Assembly: GCF_016592575.1 (NCBI RefSeq)
Contig: NZ_AP017470.1
Span: forward strand, 2,180,501 to 2,244,500
DNA from: Thermotomaculum hydrothermale
GTDB taxonomy: Bacteria > Acidobacteriota > Holophagae > Thermotomaculales > Thermotomaculaceae
Length of the DNA stretch: 64,000 bases
Direction of reading: 5' to 3'
Part shown: piece by piece, positions 1-64,000 of the stretch
How positions within the stretch are numbered: position 1 is the stretch's first letter
How the letters are laid out: each line of letters begins with the position of its first letter
Notes under the pieces: model-generated
The model's input: only the letters and a program-made list of their open reading frames with translations
The model's database searches: none
Told to the model about the DNA's origin: nothing
Translations under genes and position numbers: made by a program

Positions 1-534
1 TCCATAGGCAAGGAGGGAGATTATCTCTGATTCAGCAAAAACTGTGCATGTTGAGGAAATCTTCAATTCTTTTTTCGCATTGAGGGCTATTTTCCCTATC
101 TCCTCAACAGAGATTTCCATCTTTCCTGCGGTATGCTCTAAAAATCTGCCTGTTCCTGCTGAGCATTTGTCGTTCATTGTAAAGTCAAGAACCCTTCCCT
201 TTTTGTCAATAACAATCACCTTGCTGTCCTGCCCACCTATGTCAACGAGAGTGCCTCCAAATCCAAGAGCATTATATATTCCCTTTGCATGGCAGGTTAT
301 TTCAGTCAGGTTTTCCTTTGCATCTTCCACCAATTTTCTCCCATAGCCTGTTGAAATAATCGGGATGTTTTCTTCCTTTAAATCGCTTTTTACCTTTTCA
401 ATCAACTTCTTTACCTGCTCTTTTATTCTTGGTTTTGTGTTTTCAATGTGTTTGTTGATTATAATCTTTTGCTCATTAATAACCACCAATTTTACAGTGG
501 TTGAACCAACATCAATTCCTATTGCTTTATCCAT
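1..534 (-). CDS. ATP-dependent activator of 2-hydroxyacyl-CoA dehydratase / benzoyl-CoA reductase (HgdC/BcrAD family), 3' end outside window
   Basis: Partial gene: the 178 N-terminal residues are visible and the frame is open to base 1. It has the actin-like ASKHA fold of the BadF/BadG/BcrA/HgdC family. The first phosphate loop is IDVGSTT (residues 7-13), followed by STGYGR (61-66) and VDIGGQDSK (97-105). Cys124 (in [10 protein letters not shown]) and Cys163 are 39 residues apart, the spacing of the two cysteines that hold a [4Fe-4S] cluster between subunits of the HgdC dimer. Family members use ATP hydrolysis to push one low-potential electron into the partner enzyme, which fits the two subunits encoded just upstream. 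The ATG at 534 overlaps the preceding stop by 8 nt and has an AGGAG-type RBS. Family is certain; substrate pathway is not. Confidence 0.93.
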
Positions 535-1864
535 TGCTAACTCCTAACATTTCAAAAAATGATTCTATTCTAATTACAGTTTGCTCCTCTGAATAGGCGT
601 TTTCATCATTCTGGTCTGCCTCAAGCAGCATTGCCGGAATGCTAAATTCCTCTATAAGTTTGTTTCTCTGGTCCATCTGTCCCATTGAATAAGGTTTGCA
701 TGAGCGGTCTGAGTGGAGAATAACTCCGTCAAGGTTAAATCTCTTAACCATATCTGCCATTGTTTTAAGCTTATGACCTGCTCCTCTGTTTAAAATTGGT
801 GATAGGTAAACCCTTGCCATTACCTCAAATTCATCTTTGTTTAAATCCATTAACGGAGCAAGTTCTCCCCATGCATAGGTGTATGTTGATATAGGGATGT
901 TTATCCCTTTTTCTGCAAGTTTTAATGCAAGTTCCCTCATTTTAAACCATATGGGAAGATTGTCCCATAAAAGCCTTCTCTTCTCCTTTTTTATTGCACC
1001 AATTCCTGAATTTACTCTAAATTTTACCTCTTTATACATTGTATTGTAAAAGTCAACAGTCTCCCTATCCCCTCTCATTTCAACAATGGGGGCCATAAAT
1101 ACAAATTGGTCAAAAACTGTTAATGGTGATGGCCTCTTTGCACAGAGGTTGAGTATTTCAAGCCATAGCTCGGTTGCATCTTTTGAAAACTTGATTACTT
1201 CTTTTAAATCCTTTTCTTTGAGGCTTTTACCTGCCGCCCTTTCAGCGATAGGGAGGAGTACATTTTTTAATTGCTTTTTTACATAGTCAACCTGGTGGGG
1301 TTCAATATCCCTGTAAACAAAAGGAGTGTCAATTATCACAAGGGGAATGTTTAGGTATTCCTGAAGCATTCTATACCAGTGCAAAACAGTCTGGCATATA
1401 TTTGAGCATGCGACAAGTAAATCAGGTTTTGGAAGTTTGCCTGCAGGGGTTTTCCCTGATAGCAAAGAGCCTATGTCTGTTCTAACATAGGAACATACAT
1501 TTTGTGAAAGCCCCTGTTTTTGTGCTGTTTTTATTAAATCCATCTGCACCCTTCTTGCACCGCATAATGCTGCGTGGTTTTCAGGGTAAATTAGAAAAAA
1601 TCCAAGAGCTTTGAGTATTTCAATAGGTGCTCCTGATGTTACCCATGCCACAGGCTTTACCCCTTCAATATACCTTCCTTTAAAGTAATGGGAAGAGACA
1701 AATTCTTTTGTGTATGCTGTAATTTTCAAAGGAGGATTTAATGGGGAATTTTCTCCTGTTATTTTTTCAATCTTTCTCTCCCCTATCTTTCGCTGTCTTT
1801 TTAGATATGGTTTTCCAATTAGATTTGTCATCAGGTAATATCTTATAAACTTCAACACATTCAT
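527..1864 (-). CDS. 2-hydroxyacyl-CoA dehydratase / benzoyl-CoA reductase family subunit (HgdB/BcrB-like)
   Basis: A 445-residue member of the HgdB/BcrB superfamily, the iron-sulfur component that receives electrons from the activator and reduces an acyl-CoA or other substrate. Visible hallmarks are [15 protein letters not shown] (about 74-88), [11 protein letters not shown] with Cys101, Cys124, the SNICQ segment with Cys153 and Cys157, and a late [10 protein letters not shown] segment. The closest resemblance by eye is to benzoyl-CoA reductase subunit B. A longer open frame runs 49 codons further upstream, but it lies inside the neighbouring gene. The ATG at 1864 makes a 4 nt ATGA overlap with that gene's stop and leaves a normal-length protein, so I prefer it. 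The natural substrate cannot be told: no enoyl-CoA or aromatic pathway genes are present in the window. Confidence 0.9.
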
Positions 1865-2943
1865 TGTAATGTCTCCATAAAAACCTCTAACCTTGTTATT
1901 GCCTGCTGGGATAACTCTTGATTTATATCTGTGTCTATTAGAATTGACTTTATGCCATTTTCCCTTAATCTTTTTCTTATGTGTGGGATGTAAAAGTATT
2001 CCTGTTCGCAAAAGGTTACAATGTAAAATATTACTCCCTTTGCGTTTGTTTTTTTTGCAATTTCAAGCAATCTCTTTACCCTGAAATCAACACTATCCCC
2101 CCTTGAAGGGTCAGGTGGGGAGTTTATTATAGATTTTGCAAGCCTGTTAAAAGGGTTATTTCCCTCTGAGGGGGGGTAAAGCCTTCTTCCTGTTATAGCA
2201 AGGTCATCTCCGGCAACAATGCCGTTCTTTTGATTTATTACCTTAAAGATTTCCATAGGTTCAGCCAAAAGCCCGGATATAATTACTGGTGTCTTTTCTA
2301 TTTTTGAATCTTTTTTGTACATTAAATAAATGTCTTTTGCAATTTCAATAAACTCTTCAGCTGGGAGGTATTCTTTTGTTCTTATTAGTGAGTAGAATTT
2401 GTAATCATCTATGTCAAGGTAAAGCCTCTGGTCTAAAAGTTTTTTAAGGACAAGATTTGCCTTTTCCTCAATTTCAATGTGTTTTTTTAGTTCTTTGTAA
2501 GACGGTTTTTGCCCTGTCAATTCTGAAAGCATATTGTAAATCTTTTCTATCTCTTTTGTGATGAAGTCAATATCAACACTCCTTCTCCCCCTTGGGGTGT
2601 AAAATGTAAAAACCTTTTGTTTTGGTTTGACAAAATCAAGAAAGATGCTTCCTAACCCCTGCAACGAATCGCAAGTATGAGGTATGAGGAACATATCACA
2701 AATATCCAGATTCTTTTTTAAATGATAGGTTAAAATAGAGTGGACGACTGAACAAATGTATGTCTGAATATGTGCCTTACTTTCAAGGGTATTTAGTTTG
2801 GGAGGTCCCCATATTTCGACTGGCAGGATATTAAAAGCCCTGAAAATTGCTTTTGGGTAATGATAGGGTGCAACCCCGATGATTTTTCCACCTTTTGCTT
2901 TAAATTTTTGTATGGTTTCTATCCTTCCTTGTACTTTTAGCAT
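1861..2943 (-). CDS. 2-hydroxyacyl-CoA dehydratase / benzoyl-CoA reductase family subunit (HgdA/BcrC-like)
   Basis: A 360-residue paralogue of the downstream subunit and first gene of the three-gene unit subunit-subunit-activator. Likely cluster ligands are Cys64 (TYICS), Cys82 (DICD) and Cys91 (PHTCDS), plus a late VTFCEQEY motif typical of the family. It probably forms a heterodimer with the next product. An AAGGAGGTT ribosome binding site sits just before the ATG at 2943, and a sigma-70 promoter lies about 25 nt further upstream. The pair could be a 2-hydroxyacyl-CoA dehydratase, a benzoyl-CoA reductase-like enzyme or one of the uncharacterised relatives such as double-cubane cluster proteins. 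The sequence does not decide between these. Confidence 0.88.
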
Positions 2944-2966
2944 TTAACCTCCTTATTTAATTGATT

Positions 2967-2996
2967 ATTATAGCAATTAGTTACTAAAATTTTCAA
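2967..2996 (-). promoter_or_regulatory. sigma-70 type promoter for the dehydratase/reductase operon
   Basis: Read on the minus strand, TTGAAA (2996-2991) and TATAAT (2972-2967) are separated by 18 nt. Transcription would start near 2960, 17 nt upstream of the ATG at 2943, with AAGGAGGTT between them. Confidence 0.6.
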
Positions 2997-3060
2997 TTTT
3001 TTAACCTTTTGTTTTATTTAAATGTTAGCCTGGGTTAAAATATTCAAGACAGGAGGATAG

Positions 3061-3645
3061 ATGATTAAAAAGTGGAAAGAAAGAATAAGAAGGGCTGCTG
3101 ATTCTGAGTACGCATTAGTTTTTTTGTGCCTCACCTCATTTGCTGAAAGTTCTTTTTTTATAATACCGCCTGATTCTCTTTTAACTCCAATGTGTCTCTT
3201 TGACCCAAAGAAGTGGAAAAAATTTGCGTTTTTTACAACAATTTTTTCTGTTTTAGGTGGGGTTTTTGGATATGGGATTGGTATGTTTCTATTTAACGAA
3301 GTTGCAAAGCCGATAATCAATTTTTACCACCTGTGGGATAAATTTCAGTATGTTGAGCATCTTTACAGAAGTTACGATTTCCTTGTGGTTTTTGTGGCAG
3401 GATTAACCCCTCTTCCCTACAAGGTTTTTACCATTGCTGCTGGAGTTTTTAAAATGAATTTATTGGGCTTTGTTTTTGCATCTTTATTTGGGAGAGGGAT
3501 AAGGTTTTATATTGAGGCTTTTCTTGTTGCAAAATTTGGTGAAGAGGCATTGGAGTTTTTGGAGAAACACTTTGTTTTTGCCACTATTGTAATTGCTCTC
3601 GTAGTGGTTGCGGGAGTTTTAGTTTATTCCCTTTTCCTGAGGTAG
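3061..3645 (+). CDS. YqaA/DedA-family membrane protein
   Basis: A 194-residue integral membrane protein resembling the YqaA branch of the DedA/SNARE-associated superfamily. Features are the N-terminal FAESSFFIIPPDSLL segment, a GYGIGMFLF helix, and the VAGLTPLPYKVFTIAAGVF segment with the characteristic Pro and Lys of the re-entrant region. About five hydrophobic segments are visible, the last at residues 170-192. DedA proteins are thought to move lipid carriers or phospholipids across the inner membrane; the YqaA branch has no settled substrate. The ATG at 3061 has an AGGAGG site a few bases upstream. The acylphosphatase gene follows after 3 nt, so the two are probably co-transcribed. Confidence 0.87.
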   Translation: MIKKWKERIRRAADSEYALVFLCLTSFAESSFFIIPPDSLLTPMCLFDPKKWKKFAFFTTIFSVLGGVFGYGIGMFLFNEVAKPIINFYHLWDKFQYVEHLYRSYDFLVVFVAGLTPLPYKVFTIAAGVFKMNLLGFVFASLFGRGIRFYIEAFLVAKFGEEALEFLEKHFVFATIVIALVVVAGVLVYSLFLR

Positions 3646-3648
3646 TTT

Positions 3649-3918
3649 ATGAAACGCTATTTAGTCAGGGTTTACGGAATTGTCCCGGGGGTAGGTTTCA
3701 GGTATTTTACCCTGTCTAAAGCAAAGCTGTTAGGGATAAATGGCTTTGTAAAAAACCTACCTGACGGAAGTGTTTTTGTGGACTGTGAAGGGGATGATGA
3801 GAATTTAAGAATTTTCCTTGACTATTTGAGAGAAGGCCCTCATTTTGCTCTTGTGGAAAGGATTGAAATACAGGAAGAAGCACCAGAAGGGTATATTGAC
3901 TTTGAAATAAAAAGATAA
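3649..3918 (+). CDS. acyP: acylphosphatase
   Basis: An 89-residue protein, the usual size for acylphosphatase, which hydrolyses acyl phosphates such as acetyl phosphate or 1,3-bisphosphoglycerate. The signature VPGVGFRYF (residues 13-21) supplies the phosphate-binding loop and catalytic Arg. GFVKNLPDGSV (32-42) carries the catalytic Asn of the second signature. The usual Gln in V-Q-G-V is Pro here, a conservative change outside the catalytic pair. The start is fixed by the 3 nt distance from the upstream stop. Cytoplasmic. No terminator is evident downstream. Confidence 0.93.
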   Translation: MKRYLVRVYGIVPGVGFRYFTLSKAKLLGINGFVKNLPDGSVFVDCEGDDENLRIFLDYLREGPHFALVERIEIQEEAPEGYIDFEIKR

Positions 3919-3995
3919 CTGACAAAATTTGTCGTTCGTCCTCTGTTTTTTATGTAGATTTTACACAATTTTTTTTAAAAATCCCGTTTAAATCA

Positions 3996-4012
3996 GGCAT
4001 GGATATTGCAGT
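3996..4012 (+). promoter_or_regulatory. sigma-54 (RpoN) promoter of the minor pilin operon
   Basis: The sequence AGGCATGGATATTGCA has the invariant GG (3998-3999) and GC (4010-4011) separated by exactly 10 nt, with GGCA at -24 and TTGCA at -12. It matches the consensus TGGCACG-N4-TTGCA at most informative positions. Transcription would start near 4023, giving a leader of about 27 nt that contains a small hairpin (4022-4034) and a G-rich RBS before the ATG at 4050. RpoN control of type IV pilus genes is well known in other bacteria. No RpoN activator gene is in the window. Confidence 0.65.
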
Positions 4013-4049
4013 TAAATAAAGAGACTAAAAGTCTATTTAAGGGGGGACA

Positions 4050-4442
4050 ATGAAAAGTAACAGAGGCTTTTCAATGATTGAGCTAATGATTGCAGCTGCA
4101 ATCTTTGCTTTTGCTATGCTTGCAATTGCAGGTATGTCTTACACTTCAGTTTACCTTGTTAGTTCATCAAATTCAAGGTTTACCGCAACCACCCTTGCTT
4201 CAAGTGTTATAGAGCAGGCAAGGAACCATGGACAGGCCTGGGCAAGTTCTCTTGACGGAGATGTAAAATACTTTGACGAAGTAGGAAACGAGATTGATAG
4301 CCAGGGAGGCCAGATGGGTGTTGTTTTTAGAAGAACTATAACAACCCAGACTCTTGGAACAGGGACTTTAATGAAAGTAAAGGTTACCTGGACAGAAAGA
4401 GGGGAGGTAAAAAATGTTATCCAGAGCGCAATTATTTACTAA
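4050..4442 (+). CDS. type IV pilus minor pilin, PilV-like prepilin
   Basis: A 130-residue prepilin. The leader MKSNRG ends in the prepilin-peptidase site, with cleavage after Gly6, followed by FSMIELMIAAAIFAFAMLA, which has Phe at +1 and the conserved Glu at +5. That hydrophobic helix anchors the subunit in the membrane and in the pilus core. Size, first place in the cluster and the following PilW, PilX and PilY1 homologues point to PilV. Minor pilins prime pilus assembly and sit with PilY1 at the tip. It overlaps the next gene by 29 nt, implying translational coupling. Confidence 0.86.
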   Translation: MKSNRGFSMIELMIAAAIFAFAMLAIAGMSYTSVYLVSSSNSRFTATTLASSVIEQARNHGQAWASSLDGDVKYFDEVGNEIDSQGGQMGVVFRRTITTQTLGTGTLMKVKVTWTERGEVKNVIQSAIIY

Positions 4443-5526
4443 TAAAAAGGGGTTTACCCTTGTTGAATTGATGGTGGGAATGGTTGTTGCAGTTATAGTT
4501 ATGGGTATGACTTACGCAATTTTTACCTCACAGTTAAAACTTACAAAAACAGAGATGAGTATTAATGATTTGCAATTAAACACTCAAACTGCTTTAAGGT
4601 ATCTTTCCAAAAAGATGAGAAACCTTGGGTTTGGAGTTACCACTAAACTTCCTGTTCCTTCCGTTATATGGTATGACGGAGACGAAGGAGCTTCCTCAAG
4701 TGGAGGAGGTGGCCAGGGAGGAGGCCCTGGTGGTACAAGTGGAGGGATAGCAGAGCTATCTATCTGGCCAACTGATAATCTTGCGTATTCTGATATGGTT
4801 GCTTTTTATTCATCAGATGTGCCAAGTGAAATCAAGGTTGTAACTTATCATCCGCATTCTCAGGTTGCTTTTTTAAAAGAGCCTAACATCTTAAGTGAAG
4901 GGGTTGAGCATGGCCATACTGACAAATATATAGGTCAGCTTTTGATGTTTTACGATGATGTAAATCAAACATTTGAGATTGTAAAAATAACAAATGTTGT
5001 GGCAGGAACCCATGGTGGAGTTGAAACCCAGGTTGTATTTAACCCTGGTTGGGGAGGCAATTCAAATCAGGGATTACCTTTTATCCCAACAAGTGCTGTT
5101 TATTTAGGCGATTATAATATGATGTATGTTGACAATAATAATATTTTAAGGGTTATTGAGGGGAATCAGAATATTCCATTAATGACAAATGTTCTTTCTT
5201 TACAGGTTGCCATGGGTGTTGATACGGATGGAGATAATGTTGTGGATAGCTGGACTTTTAATGAAAGCGATTTAAGTTCTCTTTACGAAGTAAAGGCAAT
5301 GAAAATATATATAGTAACAGCTACAACAACAGAGCAAAAGGGTGTTTCTATGAGTGTTATGGATAAAATAAATCAGCTTGACCAGAATTCAAACGGATTG
5401 TGGAGTAGGGAAGTTGATTGGAGCACTGTGATAAATGATTTTCAGCAGGTTCATGGCTCTGCCCCCGGTGTTCCGAGGGTTTATTCTTTCGGCTGCCAGT
5501 TAAGAAATGTTTATACCTGTAATTGA
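4414..5526 (+). CDS. type IV pilus minor pilin, PilW-like prepilin
   Basis: A 370-residue prepilin whose 13-residue leader ends in NKKG, followed by FTLVELMVGMVVAVIVMGM with the conserved Glu5. The ATG at 4414 lies inside the end of the previous gene and has GGAGG seven bases upstream. Length, position and the C-terminal domain fit PilW. A Gly/Ser-rich stretch at about residues 90-112 (bases 4681-4750) is probably a flexible surface loop. It is likely a minor tip-complex pilin acting with the PilV-, PilX-like and PilY1 proteins. Confidence 0.85.
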   Translation: MLSRAQLFTNKKGFTLVELMVGMVVAVIVMGMTYAIFTSQLKLTKTEMSINDLQLNTQTALRYLSKKMRNLGFGVTTKLPVPSVIWYDGDEGASSSGGGGQGGGPGGTSGGIAELSIWPTDNLAYSDMVAFYSSDVPSEIKVVTYHPHSQVAFLKEPNILSEGVEHGHTDKYIGQLLMFYDDVNQTFEIVKITNVVAGTHGGVETQVVFNPGWGGNSNQGLPFIPTSAVYLGDYNMMYVDNNNILRVIEGNQNIPLMTNVLSLQVAMGVDTDGDNVVDSWTFNESDLSSLYEVKAMKIYIVTATTTEQKGVSMSVMDKINQLDQNSNGLWSREVDWSTVINDFQQVHGSAPGVPRVYSFGCQLRNVYTCN

Positions 5527-5536
5527 GGGGGGTGTT

Positions 5537-6259
5537 ATGTATAGAGAAAAAGGGGCTGCAACCCTTACAGCAACAATTATAATTTTGATGTTATTAAGTG
5601 TTTTAGGTATAACTTTGTTGTATCTTTCAAAGTCAAGTTTAAAAATAGCTACCAGTTTTGAGAAGAATGAGCAGGCTTTCAATGTTGCAGAATCAGGGCT
5701 TGAGAATATAGTAAGAACAAGGTTAAGTACATACAATGACCTTATAACTTACCTTTTTTACAATCCCTCTGATTTAGACTCTTTGCCTGATCCGAGGTTT
5801 GCAGATTTTGATGCCCTTATTAATGGCCAGGGGGCAAACGGATCTCTTTACTCAGCCTATTACTCACATTTTCCTTTTCTCAAAGGCTCATATGTTGTTG
5901 ATGGTGGAAATCCTTCAGATTCAAGTGATGATGTTGTTGGTGAGTATTATATCAGGATTATTGATAATGATATTTTTATTAACGAAGATGGAGATTTGTT
6001 TAAGAATCAGCTTGAAGATGAGGATGGTGACCCTTCTAACGGTGTGGTACTTGCCAATATGCGAATAGACAGAGATAGAAATTTCTTTGTCCAGGGAAGG
6101 GGTATTATACGCCAGGGAACGAGAATTTTGGGAACAAAATTGATCACCATCAGGATTTGTGCTATTGAACAGGCATCAGGGACGCAAAAAGGCGGTTCTG
6201 CGGCTAATGCTAATGTGGCTAAAAGATTTTGTATACAATCAAATTTTATTCCACAATAA
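5537..6259 (+). CDS. PilX-like pilus assembly protein
   Basis: A 240-residue protein beginning MYREKGAATLTATIIILML, which has the short positively charged leader, Gly6 and Ala at +1 that are typical of PilX rather than of classical pilins. No Glu5 is present, as in other PilX proteins. The family motif NVAESGLENI follows at about residues 45-54. The remainder is rich in Asp and Gly. I chose the ATG at 5537 because GAGGGGGG lies immediately upstream; an ATG at 5507 would overlap the previous gene and lacks this site. It lies between the PilW-like and PilY1 genes, the usual order of this cluster. Confidence 0.82.
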   Translation: MYREKGAATLTATIIILMLLSVLGITLLYLSKSSLKIATSFEKNEQAFNVAESGLENIVRTRLSTYNDLITYLFYNPSDLDSLPDPRFADFDALINGQGANGSLYSAYYSHFPFLKGSYVVDGGNPSDSSDDVVGEYYIRIIDNDIFINEDGDLFKNQLEDEDGDPSNGVVLANMRIDRDRNFFVQGRGIIRQGTRILGTKLITIRICAIEQASGTQKGGSAANANVAKRFCIQSNFIPQ

Positions 6260-6270
6260 AGGGGGATTTT

Positions 6271-9200
6271 ATGAGGAGGGTAATAAATTCAGCAATTTTG
6301 TGCTTGCTAATGATAACCTTTGCTTTTTCAGGTTATGCAGCCTGCACCAGAAAGGTTTTTGACCCGCTTGAACCAATAAACAAAACAGTACCACCAAATA
6401 TTCTGGTAGTTGTGGATAATTCAGGTTCGATGGCATGGGATACAAGAAATCTGTATTTATATGATTACAGAACTAATACTTATGTGTGGTATGGTGATTA
6501 TGCACCTGCTACTGGTGATTATTACCATTATAGCCTGGATTATCAGAAGTATTATTCAAGGATTAGAAGGGTTCAACCATATGAGAGGTTTGACTACAGT
6601 ACACCGGCCGGTTTAACTCGTATTTCAACAGGTAATTATGCCAAGGTGGGAGAGATCCAGATTCCTGATAGTGGGAAAGTAGATTACGCAGGGTTTGCTG
6701 TTGATGTCTGGGTTCCATATGATGTGTATCGTAACAGAACTAAAGCAAATATTTCTATTAAGCTTGAACACGAAGGAATTGAGACAGAAATTAAGCCTAC
6801 AAATCAGTGGTTTGCCTACAGATATTCAGATGGTTACGCTGGTTCACGGGATAGGAAGATAATTAACGGAAGGTATTATTACAGGTTGAGGGTTCAGTAT
6901 GCATTCCCTCAATTTTACGGACAGGATAAGGCGGGTGTATGGAAGTTGTATTTAAAAACCTCTTATACAACTTACAGGTTGTATTATGAGAGGTTTGGAT
7001 TGGCTTTCAATATATATGTTTCAAAAATGACAGCTTTGAAAACAGTTCTTAAAAGAATTTTTGAGGCAAATCCCGAAGTAAGGTTTGCCCTTGGCACCTA
7101 TAAAGCAAGAGCCAGTTATACAACTGTTTGGGATGCTGATGGCTTAAAAAGAAGTTCTTACTACTGGTATGTTACTTCCTCAAATCCCGGCCTTTCTGTC
7201 TGGGAAGACTGGCCTTCTGATGGGATTGATACCCAGAGTAACAGGCAGTCTCTAATTGAATGGATTGATTTAAAGGATGCAAATCACGATGAAACAGTCA
7301 ACGGTAGTTTGAGAAAAGAGATATTTGCAAGGGGATATACTCCTATACAATCTTGTATGAGAAATGTAAGAAGTTTTCTTAACTACAAATATTCTCAGGA
7401 TAGTTATCAGGCATGCAGAAACTATGCGGTTGTTTTTATGACTGACGGTGAGTGCACAGAGAGAGGGTGTAGCAATACCACAATTAGAAACACTATTGCA
7501 TCTATTTACAGAGATCATATTATTCAGGTTGGTACTTCAAGCAGAGGGACAAAAACATATGTAATAGGGTTATCTTTAAAAGAGGAAGATAGGCAATGGC
7601 TTGATGATTGGGCTGATGCTGGAGATGATGGGGATTATAGAAATAATTCTGCCCACGCTTATATGCCTCAAAATTCAGAAGAACTAATGGAGGCTTTTTC
7701 AGATGCAGTACACTCTGCCTCTGCACAGGAAGTTGTTATTAATTCAGATGTTATTTTTGGAACGATAAACCCGGATAAAGCACCTGCTGGGACAATCTTT
7801 CATGCAGATACTTTTACAACCCCTTCAGGGGCGACCTATGAAGGTAAATATCCTGCACTGGAAGCAAATATCATGTATACAACAAAGATATTTTATCCAT
7901 CATGGGAAGGGGATTTAATTGCATATATGCCAATGTATAGAAGTGCAAGTGATCACAAACTTTACTACTTCCCTCAAATCTACGATTCTTCGACCGGTAC
8001 ATATAAACCAGATTATCCGAAAATATGGAGTGCAAGGGAAGAACTTTCAAAAGTTTTAAATGGCTATGATGATAATGGTAATCATGTGCCGGGTATTCGT
8101 GATGCTTTAGGAATGACAGGGTATACCACAACGGAAGATGACAGTATTCCGTGGAGAAATATTAAATTAGTGGTTCCTAATGGTGCATATCCTAATTTTA
8201 CAATGATTAACCTAAACCAATTTGTATATGACTCTACCAATCAAAAATGGGTGCCTTCGCCAACTCTTGTCTCTCAGGTTGCAGATGCTGTTTATCCAGG
8301 GGATTCAAATGCTATTGGTAAAGCTGCAAAGTTAATCCATTTTGTTCAGACGAGAATGCTGGGAGATATAACATATTCTTCACCTTCTACAATTTTTGAA
8401 CCTGAAATGGGGTTTGAGGATTGGAGAGATAGTTACCTAAAATACAAAATTGTAGCAAGGCATTTGAGAACTCCTGTTGTGGTTGTTGGAGCAAATGACG
8501 GTATGCTTCACGGCTTTAATGCTTATACTGGAAAAGAAGAATGGGCAGTTATCCCATGGGGTGTAATAGAAAGCTTAAAGCAAATGGTTGACAATTACGA
8601 CCCTGAAAATAATCCATCAGGGCAGGTTGATGTGACAAACCAGGATTCTCTTGGAAGAAACATGCATATATATGGAATTGCTTCCTCACCTAAAATAGTT
8701 GATATTGGCAACCTTGATGATGATAATCCTGACAATGATGAATGGCGCACAGTTTTAGTATGTGGTCTTGGAGGAGGAGGTAACTCTTACTTCTGCCTTG
8801 ATGTTACAAACCCATTAAATCCTCAAATTAGATGGGATACATCTACAAATTCTGATTTTGATGATTTAGGAGAAACCTGGGCTTATCCTGCAATGTGGCT
8901 TACTAAAATGGGGAATGATTATTACAATGTAGGATTCTTTACCTCTGGGTACAGCACCGACAATAGCAAAGGGAAAGAGCTGTATGTAATGAATATAGCT
9001 ACTGGAGATTTAATTACTAAAAAATCAATTTTATCCGGGCGCAATGATGACTTCCTGTTTGCTGCTCCTGCTGGAATTCTTAATCCTGATGCAAGGTTTA
9101 TTAAGGGTGTTTATGTTGGCTCAACCCATGGGGAATTGTTTAGATACGACTTAATGGCTGATGATGTATGCGAGGTTTTTGACACAAATAACGGCTATGC

Positions 9201-9873
9201 AATTATTACTTTGCCTGCTGTTTATGTGGATAGCTCCAATAATGAATGGGTTTCTATTGGAGAATTAGGTTGCCAGGATGTATATTCTGGAATCTTTGCC
9301 AATAATGCAGTGCTTTATACTTTTAAAGCATATCCAACAAGATCCTGTAATGGTAGCAAGAATCTTGTGGATTTGACGCAATATGTGGATAATTCAAATT
9401 TCAACACAGAAATTCCTTTAGGCGGTAATGATGGATACTATTTTGAATTAAAGAGAAACGAAACAATGTTCGCAGATCCGCTTATTACAACCTACTTCTA
9501 TGAGGATGCAGACACAGGGGCAACAAAATTTGAAACCGTTAGTGTTTTTGTTACCTATCAGTATCCAGAAAGTGGAGATTATTGCGGATTGGGTACTTCT
9601 TACCTTTATATATTCGGGGTAACAGATTTGTTTGTAGGAACGAGAGAGGATAACCAGAATGATTACGGTTCAATGGTTTCAAAGGGAAGAAGCGGAAGCC
9701 CGGTTAGGACAGGGGTGAGTGGAACAGTATGGATAAATACTCCTGACGGGCCTTTGAGAATTATGCCTCTTGATGATAGTGCAGGTTCTTCATCAATTCC
9801 AATATATTCACCTTTGTCAACTAACTGTTCAGATGCTAAAAAAGTAGGAGCTGGCTCATGGGTAGTATATTAA
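6271..9873 (+). CDS. pilY1: PilY1-type pilus tip adhesin
   Basis: A 1200-residue exported protein. A signal peptide (about residues 1-23) is followed by a von Willebrand factor A-like region whose MIDAS motif is D49-x-S51-x-S53 (DNSGSMAWD), with a later MTDGE segment. The C-terminal part has the PilY1 beta-propeller signature VVVVGANDGMLHGF (about residue 735) and an Asp/Asn-rich loop near 810-825 that could bind calcium. PilY1 controls pilus extension and retraction and adhesion, and travels to the tip with minor pilins. The ATG at 6271 has a strong GGGGG site. An in-frame start 42 nt upstream would overlap the PilX-like gene and spoil the signal peptide. Confidence 0.93.
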   Translation: MRRVINSAILCLLMITFAFSGYAACTRKVFDPLEPINKTVPPNILVVVDNSGSMAWDTRNLYLYDYRTNTYVWYGDYAPATGDYYHYSLDYQKYYSRIRRVQPYERFDYSTPAGLTRISTGNYAKVGEIQIPDSGKVDYAGFAVDVWVPYDVYRNRTKANISIKLEHEGIETEIKPTNQWFAYRYSDGYAGSRDRKIINGRYYYRLRVQYAFPQFYGQDKAGVWKLYLKTSYTTYRLYYERFGLAFNIYVSKMTALKTVLKRIFEANPEVRFALGTYKARASYTTVWDADGLKRSSYYWYVTSSNPGLSVWEDWPSDGIDTQSNRQSLIEWIDLKDANHDETVNGSLRKEIFARGYTPIQSCMRNVRSFLNYKYSQDSYQACRNYAVVFMTDGECTERGCSNTTIRNTIASIYRDHIIQVGTSSRGTKTYVIGLSLKEEDRQWLDDWADAGDDGDYRNNSAHAYMPQNSEELMEAFSDAVHSASAQEVVINSDVIFGTINPDKAPAGTIFHADTFTTPSGATYEGKYPALEANIMYTTKIFYPSWEGDLIAYMPMYRSASDHKLYYFPQIYDSSTGTYKPDYPKIWSAREELSKVLNGYDDNGNHVPGIRDALGMTGYTTTEDDSIPWRNIKLVVPNGAYPNFTMINLNQFVYDSTNQKWVPSPTLVSQVADAVYPGDSNAIGKAAKLIHFVQTRMLGDITYSSPSTIFEPEMGFEDWRDSYLKYKIVARHLRTPVVVVGANDGMLHGFNAYTGKEEWAVIPWGVIESLKQMVDNYDPENNPSGQVDVTNQDSLGRNMHIYGIASSPKIVDIGNLDDDNPDNDEWRTVLVCGLGGGGNSYFCLDVTNPLNPQIRWDTSTNSDFDDLGETWAYPAMWLTKMGNDYYNVGFFTSGYSTDNSKGKELYVMNIATGDLITKKSILSGRNDDFLFAAPAGILNPDARFIKGVYVGSTHGELFRYDLMADDVCEVFDTNNGYAIITLPAVYVDSSNNEWVSIGELGCQDVYSGIFANNAVLYTFKAYPTRSCNGSKNLVDLTQYVDNSNFNTEIPLGGNDGYYFELKRNETMFADPLITTYFYEDADTGATKFETVSVFVTYQYPESGDYCGLGTSYLYIFGVTDLFVGTREDNQNDYGSMVSKGRSGSPVRTGVSGTVWINTPDGPLRIMPLDDSAGSSSIPIYSPLSTNCSDAKKVGAGSWVVY

Positions 9874-10556
9874 AAAATAAAAAAGGGTTTTCTCTTGTAG
9901 AATTACTTGTTGCTATTGCGGTGCTCATAATTATTATGGGCGCCGCAGCCCTTACTGTTGGCACTTCTACAAGGGATGCAAGGACAAAAAAGGCTGCGTT
10001 TGTATTTAAGACTATGTTAACTGATGGTTCGAAAGAAGCAATGTCAAGTTATAAACAAATTATTGTTGAATTAGACCCCTCATTTTCCTCTGGTTCAAGG
10101 TTCAGGATGTATATAGACAGTGATGAAAATTTTTCTTACGGTGGAGCAAATGACAGAATACTTGCTTACTTTGTTGTGACAGGAGACAAAGTAGACCCTG
10201 GTGCACCGGCTGGTTTTAATGGTGATTATTATTTTGTTCCAGATGTTGTTTTTTCAGGGAGTATTGAAGGTGGGGGCAATAGCCTTGACCTTTCTTCGAT
10301 ATATGGGACAGGATTTGAAAACATTCCAATTTTGGGAGGAAATGCAAAAATCATTATAAGGCCGGAAGGGGTCTTTGTTGTAAAGCAGGGAGGAGTTGAA
10401 CTTCCTGCTGGTGGCCTGGTATTATTCAGGCATACTGATGATATTGATGAGGGAGTTCAGGACAGGCAATACTTTGTTTTAATTACAAAGACTTTTTTAA
10501 GGATTTTAAAGCTTGAAGATGATGGAAGCGGTAACTATGTTCCAAAAGAATTGTAG
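9858..10556 (+). CDS. FimT/GspH-like minor prepilin
   Basis: A 232-residue prepilin with leader MGSILKNKKG, cleavage after Gly10, and FSLVELLVAIAVLIIIMG including Glu5. The following TSTRDARTKKAAFVFKTML segment resembles the post-helix region of FimT/GspH pseudopilins. It overlaps the end of pilY1 by 16 nt and has an AGGAG site before its ATG, so translation is likely coupled. It closes the pilin operon and is followed by a clear terminator. FimT versus another minor pilin class cannot be settled by eye. Confidence 0.8.
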   Translation: MGSILKNKKGFSLVELLVAIAVLIIIMGAAALTVGTSTRDARTKKAAFVFKTMLTDGSKEAMSSYKQIIVELDPSFSSGSRFRMYIDSDENFSYGGANDRILAYFVVTGDKVDPGAPAGFNGDYYFVPDVVFSGSIEGGGNSLDLSSIYGTGFENIPILGGNAKIIIRPEGVFVVKQGGVELPAGGLVLFRHTDDIDEGVQDRQYFVLITKTFLRILKLEDDGSGNYVPKEL

Positions 10557-10579
10557 TAATTGATAAATAGAGAAAAATT

Positions 10580-10604
10580 AACCCCGCTTTATGCGGGGTT
10601 TTTA
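10580..10604 (+). terminator. rho-independent terminator after the pilin operon
   Basis: AACCCCGC and GCGGGGTT form an 8 bp stem with a 5 nt loop, followed by a run of T. It ends the pilin operon. On the opposite strand it is also followed by an AATTTTT tract, so it may serve the convergent gene ending at 10641. Confidence 0.85.
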
Positions 10605-10640
10605 TTTGCTATTTTTTGAATTCTAAATAAAGAAATTAAA

Positions 10641-11681
10641 TTATTCAAGTGTAAAAGCAATTGCCATGTGCCCTACCCAGTGTTTAAGTGAAAAGGGTGC
10701 TGAAATTCCAAATCCATAACCTTTTAATGGCACAATTGGGTCAATATAGGTATCGTCATAGCGGACAAAGTGGCCGTAGAGATTTTTTCCTGTTAATTTT
10801 TCAATTGTTTTTTCTGTTGTTAATAACCCAAAGGGTATTGAGTATCTTCCACACCAAAGTGTTTTCTCGTAAGCTCCATCTGACACAATCCGTTTTATTC
10901 TTGTCTTTGTAATCTTTCCCTTATAGTATTTGTCAAATAATTCAAGGTCATGCTCTCTTGCTTTTTTATGCCCCTCTTCTCCCTTTCCAAATTCAAGGTT
11001 GTGAAAGTCTTCCCCATAATGGTTTGCATCTGCCGATATTAAAAAGACAACTTCATTAAGATTAAGATTTTTTTCTTTAATGTATGAGACAATTGCCTTT
11101 GATAATTCAGAGGACAATTTTTCAATATGCGTTAAATCCATTGGCGGTATCATTACTGGCATTATTTCAATTCCTCTGTCATAGTAATTCAAAAATGGCA
11201 GCACTGCTTCAATTGAATGCTCATTTGCGTGAAGGATGTTGCTTATTATATAGTCTTTGTCGTTTAATTTTTGTTTTAAATACTCCCTCATATCAGAGAC
11301 TTTTACTGGGTTATAAGGGGCATACCAGTATGAGTAGTTGTCAAATATAAGGGTGTTGGTTACTTTTCCTGCAATCTTTCTCGCTGCTTTGTGGGTTACC
11401 CCAAATATAATAGCCAGTTTTTTCCCCTTTATCTGTTTGATAAGGGAATTTAAAGTTACTCCTGAGTAAAGGTGGTCGTCGTGGGGAAATATTGCAGCAA
11501 CAATATTCCCATCAATTCTGTTGTAAGGCAAATTCATTCTCTCAACAGTTTTAATTAACTCTTCAATCTGTTTGTTGCTCCAAGCATAAGAGATGTCATC
11601 AAATGGTTTTCTTACATTGTCCTTAGAAAAAACCGCAGTCCCGAATAGCAAAAAGACGCTTAAAAAAATTAAATATCTCAT
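10641..11681 (-). CDS. exported Memo-family protein (AmmeMemoRadiSam system protein B-like)
   Basis: A 346-residue protein of the Memo family. Family segments are FPHDDHLYSG (family: PHAGYxYSG), HANEHSIEAVLPFL (family: HSxExQLPFL), SADANHYG (family: SDLSHY) and LWCGRYSIPFG. These supply the His, His and Cys of the metal/active site seen in human Memo. Unusually, it starts with a clear signal peptide, MRYLIFLSVFLLFGTAVFS, so it probably acts outside the cytoplasm; ordinary Memo proteins are cytoplasmic. The function of Memo is poorly defined (a copper-dependent redox activity is reported for the human protein). Its ATG overlaps the end of nadB by 4 nt, so it is co-transcribed with nadB and speE. 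The usual AmmeMemoRadiSam partners are not adjacent. Confidence 0.82.
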   Translation of the reverse strand: MRYLIFLSVFLLFGTAVFSKDNVRKPFDDISYAWSNKQIEELIKTVERMNLPYNRIDGNIVAAIFPHDDHLYSGVTLNSLIKQIKGKKLAIIFGVTHKAARKIAGKVTNTLIFDNYSYWYAPYNPVKVSDMREYLKQKLNDKDYIISNILHANEHSIEAVLPFLNYYDRGIEIMPVMIPPMDLTHIEKLSSELSKAIVSYIKEKNLNLNEVVFLISADANHYGEDFHNLEFGKGEEGHKKAREHDLELFDKYYKGKITKTRIKRIVSDGAYEKTLWCGRYSIPFGLLTTEKTIEKLTGKNLYGHFVRYDDTYIDPIVPLKGYGFGISAPFSLKHWVGHMAIAFTLE

Positions 11682-13249
11682 AAATCCTCCCTTTCAGAGG
11701 TAATATAGTGGCAACCTGAACTTTCCCTGTTTCTCAAAGCCTGACTGGAAATTACCCTTGCAACTGTTATCATATTCCTTAATTCAATCAGCCTTTTTGA
11801 TAGTTTATTTTCCTTGTAAAAGTTTTCAACCGTGTTGTAAAGAAAGAGAAGGTCAGTGTTTAATCGTTTTAACCTTTTAGGTGAGCGAATTATCCCTGCA
11901 TAGTTCCACATTAAATTTCTTATGTTTTCAATATCTCCCTCAATTAAAACAGGGTCGGCAATGTTTCCCTCCGGTTCTATCCAGTCTGGAATCTGACTGA
12001 TTCTCTTTTCTGATAGTTTATCCTTCTTTTTTGTTAAGGTTTCTGCACATTTGTATGCCATAACAAGCCCTTCAAGGAGAGAGGTTGAGGCTAACCTGTT
12101 TGCCCCGTGCAACCCTGTGCATGCACACTCTCCAATTGCATAAAGCCTCTTTATCCCTGTCTCTCCGTTTAACTTTGCCTTTATCCCACCGCAAAAGTAA
12201 TGGGCGGCCGGGATTACAGGAACAGGATTATTTTCAATATCAATGTTTTTTTCTATGCATTTTTTATAGATTTGTGGGAATCTCTTTTTTATATCGTATT
12301 TCTCTTTTACCTTTGTAAGGTCAAGATAAACACAGGGCTCTTTAGTTTTTGTTAAATAATCAAATATTGCCCTTGAAACAATATCCCTCGGGGCAAGAGA
12401 GCCTAAAGGGTGATAATCTTTAATAAAGGGGTAGCCGTTTTTGTCAACAATTTCTGCCCCCTCTCCCCTCACTGATTCTGAAATTAAAAATCTTTCATTT
12501 GAATAGGGAAGGTAAAGGGTTGTTGGATGAAACTGAATAAACTCAGTATTTATTACCTCGCATCCAGTCCTAATTGCCATTGCAATTCCGTCTCCTGTTG
12601 AAGAGTCAGGGTTTGTTGTGTGTTTAAAAATATAGCCAACACCCCCTGTGGCAAGCACTGTGCTTTCTGCAAATATTTTTATTACCCTTTTTTCTTTTAA
12701 AAGGTATGCATAGACCCCCCAGACTTCTTTTTTTCTATACCTTTCTTCTGGGTTTCTTGAATGATGTGTGTTATCTATTAAGTCAATTGCCATACAGTCT
12801 GTAATAATTTCTATATTTTTGTTTGCTTTCGCTTTTTGTATTAGTTTTAACTCAATCTCTCTTCCTGTATAGTCTTTCTGGAATAAAATTCTTGGTATTG
12901 AGTGTGCCCCTTCTTTTGTATAAACAAATTTGCCTTTTTGTTGTGAGAACTCAACTCCAACTTTTTCTATCAGAAACTCTTTTATTACTTTAAAAGCTGT
13001 TGAGGCTATTTCTTTTGCAACCTTTTTGTTTACTAATTTTCCCCCTGCCTTGATTATGTCTTTTACAATAAGGTCTGGGGAATCTTTTTCTCCTAATGCA
13101 ACTATTCCGCCCTGCGCATAGTATGTATTGGACTTTTCTAAATTACTTTCCTTTGTTATTAAGCAGACACTTTGTCCATTTTCGGCAAGGTGAAGGGCTA
13201 AGGATAGCCCGCTTATCCCTGAGCCTATAACAAGTGTGTTAAAGAGCAT
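11678..13249 (-). CDS. nadB: L-aspartate oxidase
   Basis: A 523-residue FAD enzyme that oxidises L-aspartate to iminoaspartate, the first step of de novo NAD synthesis. The FAD loop is IGSGISGLSLALHLAENG (about residues 7-24). The fumarate reductase/NadB signatures TYYAQGGIVA, FIQFHPTTLY, SVRGEGAEIVD, APRDIVSRAI and LHGANRLASTSLLEG are all present. The C-terminal NRESSGCHYI segment is typical of NadB. It lies 2 nt downstream of speE and overlaps the Memo gene by 4 nt. nadA and nadC are not in the window. NAD salvage genes lie about 40 kb away at 53.5 kb. Confidence 0.95.
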   Translation of the reverse strand: MLFNTLVIGSGISGLSLALHLAENGQSVCLITKESNLEKSNTYYAQGGIVALGEKDSPDLIVKDIIKAGGKLVNKKVAKEIASTAFKVIKEFLIEKVGVEFSQQKGKFVYTKEGAHSIPRILFQKDYTGREIELKLIQKAKANKNIEIITDCMAIDLIDNTHHSRNPEERYRKKEVWGVYAYLLKEKRVIKIFAESTVLATGGVGYIFKHTTNPDSSTGDGIAMAIRTGCEVINTEFIQFHPTTLYLPYSNERFLISESVRGEGAEIVDKNGYPFIKDYHPLGSLAPRDIVSRAIFDYLTKTKEPCVYLDLTKVKEKYDIKKRFPQIYKKCIEKNIDIENNPVPVIPAAHYFCGGIKAKLNGETGIKRLYAIGECACTGLHGANRLASTSLLEGLVMAYKCAETLTKKKDKLSEKRISQIPDWIEPEGNIADPVLIEGDIENIRNLMWNYAGIIRSPKRLKRLNTDLLFLYNTVENFYKENKLSKRLIELRNMITVARVISSQALRNRESSGCHYITSEREDL

Positions 13250-13251
13250 GG

Positions 13252-14139
13252 CTATTTTGTTGAAAACTTTTCAATAAATTTCTTTAAAACAGGAGGTAAT
13301 TCAAGAAACGCTCTTATATTTGAATCAGTTAAGGTTTTAACATCGGGTATATTAGAGACAAATTTTTCTGGAATCCTTGAGGACTCAAGCATTTTTTCAT
13401 TTTTTGAAAACAAAAGCATTCCTGTGTAGCCGGTAATGTAAAAGGCAACAGGCACTGCTATAACTTTAACCCCTATAAAGTGTTTTTTAACCCTTGGTAA
13501 AACATAGGAATAGCATTCCCCATATATGTGAAAATCGGAAATCAACTGGATTATTACACCATCTTCCTTTATTACCCTTTTAAGTTTTGTATAAAACTCT
13601 TCTGAGATAAGAATCCCTGCTTTGTCAAATGGGTCTGTTGAATCAATTATAATTATGTCCAATGAGTTTTCTTTTAAGTTATCAAGGTATTTAAATCCAT
13701 CCCCTATTTCAAGCTTAAACCTTGGATCTTTTTCGCATATTTTCCCCCATGGGAAATGCTCTCTGCAAACTTTTACAACATTTCCATCAAGTTCGCACAT
13801 TGCAATTTTTTTTATGTTTTTATGTTTTAAAAGGTGATAGGCAACTCCAAAGTCTCCACCGCCTATTATTAGTGCTTCTATATTTTCCCTGTTTACAAGT
13901 CCAACCGGGATGTGAGCCATAGGTTCGTGATAATACGCTTCCATAAGGTTGGATACATTAAAAACATTGTCTAAAATTAACATTTTTCCGTGCAATCTGT
14001 TTTCTCCAACAAGGATGTCCTGATATTTGCTTCTTTTGTGATAGTGCACCCTTTCTATTCTGTGGACAAAGGCAAGTTCAGGCCCCATTGTTTCAAAAAG
14101 CTCTATTCTATCCCTTCCGAAAATTCCGTAAACCTCCAT
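13252..14139 (-). CDS. speE: spermidine synthase-like aminopropyltransferase
   Basis: A 295-residue protein of the spermidine synthase family, which transfers the aminopropyl group of decarboxylated S-adenosylmethionine to a polyamine. Seen are the N-terminal beta domain with KYQDILVGEN (family YQ-I), the cofactor loop GGGDFG (family GGGDGG), the acidic CELDGNVV strand end, and DSTDPFDKAGILISEEFY, which carries the catalytic DSTDP. The F in GGGDFG and the sequence around DPFDKA differ from E. coli-type enzymes, so the acceptor may be putrescine, agmatine or a longer polyamine. A strong AGGGGGG site precedes the ATG at 14139. Confidence 0.88.
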   Translation of the reverse strand: MEVYGIFGRDRIELFETMGPELAFVHRIERVHYHKRSKYQDILVGENRLHGKMLILDNVFNVSNLMEAYYHEPMAHIPVGLVNRENIEALIIGGGDFGVAYHLLKHKNIKKIAMCELDGNVVKVCREHFPWGKICEKDPRFKLEIGDGFKYLDNLKENSLDIIIIDSTDPFDKAGILISEEFYTKLKRVIKEDGVIIQLISDFHIYGECYSYVLPRVKKHFIGVKVIAVPVAFYITGYTGMLLFSKNEKMLESSRIPEKFVSNIPDVKTLTDSNIRAFLELPPVLKKFIEKFSTK

Positions 14140-14147
14140 TTACCCCC

Positions 14148-14621
14148 CTAAAATTGATTTATTATTTTGTATTTTTCTTCCATATATTCCTGTTTTGAGA
14201 TTTTTCCACTTTTGTATAATTTTTCAAGTTTTTGAAGTTTTTCAAGCAGAATATCAGCGCTGTTTCTGTATTGATTTGTATAATACTGTTGCTTTGTGCC
14301 AGTTGAGTGAATGGTATTGCTGTTCTCCTTTTTTTCTTTTCTCAAAATTGCAACAGCTTTAAGTGTACTTGTATCAGGTGTTTTTAATCTTGATATAAGT
14401 TTTACTAATTTCTGGCTTTTTTTTATTTGATTAGCTTTATTCAGAGAAATAAGTGATTTTTTAATTTCCCCTTCAAAGAAAGCAATATACCCTTTTAGCA
14501 AATGGTATGAGTATGAATGGCTTTTGTAACAGTCTTTGTTTTTCCCAAGTAACTTTAATGCCTTCTTCAATCTATTTTCTTTTATTAAATTGAAAACTTC
14601 TTTGTTTTTACATGTTTTCAA
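14148..14621 (-). CDS. C-terminal part of a frame-broken gene: TPR-like region and SHOCT motif
   Basis: As it stands this is a 157-codon frame from a TTG at 14621 with no convincing ribosome binding site. In the same frame, coding continues upstream without a stop to about 14700, reading ...NEVIKTVWPWKEVIDFPDLDL..., and runs into the end of the preceding gene. Removing one base from the 8-base run at 14692-14699 joins the two. The visible part has a helical, TPR-like segment (residues 5-80) and ends in LYKSGKISKQEYMEEKYKI, a typical SHOCT motif. I read it as the C-terminal half of a single periplasmic protein. It lies 8 nt upstream of speE. Confidence 0.7.
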   Translation of the reverse strand: MKTCKNKEVFNLIKENRLKKALKLLGKNKDCYKSHSYSYHLLKGYIAFFEGEIKKSLISLNKANQIKKSQKLVKLISRLKTPDTSTLKAVAILRKEKKENSNTIHSTGTKQQYYTNQYRNSADILLEKLQKLEKLYKSGKISKQEYMEEKYKIINQF

Positions 14622-14676
14622 GTCTAAATCTGGAAAGTCTATAACCTCTTTCCATGGCCAGACTGTTTTTATAACT

Positions 14677-15210
14677 TCATTTGAGGAGTTTAAAAAAAAG
14701 GATTTCTACAACCTTTGATGTTTCAGGGTAAATGGGTGTTTTTGAACAAACAGTGGTTTGAAATTCAATGTTTTTGTTTTTCAATACAAGACCGTCTCTT
14801 GAATGAAATACTGATATTTCAAAATCAATAGTCCCTTTTTTGCATGGAATTTTTCCTTTTAAAAAATCCTTTTCCACTGAGAGATTTTTAAGGTCAACAA
14901 ATATAATGTCAATATTTCCGAAAGTTTTGTAAATCTTTATTAAATCCTTTTCTGTTATCCTTTCCCGGCCTATTTTGTGGTTTTTTAGAAAGTCTGAGAA
15001 TGCTTTGCGATTAATTACCTCTAATTTTGTGTTTTTTTTGATTTCTTCTTCAAGAAAGCCTGTAAACTCGTATGGAGTGTTTTCAGACGGTATAAAAACT
15101 ACTCCGTCTGCTTCTGATTCTATTTCAGGGGAGTGAATAAGTTTTACTTCAAAACCCTTTGCAATGAATGGGATAGCAATTATAATTAAGACAACTATTA
15201 TTTTCTTCAT
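14677..15210 (-). CDS. exported protein, N-terminal part of a frame-broken gene (LpoB/CsgG-like domain suspected)
   Basis: A 177-residue frame beginning with a signal sequence (MKKIIVVLIIIAIPFIAKG). The mixed alpha/beta domain, with IEFQTTVCSKTPIYPETSKVVEILFFKLLK at its end described by positions 148-177, resembles the small CsgG/LpoB-like lipoprotein folds by layout only. The stop at 14677 follows a run of eight T (coding strand). With seven T the frame would continue through 14148 to give one protein of roughly 355 residues with TPR-like and SHOCT parts. Function unknown. First gene of the unit that continues to speE, nadB and the Memo-family gene. Confidence 0.7.
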   Translation of the reverse strand: MKKIIVVLIIIAIPFIAKGFEVKLIHSPEIESEADGVVFIPSENTPYEFTGFLEEEIKKNTKLEVINRKAFSDFLKNHKIGRERITEKDLIKIYKTFGNIDIIFVDLKNLSVEKDFLKGKIPCKKGTIDFEISVFHSRDGLVLKNKNIEFQTTVCSKTPIYPETSKVVEILFFKLLK

Positions 15211-15286
15211 ATTTTAAGTTTACCGCAATTGAAGTTTGAGGTGAAATTTTTTTAAATGTTTGTGTATAATGGTTGAGAGGTGAATA

Positions 15287-15376
15287 ATGGATTTTATAGA
15301 GACAATACTTGCTGTTGCATTTGGATGGTACCTTTTTCAGAAGGTTGTATCAATTCTTACAGGCAACCCAACCTGA
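15287..15376 (+). CDS. possible 29-residue small membrane protein
   Basis: ATG at 15287 opens a 29-codon frame, MDFIETILAVAFGWYLFQKV... ending GNPT, with one amphipathic/hydrophobic helix. GAGAGGTG lies 6 nt upstream, and TGTGTATAAT (15261-15270) forms an extended -10 element just before it, so transcription with a leader of about 10 nt is plausible. No -35 is clear. The 3' end overlaps nested inverted repeats (15356-15403). It is too short to assign to a family and could be a chance frame, but start signals and hydrophobicity agree. Confidence 0.45.
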   Translation: MDFIETILAVAFGWYLFQKVVSILTGNPT

Positions 15377-15411
15377 GTGGACAATTCCTGTAAGTATTAC
15401 AGGGATGACGA

Positions 15412-16353
15412 TTAGTCTTTTATCCTTTTTATGTGAGTTTCCCCATTGTATTCAAAAAATTCTATTAAGCCATCTTTTTCAAGTTTTTTTACAAGAGATT
15501 TGAGTTTACTTGTATTTATTGAAAGGCTGTCTGATAATTCCTGAATTGTACATGGCCTTATCCCGACGGTTTTTAAGACAACCTCTTTAAGCAACTCTCC
15601 TTTAAGGTGTTCAATTACACTGCCGTTTGATGAATAGTATTTTACAGGCTCTGCAATATCACCTAAAATATTTTTTAATTTGTTTATACTCTCTTCTGAT
15701 GCGCTTTTTGCAAACCCTTCGGCAGGCGGCCTGAAAACAGTGTTTATCTGCACCTTATCTGGCTTTATTAAGTCTATTTTTTCTTTTATGTGCAAAAATT
15801 CTTCTTCCGTTGTATTTATTCCTTCAACCAACAACACTTCTAAAAGGTAATGCCCCTTAAATTCTTTTCTCATTTCAATTAATCCGTTTACATATCTGTT
15901 GTAATCTGAAAATTCTCTGTGTGGCCTGTTTATCTTTAAAAAGGTTTTTTCAGTTCCCGCATCTAAGGAAGGCACAAGGTAATTGCATTGCTTACAGTTT
16001 TCTCTTATTTCTTTTTTAAAAAGAAGAGAACCGTTTGTAAGAATAACAACTGGAATGTGTGTAATTTCCTTTATCCCTTTAATTAAATCCCCTAAACTTT
16101 TGTATAAAGTTGGTTCTCCGCTTCCTGCAAAGGTAATGAAGTCAGGTAAGGCTTTGTGGTTTTTTATTAACCACTCTTTTAATTCCTTTAAAACAACTCT
16201 ATAATCAAAATCTATTAAATCTTTTTTTGGGGTACCTGTTCCCACTTCACAGTAAACACAGTTAAATGTGCAGTATTTTTGTTTCGGGAAAAGATCAATT
16301 CCCAATGACCGTCCAAATCTTCTTGAAGGTACAGGACCAAAGATATACTTCAT
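15412..16353 (-). CDS. radical SAM protein with C-terminal winged-helix domain
   Basis: A 313-residue radical SAM enzyme. The cluster motif is C28-x3-C32-x2-C35 in KYCTFNCVYCEVG, preceded by FGPVPSRRFGRSLGIDLFP, which defines a conserved subgroup often annotated only as radical SAM protein. FAGSGEPTLY and LTNGSLL follow in the partial TIM barrel. Residues about 235-313 form a helix-turn-helix/winged-helix module (CTIQELSDSLSINTSKLKSLVKKLEKDGLI). The gene starts 1 nt after feoA, as the last member of the DtxR-feoB-feoA unit. Its chemistry is unknown. The location suggests a link to iron supply, which is inference. Confidence 0.88.
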   Translation of the reverse strand: MKYIFGPVPSRRFGRSLGIDLFPKQKYCTFNCVYCEVGTGTPKKDLIDFDYRVVLKELKEWLIKNHKALPDFITFAGSGEPTLYKSLGDLIKGIKEITHIPVVILTNGSLLFKKEIRENCKQCNYLVPSLDAGTEKTFLKINRPHREFSDYNRYVNGLIEMRKEFKGHYLLEVLLVEGINTTEEEFLHIKEKIDLIKPDKVQINTVFRPPAEGFAKSASEESINKLKNILGDIAEPVKYYSSNGSVIEHLKGELLKEVVLKTVGIRPCTIQELSDSLSINTSKLKSLVKKLEKDGLIEFFEYNGETHIKRIKD

Positions 16354-16354
16354 T

Positions 16355-16579
16355 TTAGTTTTCCTTTACAAGTATTTTTGATGCCATTCCCCTGCCAATT
16401 GCAACTGTACTTCCATTTACATCAAGGAGAATGGGGCAAATTTTATCCTTTTTTTTGATTTTTATCTTTACCCCTTCTTGAATTCCAAGTTTATAGAGTT
16501 TTAATACAAAGTTTGACCCGCCATTGAAACTTACAATCTCAACTTCTTTGCCCTGTTTTGCATTTAATAAAGTTTCCAT
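16355..16579 (-). CDS. feoA: ferrous iron transport protein A
   Basis: A 74-residue SH3-like FeoA protein with the typical layout: GKEVEIVSFNGG at the start, LYKLGIQEGVKIKI in the middle and a C-terminal GSTVAIGRGMASKILV. FeoA is a small cytoplasmic partner needed for full FeoB activity. It follows feoB after 8 nt and precedes the radical SAM gene by 1 nt, so all are probably one transcript under the DtxR-family regulator. Confidence 0.92.
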   Translation of the reverse strand: METLLNAKQGKEVEIVSFNGGSNFVLKLYKLGIQEGVKIKIKKKDKICPILLDVNGSTVAIGRGMASKILVKEN

Positions 16580-16587
16580 AAATACTC

Positions 16588-18513
16588 CTAAAAGATTATA
16601 ATCCCTAAAAGCCTTGCTGCAAACCCTAAAATTGTTGCAAGGATTAGTGTTCCAAAAATTACATAAGTTGTCGCTTTTTTACCTGTTTCCCTGTATAGAA
16701 CGGGGATTGTTGATATACACGGTATGTAAAAAAGGGTAAATACTGCATAGACAAACATTTGTGTGTGGGTCATCACTGTCCCAAGGTTATTTGTTCCAAG
16801 TGCCTGGAAAAGCATCATTAGTGATAATTCTTTTTTGAAGATTCCGAAAATTAGTGTTGTCCCCACCTTTTCAGGTAAGCCTAATAGATAAACAGTTAAT
16901 GGCTTTAACGCAGAGTTTATTATAGTGTCAACAGAATAGTGTTCCATGTAAACCATAATAATACTTCCCACAATGAGAAGGGGAAGTACCACTGTAATAA
17001 AGTCTTTTATTCTAATCCAGGTTTTAATTAACACATTTTTTAAAACAGGCATATGGTATTCAGGGATTTCAAGAACAAGGCCTGGCACAAGTTTTTTGTC
17101 AATTCTGGTAAGGATTCTTCCTATTATTCCGATAACAAGAATGTTTACTATGTAAAGGGCTATTGCGTACCATTTCCCAATGTAAAAACCAACAAGACCG
17201 AAGATAATAACTGTTCTTGCAGAGCAGGGGATAAGTACGGATAATGCAGCGGTAATAACTCTGTCTCTTGTGTTTTCAAGGTTTCTTGCAGCCATTACGG
17301 CTGGGATAGAACAACCGTAACCTAATACAAAGGAGACAACAGCCTTGCCGTGTAACCCGATTTTATGCATTATAGAGTCTGCTAAAAATGCTATTCTTGC
17401 CATATAGCCTGTGTCTTCAAGAATTGCAAGGCCTATCAAGAATGGAACAATATAGGGGATAGCAATGCCTAAAGCACCTCCGACACCCTGCACCAATCCT
17501 ATTAAAGTTAAAGATAGCATTTTGTTTGAAATAGATGTTTCAATGTATTTACTTAACAAGTCAAACTTATCAAGGATAAGGGTTTCAAAATGGGCTCCAA
17601 CATTGAATATTATGGAGAATAGCCCGTAAATTACAGCAATAAGAATAATGTATCCCAAAAATGGATGGAGTACAAAGTTATCTATTTTGTCTCCCAATGA
17701 TATTGTTTCTCTATTTTTTGAGAAGGTTGTTACCTGTTCAAATATGCTCATTGCAAGGTTGTGCCTTTCTGCAGCTATAACAAACTTCGCTTCTTTGCCG
17801 TGATGCTTTTCCAATTTATTTTTTGCTTTTTCAATGTGGTTTTTTATATTTTTATCGTATTTTTCAATTGTCTTAACATAGTATTTATCTTCTTCAAGAA
17901 GTCTTATGGCAATTGTTCTCGCTGGAATGCTTAATTCTTTTATTGCCTCAGATGGGATTTTTTTTGCAAGAGACTGAATTACATCCTCAACATCTTTCTG
18001 GAATTTAAGGGTAATTGAATTTTCTGGTACTTTGTTTTTATTTGCAGCCCTTATTACTTCAATAACCCCTCTTCCCCTTTTTGCAGATGTTGGGATACAT
18101 GGTATGTCAAGCAATTTCTCTAATTTTTTTTCATCAACAAGTATTCCCTTTCTCTTTGCCACATCTATCATATTTAATGCAAGAACCATAGGCCTTTGAA
18201 GTTCAATCAACTCTATTGTTAATTCTAAACTTCTTGCAAGCACTGAAGAGTCTGCGATATTTATAATTGTTGCGTCTTTGTGCTTTACAAGGAATTTTTT
18301 TGCTTCTAACTCTGCCTTATCCTGCGGGATTAAGGAGTATGTACCTGGCAGGTCAACAATTTTGTAAATTCTTCCAAAAAGGTTTAATTCACCTTCCTGA
18401 TAGGTAACGGTTGCACCTGGAAAATTTCCTGTTAAAGCTTTATATCCTGAAAGTGCATTGAAAAATGTGCTTTTTCCGCTGTTAGGTTGTCCAACAAGTA
18501 TAAGGTTTTTCAT
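16588..18513 (-). CDS. feoB: ferrous iron transport protein B
   Basis: A 641-residue Fe(II) transporter of the inner membrane. The N-terminal G-protein domain has GQPNSGKST (7-15, G1), DLPGTYS (G3) and NMID (G4). A helical GDI-like spacer follows, then a membrane domain with the paired gate motifs GYGCSIPAVMAARNLEN and LIPCSARTVIIFGL, whose cysteines are conserved in FeoB. About eight hydrophobic segments are visible. The length is slightly short of E. coli FeoB because the C-terminal Cys-rich tail is absent, as in many bacteria. The ATG overlaps the upstream regulator stop by 4 nt. Confidence 0.96.
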   Translation of the reverse strand: MKNLILVGQPNSGKSTFFNALSGYKALTGNFPGATVTYQEGELNLFGRIYKIVDLPGTYSLIPQDKAELEAKKFLVKHKDATIINIADSSVLARSLELTIELIELQRPMVLALNMIDVAKRKGILVDEKKLEKLLDIPCIPTSAKRGRGVIEVIRAANKNKVPENSITLKFQKDVEDVIQSLAKKIPSEAIKELSIPARTIAIRLLEEDKYYVKTIEKYDKNIKNHIEKAKNKLEKHHGKEAKFVIAAERHNLAMSIFEQVTTFSKNRETISLGDKIDNFVLHPFLGYIILIAVIYGLFSIIFNVGAHFETLILDKFDLLSKYIETSISNKMLSLTLIGLVQGVGGALGIAIPYIVPFLIGLAILEDTGYMARIAFLADSIMHKIGLHGKAVVSFVLGYGCSIPAVMAARNLENTRDRVITAALSVLIPCSARTVIIFGLVGFYIGKWYAIALYIVNILVIGIIGRILTRIDKKLVPGLVLEIPEYHMPVLKNVLIKTWIRIKDFITVVLPLLIVGSIIMVYMEHYSVDTIINSALKPLTVYLLGLPEKVGTTLIFGIFKKELSLMMLFQALGTNNLGTVMTHTQMFVYAVFTLFYIPCISTIPVLYRETGKKATTYVIFGTLILATILGFAARLLGIIIF

Positions 18514-18938
18514 TTCTCTTCTCCTATAATTTTTTGCAATAATTTAAGGCATTCCGTGTTTTTATTGAAAAATTTAACCATTTTTTTAAACTTTCTATAT
18601 GTTTCTTCGTGTATAAAGTGTTCAAATGAACACGCATCGCGTTCCGCAATGTTTTGCTCTATTTGTAATATTGAACTTAAAAACTCAACTAAAAGGGTAT
18701 GCTTTTTATATACCTGCTTTGCGAGGTTTTTACCTTTTTCTGTAAGTTTTATATTTCCATAGCTTTCATGCTCCACAAGTTCTTTTGCTTTTAGTTGCTT
18801 AATCGCCTGGTTTACAGAAGAAACCTTATAGTTAAAGAAACTCATTAAGTCTTTAACCCTTACTTCTCCCTTTTGCTTTTTAATAATTAAGATAGCCTCA
18901 AGGTAATCTTCCAGGCTTTTTGAAAGTTTTTCTTCCAT
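18510..18938 (-). CDS. DtxR/MntR-family metal-dependent transcriptional repressor
   Basis: A 142-residue regulator. Residues 1-65 form the winged helix typical of DtxR/MntR (SLEDYLEAILIIKKQKGEVRVKDL... KVSSVNQAIKQLKAKELVEHE), followed by the dimerisation domain with metal ligands of the type CSFEHFIHEET. No C-terminal SH3 domain is present, so it is MntR/short-form. I chose the ATG at 18938 because AAAGGGGG precedes it; an ATG 27 nt upstream would put this site inside the gene. It leads the feoB-feoA operon and very likely represses it when Fe(II) is plentiful, acting at the palindrome in its own promoter. Confidence 0.9.
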   Translation of the reverse strand: MEEKLSKSLEDYLEAILIIKKQKGEVRVKDLMSFFNYKVSSVNQAIKQLKAKELVEHESYGNIKLTEKGKNLAKQVYKKHTLLVEFLSSILQIEQNIAERDACSFEHFIHEETYRKFKKMVKFFNKNTECLKLLQKIIGEEK

Positions 18939-18969
18939 TTTTGCCCCCTTTTTGTTTATAGGCATTACT

Positions 18970-18998
18970 ATATTATATAGTCTAAACTATAAAGTCAA
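18970..18998 (-). promoter_or_regulatory. feo operon promoter with palindromic operator
   Basis: On the minus strand TTGACT (18998-18993) is followed, with 17 nt spacing, by TAATAT (18975-18970). Between them lies TATAGTTTAGACTATA (18991-18976), an imperfect 16 bp palindrome occupying the whole spacer. Such a site would block RNA polymerase when bound, the usual mode of DtxR/MntR repressors. It does not match the classic IdeR or MntR box, so the regulator assignment rests on position. Confidence 0.55.
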
Positions 18999-19029
18999 GT
19001 TTTTTTATACAATAATCTGGCATTGTTTT

Positions 19030-19038
19030 TGCTATAAA
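19030..19038 (+). promoter_or_regulatory. extended -10 promoter for the FecR/DUF6600 gene
   Basis: TGCTATAAA (19030-19038) is an extended -10 element (TG-N-TATAAA). Transcription would start near 19045, about 24 nt before the ATG at 19069, with TTGGAGGA between. No good -35 is present. It diverges from the feo promoter. Confidence 0.4.
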
Positions 19039-19068
19039 ATAAGTGAAAAAAGAATTTTGGAGGATGAA

Positions 19069-21006
19069 ATGAAAAAGGCAATTTTAATTTTAATGCTTTT
19101 GACAATCCCATTAATAATGTTTGCTGATACCTCAAACAATGAGGAGAATCTTTACGGCATAGGGGTCTCGTTTGCAAGGCTTGCTGATGTTGAGGGAAGT
19201 GTAAATGTTTACAGGGACTCCTATCAATTGGAGAAAGCAGATAAAAATTTACCTTTAAACCCTCTTGATGTCGTCAAAACAGCCCCTGACAGCAGGGCGG
19301 TAATTCAATTTATAGACGGCACTCTTTTAAAGATTGGGGAAGATACAAAGGTTGAATTTCTGGAAATTGATGGAAACAAGAGTTCTTTTGCAATGATTGT
19401 AAGGCTATGGTCGGGGAAAGTTTATTACGATGTTTCTGATTCTGAAGAGTTTGGGGATAGGACTTTTAGAATAGATACAAAAGATTCCACTATTTTTATT
19501 CTTCAGCATGGTCAGTACAGGATTGATAAAAATTCTTTTGAAACAGATGTTAAGGTTGTTAGCGGTAAAGTTGAAATAGATGTAAACGATGGGGCTAAAC
19601 TTGTTCGTTCGGGAGAGGCTGCTATTGTAACAAATGATGGCAATATTCAGACATTTATATTCAATACCTTTGACAATGACGATTTTGATCTCTGGGCAGC
19701 AAATTCTTATAAAAGAAAGGTTGTTGTAAGCGAGAAGTATGTCCCGAGGGAAATAAAGCACTATGTTTATGAATTAGATTCTTACGGTACATGGGTTTAC
19801 GATGATACTGTAGAAGTTTATGTGTGGAGGCCTTATATTGTTGAGACAGATTGGGTCCCTTATTCTTACGGAAGATGGGTGTGGTCTCCTTTTGGTATGA
19901 CATGGGTTTCCTACTACCCATGGGGTTATGCTCCCTTTCACTATGGTTACTGGAATTTTTCCGTTTCCTTTGGCTGGGTCTGGGTTCCAGATGTGTGGTA
20001 CTCTCCAGGATGGGTTACATGGACTTATTGGGATTCCTATGTTGGCTGGTATCCCTGCACTTACTACAGAGGAAGGGTTGTAAGGTACCCTGTAAGGTAT
20101 AGAAGAGTGGTATATGCTCCTGTTGATAGATTTTACAGGAGAGGGGTAAGGTATAGAACTTCTCCTTTGCCTGCAAATAGAAGAATTGTTCAGGTTAGAA
20201 ACCCTATACTTCCTGATCCTGTTGCTTTAAGAAGAAACCCCAGGGATGCAGTTGTAAGGGCATTGCGTAAACCTGTAACAAGGGAAGTAATAAACAGAAG
20301 GGTTGTTGAAATAAGGAAAAGGGTAAATTCTAATATTTCACATGAGAGAGTGACAACAATAGGTGGAGTTAGAAATAGAACAGTAATCACAGAAAGAGGG
20401 AATGTAAATTCAGGGAAAAGAGTAATTTCAACTGAAAGAAATAGGGTAATAAGAAATAGAGGGTCTTCTTCTAATTCAAGAGTGATAAGAGGGAATAGCC
20501 CTGTTATTAAAAATGATAAAAGAGATAATTCAAGAACAATTAGAGCTAAACCTCAAGTTATAAGAAACGAAAGAACTATTGAGAGGAATAATTTTAATAG
20601 AAATTCAACACCAGTTTACAGGCAGAATAAGGTTATAGAGAGAAATACATCCGAAAGAAGCACCACACCGGTATACAGGCAAAACAGGACAATTCAAAAC
20701 AGAAGTACATCAGGGATTCCCACATACAGGCAGAGGACCATTGGAGAGAAAAAATATACAATTCCAAGGACAAATGACAGAACAATTATTAACAAAAACA
20801 GGAATTCTTCAATGGGTTCGAAAACTTATTCAGGTAAATCAAGGAGTTATTCAAGAAGTTCAAGAGGGTATTCTTCTAAAACTAAAAGTTATTCAAGTGG
20901 CTCTCATTCAAGGTCAATAAGGATTACCCCGAAAAGCTATTCTCCAAGGAGTTATTCTCCAAGGAGTTACTCAGGCGGTTCAAGAAGAACAATAAGAAGA
21001 AGATAA
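19069..21006 (+). CDS. exported FecR-domain protein with aromatic DUF6600-like region and basic tail
   Basis: A 645-residue exported protein. After a signal peptide (about 1-19) comes a FecR-like beta domain (about 30-165) with DGTLLKIGEDTKVEF. Residues about 225-350 are extraordinarily rich in Trp, Tyr and Pro and repeat patterns such as YGRWVWSPFGMTWVSYYPWG and HYGYWNF, as in DUF6600 proteins. The last 280 residues are a low-complexity Arg/Ser/Asn/Tyr tail with near repeats TPVYRQNKVIERN and TPVYRQNRTIQNR and ending SYSPRSYSPRSYSGG. Nearly no acidic residues occur in the tail, so it should be strongly positive and could bind nucleic acid, polysaccharide or the envelope. GGAGG precedes the ATG at 19069. 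Function unknown. Confidence 0.85.
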   Translation: MKKAILILMLLTIPLIMFADTSNNEENLYGIGVSFARLADVEGSVNVYRDSYQLEKADKNLPLNPLDVVKTAPDSRAVIQFIDGTLLKIGEDTKVEFLEIDGNKSSFAMIVRLWSGKVYYDVSDSEEFGDRTFRIDTKDSTIFILQHGQYRIDKNSFETDVKVVSGKVEIDVNDGAKLVRSGEAAIVTNDGNIQTFIFNTFDNDDFDLWAANSYKRKVVVSEKYVPREIKHYVYELDSYGTWVYDDTVEVYVWRPYIVETDWVPYSYGRWVWSPFGMTWVSYYPWGYAPFHYGYWNFSVSFGWVWVPDVWYSPGWVTWTYWDSYVGWYPCTYYRGRVVRYPVRYRRVVYAPVDRFYRRGVRYRTSPLPANRRIVQVRNPILPDPVALRRNPRDAVVRALRKPVTREVINRRVVEIRKRVNSNISHERVTTIGGVRNRTVITERGNVNSGKRVISTERNRVIRNRGSSSNSRVIRGNSPVIKNDKRDNSRTIRAKPQVIRNERTIERNNFNRNSTPVYRQNKVIERNTSERSTTPVYRQNRTIQNRSTSGIPTYRQRTIGEKKYTIPRTNDRTIINKNRNSSMGSKTYSGKSRSYSRSSRGYSSKTKSYSSGSHSRSIRITPKSYSPRSYSPRSYSGGSRRTIRRR

Positions 21007-21010
21007 AAGA

Positions 21011-21036
21011 AAAGCGGGGTTTTCCCCGCTTTTTTT
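21011..21036. terminator. bidirectional rho-independent terminator between convergent genes
   Basis: AAAGCGGGG and CCCCGCTTT form a 9 bp stem with a TTTT loop, followed by T on the plus strand and by TTTTCTTTT on the minus strand. It closes both the FecR/DUF6600 gene and the nfnAB operon, whose stop codon overlaps its T tract. Confidence 0.88.
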
Positions 21037-22456
21037 ATGCCCATTTTCCTGTTTTCAGGTATTCATCTATTGCCTGTGCCGCTTTTTTCCCCTGTCCCAT
21101 AGCGAGAATAACGGTAGCTCCGCCTGTTACAATATCTCCCCCTGCAAAAACCCCTTTTTTGCTTGTCCTACCTTCTTCGTCTATTTTAATAATTCCCCAT
21201 CTTTTCACTTCAATATCAGGCTGTGTTTCCTGAATTAATGGGTTTGGTCCCTGCCCGATTGCCATAATTACAGTATCTACAGGAAATTCAAATTCACTTC
21301 CCTCTATTGGAATAGGCCTTCTTCTTCCACTTTCGTCAGGCTCCCCACATCTTGTTCTTATGCATTTTAATGCTTTAACCCATCCATTTTCATCTCCAAT
21401 AATTTCAATAGGGTTGGTTAATAGGTTAAATTGCACGCCCTCTTCAATAGCGTGTTGTACTTCCTCTTCTCTGGCTGGGATTTCACCCTTACTTCTTCTG
21501 TAAACAATGTGGGTTTCTTTAGCACCTAATCTTAAGGCGGTTCTGGCTGCGTCCAGTGCAGTGTTACCGCATCCAACTACAGCTACTTTCTCCCCTATTT
21601 TTACCGGGGTGTCTGCTTCAGGAAACATATATGCCCTCATCAGGTTTACCCTTGTCAAAAACTCGTTTGCTGAATATACACCGTTGAGGTTTTCTCCAGG
21701 AATGCCCATAAAGTAAGGAAGCCCAGCCCCGGTGCCAATGAACACAGCATCAAAACCCTCTTCCTCAAGTAATTCATCAATTGTGTAAAGTTTTCCTATT
21801 ATTGCTGAGGTTTTTATTTCAACTCCCATTTTTTTCAGGTTTTCAACTTCAATATCAACTATTCTTTTCGGTAATCTGAACTCTGGAATACCGTAAACAA
21901 GCACTCCTCCAGGTTTGTGTAGAGCTTCAAATATTGTAACCTTGTGTCCCTTTTTTGCAAGCTCTCCAGCACAGGTTAAACCAGCAGGGCCTGAGCCAAT
22001 TATAGCAACCTTCTTCCCTGAAGGAGGGTCTATTTTAAAGTCTTCTTTTTTACCGCTTTCCATAAAGTAGTCTGCTGCAAACCTTTCCAGCCTTCCGATA
22101 GCCACAGGTTTAAACCTTTTCCCCATAATACAGAACTTTTCACACTGGCTTTCCTGAGGGCAAACCCTTCCACAAATTGCAGGGAGAAAATTGTATTTTT
22201 TTAGAGTGTAGTATGCTTCTTCAAACCTTCCCTCTCCTATATGCCTGATAAATCCGGGGATATCAATTCCTACCGGGCATCCTTCAACGCATAGAGGATT
22301 TTTACACTGAAGGCATCTGTAAGCCTCCTGTATTGCCAGTTCTGCTGTGTATCCTAATGCTACCTCTTTAAAGTTTCTTCTTCTCTCTTCCGGTTTTTGC
22401 TCAGGAATAGGGGTTCTTGGCCTCTTTGGCTGTGGTATCCACTTTTTATCAGGCAT
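21035..22456 (-). CDS. nfnB: NADH-dependent ferredoxin:NADP+ oxidoreductase large subunit (NfnB; GltD-like)
   Basis: A 473-residue flavoprotein of the glutamate synthase small subunit family. The N-terminal part has Cys-rich segments CLQCKNPLCVEGCPVGIDIP and CGRVCPQESQCEKFC for two [4Fe-4S] clusters. The FAD site is IIGSGPAGLTCAGELAKKGH, and a second Rossmann motif VVGCGNTALDAARTALRLGA binds NAD(P)H. It overlaps by 8 nt a sulfide dehydrogenase-type FAD/NAD subunit, and that pairing marks NfnAB, which couples NADH and reduced ferredoxin to NADP+ by flavin-based electron bifurcation. A glutamate synthase role is less likely because no large subunit is present. Confidence 0.88.
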   Translation of the reverse strand: MPDKKWIPQPKRPRTPIPEQKPEERRRNFKEVALGYTAELAIQEAYRCLQCKNPLCVEGCPVGIDIPGFIRHIGEGRFEEAYYTLKKYNFLPAICGRVCPQESQCEKFCIMGKRFKPVAIGRLERFAADYFMESGKKEDFKIDPPSGKKVAIIGSGPAGLTCAGELAKKGHKVTIFEALHKPGGVLVYGIPEFRLPKRIVDIEVENLKKMGVEIKTSAIIGKLYTIDELLEEEGFDAVFIGTGAGLPYFMGIPGENLNGVYSANEFLTRVNLMRAYMFPEADTPVKIGEKVAVVGCGNTALDAARTALRLGAKETHIVYRRSKGEIPAREEEVQHAIEEGVQFNLLTNPIEIIGDENGWVKALKCIRTRCGEPDESGRRRPIPIEGSEFEFPVDTVIMAIGQGPNPLIQETQPDIEVKRWGIIKIDEEGRTSKKGVFAGGDIVTGGATVILAMGQGKKAAQAIDEYLKTGKWA

Positions 22457-23309
22457 GACAACCTCCGCAGGGTTCTTTTTTCTTTAGTTCTTCAAGGAAT
22501 TTTTTTAATGCTATCTCTTCCATATCTTTATACATTGCCTGTCTTTTTAAAAGCTCATCAAAGTTTACCTGATGGCCGTCAAATTCAGGGCCATCAACGC
22601 ATACAAACTTTGTAACTCCTCCGACAGATACCCTGCATGCTCCACACATTCCTGTTCCGTCTACCATAATAGAGTTTAAACTTACCATAGTGGGGATATT
22701 GTACTTTTTGGTTAATAGGGAGACAAATTTCATCATTATCGCAGGACCTATCGCAAGAACAAGGTCTATTTTTTTGCCTGAATCTATTAAAGCCTGTAAT
22801 TCATCTGTAACAAGCCCGTGTCTTCCCTTTGTTCCGTCGTCTGTAGTCTGATAAAATTCATCACTCACACTTTCCATTTCCTTTTCAAGTATAAAAAGGT
22901 CTTTATTCCTTGCCCCTAAAATTGTAATAATGTAGTTCCCTGTTTCCTTCATTTTTTTTGTTATAGGGTAGAGAGGGGCGGTTCCAACTCCACCGCCTAT
23001 GCAAACAACATTTCCATAGTTAATGATATGGGTTGGTCTACCTAATGGGCCAACAACATCATAGATGTATTCCCCGGGTTTTCTTAACCCCATTTCAATT
23101 GTTGATTTTCCAACCTCTTGAAAAATTAGTGTAATTTCACCTTTTTCCGGGTCTTTGTCAGCAATTGTTAGTGGGATTCTTTCCCCTTTTTCGGTATTAA
23201 TTACCATTACAAATTGTCCTGCTTTGTGTTTTTTAGCAAGAAGAGGAGCTTCAAGCACCATCTTTTTTATCTTTGGCGCTATCTCTTTGATTTCCTTGAT
23301 TAGATACAT
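22449..23309 (-). CDS. nfnA: NADH-dependent ferredoxin:NADP+ oxidoreductase small subunit (NfnA)
   Basis: A 286-residue FAD/NAD-binding reductase of the dihydroorotate dehydrogenase electron-transfer/sulfide dehydrogenase type. The FAD-binding barrel has GERIPLTIADKD, the NAD domain has GGGVGTAPLYPI, and the C-terminal [2Fe-2S] motif is GTGMCGACRVSVGG...FVCVDGPEFDGH. It ends with a Cys pair EPCGGCHA. It is the first gene of the two-gene nfn operon. The enzyme balances NADH, NADPH and reduced ferredoxin in anaerobes. A strong promoter lies 20 nt upstream. Confidence 0.88.
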   Translation of the reverse strand: MYLIKEIKEIAPKIKKMVLEAPLLAKKHKAGQFVMVINTEKGERIPLTIADKDPEKGEITLIFQEVGKSTIEMGLRKPGEYIYDVVGPLGRPTHIINYGNVVCIGGGVGTAPLYPITKKMKETGNYIITILGARNKDLFILEKEMESVSDEFYQTTDDGTKGRHGLVTDELQALIDSGKKIDLVLAIGPAIMMKFVSLLTKKYNIPTMVSLNSIMVDGTGMCGACRVSVGGVTKFVCVDGPEFDGHQVNFDELLKRQAMYKDMEEIALKKFLEELKKKEPCGGCHA

Positions 23310-23326
23310 TTTCCACCTCGCATTAA

Positions 23327-23356
23327 ATTATAAATTCCCATTTTTAAAATTATCAA
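23327..23356 (-). promoter_or_regulatory. sigma-70 type promoter of nfnAB
   Basis: On the minus strand TTGATA (23356-23351) and TATAAT (23332-23327) are 18 nt apart. The start site would be near 23320, just upstream of GCGAGGTGG and the ATG at 23309. Confidence 0.6.
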
Positions 23357-23407
23357 ATTTTTACCTAAAACGGAAGGGAAAAAGAAAAATATCACATAAA
23401 AAGCTCG

Positions 23408-24661
23408 TTATTTAACCCAGTATGGGCAGGTGTTGTTTCCTTTTGATGTTAGTTTAACAACGTTACTTCCATTAATATTCATTGAGTATATCTGGTATTT
23501 CCCTGTTTTATTAGATTGAAATGCTATCCTTCTTGAGTCAGGGGAAAAAACAGGATTTTCACAAGAACCCATATCTCTGGTTAACTGGATATTCTCTCCA
23601 GTTGCAAAGACATAGAGATAAATCTGGAATTTCCCCTTTTTCATAGATGAGTATGCTATGTATTTTCCGTCTGGAGACCAGCAGGGCTGGTCATTGTAGG
23701 TGCCAACTGTTCTTATTTTTGTGATGTTTAACCCTTCAACAGTCATTGTATAAATTTGAGGAGAGCCATACCTGTCGGAGGTAAACACAATTGCCTTTCC
23801 GTTAGGTGAAAACTTGGGGGATGTATCGATAGCGGGACTTTTTGTTAGCCTTTCAATCTCTCCACTATCTATGTGAAAAAGATATATATCAGTGTTTCCG
23901 TTTTTAGATGCTGAAAAAACCATTAGCTTTCCATCCGGGGAAAAATCAGGGGTTGAGCCTATCCCTTCAGCATGATATATCCTTTTTATTTTCCCACCTA
24001 AAAAGTAGAGAAATAAATCAGGGTTATTATCTCTATATGATGTAAAGGCTATTATCTTTCTATCAGGTGATACAGCAGGGAAAAGCGTTGTTGAATTAAG
24101 TTTTGTAAGCTGTCTTATATTATCTCCATTGTAATCCATTATAAAAACTTCCCTATGTCCTGTTCTATCAGAAACAAAGGCTATTTTTGTGTTTGATATC
24201 CCCCTTGTGCCTGTGAAGGCAAAAACAATGTCGTCTGCAAATGTATGAATTAATTCTTTCTGGGAGTCTGTGCTGCCCTTGTACTGTCTTTTAAAAATCA
24301 TTTTGCAGGATTCAAGGTCGGTAACTTTTCCGTATAGCACAAGCATATTGTTTTCCATTGATATTTCAACTTCTACAAGTATCTTTGCTTCAATTGACAG
24401 GAATTTTTTGCATCTGTTTTCTTTTTCATTTGTAACAAGGTTAATGGCGTAGTCTTTAATAGGTGAAAATATTCCTGATAGTTTTAAATCTCTAATTAAA
24501 ATCTGCCTCATATCTTCTCTTTTTTCAAAATTTCCCTTAAACCTATCAACTGCAATGTTTATTAAACTATATCCCTTTGTTGACAGGTTGATTTCAAACT
24601 CCTGCTGACAAAAGGCGGGCAGGGTAAAGATAAATAAAAGCAAAAAAGCAATTTTTTTCAT
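23408..24661 (-). CDS. tolB: TolB periplasmic beta-propeller protein
   Basis: A 417-residue exported protein with signal peptide MKKIAFLLLFIFTLPAFC, an N-terminal TolB alpha/beta domain (about 20-150) and a six-bladed propeller built of PD40 repeats, seen as repeated FVSDRTGHREVFIMDYNG, FSPDGKLMVFSASKNG, WSPDGKYIAYSS and FSPDSRRIAFQSN segments. TolB interacts with Pal and TolA to keep the outer membrane in step with division. It is the last gene of the tolQ-tolR-tonB/tolA-tolB series. pal does not follow here. Confidence 0.94.
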   Translation of the reverse strand: MKKIAFLLLFIFTLPAFCQQEFEINLSTKGYSLINIAVDRFKGNFEKREDMRQILIRDLKLSGIFSPIKDYAINLVTNEKENRCKKFLSIEAKILVEVEISMENNMLVLYGKVTDLESCKMIFKRQYKGSTDSQKELIHTFADDIVFAFTGTRGISNTKIAFVSDRTGHREVFIMDYNGDNIRQLTKLNSTTLFPAVSPDRKIIAFTSYRDNNPDLFLYFLGGKIKRIYHAEGIGSTPDFSPDGKLMVFSASKNGNTDIYLFHIDSGEIERLTKSPAIDTSPKFSPNGKAIVFTSDRYGSPQIYTMTVEGLNITKIRTVGTYNDQPCWSPDGKYIAYSSMKKGKFQIYLYVFATGENIQLTRDMGSCENPVFSPDSRRIAFQSNKTGKYQIYSMNINGSNVVKLTSKGNNTCPYWVK

Positions 24662-24664
24662 ATG

Positions 24665-24958
24665 TCACTCCTCATAATTAAACCAGATATGAATTCCTAT
24701 AAAATTTTCTCTAAACCCTTCTGGTAAGGGTGGTAAAGGGTTTGATTTTAAAACAGCCTCCAAAGCAAGCCTGTCAAGCCCGGGATTTCCGCTTGATACT
24801 TCCACTTTGGCATCCCTTATCTCCCCGTTTTTCATGATCTTGAAGTAAACCTTTACCTTTCCGCTTCCTGTGTATGTTCTTATCCAGTTATTGCCTATTT
24901 TATCCCTCACTATTGCAAGGTAGTATGCGTAATCAAAGCTTGTTGTGTCTAAATCCAT
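24665..24958 (-). CDS. TonB/TolA C-terminal domain (second half of a split TonB/TolA-like protein)
   Basis: A 97-residue frame that is almost exactly one TonB C-terminal domain: FDYAYYLAIVRDKIGNNW, then VKVYFKIMKNGEIRDAKVEVSSGNPGLDRLALEAVLKSNPLPPLP. Alone it has no signal peptide or membrane anchor and so could not reach the periplasm. The anchor and linker are encoded just upstream in another frame. The two frames touch at TAATG (stop 24960-24958, start 24958-24956). The same frame stays open upstream through the A-run at 24991-24986, reading KKGFSGNASSIMDLDTTS, which looks like natural TonB linker. I think the functional product is a fusion made by a -1 shift or that the split reflects an assembly indel. 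Confidence 0.8.
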   Translation of the reverse strand: MDLDTTSFDYAYYLAIVRDKIGNNWIRTYTGSGKVKVYFKIMKNGEIRDAKVEVSSGNPGLDRLALEAVLKSNPLPPLPEGFRENFIGIHIWFNYEE

Positions 24959-25419
24959 TATTGAAGAGGCATTGCCTGAGAAACCTTTTTTGGGGGTTCC
25001 TGAGTGGGGGTTTTGGGTGTTGGATGTTGGGTACTGGGTGTTGGATACTGGGTGTTGGGTTTTTGGTTTTGAAGTTTTGTTTTTTTCTTTTTCGTGTTAA
25101 TCCCTATTGCTTTGTTTTTGGATTTAGGTTTAGGCTTTTTAGGTTTTAGTTTTTGGCTTGTTTTGTGTGTTTCTACCTTTTTTGTTTTGGCTTTTAGATT
25201 TGATGATTTACCTCCAGTTGAAAGAGCGGGTAATGTTGCTATTGATACCCTATAAACCTTTGGTTTTTTTGTTTCTTTATACCTTGAGTAACCTGCATAT
25301 AAGAATAGAAGCACAATGAAAAATGCGTGGATAAGCAGGGAAAATAGGGAGAATATCTTTGAGTCTTTTTCAATACTTTTTCTTTTTTCAATAAGGATGT
25401 TAATTGCTAATTTTGCCAT
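24958..25419 (-). CDS. TonB/TolA-like N-terminal anchor and Pro/Lys-rich linker (first half of a split gene)
   Basis: A 153-residue frame: cytoplasmic start, one transmembrane helix (about 23-42, FSLFSLLIHAFFIVLLFLYAG), then a Lys-rich linker and a Pro/Thr/Gln segment with repeated TPSTQHPTPKTPTQ. It ends in KKVSQAMPLQ without the C-terminal TonB domain. Position between tolR and tolB indicates the TolA role. An in-frame A_AAA_AAG heptamer (24991-24985) precedes the stop; a -1 slip there would continue into the C-terminal domain. It overlaps tolR by 20 nt. The linker DNA carries a heptanucleotide repeat (25012-25060). Confidence 0.8.
   Translation of the reverse strand: MAKLAINILIEKRKSIEKDSKIFSLFSLLIHAFFIVLLFLYAGYSRYKETKKPKVYRVSIATLPALSTGGKSSNLKAKTKKVETHKTSQKLKPKKPKPKSKNKAIGINTKKKKTKLQNQKPNTQYPTPSTQHPTPKTPTQEPPKKVSQAMPLQ
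25012..25060. repeat. degenerate heptanucleotide tandem repeat in the TonB/TolA linker
   Basis: On the plus strand seven 7-nt units in a row fit RYTGGRT or close variants: TTTGGGT, GTTGGAT, GTTGGGT, ACTGGGT, GTTGGAT, ACTGGGT, GTTGGGT. The last four form two 14-nt copies differing at one base. Seven is not a multiple of three, so gain or loss of one unit changes the reading frame of the linker. Confidence 0.8.
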
Positions 25420-25825
25420 TTTTTTCTTCTATCGGGTTGACCACAAGAGATACATTTTCAATGCCGTTTTTCTTTAACATGCCTAAAAGTTTAATAACCT
25501 TCCCATAGGGGACGGATTCGTCAGCCTGAAGGAATACCTCATTTTTAAGCTTTGCTATTTTTTTTATCTTTTCTTCAAAAATCCCCGGGTGAATTTCTTT
25601 GTCGTCAATAAAAATTTCCCCTTTTTTGGTCAGGGTAATAACAAGTTTGTTTGCTTCAATTGGTTTCCCTGCTGTTGTTTTAGGCAGGTTAATGTCTATC
25701 CCGCTTTTCATCATAGGGGCTGCAATCATAAAGATAATTAGCAAAACAAGTACAACATCAACTAACGGAGTAACATTGATTTCTGCAAGTTGTTTTCCCT
25801 TGTTGTTGTCAGGTGTTGCTCCCAT
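25400..25825 (-). CDS. tolR: TolR/ExbD-family biopolymer transport protein
   Basis: A 141-residue single-span membrane protein. The N-terminal AEINVTPLVDVVLVLLIIFMIAAPMM contains the conserved membrane Asp (in LVDVVLVL) that carries protons, and the periplasmic part has PYGKVIKLLGMLKKNGIENVSLV. With TolQ it forms the proton-driven motor that energises the TolA/TonB-like protein. It directly follows tolQ with no gap. ExbD is the alternative name; the adjacent tolB favours TolR. Confidence 0.92.
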   Translation of the reverse strand: MGATPDNNKGKQLAEINVTPLVDVVLVLLIIFMIAAPMMKSGIDINLPKTTAGKPIEANKLVITLTKKGEIFIDDKEIHPGIFEEKIKKIAKLKNEVFLQADESVPYGKVIKLLGMLKKNGIENVSLVVNPIEEKNGKISN

Positions 25826-26494
25826 TTATGAAAAATTCCTTTCCACTATGCCTAAGAATTCAAGGGTAAAATCCTCAATTTCAGCAGATATATCTTTAAT
25901 CTGGTTTACAAAGTGGTTGTATCCCCATAAAGCTGGGATTGCAACAATCAAACCTGCGGCAGTTGTTATTAAAGCTTCTGCAATACCCGGTGCTACTGCA
26001 ACCAAGGATGTGCTTTGGTGAACCCCTATTGCTTCAAATGCGTCTATAATCCCCCAAACAGTGCCAAACAACCCTACAAATGGGGCTGCTGCAGCGGTTG
26101 TTGCAAGAAAATTCAATGATTTTTCAAACCTTCCCACCTCGACAATCTTTGCCCTGTCTAAAACCCTTGCTATTGAATCAAGGCTTTTTATTTTAGGTTT
26201 CCCAACACTTGTTGGCTGGTTTTTTAGTTGAAAAGATAGCTCTGAAAAACCTGCAATAAACAACCCTGCCTGTGGGCTGTAAATAAAAGGCTTGCACGCT
26301 TCCCTTATTTCATTGAATTTGTTTGATGTCCTGAATATTTTTAAAAACTCCTTTGATTGTTTTCTTGCTTTTTTAAACTGCATTATTTTTTGAATTATTA
26401 TTTTCCATGAGCCAATCGATAGTATTAGAAGCACAAGAATAACAAGCCTTGAAACAATCCCTGATTGTTTGGCAATCTCAATTATATCTAACAT
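25826..26494 (-). CDS. tolQ: TolQ/ExbB-family proton channel protein
   Basis: A 222-residue MotA/TolQ/ExbB protein with three membrane helices: one near the N-terminus (LVILVLLILSIGSWKIIIQ) and two after residue 110 (ATTAAAAPFVGLFGTVWGIIDAF and ALITTAAGLIVAIPALWGYN). The FVGLFGTVWGI segment is the family signature. It begins 10 nt after coaD and is followed immediately by tolR. Confidence 0.92.
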   Translation of the reverse strand: MLDIIEIAKQSGIVSRLVILVLLILSIGSWKIIIQKIMQFKKARKQSKEFLKIFRTSNKFNEIREACKPFIYSPQAGLFIAGFSELSFQLKNQPTSVGKPKIKSLDSIARVLDRAKIVEVGRFEKSLNFLATTAAAAPFVGLFGTVWGIIDAFEAIGVHQSTSLVAVAPGIAEALITTAAGLIVAIPALWGYNHFVNQIKDISAEIEDFTLEFLGIVERNFS

Positions 26495-26504
26495 TTTATT
26501 CCCC

Positions 26505-26990
26505 TTATTTAAATTTTTCTTTTAATTTTTCAGCAACATGCTCAGGTACAAAATGTGATACATCCCCACCGAATAATGCAATTTCCCTTACAAGGTTTGC
26601 AGATAGATAGGAGTACCTTTCATCAGGCATCATAAAAACAGTATCAACATCTTTTAACAGCCTTCTATTTGTTAAAGCCATCTGAAATTCGTATTCAAAG
26701 TCTGAAATAGCCCTTATTCCCCTTAGTATTGCTTTTGCATTTATCTTTTTAACGTAATCTACAAGTAGCCCAGAGAAACTTGAAATTTCTATCTTTTCCT
26801 GGGGGAATGTTTTCAAGGATTCTCTTATCATTTCAAGCCTTTCTTCCACTGTGAATAAAGGCTGTTTTTTGGGGTTAATAAGTATTGCAACAACAACTTT
26901 GTCAAACAGGTTTATTCCTCTCTCAATTATGTCAATATGTCCGTAGGTTATAGGGTCAAATGAACCAGGGTAAACAGCTTTAACACACAT
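26505..26990 (-). CDS. coaD: phosphopantetheine adenylyltransferase
   Basis: A 161-residue nucleotidyltransferase that makes dephospho-CoA from 4'-phosphopantetheine and ATP. The start has YPGSFDPITYGHIDIIERG with the (T/H)xGH nucleotidyltransferase motif, and the C-terminal third has the second signature YSYLSANLVREIALFGGDVSHFVP. Length is standard. The ATG overlaps the stop of the upstream SPFH gene (TAATG). Placement between SPFH and tol genes is unusual but says nothing about function. Confidence 0.96.
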   Translation of the reverse strand: MCVKAVYPGSFDPITYGHIDIIERGINLFDKVVVAILINPKKQPLFTVEERLEMIRESLKTFPQEKIEISSFSGLLVDYVKKINAKAILRGIRAISDFEYEFQMALTNRRLLKDVDTVFMMPDERYSYLSANLVREIALFGGDVSHFVPEHVAEKLKEKFK

Positions 26991-28114
26991 TAATCAGCCT
27001 TCTCCTTTTTAGTTTCTTTTTCAATATCTTTTTTGTCTTCATTTTTCTTATCTGATTTAATTTCTTTTTCTTGTTTAATAATCTTTTTCTCTTCTATTTT
27101 TTTTATCACCTTGTTTGCTGCAAGGTTTGAAAGCAGAGAGTTTATGTCAACAAATGAAACTGTTCCGTTGTCTGAAACAGGTATAATGGTAATCTCTTTC
27201 CCTTTCAGGCTTTCTAATAGCCTTTTTGCTACAAGGTTTTCTCCTCCACTTCCGCTTAAAGCTTTGTTTAATTCAGTTAAGGCATTGGCCTCTGCTTTTT
27301 TAAGGGCATAGAGGGCTTCTGCATTTTTCTGTGCAGCGTAAAGTATTGCATCCCCTTTAAGTTTTGCCTGCTCTAATTCTCCTTTAGCCTTCTCAACTAC
27401 CTTGTTAGCTTCAGCTTTAGCTTCAAATTGTTTTCTCTTTGCATCTTCCATTGCAGCCTTTGTTAATGCTATGTATTCAAGTGTTTTTTGCTCATAAACC
27501 TTTCTCTGTTCAATAGCGCTCTGGTACCTTTCGTTAAATCTGTAATCTTTTAAAAGTATGTCTGTTATCTTAAGCCCTATTTTTTCAAGCCTTTTGTTCA
27601 GGAATTTTTTCGTTTCTTCCACAGCCTTTTGCCTTTTTTTTGCCTCGTAAAACTCTTCACTTGTGAGTTTTCCTAAGAAAAACCTCAGTGCAGCCCTTGT
27701 TTCAGGCTTAATTATGTTTGTCTGAATTTTTGAGGTGTCTTCCCCAACTTCTTTCACGCAGAGAAAGGCTTTTTCAGGTATTACCTTCCAGGTTACTATT
27801 AAATCTACCCATACATCGTTTCCACCTGATGTTTTTAGTTTTAAATCATTGCCAACCCAGGTTTCCCCGCTTTTTTTATGGGCAACCATATCAAGCCTTT
27901 GCTCTGTTTTCTTTACCTTTGCAAAGCCTGTAAACGGGGGAAAGAAAAAGTGATACCCTGTGCCGTAAGCCTTATCAACAACCCCTGTTTCCCCGAATGG
28001 GTTAAGGTAAACTATTTTTACTCCCACCTCATTTGTATCAACATGAATTGTGCATGTGTAAAAGTAAAGCCCCAAAAAACCTAAAACTATTAATATCCAT
28101 ATGGCTTTTCTCAT
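26990..28114 (-). CDS. SPFH/prohibitin-domain membrane protein (HflC-like)
   Basis: A 374-residue protein with an N-terminal membrane helix (about 5-20), an SPFH/band 7 domain (about 22-230) with GVKIVYLNPFGETGVVDKAYGTGYHFFFPPF, a long Ala/Glu/Lys coiled coil (about 215-290), and a very lysine- and glutamate-rich tail. It overlaps a second SPFH gene by 4 nt. Paired SPFH proteins such as HflK/HflC build cage-like complexes around the FtsH protease, so this pair could do the same. The charged tail is not part of the standard family. Confidence 0.8.
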   Translation of the reverse strand: MRKAIWILIVLGFLGLYFYTCTIHVDTNEVGVKIVYLNPFGETGVVDKAYGTGYHFFFPPFTGFAKVKKTEQRLDMVAHKKSGETWVGNDLKLKTSGGNDVWVDLIVTWKVIPEKAFLCVKEVGEDTSKIQTNIIKPETRAALRFFLGKLTSEEFYEAKKRQKAVEETKKFLNKRLEKIGLKITDILLKDYRFNERYQSAIEQRKVYEQKTLEYIALTKAAMEDAKRKQFEAKAEANKVVEKAKGELEQAKLKGDAILYAAQKNAEALYALKKAEANALTELNKALSGSGGENLVAKRLLESLKGKEITIIPVSDNGTVSFVDINSLLSNLAANKVIKKIEEKKIIKQEKEIKSDKKNEDKKDIEKETKKEKAD

Positions 28115-29115
28115 TTTTTCACCCCGCTTAATTTAAGTAATGAGTTTACATCAAGGGGGTTAACTCCGTTTTTCCCGCCTGATTGAATTATTATTTTATC
28201 CAATCCCTTTAGCACTTCCGCCATTTCAAGCCCTACTATGTTTTTGCCTCCCTGTCCTGTAAATGCTTTTTGAATAAGCGCGTCTCCCTTTGCCTTTGCA
28301 GTTTCTATCTCTTTTTTCGCTTCAGCCTGTTTTAGTTTTAAATAGTTATCAGCGTCTGCTTTGATTTTTTTTGCTTCAGCGTTTCCCCTTTCTAATTCAA
28401 TGTTTGCAAGGGCATCTCCGTAAGCCTCAGTCTTTTTTAATTCAGCATACCTTTTAGCAGCTTCAGTTTTTACTTTGTTTAGAAGTTTAATCTGGTCTGC
28501 AATCTTTTTCTCTTTAATTGCGTTTTCATATTCTTCTGAGTAAAAATAGTCTCTAACAAGTATATTGACAGCTTTTATTCCGTTTGGTTTTAGCCTGTTA
28601 TTTAATTCGCTTAGTGCTTCTTTTACCTTTGCTTCCCTTATTTCAGGATTGAAAAAATCTTCTGCCTTTAATTCTCCTAATTTTGCTTTTACAACACTTA
28701 TAAATTCAGGCCTGACCTTTTTTTCAATATAATTGTGCCCTAAAGTTGCAAGAAGTTTATGTGCATTATCTTCGTCGACTTGAAAAAGTAAGGTTGCATC
28801 AACATAAACAAATGTACCGTCACTGGTTTGTACATAGATGTTTTGGTCATTTTTCTTTCTCTTTAAATTTTCAGGAGCAACAAAGTCTAATTTTTGAATC
28901 CTTGCATTAAAAATATCAAGTTTTTCAGCTAAAGGAATTACAAGATGCAATCCTGTTTTTAATGTTTTTTTGCTTATGCCTCTTTTACCTGTTATTGGCA
29001 ATAACCTTGTTTTAACCCCAACTTCCCCTACCTTTACCTGTTTAAAGGAAAAGTAGCAAAAAGGTATCAGTATTATTAAAAGCACTATTATTATTACGCT
29101 TAGAGCCTTACCCAT
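28111..29115 (-). CDS. SPFH/prohibitin-domain membrane protein (HflK-like)
   Basis: A 334-residue protein with an N-terminal membrane anchor (about 5-25), SPFH domain (VKVGEVGVKTRLLPITGKRG through about 215), a coiled coil rich in Ala, Glu and Lys (about 200-280) and a short C-terminal tail. It overlaps recN by 8 nt upstream and its paralogue by 4 nt downstream. It is probably the partner of the following protein in a hetero-oligomeric membrane scaffold. HflK versus HflC cannot be assigned with certainty. Confidence 0.8.
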   Translation of the reverse strand: MGKALSVIIIVLLIILIPFCYFSFKQVKVGEVGVKTRLLPITGKRGISKKTLKTGLHLVIPLAEKLDIFNARIQKLDFVAPENLKRKKNDQNIYVQTSDGTFVYVDATLLFQVDEDNAHKLLATLGHNYIEKKVRPEFISVVKAKLGELKAEDFFNPEIREAKVKEALSELNNRLKPNGIKAVNILVRDYFYSEEYENAIKEKKIADQIKLLNKVKTEAAKRYAELKKTEAYGDALANIELERGNAEAKKIKADADNYLKLKQAEAKKEIETAKAKGDALIQKAFTGQGGKNIVGLEMAEVLKGLDKIIIQSGGKNGVNPLDVNSLLKLSGVKK

Positions 29116-30796
29116 TTATTCCCCCTAAAAGTTCTTTTGCATGGTTTAAAGAGGTTTTTGAAAACCTGTCTCCCCCTAACATTCTTGCTATTTCTTTTAC
29201 CCTGTCTTCCTTATTTAGTAATTTTATCATTGTTTTAGTTCTACCTTCAAATACTATCTTTTCAATGTAAAAGTGGTTATCTGCTTTTGATGCAATTTGT
29301 GCAAGGTGGGTAACGCAAAGCACCTGCCTGTTCTGGGAGAGTTTTTTTAGTTTTTCGCCGATATAAAATGCCGTTTCTCCCCCTATTCCTGTATCTATTT
29401 CGTCAAAAACAGTTAATTTGTTTACATCTTCGTGAGTTAAAACCTTTATTGCAAGCATTACCCTTGACAATTCTCCCCCTGATGCAATTTTTGCAAGTGG
29501 CTTTGGCTCTTCCCCTATATTTGGTGATATAAATATTTCTCCAGAGTCAATACCGTTTTCACCTGTGTTAAAGTTTAAAATCTCTTCTTCTTTTTCAGGG
29601 ATATTTTTTGAGCTTATTCTAAAATCTATTACAACATTTTCCATTGCAAGTTGTTTTAATTCTTCGGTAAGTTTTTTTTCAAATTTCTTTGCTGTTAATT
29701 TTCTCTTTTTGCTTAATTCAACTGCTAATTCAAGATACTTTTTTGTTTCCTCTATAACTCTTTGCCTTTGCTCTTTTAGTTTAAAGTTTAACTCTTCCAG
29801 GGTTGATAGTTCTTCTTCTGCATTTTTTAAAAATTCCATTATTTCTTCATAGCTGTCTCCGTATTTGTTTTGAATTTTTTCTATCTGGTAAAGCCTGTTT
29901 TCTATCTGGTCAAGGGATAAATCTTCACTTTCAAGGGAATAGGTGATTTCTCCTAATTCTAAATCAATTTCTTTGAGATTGTTGAGAAAGTTGCTTATCT
30001 CTTCTGAATACACTTTCAGGTTTTCTCTGTAGCCTGCAAGTGATTCAATTGCCCTTTGAAGATTTTTTATTTGTTCAAAAAGGGATGGTTCACTGTTTAG
30101 TATTTCACTGGCAATGTCAATGTTTTCTTTTATCTTTTCAATGTTTTTTAAGAATTTCTTTTTCTCTGTTAATTCTTCTATCTCATTTTCTTTTAAATTA
30201 AGCTCTTTAATCTCAGATATCTGGAATTTAAGCATATCTATTCTCTGATTTTTTTCTTTTTCACTAATATTTAGTTTTTTTAATTTTTCTTTTTCTTTCA
30301 TTACCTTTTGATGCTGGATATTTACTTTTTGTAGCAAACTGGAATGGCTACCAAAAATGTCAAGGTAATTTAAGTGATTTTCAGTGTTTAACAATTGTAT
30401 CTGGTCGTTTTGAGAGTGTATCTCAACAAGTTTTTTCCCAATCTCTTCAAGGAATGAAAGGGTTGTAAGTCTGTCGTTTAAAAAAACCCTGTTTTTTCCA
30501 TTCTTTAAAATTACCCTCTTTACAGTTAAACTTCCGTCAGTTTCTATGTCCATTTGTTTCAACATATTGACAGTTTCTTCTGACAGGTTTTCAAATATTC
30601 CCTCAACAACCGCCTTGTCTTCTCCAGTTCTAATTAATTCTCTATAAGCCCTTGCACCTGAAAGTAGTGCTATTGCATCTACAACTATTGATTTTCCTGC
30701 TCCTGTTTCCCCTGTTAACACGGTAAACCCTTCCGGGATTTCAAGAGAAATGTCATCGGCTATGGCAAGGTTTTGAATTTTGAGAAAACTTAGCAT
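29108..30796 (-). CDS. recN: DNA repair protein RecN
   Basis: A 562-residue SMC-like ATPase, standard RecN length. The N-terminal Walker A is GETGAGKSIVVDAI (about 30-43). A long antiparallel coiled coil spans about 150-370, interrupted near the middle by a hinge-like break. The C-terminal ABC signature is ASGGELSRVMLAIK and the Walker B is LTVFDEIDTGIGGETA. RecN acts early in double-strand break repair. It abuts the upstream histidine kinase gene with no gap. Confidence 0.96.
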   Translation of the reverse strand: MLSFLKIQNLAIADDISLEIPEGFTVLTGETGAGKSIVVDAIALLSGARAYRELIRTGEDKAVVEGIFENLSEETVNMLKQMDIETDGSLTVKRVILKNGKNRVFLNDRLTTLSFLEEIGKKLVEIHSQNDQIQLLNTENHLNYLDIFGSHSSLLQKVNIQHQKVMKEKEKLKKLNISEKEKNQRIDMLKFQISEIKELNLKENEIEELTEKKKFLKNIEKIKENIDIASEILNSEPSLFEQIKNLQRAIESLAGYRENLKVYSEEISNFLNNLKEIDLELGEITYSLESEDLSLDQIENRLYQIEKIQNKYGDSYEEIMEFLKNAEEELSTLEELNFKLKEQRQRVIEETKKYLELAVELSKKRKLTAKKFEKKLTEELKQLAMENVVIDFRISSKNIPEKEEEILNFNTGENGIDSGEIFISPNIGEEPKPLAKIASGGELSRVMLAIKVLTHEDVNKLTVFDEIDTGIGGETAFYIGEKLKKLSQNRQVLCVTHLAQIASKADNHFYIEKIVFEGRTKTMIKLLNKEDRVKEIARMLGGDRFSKTSLNHAKELLGGING

Positions 30797-32245
30797 TTAT
30801 CCCTCCGTTGGAAAGCAAAGTGAAACAGTTGTGCCTTTGCCTTCCCGGGAAGTTATTTTTATTTCTCCACCGTGTTCCTTCATTATCTGATAGGTTATAT
30901 GCATCCCCAATCCACTTCCTGTTGCCTTTGTAGTGTAAAATGGCTCAAATATCTTATCAAGTTTGTCTTCAGGTATTCCGCTTCCACTATCTTTTATGTA
31001 CAGGCATAGTCTTTTCTTTTCTCTGTAATTCCTTGTAAAAACTTCTATTTTGCCATCGTTTCCTATTGCCTCTATTGCATTTTTGATTATGTTTAAAATA
31101 GCCCTTCGAGCCTGATTGTAGTCAACAGGGATTAGAGGTATGTTTTGTTTGTGATGAACAAACTTAATCCTTGCTGTTATAAGAAGGTTTTTTAATGAAT
31201 TGTATATGTCTTCAACAATTGAATGAAGGTTTTCCTTTGATTTTTTTAAAACAGGCATTCTTACAAATGAGAGGTAATCGTCTGTTATATTGTTTATGTG
31301 GGATACTTCTGATGTGATAGTTTTTATTAATGATGTTAATTCCATCTTTTTAGGTTTATCTAAATCTATTTCCTCTATTTCTTCTTCAAGCAATTCAAGG
31401 TTTAAAGAGATTGAGGCAAGTGGGTTTCTTATTTCGTGTGCAACCTGAGATGCCATTCTCCCTACAATTGAAAGCCTTTCAGATTGAATTAATTTTTGTT
31501 GCATTTTTTCCTGTTCGGTAATATCCCTTACTATTGCTGAAAAACCAAATATTCTCCCCTCTAAATCCCTTATTGCGCTTCTTGTTATGTTTACCTTGAT
31601 TATTTCTCCGTCTTTTCTCTTTCTTTCTGTAATGTAATTTTTCAAATACCCTTTTTTTAGCGCTTCTTTTATTATTTTTTCAGATTCATTTTCCTTTTTT
31701 AATTTTTCAGGGATTAGTATATCTATGTGTTTTCCTAAAACTTCATCTGCTGTGTAGCCGTAAATCTCTTCAGCCCCTTTGTTCCAGAGGAATATTTTGT
31801 TTTCAAGGGTAATCCCAAGAATTGCATCAGCAGAGTCGTTTAGTATGTTTTTCAGGTAGAGCGTTGTTTCCTTAGCCTTTTCTTCAAGGATTTTCTTCTT
31901 TGTTACATCTTTGAAAAATATCAAATACCCTTCTGTTTCTCTGTCTTTGAGGGGGGTGACATTTACATCCACCCAGATGTTTTTTATCTCTTCACTTATT
32001 ATCTTTGTTTCATACCCTTCAATTCCGTTTTTGTTTTTTTCAATAAGTTTTACAATTTTGTTGAACTCGTTTTTTCCATTTTTGAGTATTTCCCATACGA
32101 AAAGAGGGTTGTTGCGTGGAAATTTTAATCCTATAACCTCTTTGGCCTTTTTATTTATGTAGATTATTTTTCCATTTATGTCTGTTTCTAAAATGCCAAT
32201 ATTTGTGTTTTCAAGTATTTTTTTAAACTTGTCAATATGTTCCAT
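30797..32245 (-). CDS. PAS-PAS sensor histidine kinase
   Basis: A 482-residue kinase with no membrane helix, so cytoplasmic sensing is likely. It has two PAS domains (about 8-120 and 135-250), the phosphorylated His in VAHEIRNPLASISLNLELL (HisKA), and an HATPase domain with NIIKNAIEAIG (N box), DSGSGIPEDKLDKIFEPF (G1/F) and GSGLGMHI (G2). It resembles NtrB/AtoS-type kinases. No response regulator is adjacent, so it is an orphan within this window. The ATG at 32245 overlaps the upstream gene by 14 nt; a TTG eight codons earlier is less likely. Confidence 0.9.
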   Translation of the reverse strand: MEHIDKFKKILENTNIGILETDINGKIIYINKKAKEVIGLKFPRNNPLFVWEILKNGKNEFNKIVKLIEKNKNGIEGYETKIISEEIKNIWVDVNVTPLKDRETEGYLIFFKDVTKKKILEEKAKETTLYLKNILNDSADAILGITLENKIFLWNKGAEEIYGYTADEVLGKHIDILIPEKLKKENESEKIIKEALKKGYLKNYITERKRKDGEIIKVNITRSAIRDLEGRIFGFSAIVRDITEQEKMQQKLIQSERLSIVGRMASQVAHEIRNPLASISLNLELLEEEIEEIDLDKPKKMELTSLIKTITSEVSHINNITDDYLSFVRMPVLKKSKENLHSIVEDIYNSLKNLLITARIKFVHHKQNIPLIPVDYNQARRAILNIIKNAIEAIGNDGKIEVFTRNYREKKRLCLYIKDSGSGIPEDKLDKIFEPFYTTKATGSGLGMHITYQIMKEHGGEIKITSREGKGTTVSLCFPTEG

Positions 32246-33416
32246 AGTATAGATCCCTGACAAAAACAAAGTTTACCTTTTTGTCAAGTTTAGGCATTTC
32301 TTTTGATAAAACATTAATTGTTGTTGGGTAATTGTGCCCAATTGCAATTGCGTAGCCATGCTCATATGCCTTTTTAACAGTTTCTTCTAACTGTTTTTTT
32401 ATGTGAGAATATTCTATTACATTGTCCAGAAAAACATCCCTTGAAAGAACTTTTATCCCAAGTTTTTTAGCCTCTTCTTCAACCACTGTGTGAGGGGTTG
32501 TCCTTGAATCTAAAAAGAATTTCCCGTGTTTTTCAGCGTATGATAGAAAAACCCTTACCGCAAATCGGGACTGTGTAATTGCAGACCCCATATGGTTATT
32601 AAACCCTTCGGCAAAAACAATGTTTGAAAAGGCATTGTTAAGTTTTTGTAAAATCTCTTTTTTTCTATCAGTTTTAAATATTGCACCTGGGCCAGGGTCT
32701 GCTTTTGGATAGCTGATAGGTTCCATAGGCATGTGAAGTATTACTCTGTAACCTTTCCCGTTTGCAAGGTAAGCGCATCTTTTTGAATAAGTTCTGAATG
32801 GAAGTACTGCAAATGTTATGGGGTAGGGGATTGTAAGGGCTTTTTCAAAAGATTCCATATGACCAATTCCACAATCGTCTATAACAATTGCGACGAGAGG
32901 TTGTCCTTTGATTTTAATCCTTTTTTTATACTTTCTTTGTTTTGCAGTTTCTTTCGGTAATGGCTCTTCATACATATACTTTTGCTTTGTTTTCTTTTTA
33001 ATTTTAGGTTTTCTTGTTTTTTGTTTCAGGGTGATGAGAATTTTTGATATCTCTTTCCCGCTATCAACCTTTAAAAGTATCTTATTCTTTGTATCTATTT
33101 CTTTTATTTTAAAATTTGATGGGATTTGTTTTCTAAGGTTTTTTAAAAAACCTCTTTTTGATTTAAGTGGAATATTAACCTTGTAAACAATGTTTGCCTT
33201 TTCGTCAAAGGTTTTTTCAACAACAGGCTTTGAGTTTAAGGTTTTGTGGTACGCGTTTTTAATAGCCTGCTCAACACTCTTACTTCTATTTGGAGAGTTA
33301 AAAAGAAAGTATAAAAATATCCCGATAATTACTATTGCAAAAATTGCAGATGTCCATTTTAGTATAGACAGGTTCTTTTTTTTTCTTCTTTTAGGCCGCC
33401 TTTTTTTCGTCGCCAT
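32232..33416 (-). CDS. divergent polysaccharide deacetylase (YibQ/DUF610 family)
   Basis: A 394-residue protein with a basic N-terminus, one membrane anchor (about 22-40), a charged spacer and a periplasmic NodB-like domain from about residue 175. That domain has AIVIDDCGIGH, LPFRTYSKRCA, ILHMPMEP, FNNHMGSAITQ and FFLDSRTTPH. These match the divergent deacetylase family often found next to envC and ctpA, as here. The envelope substrate has not been established for the family. It overlaps the S41 peptidase-like gene by 26 nt. Confidence 0.88.
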   Translation of the reverse strand: MATKKRRPKRRKKKNLSILKWTSAIFAIVIIGIFLYFLFNSPNRSKSVEQAIKNAYHKTLNSKPVVEKTFDEKANIVYKVNIPLKSKRGFLKNLRKQIPSNFKIKEIDTKNKILLKVDSGKEISKILITLKQKTRKPKIKKKTKQKYMYEEPLPKETAKQRKYKKRIKIKGQPLVAIVIDDCGIGHMESFEKALTIPYPITFAVLPFRTYSKRCAYLANGKGYRVILHMPMEPISYPKADPGPGAIFKTDRKKEILQKLNNAFSNIVFAEGFNNHMGSAITQSRFAVRVFLSYAEKHGKFFLDSRTTPHTVVEEEAKKLGIKVLSRDVFLDNVIEYSHIKKQLEETVKKAYEHGYAIAIGHNYPTTINVLSKEMPKLDKKVNFVFVRDLYYGTY

Positions 33417-34512
33417 TATCTTTTTTCTCTTCTTTTTTGTATCTTCTTACAGCGTCAATAATTTCGTCGTCATCAATAAAGCTTCTAATATCTGGTAAAA
33501 GCCCTTTTTTGGTTAGCGGCTTAAACATCTTTACCGCTATATTTACATAATCTCCTGATTTCAATTTAAATGTCTGGTATTTGTATGCACTTCCGCTTGT
33601 TCTTCCCCCTACTGTCTTAATGTAGGGTGTTCCTTTAAGCAGGTTTGCAAAGACATCAGCTGCACCCATTGTAAGAGAAGATGTAGCGAGGAATAAGGTT
33701 TTTTTGCCGTCAAATTTTTCCTGAATGGTTGATTTGATTTCCTCTTCTTTTTCTTTGGTTTTTGCAAGCACAGACAGAGGCTCTCCCTTAAGGTAGGATG
33801 CAAAGTTTACCATTTCTTCATAATTGTCGTCCATTGAATACCTTATGTCTATTATGGGGGTATCGTTTTCTTTTATGTAGTTTTTCATATTTTCAAAGCA
33901 TTCTTTTGTAAATCTAAAGAGTTTAAAGACTTTTGCGTTTTTTATTGTGTCTATCTTAAAATCAACAGGTTTGTATTCCTTATACTCAAACTGTTTTTCT
34001 ATATCTTTTGAGAGGTCTGTTGAATAGAAGTCTATTGCAATTTTATCTCCAACCTTTCCGTGAAGCATTGCGTTTATTTCGTACAGAGACATATTAAATG
34101 CCTGCATACTATTTATTTTTCTAATTATTGTGCCAGGCTTTATCCCTGCTTTGAATGCGTCGCTTTCAGGGTTTGAGTAAACAACCTGTGCGTAATTCCC
34201 CCTTTTTGTAACCTTAATACCTATGTTTCCCTTATAATTAAACCTGTCTTTTATCTTTTCCATAATGTCTTTTGTAATAAAACTGTTGTCTTCATTTAAG
34301 CTTTGCACTCCCCCTCTGTAGGCACCTAAAATCAATTTATTCTGGTCAACAGGCTCAACATATCTTTGGATTACAATATCGTAAACCTTTGCAAATATTC
34401 CAAACATTTTGTAGGGGTCTTCGTCCCTTGATTTTTTAAATTTAATAAAAGCGTAAGAGCTAATAAAAGCAATTAGCAAAACAAAAACTATTAATTTAAT
34501 CTTTGATTTCAT
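33391..34512 (-). CDS. S41/CtpA-family peptidase homologue, probably catalytically inactive
   Basis: A 373-residue exported protein: signal/anchor sequence (about 1-20), helical region, PDZ domain (about 85-160, with FKAGIKPGTIIRKIN) and a tail-specific protease-like domain (about 170-355). In active CtpA proteins the nucleophile lies in SASASEI and the base Lys in TFGKG. Here the equivalent segments read SLTMGAADV and RTSGSA, so by alignment the Ser position is Gly and the Lys position is Ser. A scaffold or regulator role next to the EnvC-like gene is plausible. The ATG at 34512 has GAGGAG upstream; an earlier in-frame start overlaps the EnvC-like gene. Confidence 0.83.
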   Translation of the reverse strand: MKSKIKLIVFVLLIAFISSYAFIKFKKSRDEDPYKMFGIFAKVYDIVIQRYVEPVDQNKLILGAYRGGVQSLNEDNSFITKDIMEKIKDRFNYKGNIGIKVTKRGNYAQVVYSNPESDAFKAGIKPGTIIRKINSMQAFNMSLYEINAMLHGKVGDKIAIDFYSTDLSKDIEKQFEYKEYKPVDFKIDTIKNAKVFKLFRFTKECFENMKNYIKENDTPIIDIRYSMDDNYEEMVNFASYLKGEPLSVLAKTKEKEEEIKSTIQEKFDGKKTLFLATSSLTMGAADVFANLLKGTPYIKTVGGRTSGSAYKYQTFKLKSGDYVNIAVKMFKPLTKKGLLPDIRSFIDDDEIIDAVRRYKKEEKKDNGDEKKAA

Positions 34513-34523
34513 TTTTTTCTCCT

Positions 34524-35648
34524 CTATCTCTTTTTTACCCATTTTAGCGGATTCAAAGGCTTTTTATTATGCCATATTTCAAAATGAAATATATAGCCCT
34601 GTAAAGATGCTGTATTTCCCGTTGTTGCTATTACATCTCCCTTTGATACTGTCTGATTGATTTTAACAAAAATTTTGTCAAGATGTGCATAAAAAGTGTA
34701 GTATCCAAAACCGTGGTCAATTATTATAAGTTTGCCGTAACTTTTATACCAGTCTGCAAAAACAACCACTCCATCGTAAAAGACTTTGACCTTTTTCCCC
34801 TTTCTTACCTTTAAGGTTATGCCGTTGTTTTTTATCTTTGCCCTGTATTTCCCAATTCTGTATGTGCCGAACCTTTCAATAAGCCTCCCACTGACAGGTA
34901 GGGAAAGCAATCCTTTGAATTTATCCATTGGAATTGCAGATGGGTTTTGAGGGGTTGGTTTTTTTGATAATGATTCAACAAGTAATTTTAAAAGCCTGTT
35001 TCTTTCTTTTAATAGAGATACATACCTTGATTTTTTTCTTTTTAGTTGTTTAAAAAGCCTTTTTTGTTCCCTTAAAGTTTGAGAAAGTTGTTTTTTGGTG
35101 TCGGAGAGCTGGCTTATTGTTTCTTCAAGGTCTTTTCTTTCAAATTCAAGCATTTTTACCTTTTGCTCTTTTTCATCGGTGAGTTTTCTCAATTTTCTTA
35201 AAAGCTTCTTATCTTTATCGCTTAAATAGGAAAGAGTGTTTAGCTGGTATAGATACTCCTGTTCCTTTGATGGGGATAGTAATGCTTCAAGTGTTGTGTA
35301 ATCTCCCTTTTTGTACAGCTCTTTTATTCTTATTTTTAGATATTTTTTTGTTTCTTCTATATCTTTTTGCAGTTTTTTTATTTCGCTTTTTAGTTCTTTT
35401 ATCTCTTTTTCAGTCTCTATTTTTTTCAGTCTAAGCATTTTTGTTTTTGTTTTTAAAATCTCTATTTTTCTTGAAATTAACTCAATATTGTCGCTAACTG
35501 TTTTTGCCTGCTGTTTAAGACGGTTATAATTCTGTTCCAGCTCCTTTATGTTTTCTTTTAATGTGAAGACAAGGCTTTCAGATGGGTATAGATTATGAGA
35601 AAAAAATAGAATTGTGAGGATTATTAGAAAAACTTTTCTATTAAACAT
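34524..35648 (-). CDS. EnvC-like murein hydrolase activator (degenerate M23/LytM domain)
   Basis: A 374-residue exported protein with a signal peptide (about 1-23), a long coiled coil (about 25-245) and a C-terminal LytM domain (about 275-374, KLIIIDHGFGYYTFYAHLDK and GYIFHFEIWHNKKPLNP). The first metal His-x3-Asp motif is replaced (NNGITL), and the HxH motif has lost its first His. E. coli EnvC is degenerate in the same way and activates cell wall amidases instead of cutting peptidoglycan. The gene order envC, ctpA-like, yibQ-like is common in Gram-negative bacteria and supports the assignment. Confidence 0.88.
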   Translation of the reverse strand: MFNRKVFLIILTILFFSHNLYPSESLVFTLKENIKELEQNYNRLKQQAKTVSDNIELISRKIEILKTKTKMLRLKKIETEKEIKELKSEIKKLQKDIEETKKYLKIRIKELYKKGDYTTLEALLSPSKEQEYLYQLNTLSYLSDKDKKLLRKLRKLTDEKEQKVKMLEFERKDLEETISQLSDTKKQLSQTLREQKRLFKQLKRKKSRYVSLLKERNRLLKLLVESLSKKPTPQNPSAIPMDKFKGLLSLPVSGRLIERFGTYRIGKYRAKIKNNGITLKVRKGKKVKVFYDGVVVFADWYKSYGKLIIIDHGFGYYTFYAHLDKIFVKINQTVSKGDVIATTGNTASLQGYIFHFEIWHNKKPLNPLKWVKKR

Positions 35649-36027
35649 TGATTTTAAAAACAGTTAAGAGTTTTGAGAAAAACTCTATAAAACAATATGT
35701 TAAAAAAGCCAGGGAAACAAGAATATAGACAGATGCAATAAAGGTTGATTGTGTTTTTACTGTAATCTTTGTTGAATAAAATATACCTAAAAGGTGTAAG
35801 GATACCCCTAAAATCCACAAAAAAAGAGTTGCTATAGGGATTTTAAAAATCAATAAAATTCCGCCACCGATTGACAGCACCGATAGAATTCCAAAAATAG
35901 TGCCTAAAAGGAATTCTTTGCAGTAAAAAAAACCTAACCCAGGGAAAAATACATTTAAGAAAAAAACCCTTTTTTGATTTTTGTCTAATTTGCTAATGTC
36001 TAAAAAATCCAGTTTTTCCCCTCTCAT
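35641..36027 (-). CDS. small integral membrane protein, TM2/DUF-like
   Basis: A 128-residue protein with three or four hydrophobic helices. The segment NVFFPGLGFFYCKEFLLGTIFG resembles the PGLG-x-FY motif seen in many small TM2-type membrane proteins, but I cannot assign a family firmly. It overlaps the kinase upstream by 4 nt (ATGA) and the EnvC-like gene downstream by 8 nt, so it is translated as part of this operon. Function unknown. Confidence 0.75.
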   Translation of the reverse strand: MRGEKLDFLDISKLDKNQKRVFFLNVFFPGLGFFYCKEFLLGTIFGILSVLSIGGGILLIFKIPIATLFLWILGVSLHLLGIFYSTKITVKTQSTFIASVYILVSLAFLTYCFIEFFSKLLTVFKINV

Positions 36028-36923
36028 CTAATAAATTTTCTAAAAAGGTTAAGCCTGTTTTCCACCTCTGTTAAAGTTAATGTTCTCATTCTGTCAACAC
36101 TGAAATCCTCTATTTGAAATGAAGAAAGCACTGTTCCAACCTTTAATCCTTCTCTGAATGTGTCAAAGGAAAAGTTTCCGTACTTGTCCACATACCCTAA
36201 AAATCCTGCAGCAAATGTGTCTCCTGCACCTGTTGGGTCTATAACCTTTTCAACAGGGAAGGCAGGAAGAAGTGCAGTATCATTTTTTGAAAATAGAGAT
36301 GCGCCGTACTCTCCTCTTTTTATGCATACAAAATCAGGGCCCATATCAAGGATTTTTTTTGCTGCTTTAACAACAATTTTTTCCCCTGTTAAAAGCCTTG
36401 CCTCTCCGTCGTTCACAAATATAAGGTTTACCCTTTTTATAACCTCTTTTAACTGTTCAGGGGTTGTGTTTATCCACAGATTCATTGTGTCTGCTGCGAT
36501 AAACTTAACCTTGTTTTCAACCTGATTGATTACCTTTAATTGGAGTTCAGGGTGGATATTGCCTAAAAATAGAATATTTGAATCCATATAGGATTCAGGG
36601 ATTACCGGGTCAAACTCAGCAAATACATTTAACTGGGTGTCATGGGTTATAGCCTCGTTGAGGTTTTCCCTGTACTCCCCTTTCCAGAAAAATGTTTTGC
36701 CTTCTTTTTGAACAAGCCCTTCAAGGTTTACCCCTCTATTCCTTAATAGTTCAATATCCTCTTCTCTAAAATCCTTACCAACAACTCCAACAAGGTTAAC
36801 CTTTGTAAAGAGGGATGCTCCCATTGAAAAGTGTGTTGCAGAACCGCCTAAAACCCTTTCCCTTTCTCCAAACGGGGTTTTTAAAGAATCGTAAGCAACA
36901 GAACCAACTGCGATTATTGCCAT
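36024..36923 (-). CDS. PfkB-family carbohydrate/nucleoside kinase
   Basis: A 299-residue kinase of the ribokinase/PfkB family. The N-terminal GGSATHFSMGASLF segment binds substrate, and the C-terminal signature DPTGAGDTFAAGFLGY supplies the anion hole and catalytic Asp. Substrate cannot be told. Relatives annotated as adenosine or sugar kinases look equally similar by eye. It ends in a 4 nt overlap with the next gene. Confidence 0.9.
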   Translation of the reverse strand: MAIIAVGSVAYDSLKTPFGERERVLGGSATHFSMGASLFTKVNLVGVVGKDFREEDIELLRNRGVNLEGLVQKEGKTFFWKGEYRENLNEAITHDTQLNVFAEFDPVIPESYMDSNILFLGNIHPELQLKVINQVENKVKFIAADTMNLWINTTPEQLKEVIKRVNLIFVNDGEARLLTGEKIVVKAAKKILDMGPDFVCIKRGEYGASLFSKNDTALLPAFPVEKVIDPTGAGDTFAAGFLGYVDKYGNFSFDTFREGLKVGTVLSSFQIEDFSVDRMRTLTLTEVENRLNLFRKFIR

Positions 36924-36969
36924 TTCAATCTCCTGACATTCTTTTTTTGCTTTTAGATTTTACCACAAA

Positions 36970-38097
36970 TCACTTTTTCTTATTCTTCCCTATTTTTTCA
37001 AGGTATGAAAGCATTGGGTTAAACTGTCTTTGAGGAAAGCCTATGAATATTTTTGAAATTTTCCCTTCAGGGTCTATAAAAACAAAATGGGGGAGTGTAT
37101 AAACCCTGTAATCTTTGTAAGTTTTATCGTTTTCTAAAATTGCGACAGGGTATTTAATCTTTTTATTCTGTGTTATATACCAGGTAAAGAACTTTTTCTG
37201 CTTTTCAAAGTCAACCTTTTTGGGGAAGAGGTTAATCCCTATAACTGAAATTCTGTTTTTGTATTTTGTATAGACTCCGTCAATGTAGGGCATTGCTATA
37301 ACACTTCCTATTGAACGGCCGGCAAAGAAGAATATTAATGTATATTTCCCTTTGTTTTGTGATATTGAAATTTTATCTTTATTAAAAGTAAGAACAGTGT
37401 TTGATAGTTCAAAGGCAGGTTTGCCTATCAACTCCAACTGGCTTGCAACATTGTCAATCAATGTTTTTTCATTTTTGTCTGATATTGTTTTTAAGATTTC
37501 TGAAAAATAATTTTCCCCCTCTTTTATTTTGTTTTGCAATTCAAAGTATTCCATCATTCCCAATGCGGCAAAGTATCTAACATTAATATTATTTACCTGT
37601 GCGGACAATACTTTCTGGAAAACCTTTTTTGCCAACTGGTATTTTTCTCTCTTTAACAAACCAAAACCAACATTTATAAAATCAAGAGCAACCCTTGGCT
37701 GGGAGTAATTTATTGTTTCAAAACTCTTTATAGCTTCATTGTATTTTCCCGACAAAAAGTATGTTTGCCCCAGAGTTGCGTAATAATAATTTTTATTTTC
37801 TTTGTTGATTTTTACCTTTTTTAAAAACGATAGCGCTTTTTCAGGCATATCAATTTCATTTAATAGCCTTGCGGCTAAAATCTTTTCTTCGTCTGTTAGA
37901 TTTGATTGGTTTTCTTTAATTAAATTCAGGTAAGTTGACTTTACTTTTTTGTTAAAACTAATAAGCTCATTCTCTGTTGCAATCAGGTTTGCCTCTTTTT
38001 TAAGCTTTTTTAATGTTTCATTGTAGTCATTTTTTAATCCTGCAAAGAGGTTTAATGCAAACAGGGGAATCAAAAATAAAATTATTTTCTTTTTCAT
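36970..38097 (-). CDS. exported TPR protein with a cysteine-free TlpA/thioredoxin-like domain
   Basis: A 375-residue exported protein: signal peptide (about 1-19), several TPR-like helical repeats (about 85-215; e.g. ALGQTYFLSGKYNEAIKSFE), then a TlpA-type thioredoxin fold (about 225-370). Where active TlpA proteins read A-T-W-C-x-x-C-x-x-x-M-P, this protein reads A-G-R-S262-I-G-S265-V-I-A-M-P. Both redox cysteines are Ser and I see no Cys anywhere in the chain. The cis-Pro loop (TLPHFVFID) is kept. It should be redox-inactive and may be a binding or scaffold protein in the periplasm. Confidence 0.83.
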   Translation of the reverse strand: MKKKIILFLIPLFALNLFAGLKNDYNETLKKLKKEANLIATENELISFNKKVKSTYLNLIKENQSNLTDEEKILAARLLNEIDMPEKALSFLKKVKINKENKNYYYATLGQTYFLSGKYNEAIKSFETINYSQPRVALDFINVGFGLLKREKYQLAKKVFQKVLSAQVNNINVRYFAALGMMEYFELQNKIKEGENYFSEILKTISDKNEKTLIDNVASQLELIGKPAFELSNTVLTFNKDKISISQNKGKYTLIFFFAGRSIGSVIAMPYIDGVYTKYKNRISVIGINLFPKKVDFEKQKKFFTWYITQNKKIKYPVAILENDKTYKDYRVYTLPHFVFIDPEGKISKIFIGFPQRQFNPMLSYLEKIGKNKKK

Positions 38098-38139
38098 ATT
38101 TACTCCTTTTTATTTCATCGTTAGGTTAGACGAAAGTAT

Positions 38140-38778
38140 TTAATAAAGTGTTTCCTTTGCTTTCTTATAGTCAGGCATAAGCCTTTCCAACCTATTATAA
38201 AACTCTTTTGAGTGATTTGCATGTATAAGATGTGTCAATTCATGAACAACCACATATTCAATGCCCTTTATTGGCTTTTGAGCAAGTTTCAGGCTAAAGT
38301 TAAGGTATCCCTTTTTTGAATTGCACGAGCCCCACCTTGTTTTCATGTTTTTTACACTGATTCTGTTTATTTTTCTTGAAATTAAGGGTAAATACTTTTC
38401 AATAAACAACAAAACAATTCTCTTTGTTTCCCCTTTGTACCACTTTAATATCAATTCTTCACTTTTCTCTGGGGAGACTTCTTTTAAATGTAGAAAAAGG
38501 GTATTGTTTCTAAATTCAAGGCTATACTTTTTTGATTTTATTTTCTTTACCTCAATCATTTTCCCAAGATATGGAATTTCTTTTGCATTCCCTAAATTAA
38601 CAAATGCTTTTTTCTTTTCTTCTGAAATCCTTTTAAGCTTTGATAGTCTTTTGTTGATAATTTGTTTAATGTAAGAATCTGGGGTTTTATACGGTGCTGA
38701 AACTTTTATTGTGCCGTCCTCATCAACTCTTATGTAAATGTTTTTTATTCTTTTTCTTATAATTTCAATCTTCATCAA
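38140..38778 (-). CDS. YgjP/DUF45-type zinc metallopeptidase-like protein
   Basis: A 212-residue protein of the DUF45/YgjP (SprT-like, M48-related) family. Signatures are TRWGSCNSKKGYLNFSLKLAQKP, the zinc motif VVHELTHLIHANHSKEFY (HExxH with a third His downstream) and LMPDYKKAKETL at the C-terminus. Members are predicted cytoplasmic metallohydrolases with unclear substrates. It overlaps the upstream glycosyltransferase gene by 14 nt. Only the signature is certain. Confidence 0.88.
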   Translation of the reverse strand: MMKIEIIRKRIKNIYIRVDEDGTIKVSAPYKTPDSYIKQIINKRLSKLKRISEEKKKAFVNLGNAKEIPYLGKMIEVKKIKSKKYSLEFRNNTLFLHLKEVSPEKSEELILKWYKGETKRIVLLFIEKYLPLISRKINRISVKNMKTRWGSCNSKKGYLNFSLKLAQKPIKGIEYVVVHELTHLIHANHSKEFYNRLERLMPDYKKAKETLY

Positions 38779-39862
38779 TCTTTTTTAAAAGCTTTTCTAT
38801 TTCTTCAACCACTTTTTCAGGAGAAATTGCCTTTAAGCAATCAAGAGTTTTACACTTTTTATTTCTGCATGGTGAGCAATGCCAGTTTGCATAAACAATC
38901 TTAAAAGGGGTAAAGGTTGCAGGTTGATTTATTATTGGGTCTGATGGGCCAAATATTGTAACAACAGGAGTGTTTACAAGGCTTGAAATGTGCATTGGCC
39001 CTGTGTCTCCCCCTATAAAAATCTTTGCCTTTTCAATAAAGGCTGATAATTGTTTCATTGTGGTTAAAGGCAAAACATATACCCTGTTTTTTGCGCTTGA
39101 TACAAGTTTTTCAACTATCTCTTCTTCTCCCGGGCCCCATCCAATTACACAGGGAAGGTTTAATTTTCGGTAGATTAAATCGCATAGTTTTCCATAGTTT
39201 TCAGGCATCCACCTTTTGTATCTCCCCTTTGCGCTTGTTCCCGGATAGATAAAAGCATATTCTTTTTCTGATAATCCATTTTCTTTTAACCACTCTTCTG
39301 CAAATTTTCTATTATCTTCCCCTATGGGAAGTTTTGCTTTTTCCTGTTTTAGATTTTTGTCAAAGTGAAGGGGGATGAGGAAGTTTCTCTCATACCTTGA
39401 AAGCTTTTTCTCAACCTTTTCTATTTTGTAATTTGTGAAAAGGGTGTTCAACTCTTTTGCTATTGGTTTTCTGTATCCAAGCCTTACAGGGATTTTTGCA
39501 AAGTAACCGTATAGCCCACTTTTCAATATTCCGTGAAAATCCACAAATAAATCATAATCTTCACTTTCTATTTCAGAGTTGATGAAATTGAAGTAACCTT
39601 TGATTTTTGATAAAAGGCCTAACCTTTTCCATTTTCTTCTCGGAACTATTTTTAGGTTGTCAATGTATTCAAGCCCTGTAATTATTTGAGCGCACCTGTC
39701 TTCAACAAGCCAGTCAATTTTGCAATCAGGGAAAATCTTTCTCAAAGCGGCAACAGATGGCACCGTTCTTACCACATCTCCTATTGCAGACAGCCGGCAG
39801 ACGAGGATTTTTTCTATTTTTTTACCTAAAATATTTTCAATCACTCTTCTCTTTTCGTTCAT
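38765..39862 (-). CDS. glycosyltransferase family 9 (lipopolysaccharide heptosyltransferase-like)
   Basis: A 365-residue GT9 enzyme. The N-terminal ILVCRLSAIGDVVRTVPSVAALRKIFP is the acceptor-domain signature, and FIGGDTGPMHISSLVNTPVVTIFGPSDP is the nucleotide-sugar-binding signature including the conserved Asp. Family members such as WaaC, WaaF and WaaQ add heptose to the LPS inner core at the cytoplasmic face of the inner membrane. The sugar used is not certain. A C-terminal Cys group (CSPCRNKKCKTLDC) is a recurrent GT9 feature. It follows mqnD by a 1 nt overlap. Confidence 0.88.
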   Translation of the reverse strand: MNEKRRVIENILGKKIEKILVCRLSAIGDVVRTVPSVAALRKIFPDCKIDWLVEDRCAQIITGLEYIDNLKIVPRRKWKRLGLLSKIKGYFNFINSEIESEDYDLFVDFHGILKSGLYGYFAKIPVRLGYRKPIAKELNTLFTNYKIEKVEKKLSRYERNFLIPLHFDKNLKQEKAKLPIGEDNRKFAEEWLKENGLSEKEYAFIYPGTSAKGRYKRWMPENYGKLCDLIYRKLNLPCVIGWGPGEEEIVEKLVSSAKNRVYVLPLTTMKQLSAFIEKAKIFIGGDTGPMHISSLVNTPVVTIFGPSDPIINQPATFTPFKIVYANWHCSPCRNKKCKTLDCLKAISPEKVVEEIEKLLKKIDED

Positions 39863-40686
39863 TAAAGGAAGATATCCTTTCTAAAATTTTGTACAAGCCC
39901 TATTTCATAGGCTTTTTGATAAAGGTCTGTTATTGCCTTTTTCCCCTCTTCCCCAAGGTTAATAGAGAATTTGTTTACATAGAGGTTTATATGAGAATTT
40001 ATTACACTTTCGTCAAGTTCCTGAGCGTATTTTTTTATGTAAGGTAAGGTGTTAGACGGATTTTCAAATGCATATTCAATTGATTTTCTTAAAAGGTTAT
40101 CTAACTCTTTCCCCTCTTTTTCATAGTCCCTTTTAACTGCAATTAGCCCCAACGGAATGGGATTACCGGTTTCTCTTTCCCAGAATTCCCCTAAATCAAC
40201 AAGCTTTTTTAATCCCCTTATTTTGTAGGTAAACCTTGTTTCGTGGATTATAACCCCTGCGTCAACCTCTCCCTTTAGAATTTCATTTTCTATTTCTGAA
40301 AATAAAACCTCTTTTTTGTTTTTACACTCCGGGCAGAATATTGAGAACAAAAGGTTTGCCGTGGTGTTTTTCCCGGGGATTGCTATTCTTTTATTTTTTA
40401 AATCACTTAAATCAAACTCTTCTTTTGCTATTAAAAGAGGGCCGCAACCCCTTCCTAATGCAGAGCCTGAATTTAAAATTTTGAATTTGTCTGCTATTTT
40501 AAAGTATGCAAAAAAGGATAACTTTGTTATGTCTGTTTCTCCCTTAAATGCCATTTTATTTAACTCTTCAATGTCTTTAAGTACTGTATCAAATTGAAAA
40601 GAAGGCGAAAAAATCCCTGCTGCAATGCCATAAAACATAAAGGTGTCATTGGGACAGGTTGAATATGCCAGTTTCAACTTTTTCAT
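39862..40686 (-). CDS. mqnD: 1,4-dihydroxy-6-naphthoate synthase (futalosine pathway)
   Basis: A 274-residue periplasmic-binding-protein-like enzyme that converts cyclic dehypoxanthine futalosine to 1,4-dihydroxy-6-naphthoate in menaquinone synthesis. The start KLAYSTCPNDTFMFYGIAAG is the family signature, and GVIIHETRFTY is the second conserved segment. It tells that menaquinone is made by the futalosine route; mqnA, mqnB, mqnC and mqnE are not in the window. It is the first gene of the long minus-strand run. TGTTAAAAT, about 40 nt upstream, may be its -10 element. Confidence 0.93.
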   Translation of the reverse strand: MKKLKLAYSTCPNDTFMFYGIAAGIFSPSFQFDTVLKDIEELNKMAFKGETDITKLSFFAYFKIADKFKILNSGSALGRGCGPLLIAKEEFDLSDLKNKRIAIPGKNTTANLLFSIFCPECKNKKEVLFSEIENEILKGEVDAGVIIHETRFTYKIRGLKKLVDLGEFWERETGNPIPLGLIAVKRDYEKEGKELDNLLRKSIEYAFENPSNTLPYIKKYAQELDESVINSHINLYVNKFSINLGEEGKKAITDLYQKAYEIGLVQNFRKDIFL

Positions 40687-40754
40687 TACAAACCCCTGAA
40701 ATACTTACTTTTTCTTTTGAATTTTAACACGAAGGATTGTATAAGAAAAAATAA

Positions 40755-40773
40755 AAGGGGGATTAACCCCCTT
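40755..40773 (-). terminator. rho-independent terminator after the small exported protein gene
   Basis: AAGGGGG and CCCCCTT form a 7 bp stem with a 5 nt loop. Read on the minus strand it is followed by TTATTTTTTC. It separates the small gene at 40778-41083 from mqnD. Confidence 0.82.
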
Positions 40774-40777
40774 AAAA

Positions 40778-41083
40778 TTATCTGAATTCAACATGAATCC
40801 ATAACCTTTGCCCGTTGGGGTAAACAACTTTTACTCTGTTTCTTTTTACCTTTTTGACAGTGCACCTTCTTCCTTCAATAATAATTACATCACCAGGCCT
40901 TATGCTCCTTGGCACCCTGTAGTATCTTACCCCGCCTCTTACCACATAGGTAACTCTTACCCCTGGGGCAACATACCTTACTCTTGCATGCGCTCTTGCG
41001 TGGGGAGCAGGCTCAACAATGCAAGAGACTCCAAAAAATGCAATTAGGACAGTTAAAACAAGTAGCGATTTTGTTATTTTCAT
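40778..41083 (-). CDS. small exported basic protein, possible lipoprotein
   Basis: A 101-residue protein with an N-terminal signal sequence ending FFGVSC at Cys21, a weak lipobox because Gly instead of Leu is at -3. The mature part is basic and beta-rich, rich in Arg, Val and Tyr (RVRYVAPGVRVTYVVRGGVRYYRV), with RPGDVIIIEGRRCTVKKVKRN resembling a small beta-barrel or SH3-like fold. I do not recognise a family. AGGAGG precedes the ATG and a terminator follows, so it is a free-standing gene. Confidence 0.75.
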   Translation of the reverse strand: MKITKSLLVLTVLIAFFGVSCIVEPAPHARAHARVRYVAPGVRVTYVVRGGVRYYRVPRSIRPGDVIIIEGRRCTVKKVKRNRVKVVYPNGQRLWIHVEFR

Positions 41084-41172
41084 ACCAGCCTCCTGAAAAA
41101 ATTTACTACGTTCTTTATTTAAGCAAGTAGTATGCCTGATTTTTGCTTTAATCCTTTTAAATCAAGGTTTTG

Positions 41173-41181
41173 TGATACAAT
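41173..41181 (+). promoter_or_regulatory. extended -10 promoter placing the murJ start at or next to its ATG
   Basis: TGATACAAT (41173-41181) is an extended -10 element (TG-N-TACAAT). The expected start, about 7 nt downstream, falls at 41188-41189, at the ATG of murJ. No Shine-Dalgarno sequence precedes the ATG. The -35 region is poor. Confidence 0.4.
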
Positions 41182-41188
41182 ACACATT

Positions 41189-42709
41189 ATGAATAAAAAG
41201 ATTGTAAAAAGCGGAGTATTGATTTCTTTAGGCACATTGTTTTCAAGGATTTTAGGGCTTTTAAGGGAGATTGTAACCGCCAATTATTTTGGTGCAGGTA
41301 AAGCCTTTGATTCCTTTGTTGTGGCATTTACAATTCCCAACCTATTCAGAAGGGTTTTAGGGGAAGAGATGTTTGAAAGGGCTTTTATGCCCAGGTTTAA
41401 AAGATTGAAAGAACAGGGGGAGATTGATTCTGCAAAGAGTTTTTTTGTAAGGGTAATTGTTTTTACATTTTTTACATCAATCTTTGCCTGTCTTTTGATT
41501 TATATCTTTGTCCCCCAATTGATTTCCTTAATAGCCCCTGGTTTAAAGGGAGACTCCTACCAATACGCAGTTAAGTTTGGCTATAAACTTATACCTTTTT
41601 TGTTTTTTATTGCCTTTGCCACTCTATTAGGTGCTTTTCTATTGTTTAATGAAAAATCATTTATCTATGCCATTGCCCCCGCCTTTATGAATGTTGGCAC
41701 AATTGGATTTTTAGTTCTTTTCTATAAAAAATTAGGGGAGATATCCATAGTCTACGCATACCTTTTAGGGGCTTTGCTTTTCTTTTTAATTCAGGTGCCT
41801 TTTGCCTTTAAGGTTTATTTTTCAATTGGAAATAGCGGTGGAGAAAAAGGGCGAGTTAATGCAAAAGAGGAATTTAACTCCTCACTTTTTGAGGGGGGGA
41901 AGATATTTGCCCTTTCCATTGTCAATAAAAGCGTTGAGATTGTTGACAGGCTTGTTGCGTCATTGGTTGGAAGCGGTGCAATTTCTTCCCTATGGTACAG
42001 TTTTAGAATAATTCACCTTCCCTTTGCTTTTTTTTCTCTTGCACTGTCAAGGGCACTTGCCCCGGAGTTTTCAAGGCTAAAAGGGAATAGGGACAATAAA
42101 GAGTTTTCTATATTAATAGCAAGGGGATTGCTTATAAATATTGCTATTCTCCTTCCCATTACAGTTTTTTTTATGGTTTTCCCGGATGAAATTATTACTG
42201 TTTTTTACAAAAGGGGGAATTTCGGGACTCACTCTCTTGTTTTAACCTCAAAGGCATTTTTCTACTATTCCCTTGCCCTTCTCCCTATGGGCACTATTGC
42301 GGTTTTAGGAAGGGCTTACTCATCTCTTGAAAACAATACATTTCCCTTGATTGCCTCTATTGTTGGGGCAGTTTTCAATATTGTACTTGACTTTATTCTT
42401 TACAGAACAAGTTTAAAGCAGGGGGGAATTGCACTTGCAACAGCAATTTCTATGTATATTCAGGTTGTAATCCTTTATTACTTTCTATCCAACTTTGGGA
42501 TTAAATTGAAAAGAGAAAATTTTAAAGGTTTGCCCAAAATAATATTTGCACTTATTCCTTACTCGCTATCCCTTTTTGTATTAAAATATTTCATAACAGG
42601 TTTTAAGGGATTTTTCTTTTACGCCTCTTTTATAGGTTTAGGCGGAGTATTTTCTATTTTGTATTTTGCGGGAGTGCTATGGTTGATGAAAAAGCAATTA
42701 AAAAGATAA
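41189..42709 (+). CDS. murJ: lipid II flippase MurJ
   Basis: A 506-residue polytopic membrane protein with about 14 helices. It has the MurJ/MviN signatures SRILGLLREIVTANYFGAG and FTIPNLFRRVLGEEMFERAFMPRF. It moves lipid II to the outer face of the inner membrane for peptidoglycan synthesis. An in-frame ATG 57 nt further upstream would add an unlikely N-terminal extension; the one at 41189 begins directly before the first helix. It overlaps murG by 31 nt, and murG and mraY follow, so the operon collects the three lipid-linked steps. Confidence 0.95.
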   Translation: MNKKIVKSGVLISLGTLFSRILGLLREIVTANYFGAGKAFDSFVVAFTIPNLFRRVLGEEMFERAFMPRFKRLKEQGEIDSAKSFFVRVIVFTFFTSIFACLLIYIFVPQLISLIAPGLKGDSYQYAVKFGYKLIPFLFFIAFATLLGAFLLFNEKSFIYAIAPAFMNVGTIGFLVLFYKKLGEISIVYAYLLGALLFFLIQVPFAFKVYFSIGNSGGEKGRVNAKEEFNSSLFEGGKIFALSIVNKSVEIVDRLVASLVGSGAISSLWYSFRIIHLPFAFFSLALSRALAPEFSRLKGNRDNKEFSILIARGLLINIAILLPITVFFMVFPDEIITVFYKRGNFGTHSLVLTSKAFFYYSLALLPMGTIAVLGRAYSSLENNTFPLIASIVGAVFNIVLDFILYRTSLKQGGIALATAISMYIQVVILYYFLSNFGIKLKRENFKGLPKIIFALIPYSLSLFVLKYFITGFKGFFFYASFIGLGGVFSILYFAGVLWLMKKQLKR

Positions 42710-44664
42710 AAGTATTGCTTACAGGAGGGGGCACAGCAGGCCATGTAATCCCCTGTATAGCAATTTACAATATTTTGAAAAAGCACTTTGAGGTTGAGAA
42801 AACACTTTATCTCGGGCTTAAAGGTAAGGCGGAAGAGGTAATTGTTCCCAAGCAAAATATCCCCCTTGAATTTATAAAAACTTCCCCCTTTGCAGGGAAA
42901 TCTGGATTAAATAAGTTTAAGGCACTTTTGTCAATTTCTGTGGGAGTGCTTCAATCTATAGGAAAAATAGTAAAGTTTAAACCTGATTTAATTGTTGGTG
43001 CCGGCGGCTATGTCTCTGCACCGGTTATTGTTGCAGGATTTCTGTTAAAGCCGTTTTTAAAACACAGGATTGTTTTGGACGAGCAAAACCTTGTGCCCGG
43101 TTTGTTAAACAAGGTTGCTTCCTTATTTGCAGATACTGTTTTTGTTAACTTTAAAGAGAGTTCTTACTTTATCTGGAGCAATCAATCGGTATATACAGGC
43201 TATCCTGTTAGAAGCCAGTACCTTGAAGATTACAATAGTGAAGATTTCAAGGAAAAGTTGGGCTTTTCAAGGGATAAGAATATTGTGTTAATAACTGGCG
43301 GTTCATTGGGGGCAAGGACTTTAAACAGGCTTGTTGCAGCTTCAATCAAGGAGTTGTCTGAATTTAAAAATACTTTTTTTGTGCATTCAATAGGTTTAAA
43401 CACTTCAAATTATTACAATGCCTTTGAAGATACACTTAGTATTTTAAAAAAATCAGGGTTAGAAATTGAGGTTAAAGACGATGAGATAAAAGCCTATAAA
43501 GGTAATGAGGTTTTTTACACTGGAAAAAGGTTTATAGATAATATCTTTGACTGGCAAAAGGCAGCAGACTTGATAATTTCAAGGGCTGGGGCTGGTGCCA
43601 TATCTGAAATTCTCGCTTTAGGCAAAGCTTCAATCCTCGTTCCTAAAAGGGGGCTTCCAGGAGACCATCAGGAGTTAAACGCAATAGGTATTGCTGAAAA
43701 AGAGGCTTGCGAGGTATTGTTTGAAAAGAGGAAAAACGGTGATGAGTTTATAGAAAAGAATGAGTTTCTCTCTCTTTTAAAAACAATGCTTGAAAACAAG
43801 GAAAAGAGAGAGGAGATGGGGAAAATTGCAAAATCACTATTTTTCCCGAAATGTGAAGAGATAATTGTTGAAACCGTTACCAAACTTCTTAATGGGGAAG
43901 ATGATGAGATTAACTTTTTAACAGGAGTTTTTGAGCCTCAATTTGTTAAATTTCAAAGATACTTTGATAATCTTGTAAGGTACCTTGATGCAATACCTTC
44001 CTCAGATAGGGGAAAAAACCTTTATGCAAGGTTTTACAGCATAAAGGTTGAGGAGTTTTTGCAGTCAAAGGATTTTATGACTGTAAACAAGGGGATAAAG
44101 CTTGTTGGGGCATTGAGGCTTGAAAAGTATTACTCCTTCCTATGGCAAAACTTTAAAAATTTTAAAGGATATTTAAGGAGAAATACACTTATTGCCTTTA
44201 GAAAATCAGAAAAGTTTTTCCCTGAGTTTGTAAATATTATTGAATCAGGTTTAAACGATTCTTACTTTGAGGCAAGGAGAGAGGCTATTGCACTTTTCAG
44301 GCGTTTTTATAAAGAACTTTCAGCAAGTGATAATATAAAGAAAAAAATTCTTGAAAATTTAGATAAAAGATTTGAAAGTTTTGAGGTGATTGCCGAAAGC
44401 ATTAAAGCATCTGCTTTTATACTTGATGAGGATAGTTTTATAAAATTGAATAAGAGATTTTTAACCCATAAAAATGTGAGAATTAGAGAGGCCTTGCTTG
44501 ATGCGGTAAGGCTTGCAATAGACTATTCCAGTTTTTCTGATATTGAAAAGCTTACAGTTTTTTTAAAGAAAATGCTTATAACAACCTCTGAGTTTAAACC
44601 TGTTTACAGTGTAAGGGAAAAGTATTTCAAAACTCTTAAAATATTAGAGGGAAAAAATGATTAA
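42679..44664 (+). CDS. murG: MurG (UDP-GlcNAc transferase) with a ~250-residue HEAT-like C-terminal extension
   Basis: A 661-residue protein; usual MurG is about 350-370 residues. Residues 1 to about 405 are a full MurG, with GGGTAGHV (16-23), VGAGGYVSAPVIVAG, DEQNLVPGLLNK, TGGSLGARTLN and SRAGAGAISEILALGKASILVP. It adds GlcNAc to lipid I at the cytoplasmic membrane face. Residues about 415-661 form alpha-helical repeats suggestive of HEAT/ARM units (e.g. YFEARREAIALFRRFYKE and KNVRIREALLDAVRLAI). The extension is in frame and overlaps mraY by 8 nt, so it is not an annotation artefact. GGGAG precedes the ATG. The function of the extension is unknown. Confidence 0.92.
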   Translation: MVDEKAIKKIKVLLTGGGTAGHVIPCIAIYNILKKHFEVEKTLYLGLKGKAEEVIVPKQNIPLEFIKTSPFAGKSGLNKFKALLSISVGVLQSIGKIVKFKPDLIVGAGGYVSAPVIVAGFLLKPFLKHRIVLDEQNLVPGLLNKVASLFADTVFVNFKESSYFIWSNQSVYTGYPVRSQYLEDYNSEDFKEKLGFSRDKNIVLITGGSLGARTLNRLVAASIKELSEFKNTFFVHSIGLNTSNYYNAFEDTLSILKKSGLEIEVKDDEIKAYKGNEVFYTGKRFIDNIFDWQKAADLIISRAGAGAISEILALGKASILVPKRGLPGDHQELNAIGIAEKEACEVLFEKRKNGDEFIEKNEFLSLLKTMLENKEKREEMGKIAKSLFFPKCEEIIVETVTKLLNGEDDEINFLTGVFEPQFVKFQRYFDNLVRYLDAIPSSDRGKNLYARFYSIKVEEFLQSKDFMTVNKGIKLVGALRLEKYYSFLWQNFKNFKGYLRRNTLIAFRKSEKFFPEFVNIIESGLNDSYFEARREAIALFRRFYKELSASDNIKKKILENLDKRFESFEVIAESIKASAFILDEDSFIKLNKRFLTHKNVRIREALLDAVRLAIDYSSFSDIEKLTVFLKKMLITTSEFKPVYSVREKYFKTLKILEGKND

Positions 44665-45760
44665 ACTACTAATAGAACTTTTACACGCAAACGGCATAGA
44701 CTTTGGGTTTTTCAGGTTAATAAATTACATAACCTTCAGGGCGTTAATGGGAATGGTATTTTCTTTATTATTCTGCCTGATTTACGGTTCTGATTTTATT
44801 GTTTTTCTATATAAAAAGGGGATGAAAGATACTTCAGGGGAAGCGGATGTATCATCTTTCTCAAAGAAAGGCACTCCCACAGCAGGCGGGCTGTTGATAA
44901 TTATATCAACAATTTTTTCCCTGTTTTTCTGGGGAGATTTTAGAAATACCTATGTAATTGTTTTATTAATTGGTTTTCTATATACAGGTTTTGTTGGCTT
45001 TATTGATGATTTTTTAAAGGTCAGGTTTAAATCCTCTCTTTCAGGGTTGTCTCAAATGGGCAAAACTGTAATGCTTTTTGCCTTTATTATTCCCTTTGCT
45101 GTTTTTTATCTATCCACTTTAAATCCAATGCAGGAAGGTTTAAAAACTTTAATCTATATCCCATTTTATAAAAATCCGATACTTGCACTTCCAGATTTTA
45201 TCTTTGGAATTTTCATTGTTTTTACAATGTTTTCCATAATAAATGCAGTAAACATTGTTGATGGAATGGATGGGCTTCTTGCCGGCACCTCTGTTTTAAC
45301 CATAGGTGTTTACACAGTATTTGCCTATGTTATTGGAAATAAAATCCTCTCAGGCTACCTTCTTTTCCCTTATATTCCAGGAAGTGAAGAGATTGTAATA
45401 TTCTGCTCAATTTTGATAGGGGGGATTGTTGGGTTTTTATGGTTTAATACCTATCCTGCAGAAGTCTTTATGGGGGACACAGGCTCCCTTGCAATTGGAA
45501 GTGTAATAGGAATGGTTGCCTTCTTTTTAAAGCAGGAATTTCTTTTTTTAATTGTAGGGGGATTGTTTGTTTTTGAAATATTTACCTCTCTCCTGCAGGA
45601 AAAAATAGGCTCTAAAATAGGGAGAAGAATTGTTTACAGGGCACCCTACCACCACACTTTAACCCACAAAGGCATTGCAGAACCAAAGGCAGTTGTAAGG
45701 CTATGGCTAATTTCAGTTATCCTTGCTCTTATTGGTTTACTTTCACTTAAAATCAGATAG
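44657..45760 (+). CDS. mraY: phospho-N-acetylmuramoyl-pentapeptide transferase
   Basis: A 367-residue membrane enzyme with about ten helices that makes lipid I from UDP-MurNAc-pentapeptide and undecaprenyl phosphate. Seen are KGTPTAGGLLII, FIDDFLKV (catalytic Asp pair), NAVNIVDGMDGLLAG, PAEVFMGDTGSLAIG and YHHTLTHKG, all MraY signatures. It is translationally coupled to murG. The usual order mraY, murD, ftsW, murG is not kept: murJ, murG and mraY stand alone here. Confidence 0.96.
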   Translation: MIKLLIELLHANGIDFGFFRLINYITFRALMGMVFSLLFCLIYGSDFIVFLYKKGMKDTSGEADVSSFSKKGTPTAGGLLIIISTIFSLFFWGDFRNTYVIVLLIGFLYTGFVGFIDDFLKVRFKSSLSGLSQMGKTVMLFAFIIPFAVFYLSTLNPMQEGLKTLIYIPFYKNPILALPDFIFGIFIVFTMFSIINAVNIVDGMDGLLAGTSVLTIGVYTVFAYVIGNKILSGYLLFPYIPGSEEIVIFCSILIGGIVGFLWFNTYPAEVFMGDTGSLAIGSVIGMVAFFLKQEFLFLIVGGLFVFEIFTSLLQEKIGSKIGRRIVYRAPYHHTLTHKGIAEPKAVVRLWLISVILALIGLLSLKIR

Positions 45761-45897
45761 AAAAATAAAGTTGAATGTTTTTTCTTTTTAAATTTTGCAA
45801 GCTTGAAGCATTAAATTTGATGTAGTTCTTAATCATATTTTACCCTTGACAAAATGGCTAATTGTGGCAAACTTTAAAGCGACGGCATTTTTCTATT

Positions 45898-45923
45898 AAA
45901 AGTGAGGAAACCTCACTTTTTTT
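45898..45923 (+). terminator. rho-independent terminator in the leader of rimP-nusA-infB
   Basis: AAAAGTGAGG and CCTCACTTTT form a 10 bp stem with an AAA loop, followed by T. Only 23 nt separate it from the rimP ATG, leaving no room for a promoter, so any rimP transcript must pass through it. Upstream bases 45761-45897 hold a TTGACA (45846-45851) with only a poor -10. It either ends the mraY transcript or acts as an attenuator. Confidence 0.8.
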
Positions 45924-45946
45924 AGTTTTTAAAAGAAGGTAAAGGT

Positions 45947-46408
45947 ATGGATTACTTAAAAAAGGTTGAACAACTTGCAGAAGAAATAATAACAAACGAA
46001 GGAATGGAACTTGTTTTTGTAGAGTTTGTTCCCGAAGGAAAGAGATGGATTCTGCGAATTTATATAGATAAAGACGGTGGGGTAACTATAAAAGATTGCC
46101 AGAAGATAAGCAATCAAATAAGCTATGAGTTAGATGTGGAAGATTTAATCCCCCATTCATACACTTTGGAAGTTTCTTCCCCTGGAATTGATAGGGTTGT
46201 TGGAAAGAAAAAGGATTTTGAAAGATTTGCTGGCGAAAAAATAAGGATTCAGTTTAAGGGAGACATTGGCGGAAGAAAAAAAGTAGAGGGAATTTTAAGG
46301 GGAGTTGACGAAAAAGATAATGTTGTTGTAGAAACAGATGACGGAGAATTTAAGGTTCCCCTTCCTCAGATAAAAAAAGCAAACCTGAAGAGAGAAATAA
46401 AATTCTAA
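45947..46408 (+). CDS. rimP: ribosome maturation factor RimP
   Basis: A 153-residue RimP, required for 30S subunit maturation. The N-terminal domain has GMELVFVEFVPEGKRWILRIYIDKDGGVTIKDC, with SPGIDRVVGKKKDFERFAGE and the C-terminal Sm-like domain after it. It is the first gene of the rimP-nusA-infB series, the conserved bacterial order. A terminator hairpin lies directly upstream, so expression may be attenuated. Confidence 0.95.
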   Translation: MDYLKKVEQLAEEIITNEGMELVFVEFVPEGKRWILRIYIDKDGGVTIKDCQKISNQISYELDVEDLIPHSYTLEVSSPGIDRVVGKKKDFERFAGEKIRIQFKGDIGGRKKVEGILRGVDEKDNVVVETDDGEFKVPLPQIKKANLKREIKF

Positions 46409-46431
46409 AAATAAATTAAGAGAGGTTAATT

Positions 46432-47727
46432 ATGCCGAGAAGAAGTAGCGCACAGCCTTCACCAAAGGACTTTATCAGCGCAATGCATCAGCTTGCGCAC
46501 GACAAAAACATTGAGTACGAATTGATAATTGAAATGCTCAAAGAAGCAATGATTTCTGCTGCAAGGAAGTACTTTAAAAATGATTCAGAGTTTGAGGTGG
46601 AAATCAATGATGAGACGGGGGAAATCAGAGTTTTTGCTTTGAAAGAGGTTGTTGACAAGGTGGAAGACCCTAAAACTCAGATTTCCCTTGAAGATGCAAA
46701 AAATTACAAAGAGGATGCTGAGATAGGTGAAACAATTAAGATTGAAAAAGACAAAGATTCAATGGGCAGAATTGCAGCAAATGCTGCAAAGCAGGTTATT
46801 ATGTCTAAAATCAAGGACTTTGAAAGGTTTCACATTTACAATGAGTTTAAAGAGAGAATAGGCGAAGTTGTGAATGTTCCGGTAAGAAGGTTTGAAAGGG
46901 GAAATGTTGTTGTTGATTTAGGAAAAACTGAGGGGGTAATTAGAAGAGATCAGTTAATCCCCGGGGAAAGGTTCTCAGTTGGAGATAGGGTGAGAGCTGT
47001 AATAGTTGATGTTGCCAAAGGTGGTGATTTACAGGTTCAACTTTCAAGAACTGATCCAAGACTTTTAATAAAACTGTTTGAAATGGAAGTTCCTGAGGTT
47101 TACGAGGGAACTGTTATTATAAAAAATATTGTCAGAGAACCGGGAGAAAGGTCTAAGGTTGCTGTTTATTCAACAGAACCGGATATTGACCCTATTGGAG
47201 CCTGTGTTGGTGTTGGCGGTTCAAGGATTAAGGCTATATTGAGAGAATTAAAAGGTGAAAAGGTTGACATAATTAAATACGAAGACGACATTGAAAAATT
47301 CGCTGAAAATGCTCTATCCCCTGCCAAATTATTAAGGGTAGCTATTGCAGATAGAGAGACCAAAAGACTTGAGGTTATAGTTTCAGACGACCAGTATTCC
47401 CTTGCAATAGGGACACACGGCCAGAATGTAAGGCTTGCAAGCAAGCTTGTAGGCTGGACAATAGATGTTAAGCGTGAGGCGGATAAAAAAGAAGAAATAA
47501 AAAAACAGATGGGTGGAGGAAGCGACGAAGAGCATGGTGATTTGAAGGAGTTGAAGGGGTTAGGTAAGAAAAAGATTGAAAAACTGGAAGAAGCTGGTTT
47601 TACCAGTATCCAGGATGTGGCTGACGCATCGGTTGATGAATTATCCGCCGTTGAAGGTATAGGAGAAAAATCTGCTGAAAAATTGATAGAGCAGGCTAAA
47701 AAGGCACTACTCGGGGAGGACAACTAA
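46432..47727 (+). CDS. nusA: transcription termination/antitermination factor NusA
   Basis: A 431-residue NusA. It has the N-terminal RNA polymerase-binding domain (about 1-130), S1 domain (about 135-200; ERIGEVVNVPVRRFERGNVVVDLG), two KH domains (about 205-345; DPIGACVGVGGSRIKAIL and IGTHGQNVRLASKLVGW) and a C-terminal helix-hairpin-helix region (about 365-431; LKGLGKKKIEKLEEAGF and VEGIGEKSAEKLIEQA). NusA modulates pausing, termination and antitermination. Its stop overlaps the infB start by one base. Confidence 0.96.
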   Translation: MPRRSSAQPSPKDFISAMHQLAHDKNIEYELIIEMLKEAMISAARKYFKNDSEFEVEINDETGEIRVFALKEVVDKVEDPKTQISLEDAKNYKEDAEIGETIKIEKDKDSMGRIAANAAKQVIMSKIKDFERFHIYNEFKERIGEVVNVPVRRFERGNVVVDLGKTEGVIRRDQLIPGERFSVGDRVRAVIVDVAKGGDLQVQLSRTDPRLLIKLFEMEVPEVYEGTVIIKNIVREPGERSKVAVYSTEPDIDPIGACVGVGGSRIKAILRELKGEKVDIIKYEDDIEKFAENALSPAKLLRVAIADRETKRLEVIVSDDQYSLAIGTHGQNVRLASKLVGWTIDVKREADKKEEIKKQMGGGSDEEHGDLKELKGLGKKKIEKLEEAGFTSIQDVADASVDELSAVEGIGEKSAEKLIEQAKKALLGEDN

Positions 47728-48098
47728 TGGCTAAAAAAAGAGTGCACGAATTAGCAAAAGAGTTAAATGTTTCAAATAAGGAATTAATTGAATTTTTAAA
47801 TTCAGAAGGATACGAAATTAAATCTCATATGAGTTCGGTACCTGAAGAAAGTGTTGCAGAGGTAACTAAACACTTTAAGGGTGATAAATCTGATAAAAAA
47901 ACCAAAAAAGAGGGTACCAAAAAACCTGCTGCTAAAAAGAAAGCAGTAAAAAAAGGTGAAAAAGAAGAAAAAAAGGATTCCAGACCATCTAAAAAAATCG
48001 AAAAGAAAGAAACAAAACCAAAAAAGAAAAAAAGGCAACTGAAAAGAAAGTTGAAAAGAAAGAGGCTAAAAAGCCTAAAAAAGAGACAAAGAAAGTAG
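47727..48098 (+). CDS. infB: translation initiation factor IF-2, N-terminal fragment (frame broken)
   Basis: This frame starts at the normal infB position, with an IF2_N domain (residues 1-55; VHELAKELNVSNKELIEFLNSEGYEI) and the usual Lys/Glu-rich linker. After about residue 102 it goes out of the expected frame: the Glu codons vanish, leaving only Lys, Arg, Leu and Gln, and it stops at 48098. The natural linker continues one base back (-1) from about 48026, reading ATEKKVEKKEAKKPKKETKK, until a TAG at 48173. A second -1 step near 48160-48171 restores the frame of the main IF-2 body at 48292-49977. A joined product would have about 750 residues. Confidence 0.8.
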   Translation: MAKKRVHELAKELNVSNKELIEFLNSEGYEIKSHMSSVPEESVAEVTKHFKGDKSDKKTKKEGTKKPAAKKKAVKKGEKEEKKDSRPSKKIEKKETKPKKKKRQLKRKLKRKRLKSLKKRQRK

Positions 48099-48291
48099 AA
48101 GAAAAACCTAAAAAAGAAGAGAAAAAGCAGAAAAAGGAAGCTAAAAAAGAAAAGGAAGTAAAAAAGAAAAAGTAGTTGCTAAGAAAAAAGAAGAAAAAAA
48201 GTACGAACCTGGAGAGTTAGGCATAATTGAATTATCTGAGTTTACCACTGTAAGGCAACTTGCTGCAAAAATTGGAAGAAAAACAAAAGAA

Positions 48292-49977
48292 GTGATGGCA
48301 AAGTTAAAGGAAAAAGGGGTAAATGCAGGCGCCAATCAAATGATAGAGTTTGATCTTATTGAAGAAGTTGCAGGGGAATTTGGTTACCTTGTTGAAAAAA
48401 TTCCCTATGAACATGAGGCTCTTGTTGAACTTGAAAAACCGGATCCTGAAGATAAATTAAAAGAAAGGCCTCCTATTGTTACCTTAATGGGGCATGTTGA
48501 CCATGGAAAAACCTCACTCCTTGATAAAATAAGGCACAGTAGAATTACTGCAAAGGAGGCAGGTGGAATAACACAGCATATAGGTGCATACCAGGTTGAG
48601 TTTAACGGCAAGAAGATAACATTTCTTGATACCCCGGGACACGAAGCCTTTACAAAAATGAGGGCGAGAGGGGCAAATGTTACTGACATAGTTATTCTCG
48701 TTGTTGCCGCAGACGAAGGAATTAAGCCTCAAACTGTTGAGGCTATAAACCATGCTAAGTCAGCAGGGGTTGCCATAATTGTGGCAATAAACAAAATTGA
48801 TAAGCCTGAAGCAAACCCCGACATGGTAAAAAGGCAATTGCTTGAGCATGACCTTGTTGTTGAGGATTACGGTGGCGATATTATTTCGGTTCCTGTTTCT
48901 GCAAAAAGCGGACAGGGAATTGATGAATTGCTTGAATACATTCTTTTAGTTGCTGAATTACTTGAATTAAAGGCAAATCCTGACAGACCGGCAAAGGGTT
49001 ATATTATTGAAGCAAAAATTGACAAGGGAAGAGGCCCTGTTGCCACCGTCCTTGTTCAAAATGGGACATTAAAGAGAGGGGATACATTTACCTGCGGATA
49101 CACCTACGGAAAAGTCAGGGGTATGTTCAACGATTTAGGTAAACAGGTAAAGGAAGCACCTCCATCAACCCCTGTTGAGGTTTTAGGCTTTAACACAATC
49201 CCTGATGCAGGAGACAAATTTTATGTTGTACAGAACGAGCAGGTGGCAAGGGAGATTGCTGAAGTTAAAAAGGTAAGGGATGAATCAACAAAACAGCAGG
49301 CACAGCCTAAAAAATTAAGCCTTGAAGATTTGTTTAAGAAGATGGAAGAGGGAGAGGTTAAAGAGCTCCCAATTGTTTTAAAGTGTGATGTTCAGGGTTC
49401 AGTTGAAACTATTGATGCACTTTTAAATAAACTTTCTAACCCTGAAGTAAAGATAAATGTTATTCACAAAGCAGTTGGGGCAATTACAGAAAACGATGTT
49501 CTTCTCGCATCTGCATCAAACGCAATTATTGTTGGATTCCATGTAAAGGCGGATAAAAAGACAATGAAGCTTGCTGAACAGGAAGGTGTTGAGATTAGAA
49601 TCCACAACATAATCTATGAATTGACAAATGAGATTAAGGCAGCCATTGAAGGTATGCTTGAGCCTGAAATAAAGGAAGAGGTAATAGGCAGGCTTGAAGT
49701 AAGAAAGGTATTCAAAGTGCCTAAAGTTGGATTTGTTGCAGGCTGCTATGTTCAGGAAGGATACATAACAAGAAAATCAATGGTAAGGGTTTACAGAGAT
49801 AACATACTTATTCATGAAGGAAGAATTTCATCCCTGAAGAGATTTAAAGACGATGTATCTGAAGTTAAGGCAGGATACGAATGTGGATTGTCAATTGAAA
49901 ACCTGAAAGACATCAGAGAGGGTGATGAAATAGAAGCATACATCAATGTTGAGGTTAAGAAAACCTTAGATAAATGA
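48292..49977 (+). CDS. infB: translation initiation factor IF-2, main body
   Basis: A 561-residue frame with start codons GTG 48292 and ATG 48295. It holds part of a second IF2_N domain, which actually begins in the same frame at about 48226, then the G domain: [12 protein letters not shown] (G1), DTPGHEAF (G3), NKID (G4). The beta-barrel domain II, domain III and the C-terminal fMet-tRNA-binding domain ([24 protein letters not shown]) follow. IF-2 brings fMet-tRNA to the 30S subunit. The true start is probably at 47727, through two -1 frame changes. An internal start like that of E. coli IF2-2/IF2-3 would also give a working protein from here, but no convincing RBS precedes 48292. Confidence 0.93.
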
Positions 49978-50261
49978 TATCAGTTCAGGTTTTGATAATT
50001 GACGCAATAATAACAGGCAGTCGTTCTTTAAAAGAGAAAAGGGCTGTTTTAAACAGTATAAAAGGGGCGATTTCGTCTAAATTCAATGTATCTATAAGTG
50101 AGCTTGGCTATGCTAACAAGTGGCAGAGAACACTCTTAGGTTTTGCCGTTATTTCAAGTGATGGCAAGCTGAATTCAAAGATACTTGAGAAGATTTCAGA
50201 TATTATTCACAATGACGGAAGGCTTGAGGTTGTAAATTCAAGCATTGAGGAATTGGGATGA
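49974..50261 (+). CDS. YlxP/DUF503 family protein
   Basis: A 95-residue DUF503 protein, with the signature TGSRSLKEKRAVLNSIKGAI and the WQRTLLGFAVIS strand. Genes of this family sit between infB and rbfA in many bacteria, and it is suspected to help ribosome assembly. Here it overlaps infB by 4 nt and the nanoRNase gene by 4 nt. rbfA, which normally comes next, is missing. Confidence 0.9.
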   Translation: MISVQVLIIDAIITGSRSLKEKRAVLNSIKGAISSKFNVSISELGYANKWQRTLLGFAVISSDGKLNSKILEKISDIIHNDGRLEVVNSSIEELG

Positions 50262-51217
50262 AAGAGTTTGAAAAATTGAAACAATTTATTGATAAACATA
50301 GTGGTTTTGTACTTGTTGGCCATAAAAATGCAGACGGAGATTGTATTGGCACAATGTCTGCATTTGGGATTATCCTTGAAAAATTAGGGAAAAGTGCAGT
50401 TTTTATCGTTGCTGACCCAGTACCACATAACTATTTTTTTCTAAAAAAAGTGAAAGATTTCAAAGTTGTAAATACCTTTGACTGCAAACAATCCCCTGTA
50501 ATCCTCTTTGAGTGCGGGAATATGGAAAGAAGCGGGATAAATCTTGAAAACTATGGGGAAAGGGCAAACTTTGACCATCACCCTGATAATAAGTTTTACG
50601 CTGAATTAAACATTGTTAACCCTGAAGCGTCTTCTGTGGGAGAGATGGCCGCAATCTTTTTCAGAGAATACTTTGAAAATTTAATTGACAGCGATGTTGC
50701 TAATTCACTTTACACGGCAATTCATACAGATACAGGTGGTTTTGCCTATTCAAATGTAAAGAAATCAACATTTGAAGTAGCCTCTTACCTTATGTCAAAA
50801 GGGCTTGATAATCAGCTTGTATGCAATGAGGTTTACGGAAACAACAAAATTGAGAAAACAAGGCTTTTAGGCTATTACCTTGAAAACCTTGAAGTTAAAA
50901 AAATGAAAAACTTTAATCTTTGCTATGGGGTTTTGGCTCTCAAAGACCTTGAAAGGTTTAATTGCACCTCAAGGGACACTGAAAACTTTGCAAATTATCC
51001 GAGAGGGATTATGGGAGTTGATGTGGGGGTGTTCTTCTTAGAGGTTGAACAAGGGGTATTCAAGGTTTCTTTGAGAAGCAAGGGCAAGGTAATAGTAAAC
51101 AAAGTTGCTGCAAACCTTGGTGGCGGTGGGCATAAATTTGCCGCAGGGTGCACAGTAAAGGGGGAATGGCCAAGGGTGCTTGATACTGTGCTTAAAGAGT
51201 TTGAAAAAGATGAATAA
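50258..51217 (+). CDS. nrnA: DHH-family phosphoesterase, NrnA-type nanoRNase/pAp phosphatase
   Basis: A 319-residue DHH/DHHA1 protein. Catalytic motifs are VGHKNADGDCIGT (metal-binding Asp pair), FDHHPDN (DHH) and a later HTDTGGFAYSN. The DHHA1 domain contains the GGGGHKFAAGC substrate-binding loop. NrnA degrades 2-5 nt RNA fragments and dephosphorylates pAp. The position next to truB and after ylxP is the common one for bacterial NrnA-like genes. It overlaps its neighbours at both ends. Confidence 0.9.
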   Translation: MKEFEKLKQFIDKHSGFVLVGHKNADGDCIGTMSAFGIILEKLGKSAVFIVADPVPHNYFFLKKVKDFKVVNTFDCKQSPVILFECGNMERSGINLENYGERANFDHHPDNKFYAELNIVNPEASSVGEMAAIFFREYFENLIDSDVANSLYTAIHTDTGGFAYSNVKKSTFEVASYLMSKGLDNQLVCNEVYGNNKIEKTRLLGYYLENLEVKKMKNFNLCYGVLALKDLERFNCTSRDTENFANYPRGIMGVDVGVFFLEVEQGVFKVSLRSKGKVIVNKVAANLGGGGHKFAAGCTVKGEWPRVLDTVLKEFEKDE

Positions 51218-52079
51218 TGTTTATTTAATAGATAAACCTGAAGGATTTACCTCTTTTGATGTTGTTAGGTATGTAAAAAAAAGTTTAGGGATAAAAAAGG
51301 TCGGGCACACAGGCACATTAGACCCCTTTGCAACAGGGCTTTTAATTGTTTGCACGGGAAATTTTACAAGGCTTACCGATTACTTCCATCAGTATTTGAA
51401 AACCTATAAATCAACCTTTGTTTTAGGTGAGTTCAGAGACACTGATGACATTACAGGTGAGGTTTTAAAAAGGTTTGAGGTTAACCCAATCCCTTATGAA
51501 AGAGTTGTTAATGCTTTAAAAAGTTTTGAGGGAGAGATAGAGCAATTGCCCCCCTTTATATCGGCAAAAAAAGTTAATGGGGAGAGGCTTTATAAATTAA
51601 ACAGAAAAGAAAGAAAGGTTGAGCCTGAAAAAACAAGGGTTTATATAAAAGAAATAAAGATTTTGTCTTACAATTTCCCGGAAATAGAGGTTGAGATAAC
51701 CTGCGGCACAGGTACATATATCCGCTCAATTGCAAGGGATTTAGGGGAGATGCTTAATTGCGGTTGCTATGTAAAATCCTTAAGGAGAACAAAAATAGGA
51801 AATTACTCTGTTGAAAATGCAGGAAATATTGAGAATTTAAAAGCTATTCCACATAAAGATATTCTTCCCCATCTTGACGCAATTGTACCTGATGAAGAAA
51901 AAACAAAGAAAATTCTTTCAGGGAATGAGGTTTTTCTTTCAAACTTTGATGTTGAAAGTGAAAAAGTTAGGGTATTTTCTCCCTTTTTCAGGGAATTACT
52001 GTCAATATGCGAGGTAAAAAAACAGGAAAATGGTGTTATCCTTAAACCAGAAAAGGTTTTTAAAAGGGAAATATTATGA
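51210..52079 (+). CDS. truB: tRNA pseudouridine(55) synthase
   Basis: A 289-residue TruB, which makes pseudouridine 55 in the T-arm of tRNAs. Catalytic Asp38 lies in KVGHTGTLDPFATGLL, preceded by the substrate motif LIDKPEGFTSFDVV. A second conserved part is CGTGTYIRSIARDLGE. The ATG at 51210 overlaps the nrnA stop by 8 nt; an upstream in-frame ATG at 51180 would add ten residues within nrnA and is less likely. It ends in a 4 nt overlap with the next gene. Confidence 0.95.
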   Translation: MNNVYLIDKPEGFTSFDVVRYVKKSLGIKKVGHTGTLDPFATGLLIVCTGNFTRLTDYFHQYLKTYKSTFVLGEFRDTDDITGEVLKRFEVNPIPYERVVNALKSFEGEIEQLPPFISAKKVNGERLYKLNRKERKVEPEKTRVYIKEIKILSYNFPEIEVEITCGTGTYIRSIARDLGEMLNCGCYVKSLRRTKIGNYSVENAGNIENLKAIPHKDILPHLDAIVPDEEKTKKILSGNEVFLSNFDVESEKVRVFSPFFRELLSICEVKKQENGVILKPEKVFKREIL

Positions 52080-52777
52080 GGCACTTTGTTATTGGAAACG
52101 GGAGATTGGGACAAACCCTGTTTAACTCATTAAAAAATTCTGGGGAAGAGATTGCAGATTCAATAGAAAAATCTGATATTGTCTGGATTGTTATCCCTGA
52201 TTCTTTTATCTCACAAAAGGTAAGGGAGATTGAGCCTTTTTTAAGCAAAAATCATATTCTTGTGCATTGCAGCGGGTTTTTTCCTGCTTCAATTCTTGAA
52301 AACGCAAAAACAGATAAACTTGTTTCCCTTCACCCTGCCTATTCCTTTTCAAAGCCGTTAAGTGTTTTCCCTGAAAATATTTTCTGGACTTTTCAGGGCG
52401 ATAAATCTGTTTTCGGCTATTTTTCAAATCTTGTTAAGTTGTGGAAGGGGAAGATTAAAAAAATCAGTGAGAAACAAAAGGCTTACTACCACATTGCCTG
52501 TATTTTTGCCTCAAACTTCCCTGTTGTTTCTCTAATGATTGCAGAAAAATTGTTTGAAAAATCAGGGATTGAGTTTAATGATATAAGGGATGGGCTTGTA
52601 AATCCTGTTTGTTTAAAGGTTGCCGACAATTTAAATCTGAAGGATATTCTAACGGGACCAGCAAAGAGGAAAGACAGGGAGACTATTCTAAAAGAGATTG
52701 AATTTTTAAAGAAAAGTGATGAAGATTTATCAGAGATTTACAGGCTTTTAAGTGATTTTGTATTGAAAAATGTTTGA
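52076..52777 (+). CDS. Rossmann-like/DUF2520 family protein
   Basis: A 233-residue protein with an N-terminal Rossmann fold (FVIGNGRLGQTLFNSLKNSG, DIVWIVIPDSFI, HILVHCSG) and the DUF2520-type helical C-terminal domain, with SLHPAYSF at the junction and AYYHIACIFASNFPV in the helical part. The family is related to 6-phosphogluconate/ketopantoate-type dehydrogenases and probably binds NAD(P). The substrate is unknown. It is the end of the rimP-nusA-infB run, overlapping truB by 4 nt. Confidence 0.85.
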   Translation: MRHFVIGNGRLGQTLFNSLKNSGEEIADSIEKSDIVWIVIPDSFISQKVREIEPFLSKNHILVHCSGFFPASILENAKTDKLVSLHPAYSFSKPLSVFPENIFWTFQGDKSVFGYFSNLVKLWKGKIKKISEKQKAYYHIACIFASNFPVVSLMIAEKLFEKSGIEFNDIRDGLVNPVCLKVADNLNLKDILTGPAKRKDRETILKEIEFLKKSDEDLSEIYRLLSDFVLKNV

Positions 52778-52791
52778 TTGGATATAAATTA

Positions 52792-52832
52792 TTGATAGAC
52801 TTTAAGTATTCCGTATGTAAATTGTCGGAATA
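52792..52832 (+). promoter_or_regulatory. promoter with inverted repeat before the coiled-coil protein gene
   Basis: TTGATA (52792-52797) and TATGTA (52814-52819) are 16 nt apart. TATTCCG (52807-52813) and CGGAATA (52826-52832) form a perfect 7 bp inverted repeat with a 12 nt centre that brackets the -10 element, a layout typical of a repressor operator. AAGGAGGAG precedes the ATG at 52852. Confidence 0.45.
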
Positions 52833-52851
52833 GCATATAAGGAGGAGAAAA

Positions 52852-53364
52852 ATGGTTGATAAGGAAAAAGCAAAAGAGAAAACCAAAGAATTGATGGAAA
52901 AGTCTCTTGATTTTATTAAAGAAACATCAGTAAGAATCAGAAAAGAGGCACAGAGGAAGTGGAAGGTTTCTAATTTAAAGCTTGAAATAGCAAGTTTAAA
53001 GCACCAGATGGGCACAGTGTTTAAAGAGTTAGGACGCTATTTGTACTTTGCCACCAAAGAGGACAACCTTGATGAGGCAAAGTATAAAGAGTTTTTTGAA
53101 AGAATAGCAAGGATTGAGGAAAAGATTGCTGAAAAAGAAGAATTGATTGAAAAGATAAAGCAGGAAGAGTTGAAGGAAGAGGCACAGTTTATTGACATAG
53201 AAGAGGAAGAACTATCCCAGTACAAAGAGGAAGAAAAAACAGAGGATGAAGAAAAGTCCAAAGCCAAGAAGGGAAGAAAGAAGAAAAATACCGAGGAAGA
53301 AGAGGAAGACGAAGAAAAGAAAAAAATTGACGCTGAAACAGAGATTGAAAATCCAGAAAATTAA
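52852..53364 (+). CDS. highly charged coiled-coil protein of unknown function
   Basis: A 170-residue protein, mostly Lys and Glu. Residues about 1-110 predict long helices with heptad patterns (LEIASLKHQMGTVFKELGRYLYFATKE), and 120-170 are a disordered acidic/basic tail (EEEEEDEEKKK). No signal peptide or membrane helix is visible. The layout resembles small phasin- or YtxH-like cytoplasmic helical proteins, but I do not recognise a family. It has its own promoter and a strong AAGGAGGAG site. The tRNA-Ala gene follows 24 nt after its stop. Confidence 0.75.
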   Translation: MVDKEKAKEKTKELMEKSLDFIKETSVRIRKEAQRKWKVSNLKLEIASLKHQMGTVFKELGRYLYFATKEDNLDEAKYKEFFERIARIEEKIAEKEELIEKIKQEELKEEAQFIDIEEEELSQYKEEEKTEDEEKSKAKKGRKKKNTEEEEEDEEKKKIDAETEIENPEN

Positions 53365-53372
53365 TATATAAT
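53345..53372 (+). promoter_or_regulatory. promoter of the tRNA-Ala gene
   Basis: TTGAAA (53345-53350) and TATAAT (53367-53372) are 16 nt apart. The expected start, near 53379, is about 10 nt upstream of the mature tRNA 5' end. The -35 lies inside the preceding gene. Confidence 0.55.
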
Positions 53373-53388
53373 CTATAACCTGATAGGT

Positions 53389-53464
53389 GGGGCTATGGTG
53401 CAGCTGGGAGCACGCCACACTGGCAGTGTGGAGGTCACGGGTTCGAGTCCCGTTAGCTCCACCA
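53389..53464 (+). tRNA. tRNA-Ala (anticodon GGC)
   Basis: A 76 nt cloverleaf. Acceptor stem GGGGCTA pairs with TAGCTCC with one G-U. The anticodon stem is CCACA/TGTGG with loop CTGGCAG, so the anticodon is GGC (53422-53424), reading GCC and GCU. The T arm contains GGTTCGAGTCC. The 3' CCA (53462-53464) is encoded. A run of T follows. Confidence 0.97.
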
Positions 53465-53531
53465 ATTTTTTTATATTCATTCCTTTCCTTTGAAAATCCT
53501 TGATTTGGTGTAAAATAGTAAAGGGGATTTT

Positions 53532-54956
53532 ATGTTTAAAGAGGAGTATTTCTCCGGTTTATATACAGATTTCTATGAATTAACCATGTCCCAGGCTTAT
53601 TTTTTAAGCGGGAAAAAGGACGAAAGGGTTGTTTTTGACCTCTATTTTAGAAAAAATCCTTTTGGAAATGGCTACACTATATTTGCAGGGCTTGAAGATG
53701 CTATAAATGCGGTTTTAAACTTCCGTTTCTCGGAAAATGATTTAAATTACCTTGAATCTTTAGGCTTTAATAAAGATTTTTTAGATTATTTAAAAGATTT
53801 TAGATTTCAAGGAAGTATATATGCCTTCAGGGAAGGGGATGTTGTATTCAACAATGAGCCTCTTTTGAAGGTGGAAGGAAATATAATTGAAGCTCAACTC
53901 CTTGAGACAATGCTTTTAAATTTTATAAACTATCAAACTTTAATCGCCACAAAAACAAGAAGGATGTACTTTGCTGCCAAAGGAAAAACTGTTGTTGATT
54001 TTGGTATGAGAAGGGCTCAGGGTTTTGCTGCAATATCAGGCTCAAAGGCAAGTTACATAGGCGGTGCAGCAGGCACTTCAAATACTTATGCGGCAAAGGT
54101 TTTTGGGATTCCCCCCATAGGTACCCATGCTCATAGCTGGATTCAAAGCTTTAAATCTGAATATGAAGCTTTTAAAAGGTATGCTGATATATACCCCGAC
54201 TCTACAACTTTGCTTGTAGATACTTATGATACATTGAAGTCTGGAATTCCAAATGCAATAAAGATAGCGAAGTACTTAGAATCAAAGGGGCATAAACTTA
54301 AAGCAATAAGACTTGATTCAGGAGACCTTGCTTATTTAAGTAAAAAGGCAAGGAAGATGCTTGATGAAAACGGGTTAGGTTATGTGAAGATTGTGGTTTC
54401 AAATCAATTAGATGAGAATATTATTGACTCTCTCTTAGACCAGAATGCACCTATTGATATTTTTGGAGTGGGAACAAAGCTTATCACATCCTATTCCCAG
54501 CCTGCACTGGACGGAGTTTACAAACTTGCTGAGATTAGCGGAAGGCCAACTTTGAAATTTAGCGAAAATACTGAAAAGATAAACCTTCCGGGAAATAAAA
54601 AGGTTGTTAGAGTGTTAAACGAAGATAATAATTTTCTTCTTGACGGTGTTTTACTTAATGAAGAAAATGAAAATTCAATTAAATTGTTAAGACATCCATC
54701 AATTCCCTTCAAAAAAACAGAAATAACAGATGACTTAAAGTTTGAAAAGGTTTTCTATAAAATTGTGGAAAATGGAAAACTTGTATATAAATTCCCGACT
54801 CTAAAAGATGTGAGGGATTTTTCTTTAAAAAGATTTGAGCAATTACCTTCTGAATTTAAAAGGTTTGTTAATCCCCATATTTACAGAGTGGGGTTGTCTG
54901 ATAAACTCTATAATTTAAGACACAGCCTTATAGAAAGGAGGCTTGAAAATAAATGA
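53532..54956 (+). CDS. pncB: nicotinate phosphoribosyltransferase
   Basis: A 474-residue NAPRTase of the salvage (Preiss-Handler) route, making nicotinate mononucleotide from nicotinate and PRPP with ATP. The N-terminal YTDFYELTMSQAYF is typical. DFGMRRAQGFAA, the GTHAHSWIQSF segment with the phosphorylated His, and AIRLDSGDLAYLSKKAR with FGVGTKL follow. A GGGGA site precedes the ATG. It overlaps pncA by 4 nt, so nicotinamide deamidation and nicotinate use are coupled. Confidence 0.95.
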   Translation: MFKEEYFSGLYTDFYELTMSQAYFLSGKKDERVVFDLYFRKNPFGNGYTIFAGLEDAINAVLNFRFSENDLNYLESLGFNKDFLDYLKDFRFQGSIYAFREGDVVFNNEPLLKVEGNIIEAQLLETMLLNFINYQTLIATKTRRMYFAAKGKTVVDFGMRRAQGFAAISGSKASYIGGAAGTSNTYAAKVFGIPPIGTHAHSWIQSFKSEYEAFKRYADIYPDSTTLLVDTYDTLKSGIPNAIKIAKYLESKGHKLKAIRLDSGDLAYLSKKARKMLDENGLGYVKIVVSNQLDENIIDSLLDQNAPIDIFGVGTKLITSYSQPALDGVYKLAEISGRPTLKFSENTEKINLPGNKKVVRVLNEDNNFLLDGVLLNEENENSIKLLRHPSIPFKKTEITDDLKFEKVFYKIVENGKLVYKFPTLKDVRDFSLKRFEQLPSEFKRFVNPHIYRVGLSDKLYNLRHSLIERRLENK

Positions 54957-55498
54957 GTAAAAAAGCTCTTTTAATTGTTGATTTGCAAAACGATTTTTGT
55001 CCGGGAGGGGCTTTGCCTGTAAAGGATGGAGATAAAATTGTTGAGCCAATAAATAAAATTATGGATAAATTTGATTTAGTCATTGCATCTAAAGACATGC
55101 ACCCTGAAAAAACAGTTCATTTTGATAAATGGCCAGTCCATTGCGTAAGGGGGACAAAAGGTAGTGAGTTTCATCCAGATTTGAAAAGCGAAAAAATAGA
55201 CTTTATATTTGAAAAAGGTACGGGGAACAGGGATGATGGATACAGTGCATTTGAGGCTACAAATAAAGATTTAGAAGAATTTTTGAAAGAAAACAATGTT
55301 GAAGAACTTTATGTTTGCGGGCTTGCCACAGATTACTGTGTAAAGGCAAGCGTGCTTGATGCATTAAAGAGAGGTTTTAAAACATTTGTGTTGACTGATT
55401 GTATAAAAGCTGTGAATGTTAATCCTGACGATGGAGAGAAGGCTTTAAGAGAGATGAAGGATAAAGGAGCAATTTTAATTGAAAGTAAAAGTATTTAA
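54953..55498 (+). CDS. pncA: nicotinamidase
   Basis: A 181-residue cysteine hydrolase that converts nicotinamide to nicotinate. The catalytic triad is Asp10 (IVDLQNDF), Lys88 (FEKGT) and Cys129 (ATDYCVK). Metal ligands fit Asp48, His50 and His56 (KDMHPEKTVHF), and WPVHC follows. It directly follows pncB by a 4 nt overlap and feeds it with nicotinate. Confidence 0.94.
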   Translation: MSKKALLIVDLQNDFCPGGALPVKDGDKIVEPINKIMDKFDLVIASKDMHPEKTVHFDKWPVHCVRGTKGSEFHPDLKSEKIDFIFEKGTGNRDDGYSAFEATNKDLEEFLKENNVEELYVCGLATDYCVKASVLDALKRGFKTFVLTDCIKAVNVNPDDGEKALREMKDKGAILIESKSI

Positions 55499-55516
55499 AA
55501 TAAACGGAGGGCGCAG

Positions 55517-57079
55517 ATGAAGAAGTTTCTGGGGGTAATTTTGATTGGATTGTTTGCTTTAATGGGGTTTGCTCAAACAACCTCTATAACAATAGTGGCA
55601 TCAACCGATTCTCATGGATATATTACATCATACGATTATGTAAATGATAAAGACTTAGATTATGGTCTGCCTTATGCAGCATATCTTTTAAAAAACATAA
55701 GAAAGGAACATAAAAATGTTATTTTGGTTGATTGCGGAGATACTTTATCTGGAACAGCATTAACATATTTTCATGCCTACTACAAATCAGACAAGCCCAA
55801 TCCTGTAATAAAAGTAATGAATGAATTGAAATACGACATTGCGGTTTTAGGTAACCATGATTTTGATTTTGGCCAGCAATATCTGGTAGATGCAATAAAT
55901 CAAGCAAAATTCCCCTGGATTTCTGCTAATCTTTACCAGAACAACTTTCCTTTTACATATATTTACAAGATAATTGAAAAAGGTGGTGTTAAGGTTGGTT
56001 TTTTCGGATTAACCACCCCTGCAACCAAGTATTTTGAACCTCCAAAAAATGTTAAAGACATTATTTTTAAGCAGATGGCTGAATCTGCTAAAAAGGCTGT
56101 TCAGAGCCTTAAAAAAGAAGGGGCAGATGTTATTGTGGCTCTTGTTCACAGCGGGAAAGGGCCAATGTATGCAATAAAAGAGCCTTATGAAAACGCTTTG
56201 TACTATGTGCTTGAAAATGTAAAGGGTATTGATATTGCAATTTACGGTCACACCCACAAAGAGAATCCAATAGAAATTTACAACAATGTTTTAATTTGCC
56301 AGCCTAAAAACTACTTTCAATCTCTTGGTGTTATTATGATAGATCTGCAAAAAAGAGATGGCCACTGGGAAATATTAAACAAAGCCTCTACCACTTTGCA
56401 TGTAAACGGGAAAATGGTTAAGTCTATTGATAAAGAGGTTAAATATATTACTTCTGATTTAAAGGATTTTCTTAATCAAAAAATCGGTGTTTACAAAGAC
56501 CCTATTGAATTTTCTGAAGATTATAATAATCCTGGTACAGGATTTGATTTGCTTTACAAAGTTGAAAAGTCTGCGTTTGGTGATGCAGATGTTTATATGT
56601 TGACCTTACCCTATAAAGGGGTTGTTAAGGAAAAGGGAGAGGCATTGAGGATAAGACATGCCTTTAAACTTCTTCCCTACGACAATTACCTCGTGAAATG
56701 TAACATCAAGGGAGCAAACCTTTTGAAAATGCTTGAGAAAGGTGCAGACTTGTTTGATGCAACAGGGAAATTAAAGCCTGATGCAAAACCATATTTCTGC
56801 GATATTGCAAGAAACATAGATTATTCTGTTGATTTTACTAAACCGGAGGGAAGCAGGGTTGTAATCAAAAAAGTAAATGGTAGGGATTTTGATGTGAATG
56901 CAGTTTATTCGGTTGTTTTAACAACTTACAGGTATGCAGAAAATCTTGATTTTATTGAAAAAGGCGGAGAACAGTACTCTAATGAGAGTTTCAGGACTCT
57001 TGCTATAAAATACTTAAAATCTCAATTTGGTAAAAAAGAAAGTGATTCTAAAGAAGAGAAAGGTTTTTTTAACTGGTAA
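55517..57079 (+). CDS. exported 5'-nucleotidase/UshA-like metallophosphoesterase
   Basis: A 520-residue exported enzyme with a signal peptide (about 1-19). The N-terminal dimetal domain has STDSHGYI (D-x-H), DCGDTLSG, GNHDFDFG, ALVHSGKG and YGHTHKENP. The C-terminal 5'-nucleotidase domain carries the substrate-stacking residues. Enzymes of this family take phosphate off nucleotides or NAD in the periplasm. Adjacent pncB and pncA make extracellular NAD or NMN salvage a reasonable role. A GGAGGG site precedes the ATG. Confidence 0.88.
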   Translation: MKKFLGVILIGLFALMGFAQTTSITIVASTDSHGYITSYDYVNDKDLDYGLPYAAYLLKNIRKEHKNVILVDCGDTLSGTALTYFHAYYKSDKPNPVIKVMNELKYDIAVLGNHDFDFGQQYLVDAINQAKFPWISANLYQNNFPFTYIYKIIEKGGVKVGFFGLTTPATKYFEPPKNVKDIIFKQMAESAKKAVQSLKKEGADVIVALVHSGKGPMYAIKEPYENALYYVLENVKGIDIAIYGHTHKENPIEIYNNVLICQPKNYFQSLGVIMIDLQKRDGHWEILNKASTTLHVNGKMVKSIDKEVKYITSDLKDFLNQKIGVYKDPIEFSEDYNNPGTGFDLLYKVEKSAFGDADVYMLTLPYKGVVKEKGEALRIRHAFKLLPYDNYLVKCNIKGANLLKMLEKGADLFDATGKLKPDAKPYFCDIARNIDYSVDFTKPEGSRVVIKKVNGRDFDVNAVYSVVLTTYRYAENLDFIEKGGEQYSNESFRTLAIKYLKSQFGKKESDSKEEKGFFNW

Positions 57080-57135
57080 TTTTGACTTAAAATGATTTTT
57101 TTGTGGATTTATAAAAATTCAAGAAGGGAGACATA

Positions 57136-58998
57136 ATGAAGAAGAAAAGCCTTGGCTTTTATTTCCTTACGAGCGGTATAATAATTCTTTACTTTTTTTT
57201 ATTGCAATTGCTTTACAATGTTAGACGCCCGATATTTTATGGAGGTGCTGTCTTATTAGCTTTAGCTTTCCTTTTCTTTCTTGTGAAAGATAGGAAAGCG
57301 GTTTACGATTATCTAAGCTCTATTAAGCTTGCAGTTGCTCTAATCGTTTATACTGCAATTGCTGTAATAATGGGAACTTTAATACTTCAAAATGTGCAGG
57401 AAAGCCAGTATTTACAGCATTATTCAGTTGGATTTTACAAATTTATTAAACTTTTTACCCTGCAGGATACCTATCATTCACTCTGGTTTATGCTTTTAGT
57501 AGGTTTGTTAAACATAAACCTTTTGCTCTGCACATTTCAGAAATGGCCTATAACAAAGAAAAAGATAGGTTTTTTCCTGATTCACTTAAGTATTTTTGTA
57601 ATTGTTTTAGGTGGCTCAATAAGTGCTATATGGGGGATAAAAGGGTATATTCACTTTCATGTTGGTGAAACACACAATGACTTTAACCTTACTCGCTATA
57701 ATGAAATGCTTGATAAAAAGCACAAACTTGATTTTGGGGTAAGGCTTGATAAATTTGAAATTGAATACTATCCCCCTGATTACAGGGTTTATGTTTATAC
57801 GAGAAAGTCAACAGATAGAGATTTTGGGAAGCCATACTCTTTAAAGGCAAAAGAAGGTGAAGTTTACAAGGTAAATAATGCAAAATTAAAGATATTGAAG
57901 TTTTTTAAGGATTACAATCAGAAAGAGGTACTTGTTCACAACGAAGACGGTGTGCCTGGTGTTGAGGTTTTATTAAAGACAAATAGTAAAACTATTTCAG
58001 GCCTTTTCTTTGATACTCCAGGAAGAGACAGGTTTTTCCTTCCAAACGGGGAAGGGCTTGTTATCTTCAAGTGGAAGACACCGAAAAACAACAAAGAAGC
58101 GATAAGTGTTGCGAAAGAAAAGTATATCCTTACAATAAACTGTGCTGAGGGGAATAAAACTTTGTCTGTTGAGTTGGGCAAAACTTACGATTTTTCAAAA
58201 AATTATCTTGTTAAAGTAGATGATTTTGTCCCTTCTTTTTCAATTGATACAAAAAGTGGCAAGGTTGTTTCTAAAGGGGATAACCCGGATAATCCAGCCC
58301 TGCATCTAATTTTTATAAACAAAAATAATGGTGAGAAACTTGAACACTGGACATTTCAGAACTTCCCTGAATTCTCACACGGTAAAAAGATTCCAGACGG
58401 TTGCTCTATTAAGTTTTTGTATATCCCTTCAATGAAGGACAAACCTGTTTACATTGTTTCAGCCGAAAAAGATGTTGTTGAAGTTTTAAATGGAAAGGTG
58501 AAGAAAAAATTTAAGCTTGAAAACAATGAACTTGTTTTTAACAATTACAAACTTGTTTTTAATAAATTTGATGAAAAATCATCACTTAAATTAGAGGAAT
58601 ACTCTGCCTCTGACAAGTATAAAAACCCGGTGGTTAAAGTTTTGTGGGAGGAAAATGGGAAAAGCCATGAACTCCAGTTTTCAGCAAAAGACCAGAAGGC
58701 AACATTTTTGGACAATGGAAAGGTTGCTCTTCTTTTAAGGGATAAAAACACAGACCCGAAGGCTTACAGAAGCTATGTAACTGTTATAGACCACGGGAAA
58801 GAGGTTAAAAAGCATGTAATAGAGGTAAACAGTCCACTTGTTTACCACGGCTATTACTTTTATCAGAGCAATTACGACCCCAAAGACCCAAATTATTCAG
58901 GCATCTCTGTTTCCAAAGACCCTGGTGTTTACATAGTTTACTTAGGCTTTTTTATGCTGACAATAGGCGGTATTTTAAGGTTTTATTTTAAAATGTGA
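57136..58998 (+). CDS. resB: ResB/Ccs1-like system II cytochrome c biogenesis protein
   Basis: A 620-residue ResB-like protein. Three or four membrane helices lie in the first 170 residues (AVALIVYTAIAVIMGTLILQN, YHSLWFMLLVGLLNINLLLC, IGFFLIHLSIFVIVLGGSI), followed by a large periplasmic domain and a last helix (about 598-617) after PLVYHGYYFYQSNYDP. With CcsA it forms the system II heme export and cytochrome c ligation complex. ccsA starts 8 nt downstream. CcdA and ResA-type thiol proteins are not adjacent. Confidence 0.92.
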   Translation: MKKKSLGFYFLTSGIIILYFFLLQLLYNVRRPIFYGGAVLLALAFLFFLVKDRKAVYDYLSSIKLAVALIVYTAIAVIMGTLILQNVQESQYLQHYSVGFYKFIKLFTLQDTYHSLWFMLLVGLLNINLLLCTFQKWPITKKKIGFFLIHLSIFVIVLGGSISAIWGIKGYIHFHVGETHNDFNLTRYNEMLDKKHKLDFGVRLDKFEIEYYPPDYRVYVYTRKSTDRDFGKPYSLKAKEGEVYKVNNAKLKILKFFKDYNQKEVLVHNEDGVPGVEVLLKTNSKTISGLFFDTPGRDRFFLPNGEGLVIFKWKTPKNNKEAISVAKEKYILTINCAEGNKTLSVELGKTYDFSKNYLVKVDDFVPSFSIDTKSGKVVSKGDNPDNPALHLIFINKNNGEKLEHWTFQNFPEFSHGKKIPDGCSIKFLYIPSMKDKPVYIVSAEKDVVEVLNGKVKKKFKLENNELVFNNYKLVFNKFDEKSSLKLEEYSASDKYKNPVVKVLWEENGKSHELQFSAKDQKATFLDNGKVALLLRDKNTDPKAYRSYVTVIDHGKEVKKHVIEVNSPLVYHGYYFYQSNYDPKDPNYSGISVSKDPGVYIVYLGFFMLTIGGILRFYFKM

Positions 58999-59006
58999 GG
59001 TGAAAG

Positions 59007-59882
59007 ATGATTACTTTAATAGAAAATTTTTCAAGGATTAACACCTTTTTATTTGCTCTTATATGGGTTTACTTTATAGCCTTTATTATTTACACCGTTA
59101 GCCTTTTTTCACGCTCAAAGGGATTGTACGCATTTGGAAGGATAACCCTTTTTATAGGCTTTTTAATTAACGGTTATCTGATAATCCAGAGGTGGATTCA
59201 AGCGGGAAGGCCTCCATTTAAAACTTTCTATGAATCCCTTATATTTGCGTCTTTCTGTATTATCCTGGTTTACCTTGTAATTGAGCTTTTTAGAAAGGTT
59301 AAAATTGTCGGTGCGGCTTCTATTTTAATGTCACTTGGTTGTCTTTTGTTTGCAGTGGTTAAGGTTGATGTTGAAATAATAAATCTCCCTCCTGCTCTTC
59401 AAAGCGGATGGTTTATCCCCCATGTTGTAATCTACTTTGTTGGCTATGGAGCATTGGCTGTTTCCTTTGCAACAGGTATTTTATACCTCTTTTTCCCTGA
59501 TAAGATTGAGCTAAAAGGGGATACAAAGTGGTCTAACTTTTTAATAAATGCCTTAGGTGGAGAGGTAATTGACCTTGAAGAGTTTACTCATCAGCTGATA
59601 ATTGTTGGCTTTACTTTTCTCAATTTAGGCTTAATTACCGGCTCTCTCTGGGCAAAATTTGCATGGGGAGACTACTGGTTCTGGGATCCTAAGGAAAACT
59701 GGTCGTTAATTACCTGGCTAATTTACATTAGTTACTTCCACTTACGCTATGTTAAAGGATGGAGGGGAAGAAAAGCTGTAATTTTTGCTATAATAGGTTT
59801 CCTGGCAGTGGTGTTTACATACTTAGGTATGAGTGTATTGCCAACTGCAAGTATGTCTGAACATGTTTACACGGGGAGTTAA
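59007..59882 (+). CDS. ccsA: CcsA/ResC heme exporter, system II cytochrome c biogenesis
   Basis: A 291-residue membrane protein with about eight helices. The tryptophan-rich heme-handling motif WGDYWFWDPKENWSLITW is diagnostic for the CcmC/CcmF/CcsA family. Conserved His residues flank it (HVVIYFVGYGA before; YISYFHLRYVKGW after). It binds and exports heme for attachment to CxxCH motifs by the ResB-CcsA complex. The ATG of the following zinc-ribbon gene overlaps its stop by 1 nt. Confidence 0.93.
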   Translation: MITLIENFSRINTFLFALIWVYFIAFIIYTVSLFSRSKGLYAFGRITLFIGFLINGYLIIQRWIQAGRPPFKTFYESLIFASFCIILVYLVIELFRKVKIVGAASILMSLGCLLFAVVKVDVEIINLPPALQSGWFIPHVVIYFVGYGALAVSFATGILYLFFPDKIELKGDTKWSNFLINALGGEVIDLEEFTHQLIIVGFTFLNLGLITGSLWAKFAWGDYWFWDPKENWSLITWLIYISYFHLRYVKGWRGRKAVIFAIIGFLAVVFTYLGMSVLPTASMSEHVYTGS

Positions 59883-60361
59883 TGAAAGATAACAAAAGAA
59901 AAAAAAGTATTCCTGTAAGGGAAAAGAAAAAAACAAAAACAAAGATTAAGTGTGCTATATGTGGCAAAGAAGAGACAGTGCCTTTTGAACCAAAAAGGGG
60001 GGTTGCTGTCTTATGCTGGGAATGCTATCAGGCAAAGAAAAACAGGGAGAAGAGAAATAAGGAGTTGATTAAAAGGGTAGCAGGCAAGTTTGAGATTATC
60101 TGCGAAAGGTGTGGGAGGGAAGAGATTGTTGACTATAAAAGGTTTTCAGCCCCTGTTAAACTTTGCGATAAATGTTATCTTGAATTAAAGGGCAATATCC
60201 CTAAAAAAAATAGAAAGAAAAAATTAGGTGTTTTAACAAGGATAAAGTGTTGCAGATGCGGTAAAGAAGAGTTTGTAAACTTTGTTCCAGAGGATGAAAA
60301 CACAGTACTTTGCAGTGATTGCTATCTTCTAAAAAATGAAGAAAAAAAAGAGGGGGATTAA
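59882..60361 (+). CDS. triple zinc-ribbon protein
   Basis: A 159-residue basic cytoplasmic protein with three tandem treble-clef/zinc-ribbon units of identical spacing C-x2-C-x17-C-x2-C: Cys24/27/45/48, Cys74/77/95/98 and Cys123/126/144/147. Units are separated by Lys/Arg-rich linkers. The CxxC-containing repeats resemble probable zinc-binding domains seen in many environmental genomes without known function. Basic linkers suggest nucleic acid binding. It starts at the last base of ccsA, so it is translated from the cytochrome c biogenesis transcript. Confidence 0.82.
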   Translation: MKDNKRKKSIPVREKKKTKTKIKCAICGKEETVPFEPKRGVAVLCWECYQAKKNREKRNKELIKRVAGKFEIICERCGREEIVDYKRFSAPVKLCDKCYLELKGNIPKKNRKKKLGVLTRIKCCRCGKEEFVNFVPEDENTVLCSDCYLLKNEEKKEGD

Positions 60362-60376
60362 TCCCCCTTTTCTTTT
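60346..60376. terminator. bidirectional terminator in the convergent overlap
   Basis: GGGGGATTAATCCCCC is a perfect palindrome flanked by AAAAG on one side and TTTTCTTTT on the other, so it can end transcription in both directions. It lies across the two convergent stops at 60358-60361. Confidence 0.8.
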
Positions 60377-60714
60377 AAACGGATAAAACCGTTAACCTTC
60401 ATAATTGCTATAAATTTCCCTATTCTTTCATAAACAGGTTCAACCTTTTCCCCGAATTCATTCTTTAGCATTTTTGACAGCTCAAAAACATTCTTCTGTC
60501 CGTCAATTTCATTCCAGACAAATGTCCCGACTTCGTCAAGGTGAATCCTTACATACTTGTTTTTTACAACAGGTTCAAATATTTTTCTTCCCAACTTTGA
60601 CTTAAAACGAGGGGCAAGGATTATTACCTTGCCCTCTTCATTTACCTCTGATTCACAGAGTTTTTCAGGTATCAAATCTAAAAGGTTTCTCTCTTTTTTA
60701 ACCTTTTTAGCCAT
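60358..60714 (-). CDS. PqqD-like protein
   Basis: A 118-residue PqqD-family protein: basic N-terminus, then NEEGKVIILAPRFKS, VRIHLDEVGTFVWNEIDGQKNVFELSKMLKNEFGE and IGKFIAIMKVNGFIRL, the usual strand and winged-helix layout. PqqD domains bind RiPP precursor peptides and hand them to a maturase, but many solo PqqD-like proteins without a peptide partner are known. No radical SAM maturase or precursor peptide is nearby. It overlaps the OPT transporter gene by 8 nt, so it is co-expressed with it. Confidence 0.85.
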   Translation of the reverse strand: MAKKVKKERNLLDLIPEKLCESEVNEEGKVIILAPRFKSKLGRKIFEPVVKNKYVRIHLDEVGTFVWNEIDGQKNVFELSKMLKNEFGEKVEPVYERIGKFIAIMKVNGFIRLKEKGD

Positions 60715-62728
60715 TGTTCTTCTTTGCTGCGTTAATAGGAAGTTTGATTAAAATGTAAGCGATTGGTAAAAATACCAGCAAACCACCCCATGCGCCTAAC
60801 GGCTCTCCAAGTGAGAAGTTTGGAATATGGAGTTTGTCTCTAAAGGCAACAATTGCTGCTATTCCCATTCCCATTAAAGCCTCGCCTGCAATCAAACCGG
60901 AAGCAATAAGGGTTCCAGTATTGACAAAGGTTTCATTGCCTTTATCAAGCCCGCTTTTTTCTGCAAATCTATCTGCAAGTACTCTGATGATACCGCCAAC
61001 AAATATTGCAAATGTTGATTCAAGTGGAAGGTACATTCCAACAGCGATAAGCATTGGAGATGGCGCCCCTATTAAAATCATACCAATTGAAAAGCCAATG
61101 CCTGTTAACACCAAAGGCCATGCCATCTGCCCACCGACAATACCTTCAGCAAGCATTGCCATTAAACCTGCCTGAGGTGCTGGAAGGTTAGGCCCTCCAA
61201 TTCCGCCAGGTGTTGCTGTGTGGAGAACCTGCATGGGGAAAACCATAACAAGTGATGCCGCAATAACACCGATTATACATGCAATTTCCATCTTCCATGG
61301 TGTACCGCCAATAATGTGTCCGACCTTCAAATCCTGCATAATATCTCCAGCAACGCCGGAAGATGTGCAAACAACAGCAGCAACTCCAAGTACTGCGGCA
61401 ATACCAGGTCCGCCTTTAACGCCAATGGTTACCATAATTAAAGCGGCAACAATAAGGGTTGAAAGGGTTAAGCCAGAAATAGGGTTGTTTGATGAACCAA
61501 TTGTTCCAACCAAAAATCCTGCTACTGCTGCAAATAGAAAGCCTGCAAGGGTCATAACAAGAGCGGCAACAATCGCCCCTGCTACAGATTGGCAGAAAAA
61601 GTAGTAAATCATTGCAATTGGAATAACTAAAAGAAAGATTGCAATGATTGTAAACTTGAACGGCAAATCCTGTTCAAGCCTTGAAACCTCGCTGCCCTCT
61701 TCTATCTCTTCTTTTATCTTTGACAAGTCTTTAAATCCCCTCTTAATTCCAGTCCAGAGGGATTTTCTCATACTGTAAAGGGTGTAAAAAGCACCAACAA
61801 GCATTGCCCCAACAGCGAAGGGTCTTACAATTGAATTCCAGATAGCACCGCTAATAACAGTTTCTGTTACTGTAACACCGTTTATCTGCTGTCCTATCAA
61901 TGAGTCAAATGAACCGCTGAATAAAAAGTTAAGCAAAGGGACAAACAATAGCCAGGCAAAAACACCACCTGAAAAAACAATTGCAGATGGTTTATAGCCA
62001 ATGATATAACCAACACCTAACATTGCAGGTGAAGCATTTGGTGATTTTAAAAGCATCCCCCCGCCGAATTTCTTTGACATTAATGATTTACCGTTTGTTG
62101 TTAAAAAGTTTATGGCAGATGTTTTAAAGTGAATAAACTTTGAAAAGCTGTCTTTAAAAAGTGCAAGCCCGCCAACGGGGTTTTTGATAAATTCAAGAAA
62201 AGCAGCAAAGAGTATTGAACCAAAAACATACTTTGCACCGCTTGCCCCACCCTGTCCTGCTTTAACGATTTCTGCGCATGCAACTGATTCAGGAAAGGGA
62301 AGGGTTTTGTCTTCAACAAGCACTTTTCTTAAAAATGATACAAATAAAACGCCTAAAACACCGCCTAAAAGCATTAAAACTGTGGATTCAAAATAGTGTA
62401 AATGGCTCCACAACGGCTTTCCAGTTGCAGGGTCTTTTGCAATAAGAAATGCAGGGATTGTAAATATTGCACCTGCAACAAGGGCCTCTCCAACAGCGGC
62501 TGTTGTTCTGAATATGTTTTCTTCAAGAACAGAGCCTTTAAGCCCCTTTAACACAGCCATTGCCATAACTGCAGCCGGGAAGGTCGCGGCAACTGTAAGC
62601 CCCACCTTTAATCCTAAATACGCGTTTGCGGCTCCAAGAACAACCGCAAAGATAGCACCGAAGAATACTGCTCTAAAGGTAAATTCTTTCAAATCTGTCT
62701 TTTCGGGAACAAACGGTTTGTGTTCCAA
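60707..62728 (-). CDS. OPT-family oligopeptide transporter
   Basis: A 673-residue membrane protein with about 14-16 helices and the OPT-family layout. N-terminal FRAVFFGAIFAVVLGAANAYLGLKVG, SGVAGDIMQDLKVGHIIGGTP, GGIGGPNLPAPQAGLMAML and a C-terminal GEALMGMGIAAI segment are characteristic of the bacterial branch. These transporters import peptides or metal chelates by proton symport; the substrate here is unknown. It lies 11 nt after the CpaF-like gene and overlaps the PqqD-like gene. Confidence 0.93.
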   Translation of the reverse strand: MEHKPFVPEKTDLKEFTFRAVFFGAIFAVVLGAANAYLGLKVGLTVAATFPAAVMAMAVLKGLKGSVLEENIFRTTAAVGEALVAGAIFTIPAFLIAKDPATGKPLWSHLHYFESTVLMLLGGVLGVLFVSFLRKVLVEDKTLPFPESVACAEIVKAGQGGASGAKYVFGSILFAAFLEFIKNPVGGLALFKDSFSKFIHFKTSAINFLTTNGKSLMSKKFGGGMLLKSPNASPAMLGVGYIIGYKPSAIVFSGGVFAWLLFVPLLNFLFSGSFDSLIGQQINGVTVTETVISGAIWNSIVRPFAVGAMLVGAFYTLYSMRKSLWTGIKRGFKDLSKIKEEIEEGSEVSRLEQDLPFKFTIIAIFLLVIPIAMIYYFFCQSVAGAIVAALVMTLAGFLFAAVAGFLVGTIGSSNNPISGLTLSTLIVAALIMVTIGVKGGPGIAAVLGVAAVVCTSSGVAGDIMQDLKVGHIIGGTPWKMEIACIIGVIAASLVMVFPMQVLHTATPGGIGGPNLPAPQAGLMAMLAEGIVGGQMAWPLVLTGIGFSIGMILIGAPSPMLIAVGMYLPLESTFAIFVGGIIRVLADRFAEKSGLDKGNETFVNTGTLIASGLIAGEALMGMGIAAIVAFRDKLHIPNFSLGEPLGAWGGLLVFLPIAYILIKLPINAAKKNNG

Positions 62729-62739
62729 AACAACCTCCT

Positions 62740-64000
62740 TTATTTTATAGAATCAAGGAAACTTCCTTTCTTAACAAATCCAGCCTTTCTTGCCTCTTCA
62801 AGAAATGTTGGCTTATTTCCAGTAAACTTTAATTCCCCAAAAACCTTTCCGTTTTCGTCTTTTCCTGTTCTTTCAAACACAAATATATGTTGCAGGTTAT
62901 AACTCATATCTGGTTTTAAATCCATAACTTCTGAGATAAAGTTTACCTTTCTTGAACCGTCTTCAAACCTCTTGGTGTGAACTATTATATTTATAGCTGA
63001 TGAAATCTGCTCCCTTATTGCCTTTAACGGCAGTTGAATACCGCTTTGCAATGTTGTATTTTCAAGCCTTGAAAGGGTGTCAAAAGGGGAGTTTGAGTGA
63101 ATTGTTGACATTGAGCCGCCGTGCCCTGTGTTCATTGCCTGAAGCAAGTCAAAAGCCTCTCCCCCTCTAATTTCGCCTATTACAATTCTGTCAGGCCTCA
63201 TTCTCAATGTTGAGTGAAGCAAATCCCTTATTGTAACCTCTCCCCTTCCCTTTTTATCGGCAGGCTTTGCCTCCATTCTTAAAATATGCTCTTTCTGCAA
63301 TTGCAACTCAGCAGTATCCTCAATTACTATAATCCTCTCATTGTCTGGAATAAGAGATGAGAGAACATTCAAAAGTGTTGTTTTACCTGAACCTGTACCG
63401 CCTGAAACTATGACATTCTGCTTCATTAAAATACAGAGTTCAATAAAATCTATTGCATCCTGAGTGATAGCGCCAAAGTTAATCAAATCCTGCAAGGTTA
63501 ATGCTTTTTTGGAAAATTTTCTTATTGAAACATAGGTGCCTGTCAATGCGCATGGTGGAATAACAGCGGCCACACGGGAGCCATCGTCAAGCCTTGCATC
63601 AAGCCTTGGGTTTATTTCGCTTACCTCTTTCCCTAAAGCCCTTGCTATATTTTTAACTGCAGCGACAAGCGCTTTTTCGCTTGCGAATTTTTTGTCTGTC
63701 TTTTCAATCTTTCCCTTTCTCTCAATATAAATCTTGTCGTGTCCGTTTATCATAATTTCAGAAATAGAAGCGTCTTCAAGAAAATCGTTTATGGGGGCTA
63801 AAAAAGGTCTAACATAGGCAAAGGGGTCAAACTTAAACTCAACCTGCTCTTCTTCAACAGGTGCTTCTGTTTTAAAATCCTCACCAACAATGGAAATCAC
63901 AAAATCTCCAATCTGCACACTGTCCCCAAAGGATAAATCAGCGCTTCTTTCCACTTTCTCGTTGTTGAAAAGAATTCCATTTGTGCTTTTCAAGTCTTCA
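62740..64000 (-). CDS. FHA domain-containing CpaF/TadA-type secretion ATPase, 5' end outside window
   Basis: Partial: about 420 C-terminal residues are visible and the frame is open past base 64000. The visible start is the tail of an FHA domain (STNGILFNNEKV, SFGDSVQIGDFVISI), which would bind a phosphothreonine peptide. A CpaF/TadA secretion ATPase follows: Walker A GGTGSGKTTLLN, Asp box VIEDTAELQ, Walker B IVIGEIRGGEA and His box HGGSMSTIHSNSP. Such ATPases power Tad/Flp pili or type IV secretion-like machines. An FHA-CpaF fusion suggests control by Ser/Thr phosphorylation. The rest of the tad locus would lie beyond the window. Confidence 0.92.
   Translation of the reverse strand, partial: EDLKSTNGILFNNEKVERSADLSFGDSVQIGDFVISIVGEDFKTEAPVEEEQVEFKFDPFAYVRPFLAPINDFLEDASISEIMINGHDKIYIERKGKIEKTDKKFASEKALVAAVKNIARALGKEVSEINPRLDARLDDGSRVAAVIPPCALTGTYVSIRKFSKKALTLQDLINFGAITQDAIDFIELCILMKQNVIVSGGTGSGKTTLLNVLSSLIPDNERIIVIEDTAELQLQKEHILRMEAKPADKKGRGEVTIRDLLHSTLRMRPDRIVIGEIRGGEAFDLLQAMNTGHGGSMSTIHSNSPFDTLSRLENTTLQSGIQLPLKAIREQISSAINIIVHTKRFEDGSRKVNFISEVMDLKPDMSYNLQHIFVFERTGKDENGKVFGELKFTGNKPTFLEEARKAGFVKKGSFLDSIK

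Follow-up and report, generated by a model that had tools for sequence, protein, structure and literature searches.

The window, a stretch of 64,000 nucleotides from Thermotomaculum hydrothermale, belongs to a complete genome of one 2.32-Mb contig (G000) and carries on its forward strand three overlapping genes for the membrane-associated steps of peptidoglycan precursor synthesis. These are murJ, encoding the lipid II flippase of the MOP family (41189..42709; TIGR01695, PF03023), an open reading frame of 661 amino acids for a MurG with a HEAT-like extension (42679-44664), and mraY, encoding lipid I synthase (44657..45760; TIGR00445). The murJ frame opens at 41132, and the Met at 41189 was judged by eye to be the likelier start. 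Residues 1-399 of the 661-aa protein (42679..43875) constitute the MurG domain, recognised by TIGR01133, PF03033, PF04101 and Foldseek, while residues ~400-661 (43876..44664) form a C-terminal extension, consisting of a linker (~400-423) and a predicted HEAT solenoid (~424-661) of ~13 helices. The murJ and murG genes share 31 nt (42679..42709), with murG in the -1 frame and a GGGAG 5 nt before its ATG, and the 3' end of the HEAT region overlaps the start of mraY by 8 nt (44657..44664), in agreement with the preliminary description; this latter overlap is common across loci of this type and suggests translational coupling.

The window has murJ and murG-HEAT as two distinct genes, and the fusion there is limited to MurG-HEAT. 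The GGGAG before the murG ATG is found also in G001 and G004, again with separate overlapping genes. Programmed -1 frameshifting from murJ into murG was considered for the window genus and rejected, as the slippery-looking runs (A AAA AAG in G001, T TTA AAA in G004) are not shared and a good one is absent from the window. Since the Shine-Dalgarno-like GGGAG is conserved and the slippery runs are not, separate, coupled initiation of murG is preferred over frameshifting. Elsewhere in the window, infB (IF-2; 47727-49977) is split into two open reading frames in different frames, where the frame appears to shift twice at A-rich runs of the lysine-rich linker; G004 has one frame of 755 aa. The infB split probably reflects homopolymer sequencing errors, or possibly real frameshifts.

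The identity of the N-terminal domain is well founded. TIGR01133 (murG) covers residues 8-399 (E 6.6e-67) and both GT28 Pfam domains score above their gathering thresholds (PF03033, 97.7 bits; PF04101, 91.2 bits), so that the earlier account of a complete MurG followed by an extension of ~250 residues is confirmed. The best Foldseek matches of this domain are all MurG crystal structures (3s2u, 1f0k, 1nlm, 7d1i). The catalytic and donor-site residues (H18, E125, N127, E268 and Q288 in E. coli) are kept in 43-44 of the 44 HEAT-linked MurGs, conservation being scored only for proteins with a residue at the alignment column. The TIGR01133 score of the window MurG, 226 bits, lies below the NCBIfam equivalog cut-off of 250.25, which is a score threshold and no biological feature; because MurGs without HEAT from the related family f2 likewise fall short of it (212-227 bits), we read the low score as a lineage effect.

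The C-terminal extension had been described as HEAT/ARM-like on the appearance of its amphipathic helices, a view borne out by the predicted fold, the structural matches and the Pfam signatures of its homologues. In the AlphaFold2 model of the whole protein a run of helices follows residue 421, mostly with pLDDT 82-97, and the model of the extension alone, built with 36 homologues, is an all-helical solenoid of high confidence (pLDDT 90, pTM 0.84). The matches listed by Foldseek for the extension are HEAT/ARM-type solenoids (AP-1 beta, INTS4, designed ARM, alphaRep, TOG, importin, PP2A A); the top matches are weak by E-value (1.3e-3), and such weak values are common for solenoids. Pfam HEAT_2 (PF13646) was detected in 27 of the 36 homologous domains (best 2.5e-26) and HEAT (PF02985) in 19, while the window copy matches PF25757 alone, under the cut-off (E 1.4e-4). 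Compared with solved structures, the window HEAT sequence alone gave nothing useful, whereas the 36-row profile matched alphaRep and other HEAT chains in the PDB. Taken as predictions, these models support a HEAT solenoid at residues ~424-661.

The extension is also well conserved. Three sister species share 69-75% identity with the window copy, a sister genus 48-50% and another family 39%. Nine residues are invariant in the 36 homologues (N73, K77, L78, R104, N105, D130, Y132, E134 and R206 in extension numbering), and the motifs N-x-G-[IV]-K-L, RRN and D-x-Y-[YF]-E are kept. Between the window genome and G001 the HEAT domain gave dN 0.150 and dS 1.5, and MurG dN 0.157 and dS 2.2, so that purifying selection constrains the HEAT domain just as it does MurG.

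The two neighbouring genes are each present once in the window genome. Its sole MurJ lies in the operon (single hits of TIGR01695, E 7.5e-88, and PF03023, E 1.9e-77) and conserves R18, R24, D39, R52, R53 and R270; R18, R24, R52, R270 and D39 have been reported to be essential in MurJ (PMC4790310). Arg270 (E. coli numbering) is kept in 11 of 26 aligned MurJs of such loci, that of the window among them, an observation that concerns L105-L109, L117-L119, L123, L124 and the operon MurJs of family f28; those without Arg270 may differ in detail. The sole MraY (single TIGR00445 hit, E 2.1e-78) conserves the catalytic D115, D116 and D267 as well as H325/H326.

With the window extension as query, matches were found in 9 of 61 genomes, and the search of genome contigs with the single window sequence gave only one close MAG. 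A HEAT profile at E<1e-20, with generic HEAT proteins well apart at E>1e-12, detected the domain in 48 of 396 sampled Acidobacteriota genomes from 13 families, plus one found separately. MurG-HEAT is no private oddity of the window organism. A fusion common in databases would have refuted the preliminary description, and this is half the case: about 12% of the sampled Acidobacteriota carry it, but no published description was found in the open-access literature. Neither a MurJ-MurG fusion nor a HEAT-linked MurG turned up in searches of that literature. The genomes carrying the unit (module genomes) range in size from 1.8 to 6.5 Mb. Canonical MurGs elsewhere in Acidobacteriota have mostly ordinary frames of ~360-430 aa. 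Open frames of 650-800 aa with MurG in other Acidobacteriota were considered as further fusions, for example FtsW-MurG, and rejected; the N-terminal parts inspected gave no FtsW match, and these frames look like high-GC, out-of-frame read-through of upstream sequence.

In most module genomes the architecture is MurG-HEAT, as in the window. Moreover, MurJ, MurG and HEAT occur in one chain in relatives, a finding absent from the preliminary description and more striking than the point it made. MurJ-MurG-HEAT is encoded as one protein of ~1160-1170 aa in seven genomes of three families (f1 genus 2, f52 and G016). The sister genus contributes four of these genomes, in which, as in G016 from another family, the single open reading frame measures ~1160-1195 aa, with MurJ in full and, by eye, about seven residues between its last membrane helix and the first MurG strand. 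G362 probably has the same fusion, since MurJ and the MurG N-terminus lie in one frame at a contig edge. The permuted order, MurG-MurJ-HEAT, was found in 10 genomes, five each of f27 and f7 (1073-1328 aa), which brings the fused frames to 17 genomes in two orders. The murJ/murG boundary of the window is an in-frame fusion in sister genera, and in every architecture HEAT is the last domain and is followed by mraY. Many of the relatives are probably MAGs, to judge from their many contigs; the fused frames nevertheless recur in independent assemblies. At 1e-20, no MurG was matched in the genomes G169, G218 and G410 (86-93% complete), which had 0-1 candidates and belong to the same genus (g47 of f27) as G124 and G349 with their MurG-MurJ-HEAT; these three may have lost peptidoglycan synthesis or may possess a MurG that has diverged strongly.

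The only constant neighbour at the locus is mraY, which overlaps or abuts the HEAT 3' end in 43 of 44 loci from 14 families, most commonly with an overlap of 4 or 8 nt; at the 44th, a partial mraY lies at a contig edge. The search for conserved neighbours beyond mraY across all module families gave none. As to ESSENTIALITY by sole copy, each of 47 module genomes has the HEAT-linked protein as its sole true MurG, G402 having one extra weak hit (1e-16), and this status supports the view that the HEAT-linked MurG would be the enzyme making lipid II from lipid I. The adjacent MraY is likewise the only true MraY in these genomes except G298, with merely weak extra hits in G016, G196 and G204. In G298, the sole such case of 47, a canonical mraY (430 bits; C62:14676-15644) stands beside the module mraY, which may represent a replacement in progress or contamination. 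The dcw clusters of all nine module genomes checked, from eight families, are without mraY and without murG and retain most of ftsI, murE, murF, murD, ftsW, murC, ftsA and ftsZ; murF is additionally absent in two of the nine and murE in one. In the canonical relative G010 both mraY and murG are in place in the dcw cluster.

In the phylogenies, which were quick searches with SH-aLRT as sole support value, the HEAT-linked MurGs form one clade (SH-aLRT 99, 44 rows), which excludes the canonical MurGs belonging to f3, f6, f25, f28 and f34, families that have HEAT-linked MurGs as well. The MraYs encoded beside them likewise group in a single clade (SH-aLRT 100). Given single MurG and MraY clades and dcw clusters without both genes, the simplest reading would be that mraY and murG-HEAT travelled together and took the place of the dcw copies, in part through horizontal transfer. 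MurJ appears to have been joined to either side of MurG in separate subclades, and since the two fusion orders lie in different MurG subclades, tethering of MurJ to MurG probably arose more than once. In the MurJ tree the window genus is nested in the clade holding the MurJ-MurG-HEAT fusions, and a secondary split of murJ and murG in this genus is therefore plausible; no decision between fusion and fission follows from the MurG tree.

The association with MurJ is looser. The fused MurJ is the only MurJ of the genome in 12 of the 17 fused cases (G006, G186, G314; G096, G111, G136, G307, G424; G124, G349, G370, G384). A second, stand-alone MurJ was seen beside the fused one in G005 (C49), G007 (C95), G008 (C26) and G016 (C41), for which a division of labour or another lipid-linked substrate is possible. 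In several HEAT-type genomes (e.g., of f18, f6 and f35) murJ is unlinked, and at E<=1e-15 no TIGR01695 match was found in five module genomes (G134, G157 and G167 of f31, G107, G165); a different flippase, for example Amj, may operate there, or the gene may be absent from the assembly. Being unlinked in several genomes and unfound in five, MurJ is best regarded as an optional part of the module.

From these gene arrangements we propose, with moderate confidence, that the HEAT domain serves as a physical scaffold involving MraY and/or MurJ, by which the sequence from lipid I to lipid II to flipping would be coupled. MraY would make lipid I, MurG would convert it to lipid II and MurJ would flip the product, the three enzymes being held together in the HEAT lineage. 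As both termini of MurJ are cytoplasmic (PMC4790310), MurG and HEAT would be cytosolic in either fusion order. The solenoid at the MurG C-terminus might then serve as a scaffold in the cytosol that most likely holds on to MraY from its cytoplasmic side. MurG would thereby be placed over MraY and beside the cytoplasmic portal of MurJ, through covalent fusion in the relatives or through tight co-translation in the window. The retention of HEAT where MurG and MurJ are already covalently joined implies that it probably holds a third partner. This could be MraY or another protein; MraY, the only one of the three enzymes never found fused, is proposed because it is the sole constant genetic partner.

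Docking of MurG onto MraY or MurJ had been suggested in the preliminary description, and the genetic evidence speaks strongly for it, given the mraY adjacency, the absence of both genes from dcw clusters and the two MurJ fusion orders, while the HEAT-MraY contact, the hand-over of lipid I and lipid II and the coupling to flipping are deduced from this pattern and may be stated as predictions. A MurG-MraY interaction in E. coli is among the reports cited in PMC6420597. Against an assembly, adjacency and fusion can reflect co-expression alone, and native mass spectrometry of the E. coli enzymes explained lipid transfer by affinity gradients, with no stable complex needed (PMC9046198); against MurJ as a fixed part speaks its unlinked or unfound state in some module genomes. 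Only tentatively do we extend the proposal to one HEAT-scaffolded MraY-MurG-MurJ complex, in which lipid I and lipid II might be handed from active site to active site and on to the flippase without being set free in the bilayer on the way, and which as a transferable module might have displaced the dcw mraY and murG.

Since HEAT solenoids bind many kinds of protein, the domain might instead dock MurG, or MurG-MurJ, elsewhere, for instance on MreB, FtsZ/FtsA, RodA/FtsW or the cytosolic Mur ligases, and so deliver lipid II synthesis to growth sites or channel UDP-MurNAc-pentapeptide. In other bacteria, interaction or co-localisation of MurG is known for MreB, RodA, MurD, MurE and MurF (PMC6420597), and outside docking, too, predicts that HEAT is retained after fusion of MurG with MurJ. 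However, across 14 families the neighbour that has been kept is mraY alone, rather than mreB, an fts gene or a mur ligase gene, and the ligase genes have for the most part remained in the dcw cluster, which makes docking away from MraY rather unlikely in our view.

It is also conceivable that fusion and adjacency merely equalise expression and stability, with HEAT stabilising or oligomerising the protein and no MraY-MurG-MurJ complex being formed; the known fusions of non-consecutive Mur enzymes, MurG/MurC and MurC/Ddl (PMC6420597), are in keeping with this. Yet the solenoid is long, well conserved and subject to purifying selection, and it is kept in two fusion orders and in small as well as large module genomes, for which a binding role fits better, and we consider an effect on expression and stability improbable. 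That the module might serve another polyprenyl-linked glycan in place of peptidoglycan is suggested by the sub-cut-off MurG score and by its forming a clade of its own, but the HEAT-less f2 MurGs score below the cut-off too, both MurG and MraY retain their catalytic residues, and the module supplies the only MurG and, nearly everywhere, the only MraY in genomes with dcw Mur ligases and ftsI/ftsW/ftsZ; such a function is highly improbable. Scaffolding with MraY and/or MurJ accordingly stays our preferred reading.

The module makes it directly testable whether MraY, MurG and MurJ act in a single complex or through a shared membrane pool of lipid I and lipid II, and it is a natural test case for tethering as against affinity gradients. 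The two fusion orders of this lineage, together with the scaffold and the coupled mraY, constitute a natural construct for cryo-EM and reconstitution, which is probably thermostable, and hint at sites where a protein-protein interface might be disrupted by inhibitors of lipid II synthesis or flipping.

Natural fusions in the Mur pathway are known, namely MurE-MurF, MurB-MurC, MurG-MurC, MurC-Ddl and MraY-MurG (listed in PMC6420597). Like the module, they unite consecutive or neighbouring pathway enzymes in one polypeptide and have been read as scaffolding or channelling; among those listed, the lipid II synthase is in no case linked to the flippase and no HEAT domain has been reported, and, unlike them, the module has the same MurG/MurJ pair fused in two orders. 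The fold and repeat signature of the extension are shared with HEAT-repeat proteins (PF13646 HEAT_2; AP-1 beta, INTS4, designed alphaRep), whereas for HEAT joined to GT28 or to MurJ no description was found in the open-access literature. For Bordetella pertussis, a membrane-proximal Mur complex with MurG as its hub has been proposed (PMC6420597), a role similar to that suggested here; there the scaffold is the oligomerisation of MurG itself, whereas the module has a dedicated HEAT solenoid and genetically linked mraY and murJ. Finally, the gradient model for E. coli (PMC9046198) concerns these three enzymes too and has the lipids transferred in the same direction, but needs no physical tether, whereas the module supplies one by fusion.

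Follow-up and report, generated by a model that had tools for sequence, protein, structure and literature searches.

Initiation factor IF-2 is the product of a single core gene, and yet the deposited infB sequence of Thermotomaculum hydrothermale is spread over three reading frames. The locus lies within the window, which is the whole stretch of 64,000 nucleotides analysed here (contig NZ_AP017470.1, positions 2,180,501 to 2,244,500; all coordinates below are counted from its first letter). The question therefore was, whether infB is expressed in this organism by two successive recoding events or whether the deposited sequence is incomplete at two positions.

Frame structure of the infB locus

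The infB gene was found in its usual position 3' of rimP and nusA, the names being assigned by eye from the translations. A further ORF of the window (42679-44664) encodes a protein of 661 aa, which by eye is MurG-like with a long C-terminal extension.

The first-pass annotation had described a reading path with a start at 47727, a stop at 48098, a TAG at 48173 and the body of IF-2 in a third frame. This path was confirmed by the open reading frames and by the Pfam domains (Table 1). Frame 1 encodes the first IF2_N domain (PF04760, E 4e-16) and loses its sense after about 48026; its stop codon is located at 48096-48098. Frame 2 is open from 47993 to 48175 and encodes a Lys/Glu linker. Both steps between the frames are of the -1 type, as though one base were absent at each of them. 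This had likewise been claimed and agrees with the open frames as well as with a codon-usage frame model, which is blind to gene names and switched by -1 at 48023 and 48163. The distance between the two breaks is 140 nt. One +1 shift could not substitute for the two -1 shifts, because frame 1 ends at 48098 while frame 3 opens only at 48145, so that the two frames do not overlap.

Table 1. Segments and breaks of infB and the further frame breaks of the assembly. Positions refer to the window unless a sampled piece (L number) is given; open frames are compared with those of relatives.
Feature	Position	Strand	Description
infB 5' part, frame 1	47727..48098	+	First IF2_N and start of Lys/Glu linker (Pfam search)
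infB linker, frame 2	48027..48175	+	Open-frame reading; ends at TAG 48173-48175
infB 3' part, frame 3	48145..49977	+	Second IF2_N, GTPase, EF-G_D2-like and IF-2 domains (Pfam search)
First infB break	48020..48033	+	A6-G-A7; A_AAA_AAG 48020-48026 in phase with frame 1; frame model switch 48023
Second infB break	48160..48171	+	A6-G-A5; A_AAA_AAG 48160-48166 in phase with frame 2; frame model switch 48163
maeB	L047:11342		Open frame 310 aa vs 747-764 in 6 relatives
recJ	L104:19800		Open frame 129 vs 566-588 in 6 of 7 relatives; seventh (G002) 190
Biotin carboxylase	L113:14795		Open frame 244 vs 509-544 in 6 relatives
Solute-binding protein fusion	L046:2459		Open frame 361 vs 1066-1114 in 5 of 6 relatives; sixth 628, near contig start
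SpoIIE-type phosphatase	L042:1249		Open frame 310 vs 504-540 in 7 relatives
Gene of the window	14148-15210	-	178 aa vs 248-347 in four same-genus relatives

Comparison with relatives and with the rest of the assembly

The body of IF-2 was searched in 41 genomes, one of them the window's own. Among the 40 others, which are class relatives, an orthologue was found in 37; only weaker GTPase matches were obtained from G002, G003 and G038. The length of the open frame was taken as the deciding measure, since a stop-free match is uninformative (the window's own body is also stop-free). The open frame containing the body comprises 685-1095 codons in 36 of the 37 relatives versus 610 in the window's genome, and in the 37th (G007), whose contig ends within the body, it measures 410 codons. 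The upstream reach was checked in the 28 relatives whose loci include the whole body, and upstream of the GTPase motif the frame stays open for 191-570 codons, in six cases as far as the locus sequence goes. Two metagenome-assembled Acidobacteria, G001 and G004 (L001 and L002), belong to the same genus as the window's organism. G001, 96% identical in the body, has 685 open codons up to the contig edge, and this contig starts inside the linker but includes both break sites. G004, 91% identical in the body, has 755 open codons beginning before the start codon. The comparison with relatives, which the first-pass annotation had named as a check, thus gave a single open frame through the linker in all orthologues except the one truncated by its contig: the frame arrangement of infB is not conserved and its breaks are confined to this assembly.

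Further breaks were sought in the same genome (G000). A protein-level comparison with G004 revealed no break in 46 kb aligned. A larger one (197 queries, 163.5 kb aligned) detected one break in G000, namely that in the biotin carboxylase gene, and the reverse comparison (191 queries, 160.4 kb) one break in G004, near a gene start. The breaks of infB were not detected by the larger comparison, presumably owing to the strong divergence of the linker, and for this reason the codon-usage frame model was added. It was run on 864 kb of G000 (37% of the assembly; 41 pieces including the window) and yielded 17 candidates, two of which are the infB breaks. Six others were confirmed as private by longer open frames in relatives, the queried piece being compared with orthologues among eight relatives (Table 1), and the remaining nine resemble ordinary gene boundaries, as judged from context alone. 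In the control genome G004, where the model was limited to pieces over 5 kb, three candidates were found in 479 kb (L069:6601, L078:18062, L094:7608), two of them with no start codon nearby, and G004 may itself hold frame breaks.

Three of the six confirmed breaks are compatible with the loss of one base, the three others with the gain of one. The latter are beyond rescue by ribosomal -1 slippage; ordinary one-base errors explain all six. Five coincide with or adjoin a run (T6, A7, G6, T8, A7), including the gene at 14148-15210, whose break near 14692-14699 lies beside a run of eight; the maeB break lies in GG. The motif AAAAAAG is absent from the 45 nt before each of the six breaks. Among the matches listed for the relatives, internal stops occur in three of six for maeB and in four of seven for recJ, and the open frames are long except that of recJ in G002. 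The stops in recJ may be caused by the query, which covers residues upstream of the start and downstream of the break.

Two breaks within such a short distance exceed the average error rate. The sample contains 10,902 A/T runs of at least 5, among them 1,099 of length 7, 304 of length 8 and 28 of length 9; beyond length 8 the numbers drop steeply, alike in G000 and G004. With an average rate of six other breaks per 10,902 A/T runs of 5 or more, about 0.01 breaks are expected in the 21 runs at 47880-48215 versus the two observed, and the clustering exceeds what a uniform error would give. With 16 A-runs in 300 nt the linker ranks highest among the 65 dense stretches that the sample yielded. However, A6+-G-A5+ sites occur 18 times in the sample; 16 of them lie in frames which are open for at least 121 codons on one strand, and the two exceptions are the infB breaks. 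Local sequence context or low coverage, or a merging of the runs across the single G, might explain the clustering. A genome-wide signature of homopolymer truncation was not seen, the run-length spectrum of G000 matching that of G004. The errors, if they are errors, are therefore rare and not systematic, and rare errors would not show in such a spectrum.

Taken together, the two breaks very probably represent one-base under-calls in the deposited linker sequence of a gene that is intact in the organism. According to this explanation infB would be one ordinary gene, and one base would be missing from its deposited sequence at each of the two A-rich sites, A6-G-A7 and A6-G-A5, most likely as a result of homopolymer under-calling. 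Of the two readings offered by the first-pass annotation, under-called A-runs are supported by the private nature of the breaks and by the six further ones. Slippage is supported by the heptamers, which are frequent by composition and over-represented in phase in the genes of this genome, and by a weak fold after the first site only.

Deletions and slippage as alternatives

Real one-base deletions, recently acquired in the sequenced culture, are an unlikely explanation. IF-2 would then have to be supplied from a downstream start or by low-level suppression. The frame of the body is complete from 48145, three forms of IF2 from alternative starts are described for infB of Escherichia coli (PMC12350097), and a study that lists infB frameshift mutations in public genomes of clinical Mycobacterium tuberculosis isolates also mentions high-level suppression of an rpoB frameshift in E. 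coli (PMC7022156). The six other private breaks could likewise be mutations. However, the first ATG, GTG or TTG of frame 3 is the GTG at 48292, which falls within the second IF2_N domain (about 48238-48387) and is preceded by only a weak ribosome-binding site, as judged by eye. That one essential gene should have suffered two deletions, while recJ, maeB and the biotin carboxylase gene carry similar breaks of both signs, is also fitted better by errors. A base-calling error would be the more plausible cause than a recent mutation.

Slippage, ribosomal and transcriptional together, is a remote explanation. For the ribosomal variant, two serial -1 shifts at A_AAA_AAG, the position of the heptamers is the first argument: as had been claimed, the motif lies in phase directly before each step, at 48020 and 48160, and in this respect infB is unlike the six other breaks, none of which has the heptamer nearby. 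An in-phase A_AAA_AAG is also common to infB and the programmed -1 frameshift of dnaX. Unlike dnaX, however, the split of infB is not conserved in relatives, no clearly adequate stimulators were found, and two serial shifts would be required for an essential product. The annotation had further pointed out that heptamers can occur by chance in such an A-rich linker, and this proved correct: 12 copies of AAAAAAG are present within 47727-48400 (674 nt), and five of them (47969, 48020, 48028, 48160, 48195) match the phase of the reading path, although this path requires no shift at 47969 and 48195. The in-phase heptamer is common in the genome as well. In 41 pieces of G000, 521 genes of at least 200 codons contain 262 copies distributed over 195 genes, versus 166.4 (sd 10.4) after synonymous shuffling; in 40 pieces of G004, 294 genes contain 156 copies versus 87.7 (sd 10.3) after shuffling of synonymous codons. 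If ribosomes shifted efficiently at A_AAA_AAG, avoidance of the heptamer might be expected, an argument that is not strong alone. A tRNA-Lys gene was absent from the 41 sampled pieces of G000.

Stimulators of the dnaX type comprise a Shine-Dalgarno-like element upstream or a structure about 5-8 nt downstream of the heptamer. The RNA 3' of the first site is predicted to fold with -11.4 kcal/mol (z -3.9), which is more stable than 200 of 200 shuffled sequences. The fold consists mainly of two weak hairpins of 5 bp (48036-48053 and 48063-48076), which start 9 and 36 nt 3' of the heptamer. No such fold was seen in G001 and G004, where stretches of roughly corresponding position were chosen by eye (z -0.67 and +0.80), and no downstream structure was found after the second site when compared with shuffled sequences (z +1.1). 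The earlier statement that no strong downstream structure is present hence holds for the second site. Upstream of the second site an AGGA at 48153-48156 lies at the limit of the spacing reported to be stimulatory, and by eye GAGG, GGAG and AGGA are all absent from the 30 nt upstream of the first site.

Efficiency is a further obstacle. In E. coli A_AAA_AAG without stimulators is reported to slip at about 0.3%, and slippery heptamers in the best 3' context reach at most 3.7% (PMC4066793). With such a maximum for a single shift, no more than about 0.1% of full-length product would result from two in series, and a slippage of 0.3% would not suffice where an essential gene depends on two serial shifts. 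We regard two serial ribosomal shifts as extremely improbable. A related scenario is likewise remote. It assumes two real -1 breaks and a truncated N-terminal product as the majority species, with full-length IF-2 made by slipping twice in succession within the poly-lysine linker; if true, this double slip would tie the supply of IF-2 to decoding accuracy.

Transcriptional slippage, which would add bases to part of the infB mRNA, is barely conceivable: the A-runs at the first break (6 and 7) and at the second (6 and 5) would offer sites for it, but they fall short of the length of about nine A/T taken for this process (PMC1088944), and frequent slippage at runs of 5-7 would scramble many genes of a genome with so many runs of 7 and 8. 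Poly-A slippage is described for Thermus dnaX and, in a review, for genes of Buchnera and Blochmannia (PMC5009743). These sites are A-rich like those of infB, but the run of Thermus dnaX consists of nine A, as opposed to 5-7 in infB (PMC1088944). According to the same source, a large share of the 108 bacterial genomes compared show selection against A/T runs from nine onwards, and shorter slippage runs are allowed in some bacteria.

Known systems and significance

In full-text literature searches no case of double recoding in infB was found, and frameshift mutations in infB of M. tuberculosis were the related observation mentioned. These concern the same essential gene in public genomes, and the passage that deals with them mentions no double -1 arrangement (PMC7022156). 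The breaks rather resemble the singletons of the GeneTack survey, for which sequencing errors are expected rather than genuine indels (PMC3711429): as in infB, a break validated by homologues is confined to one genome, while infB differs in having two breaks.

If real, the arrangement would mean that a core initiation factor is recoded twice. Most likely, however, the double frame break is a sequencing error and not a new recoding system. The assembly probably carries scattered one-base errors, with 8 breaks found in 864 kb, and apparent pseudogenes and frameshifts in this genome need to be checked accordingly.
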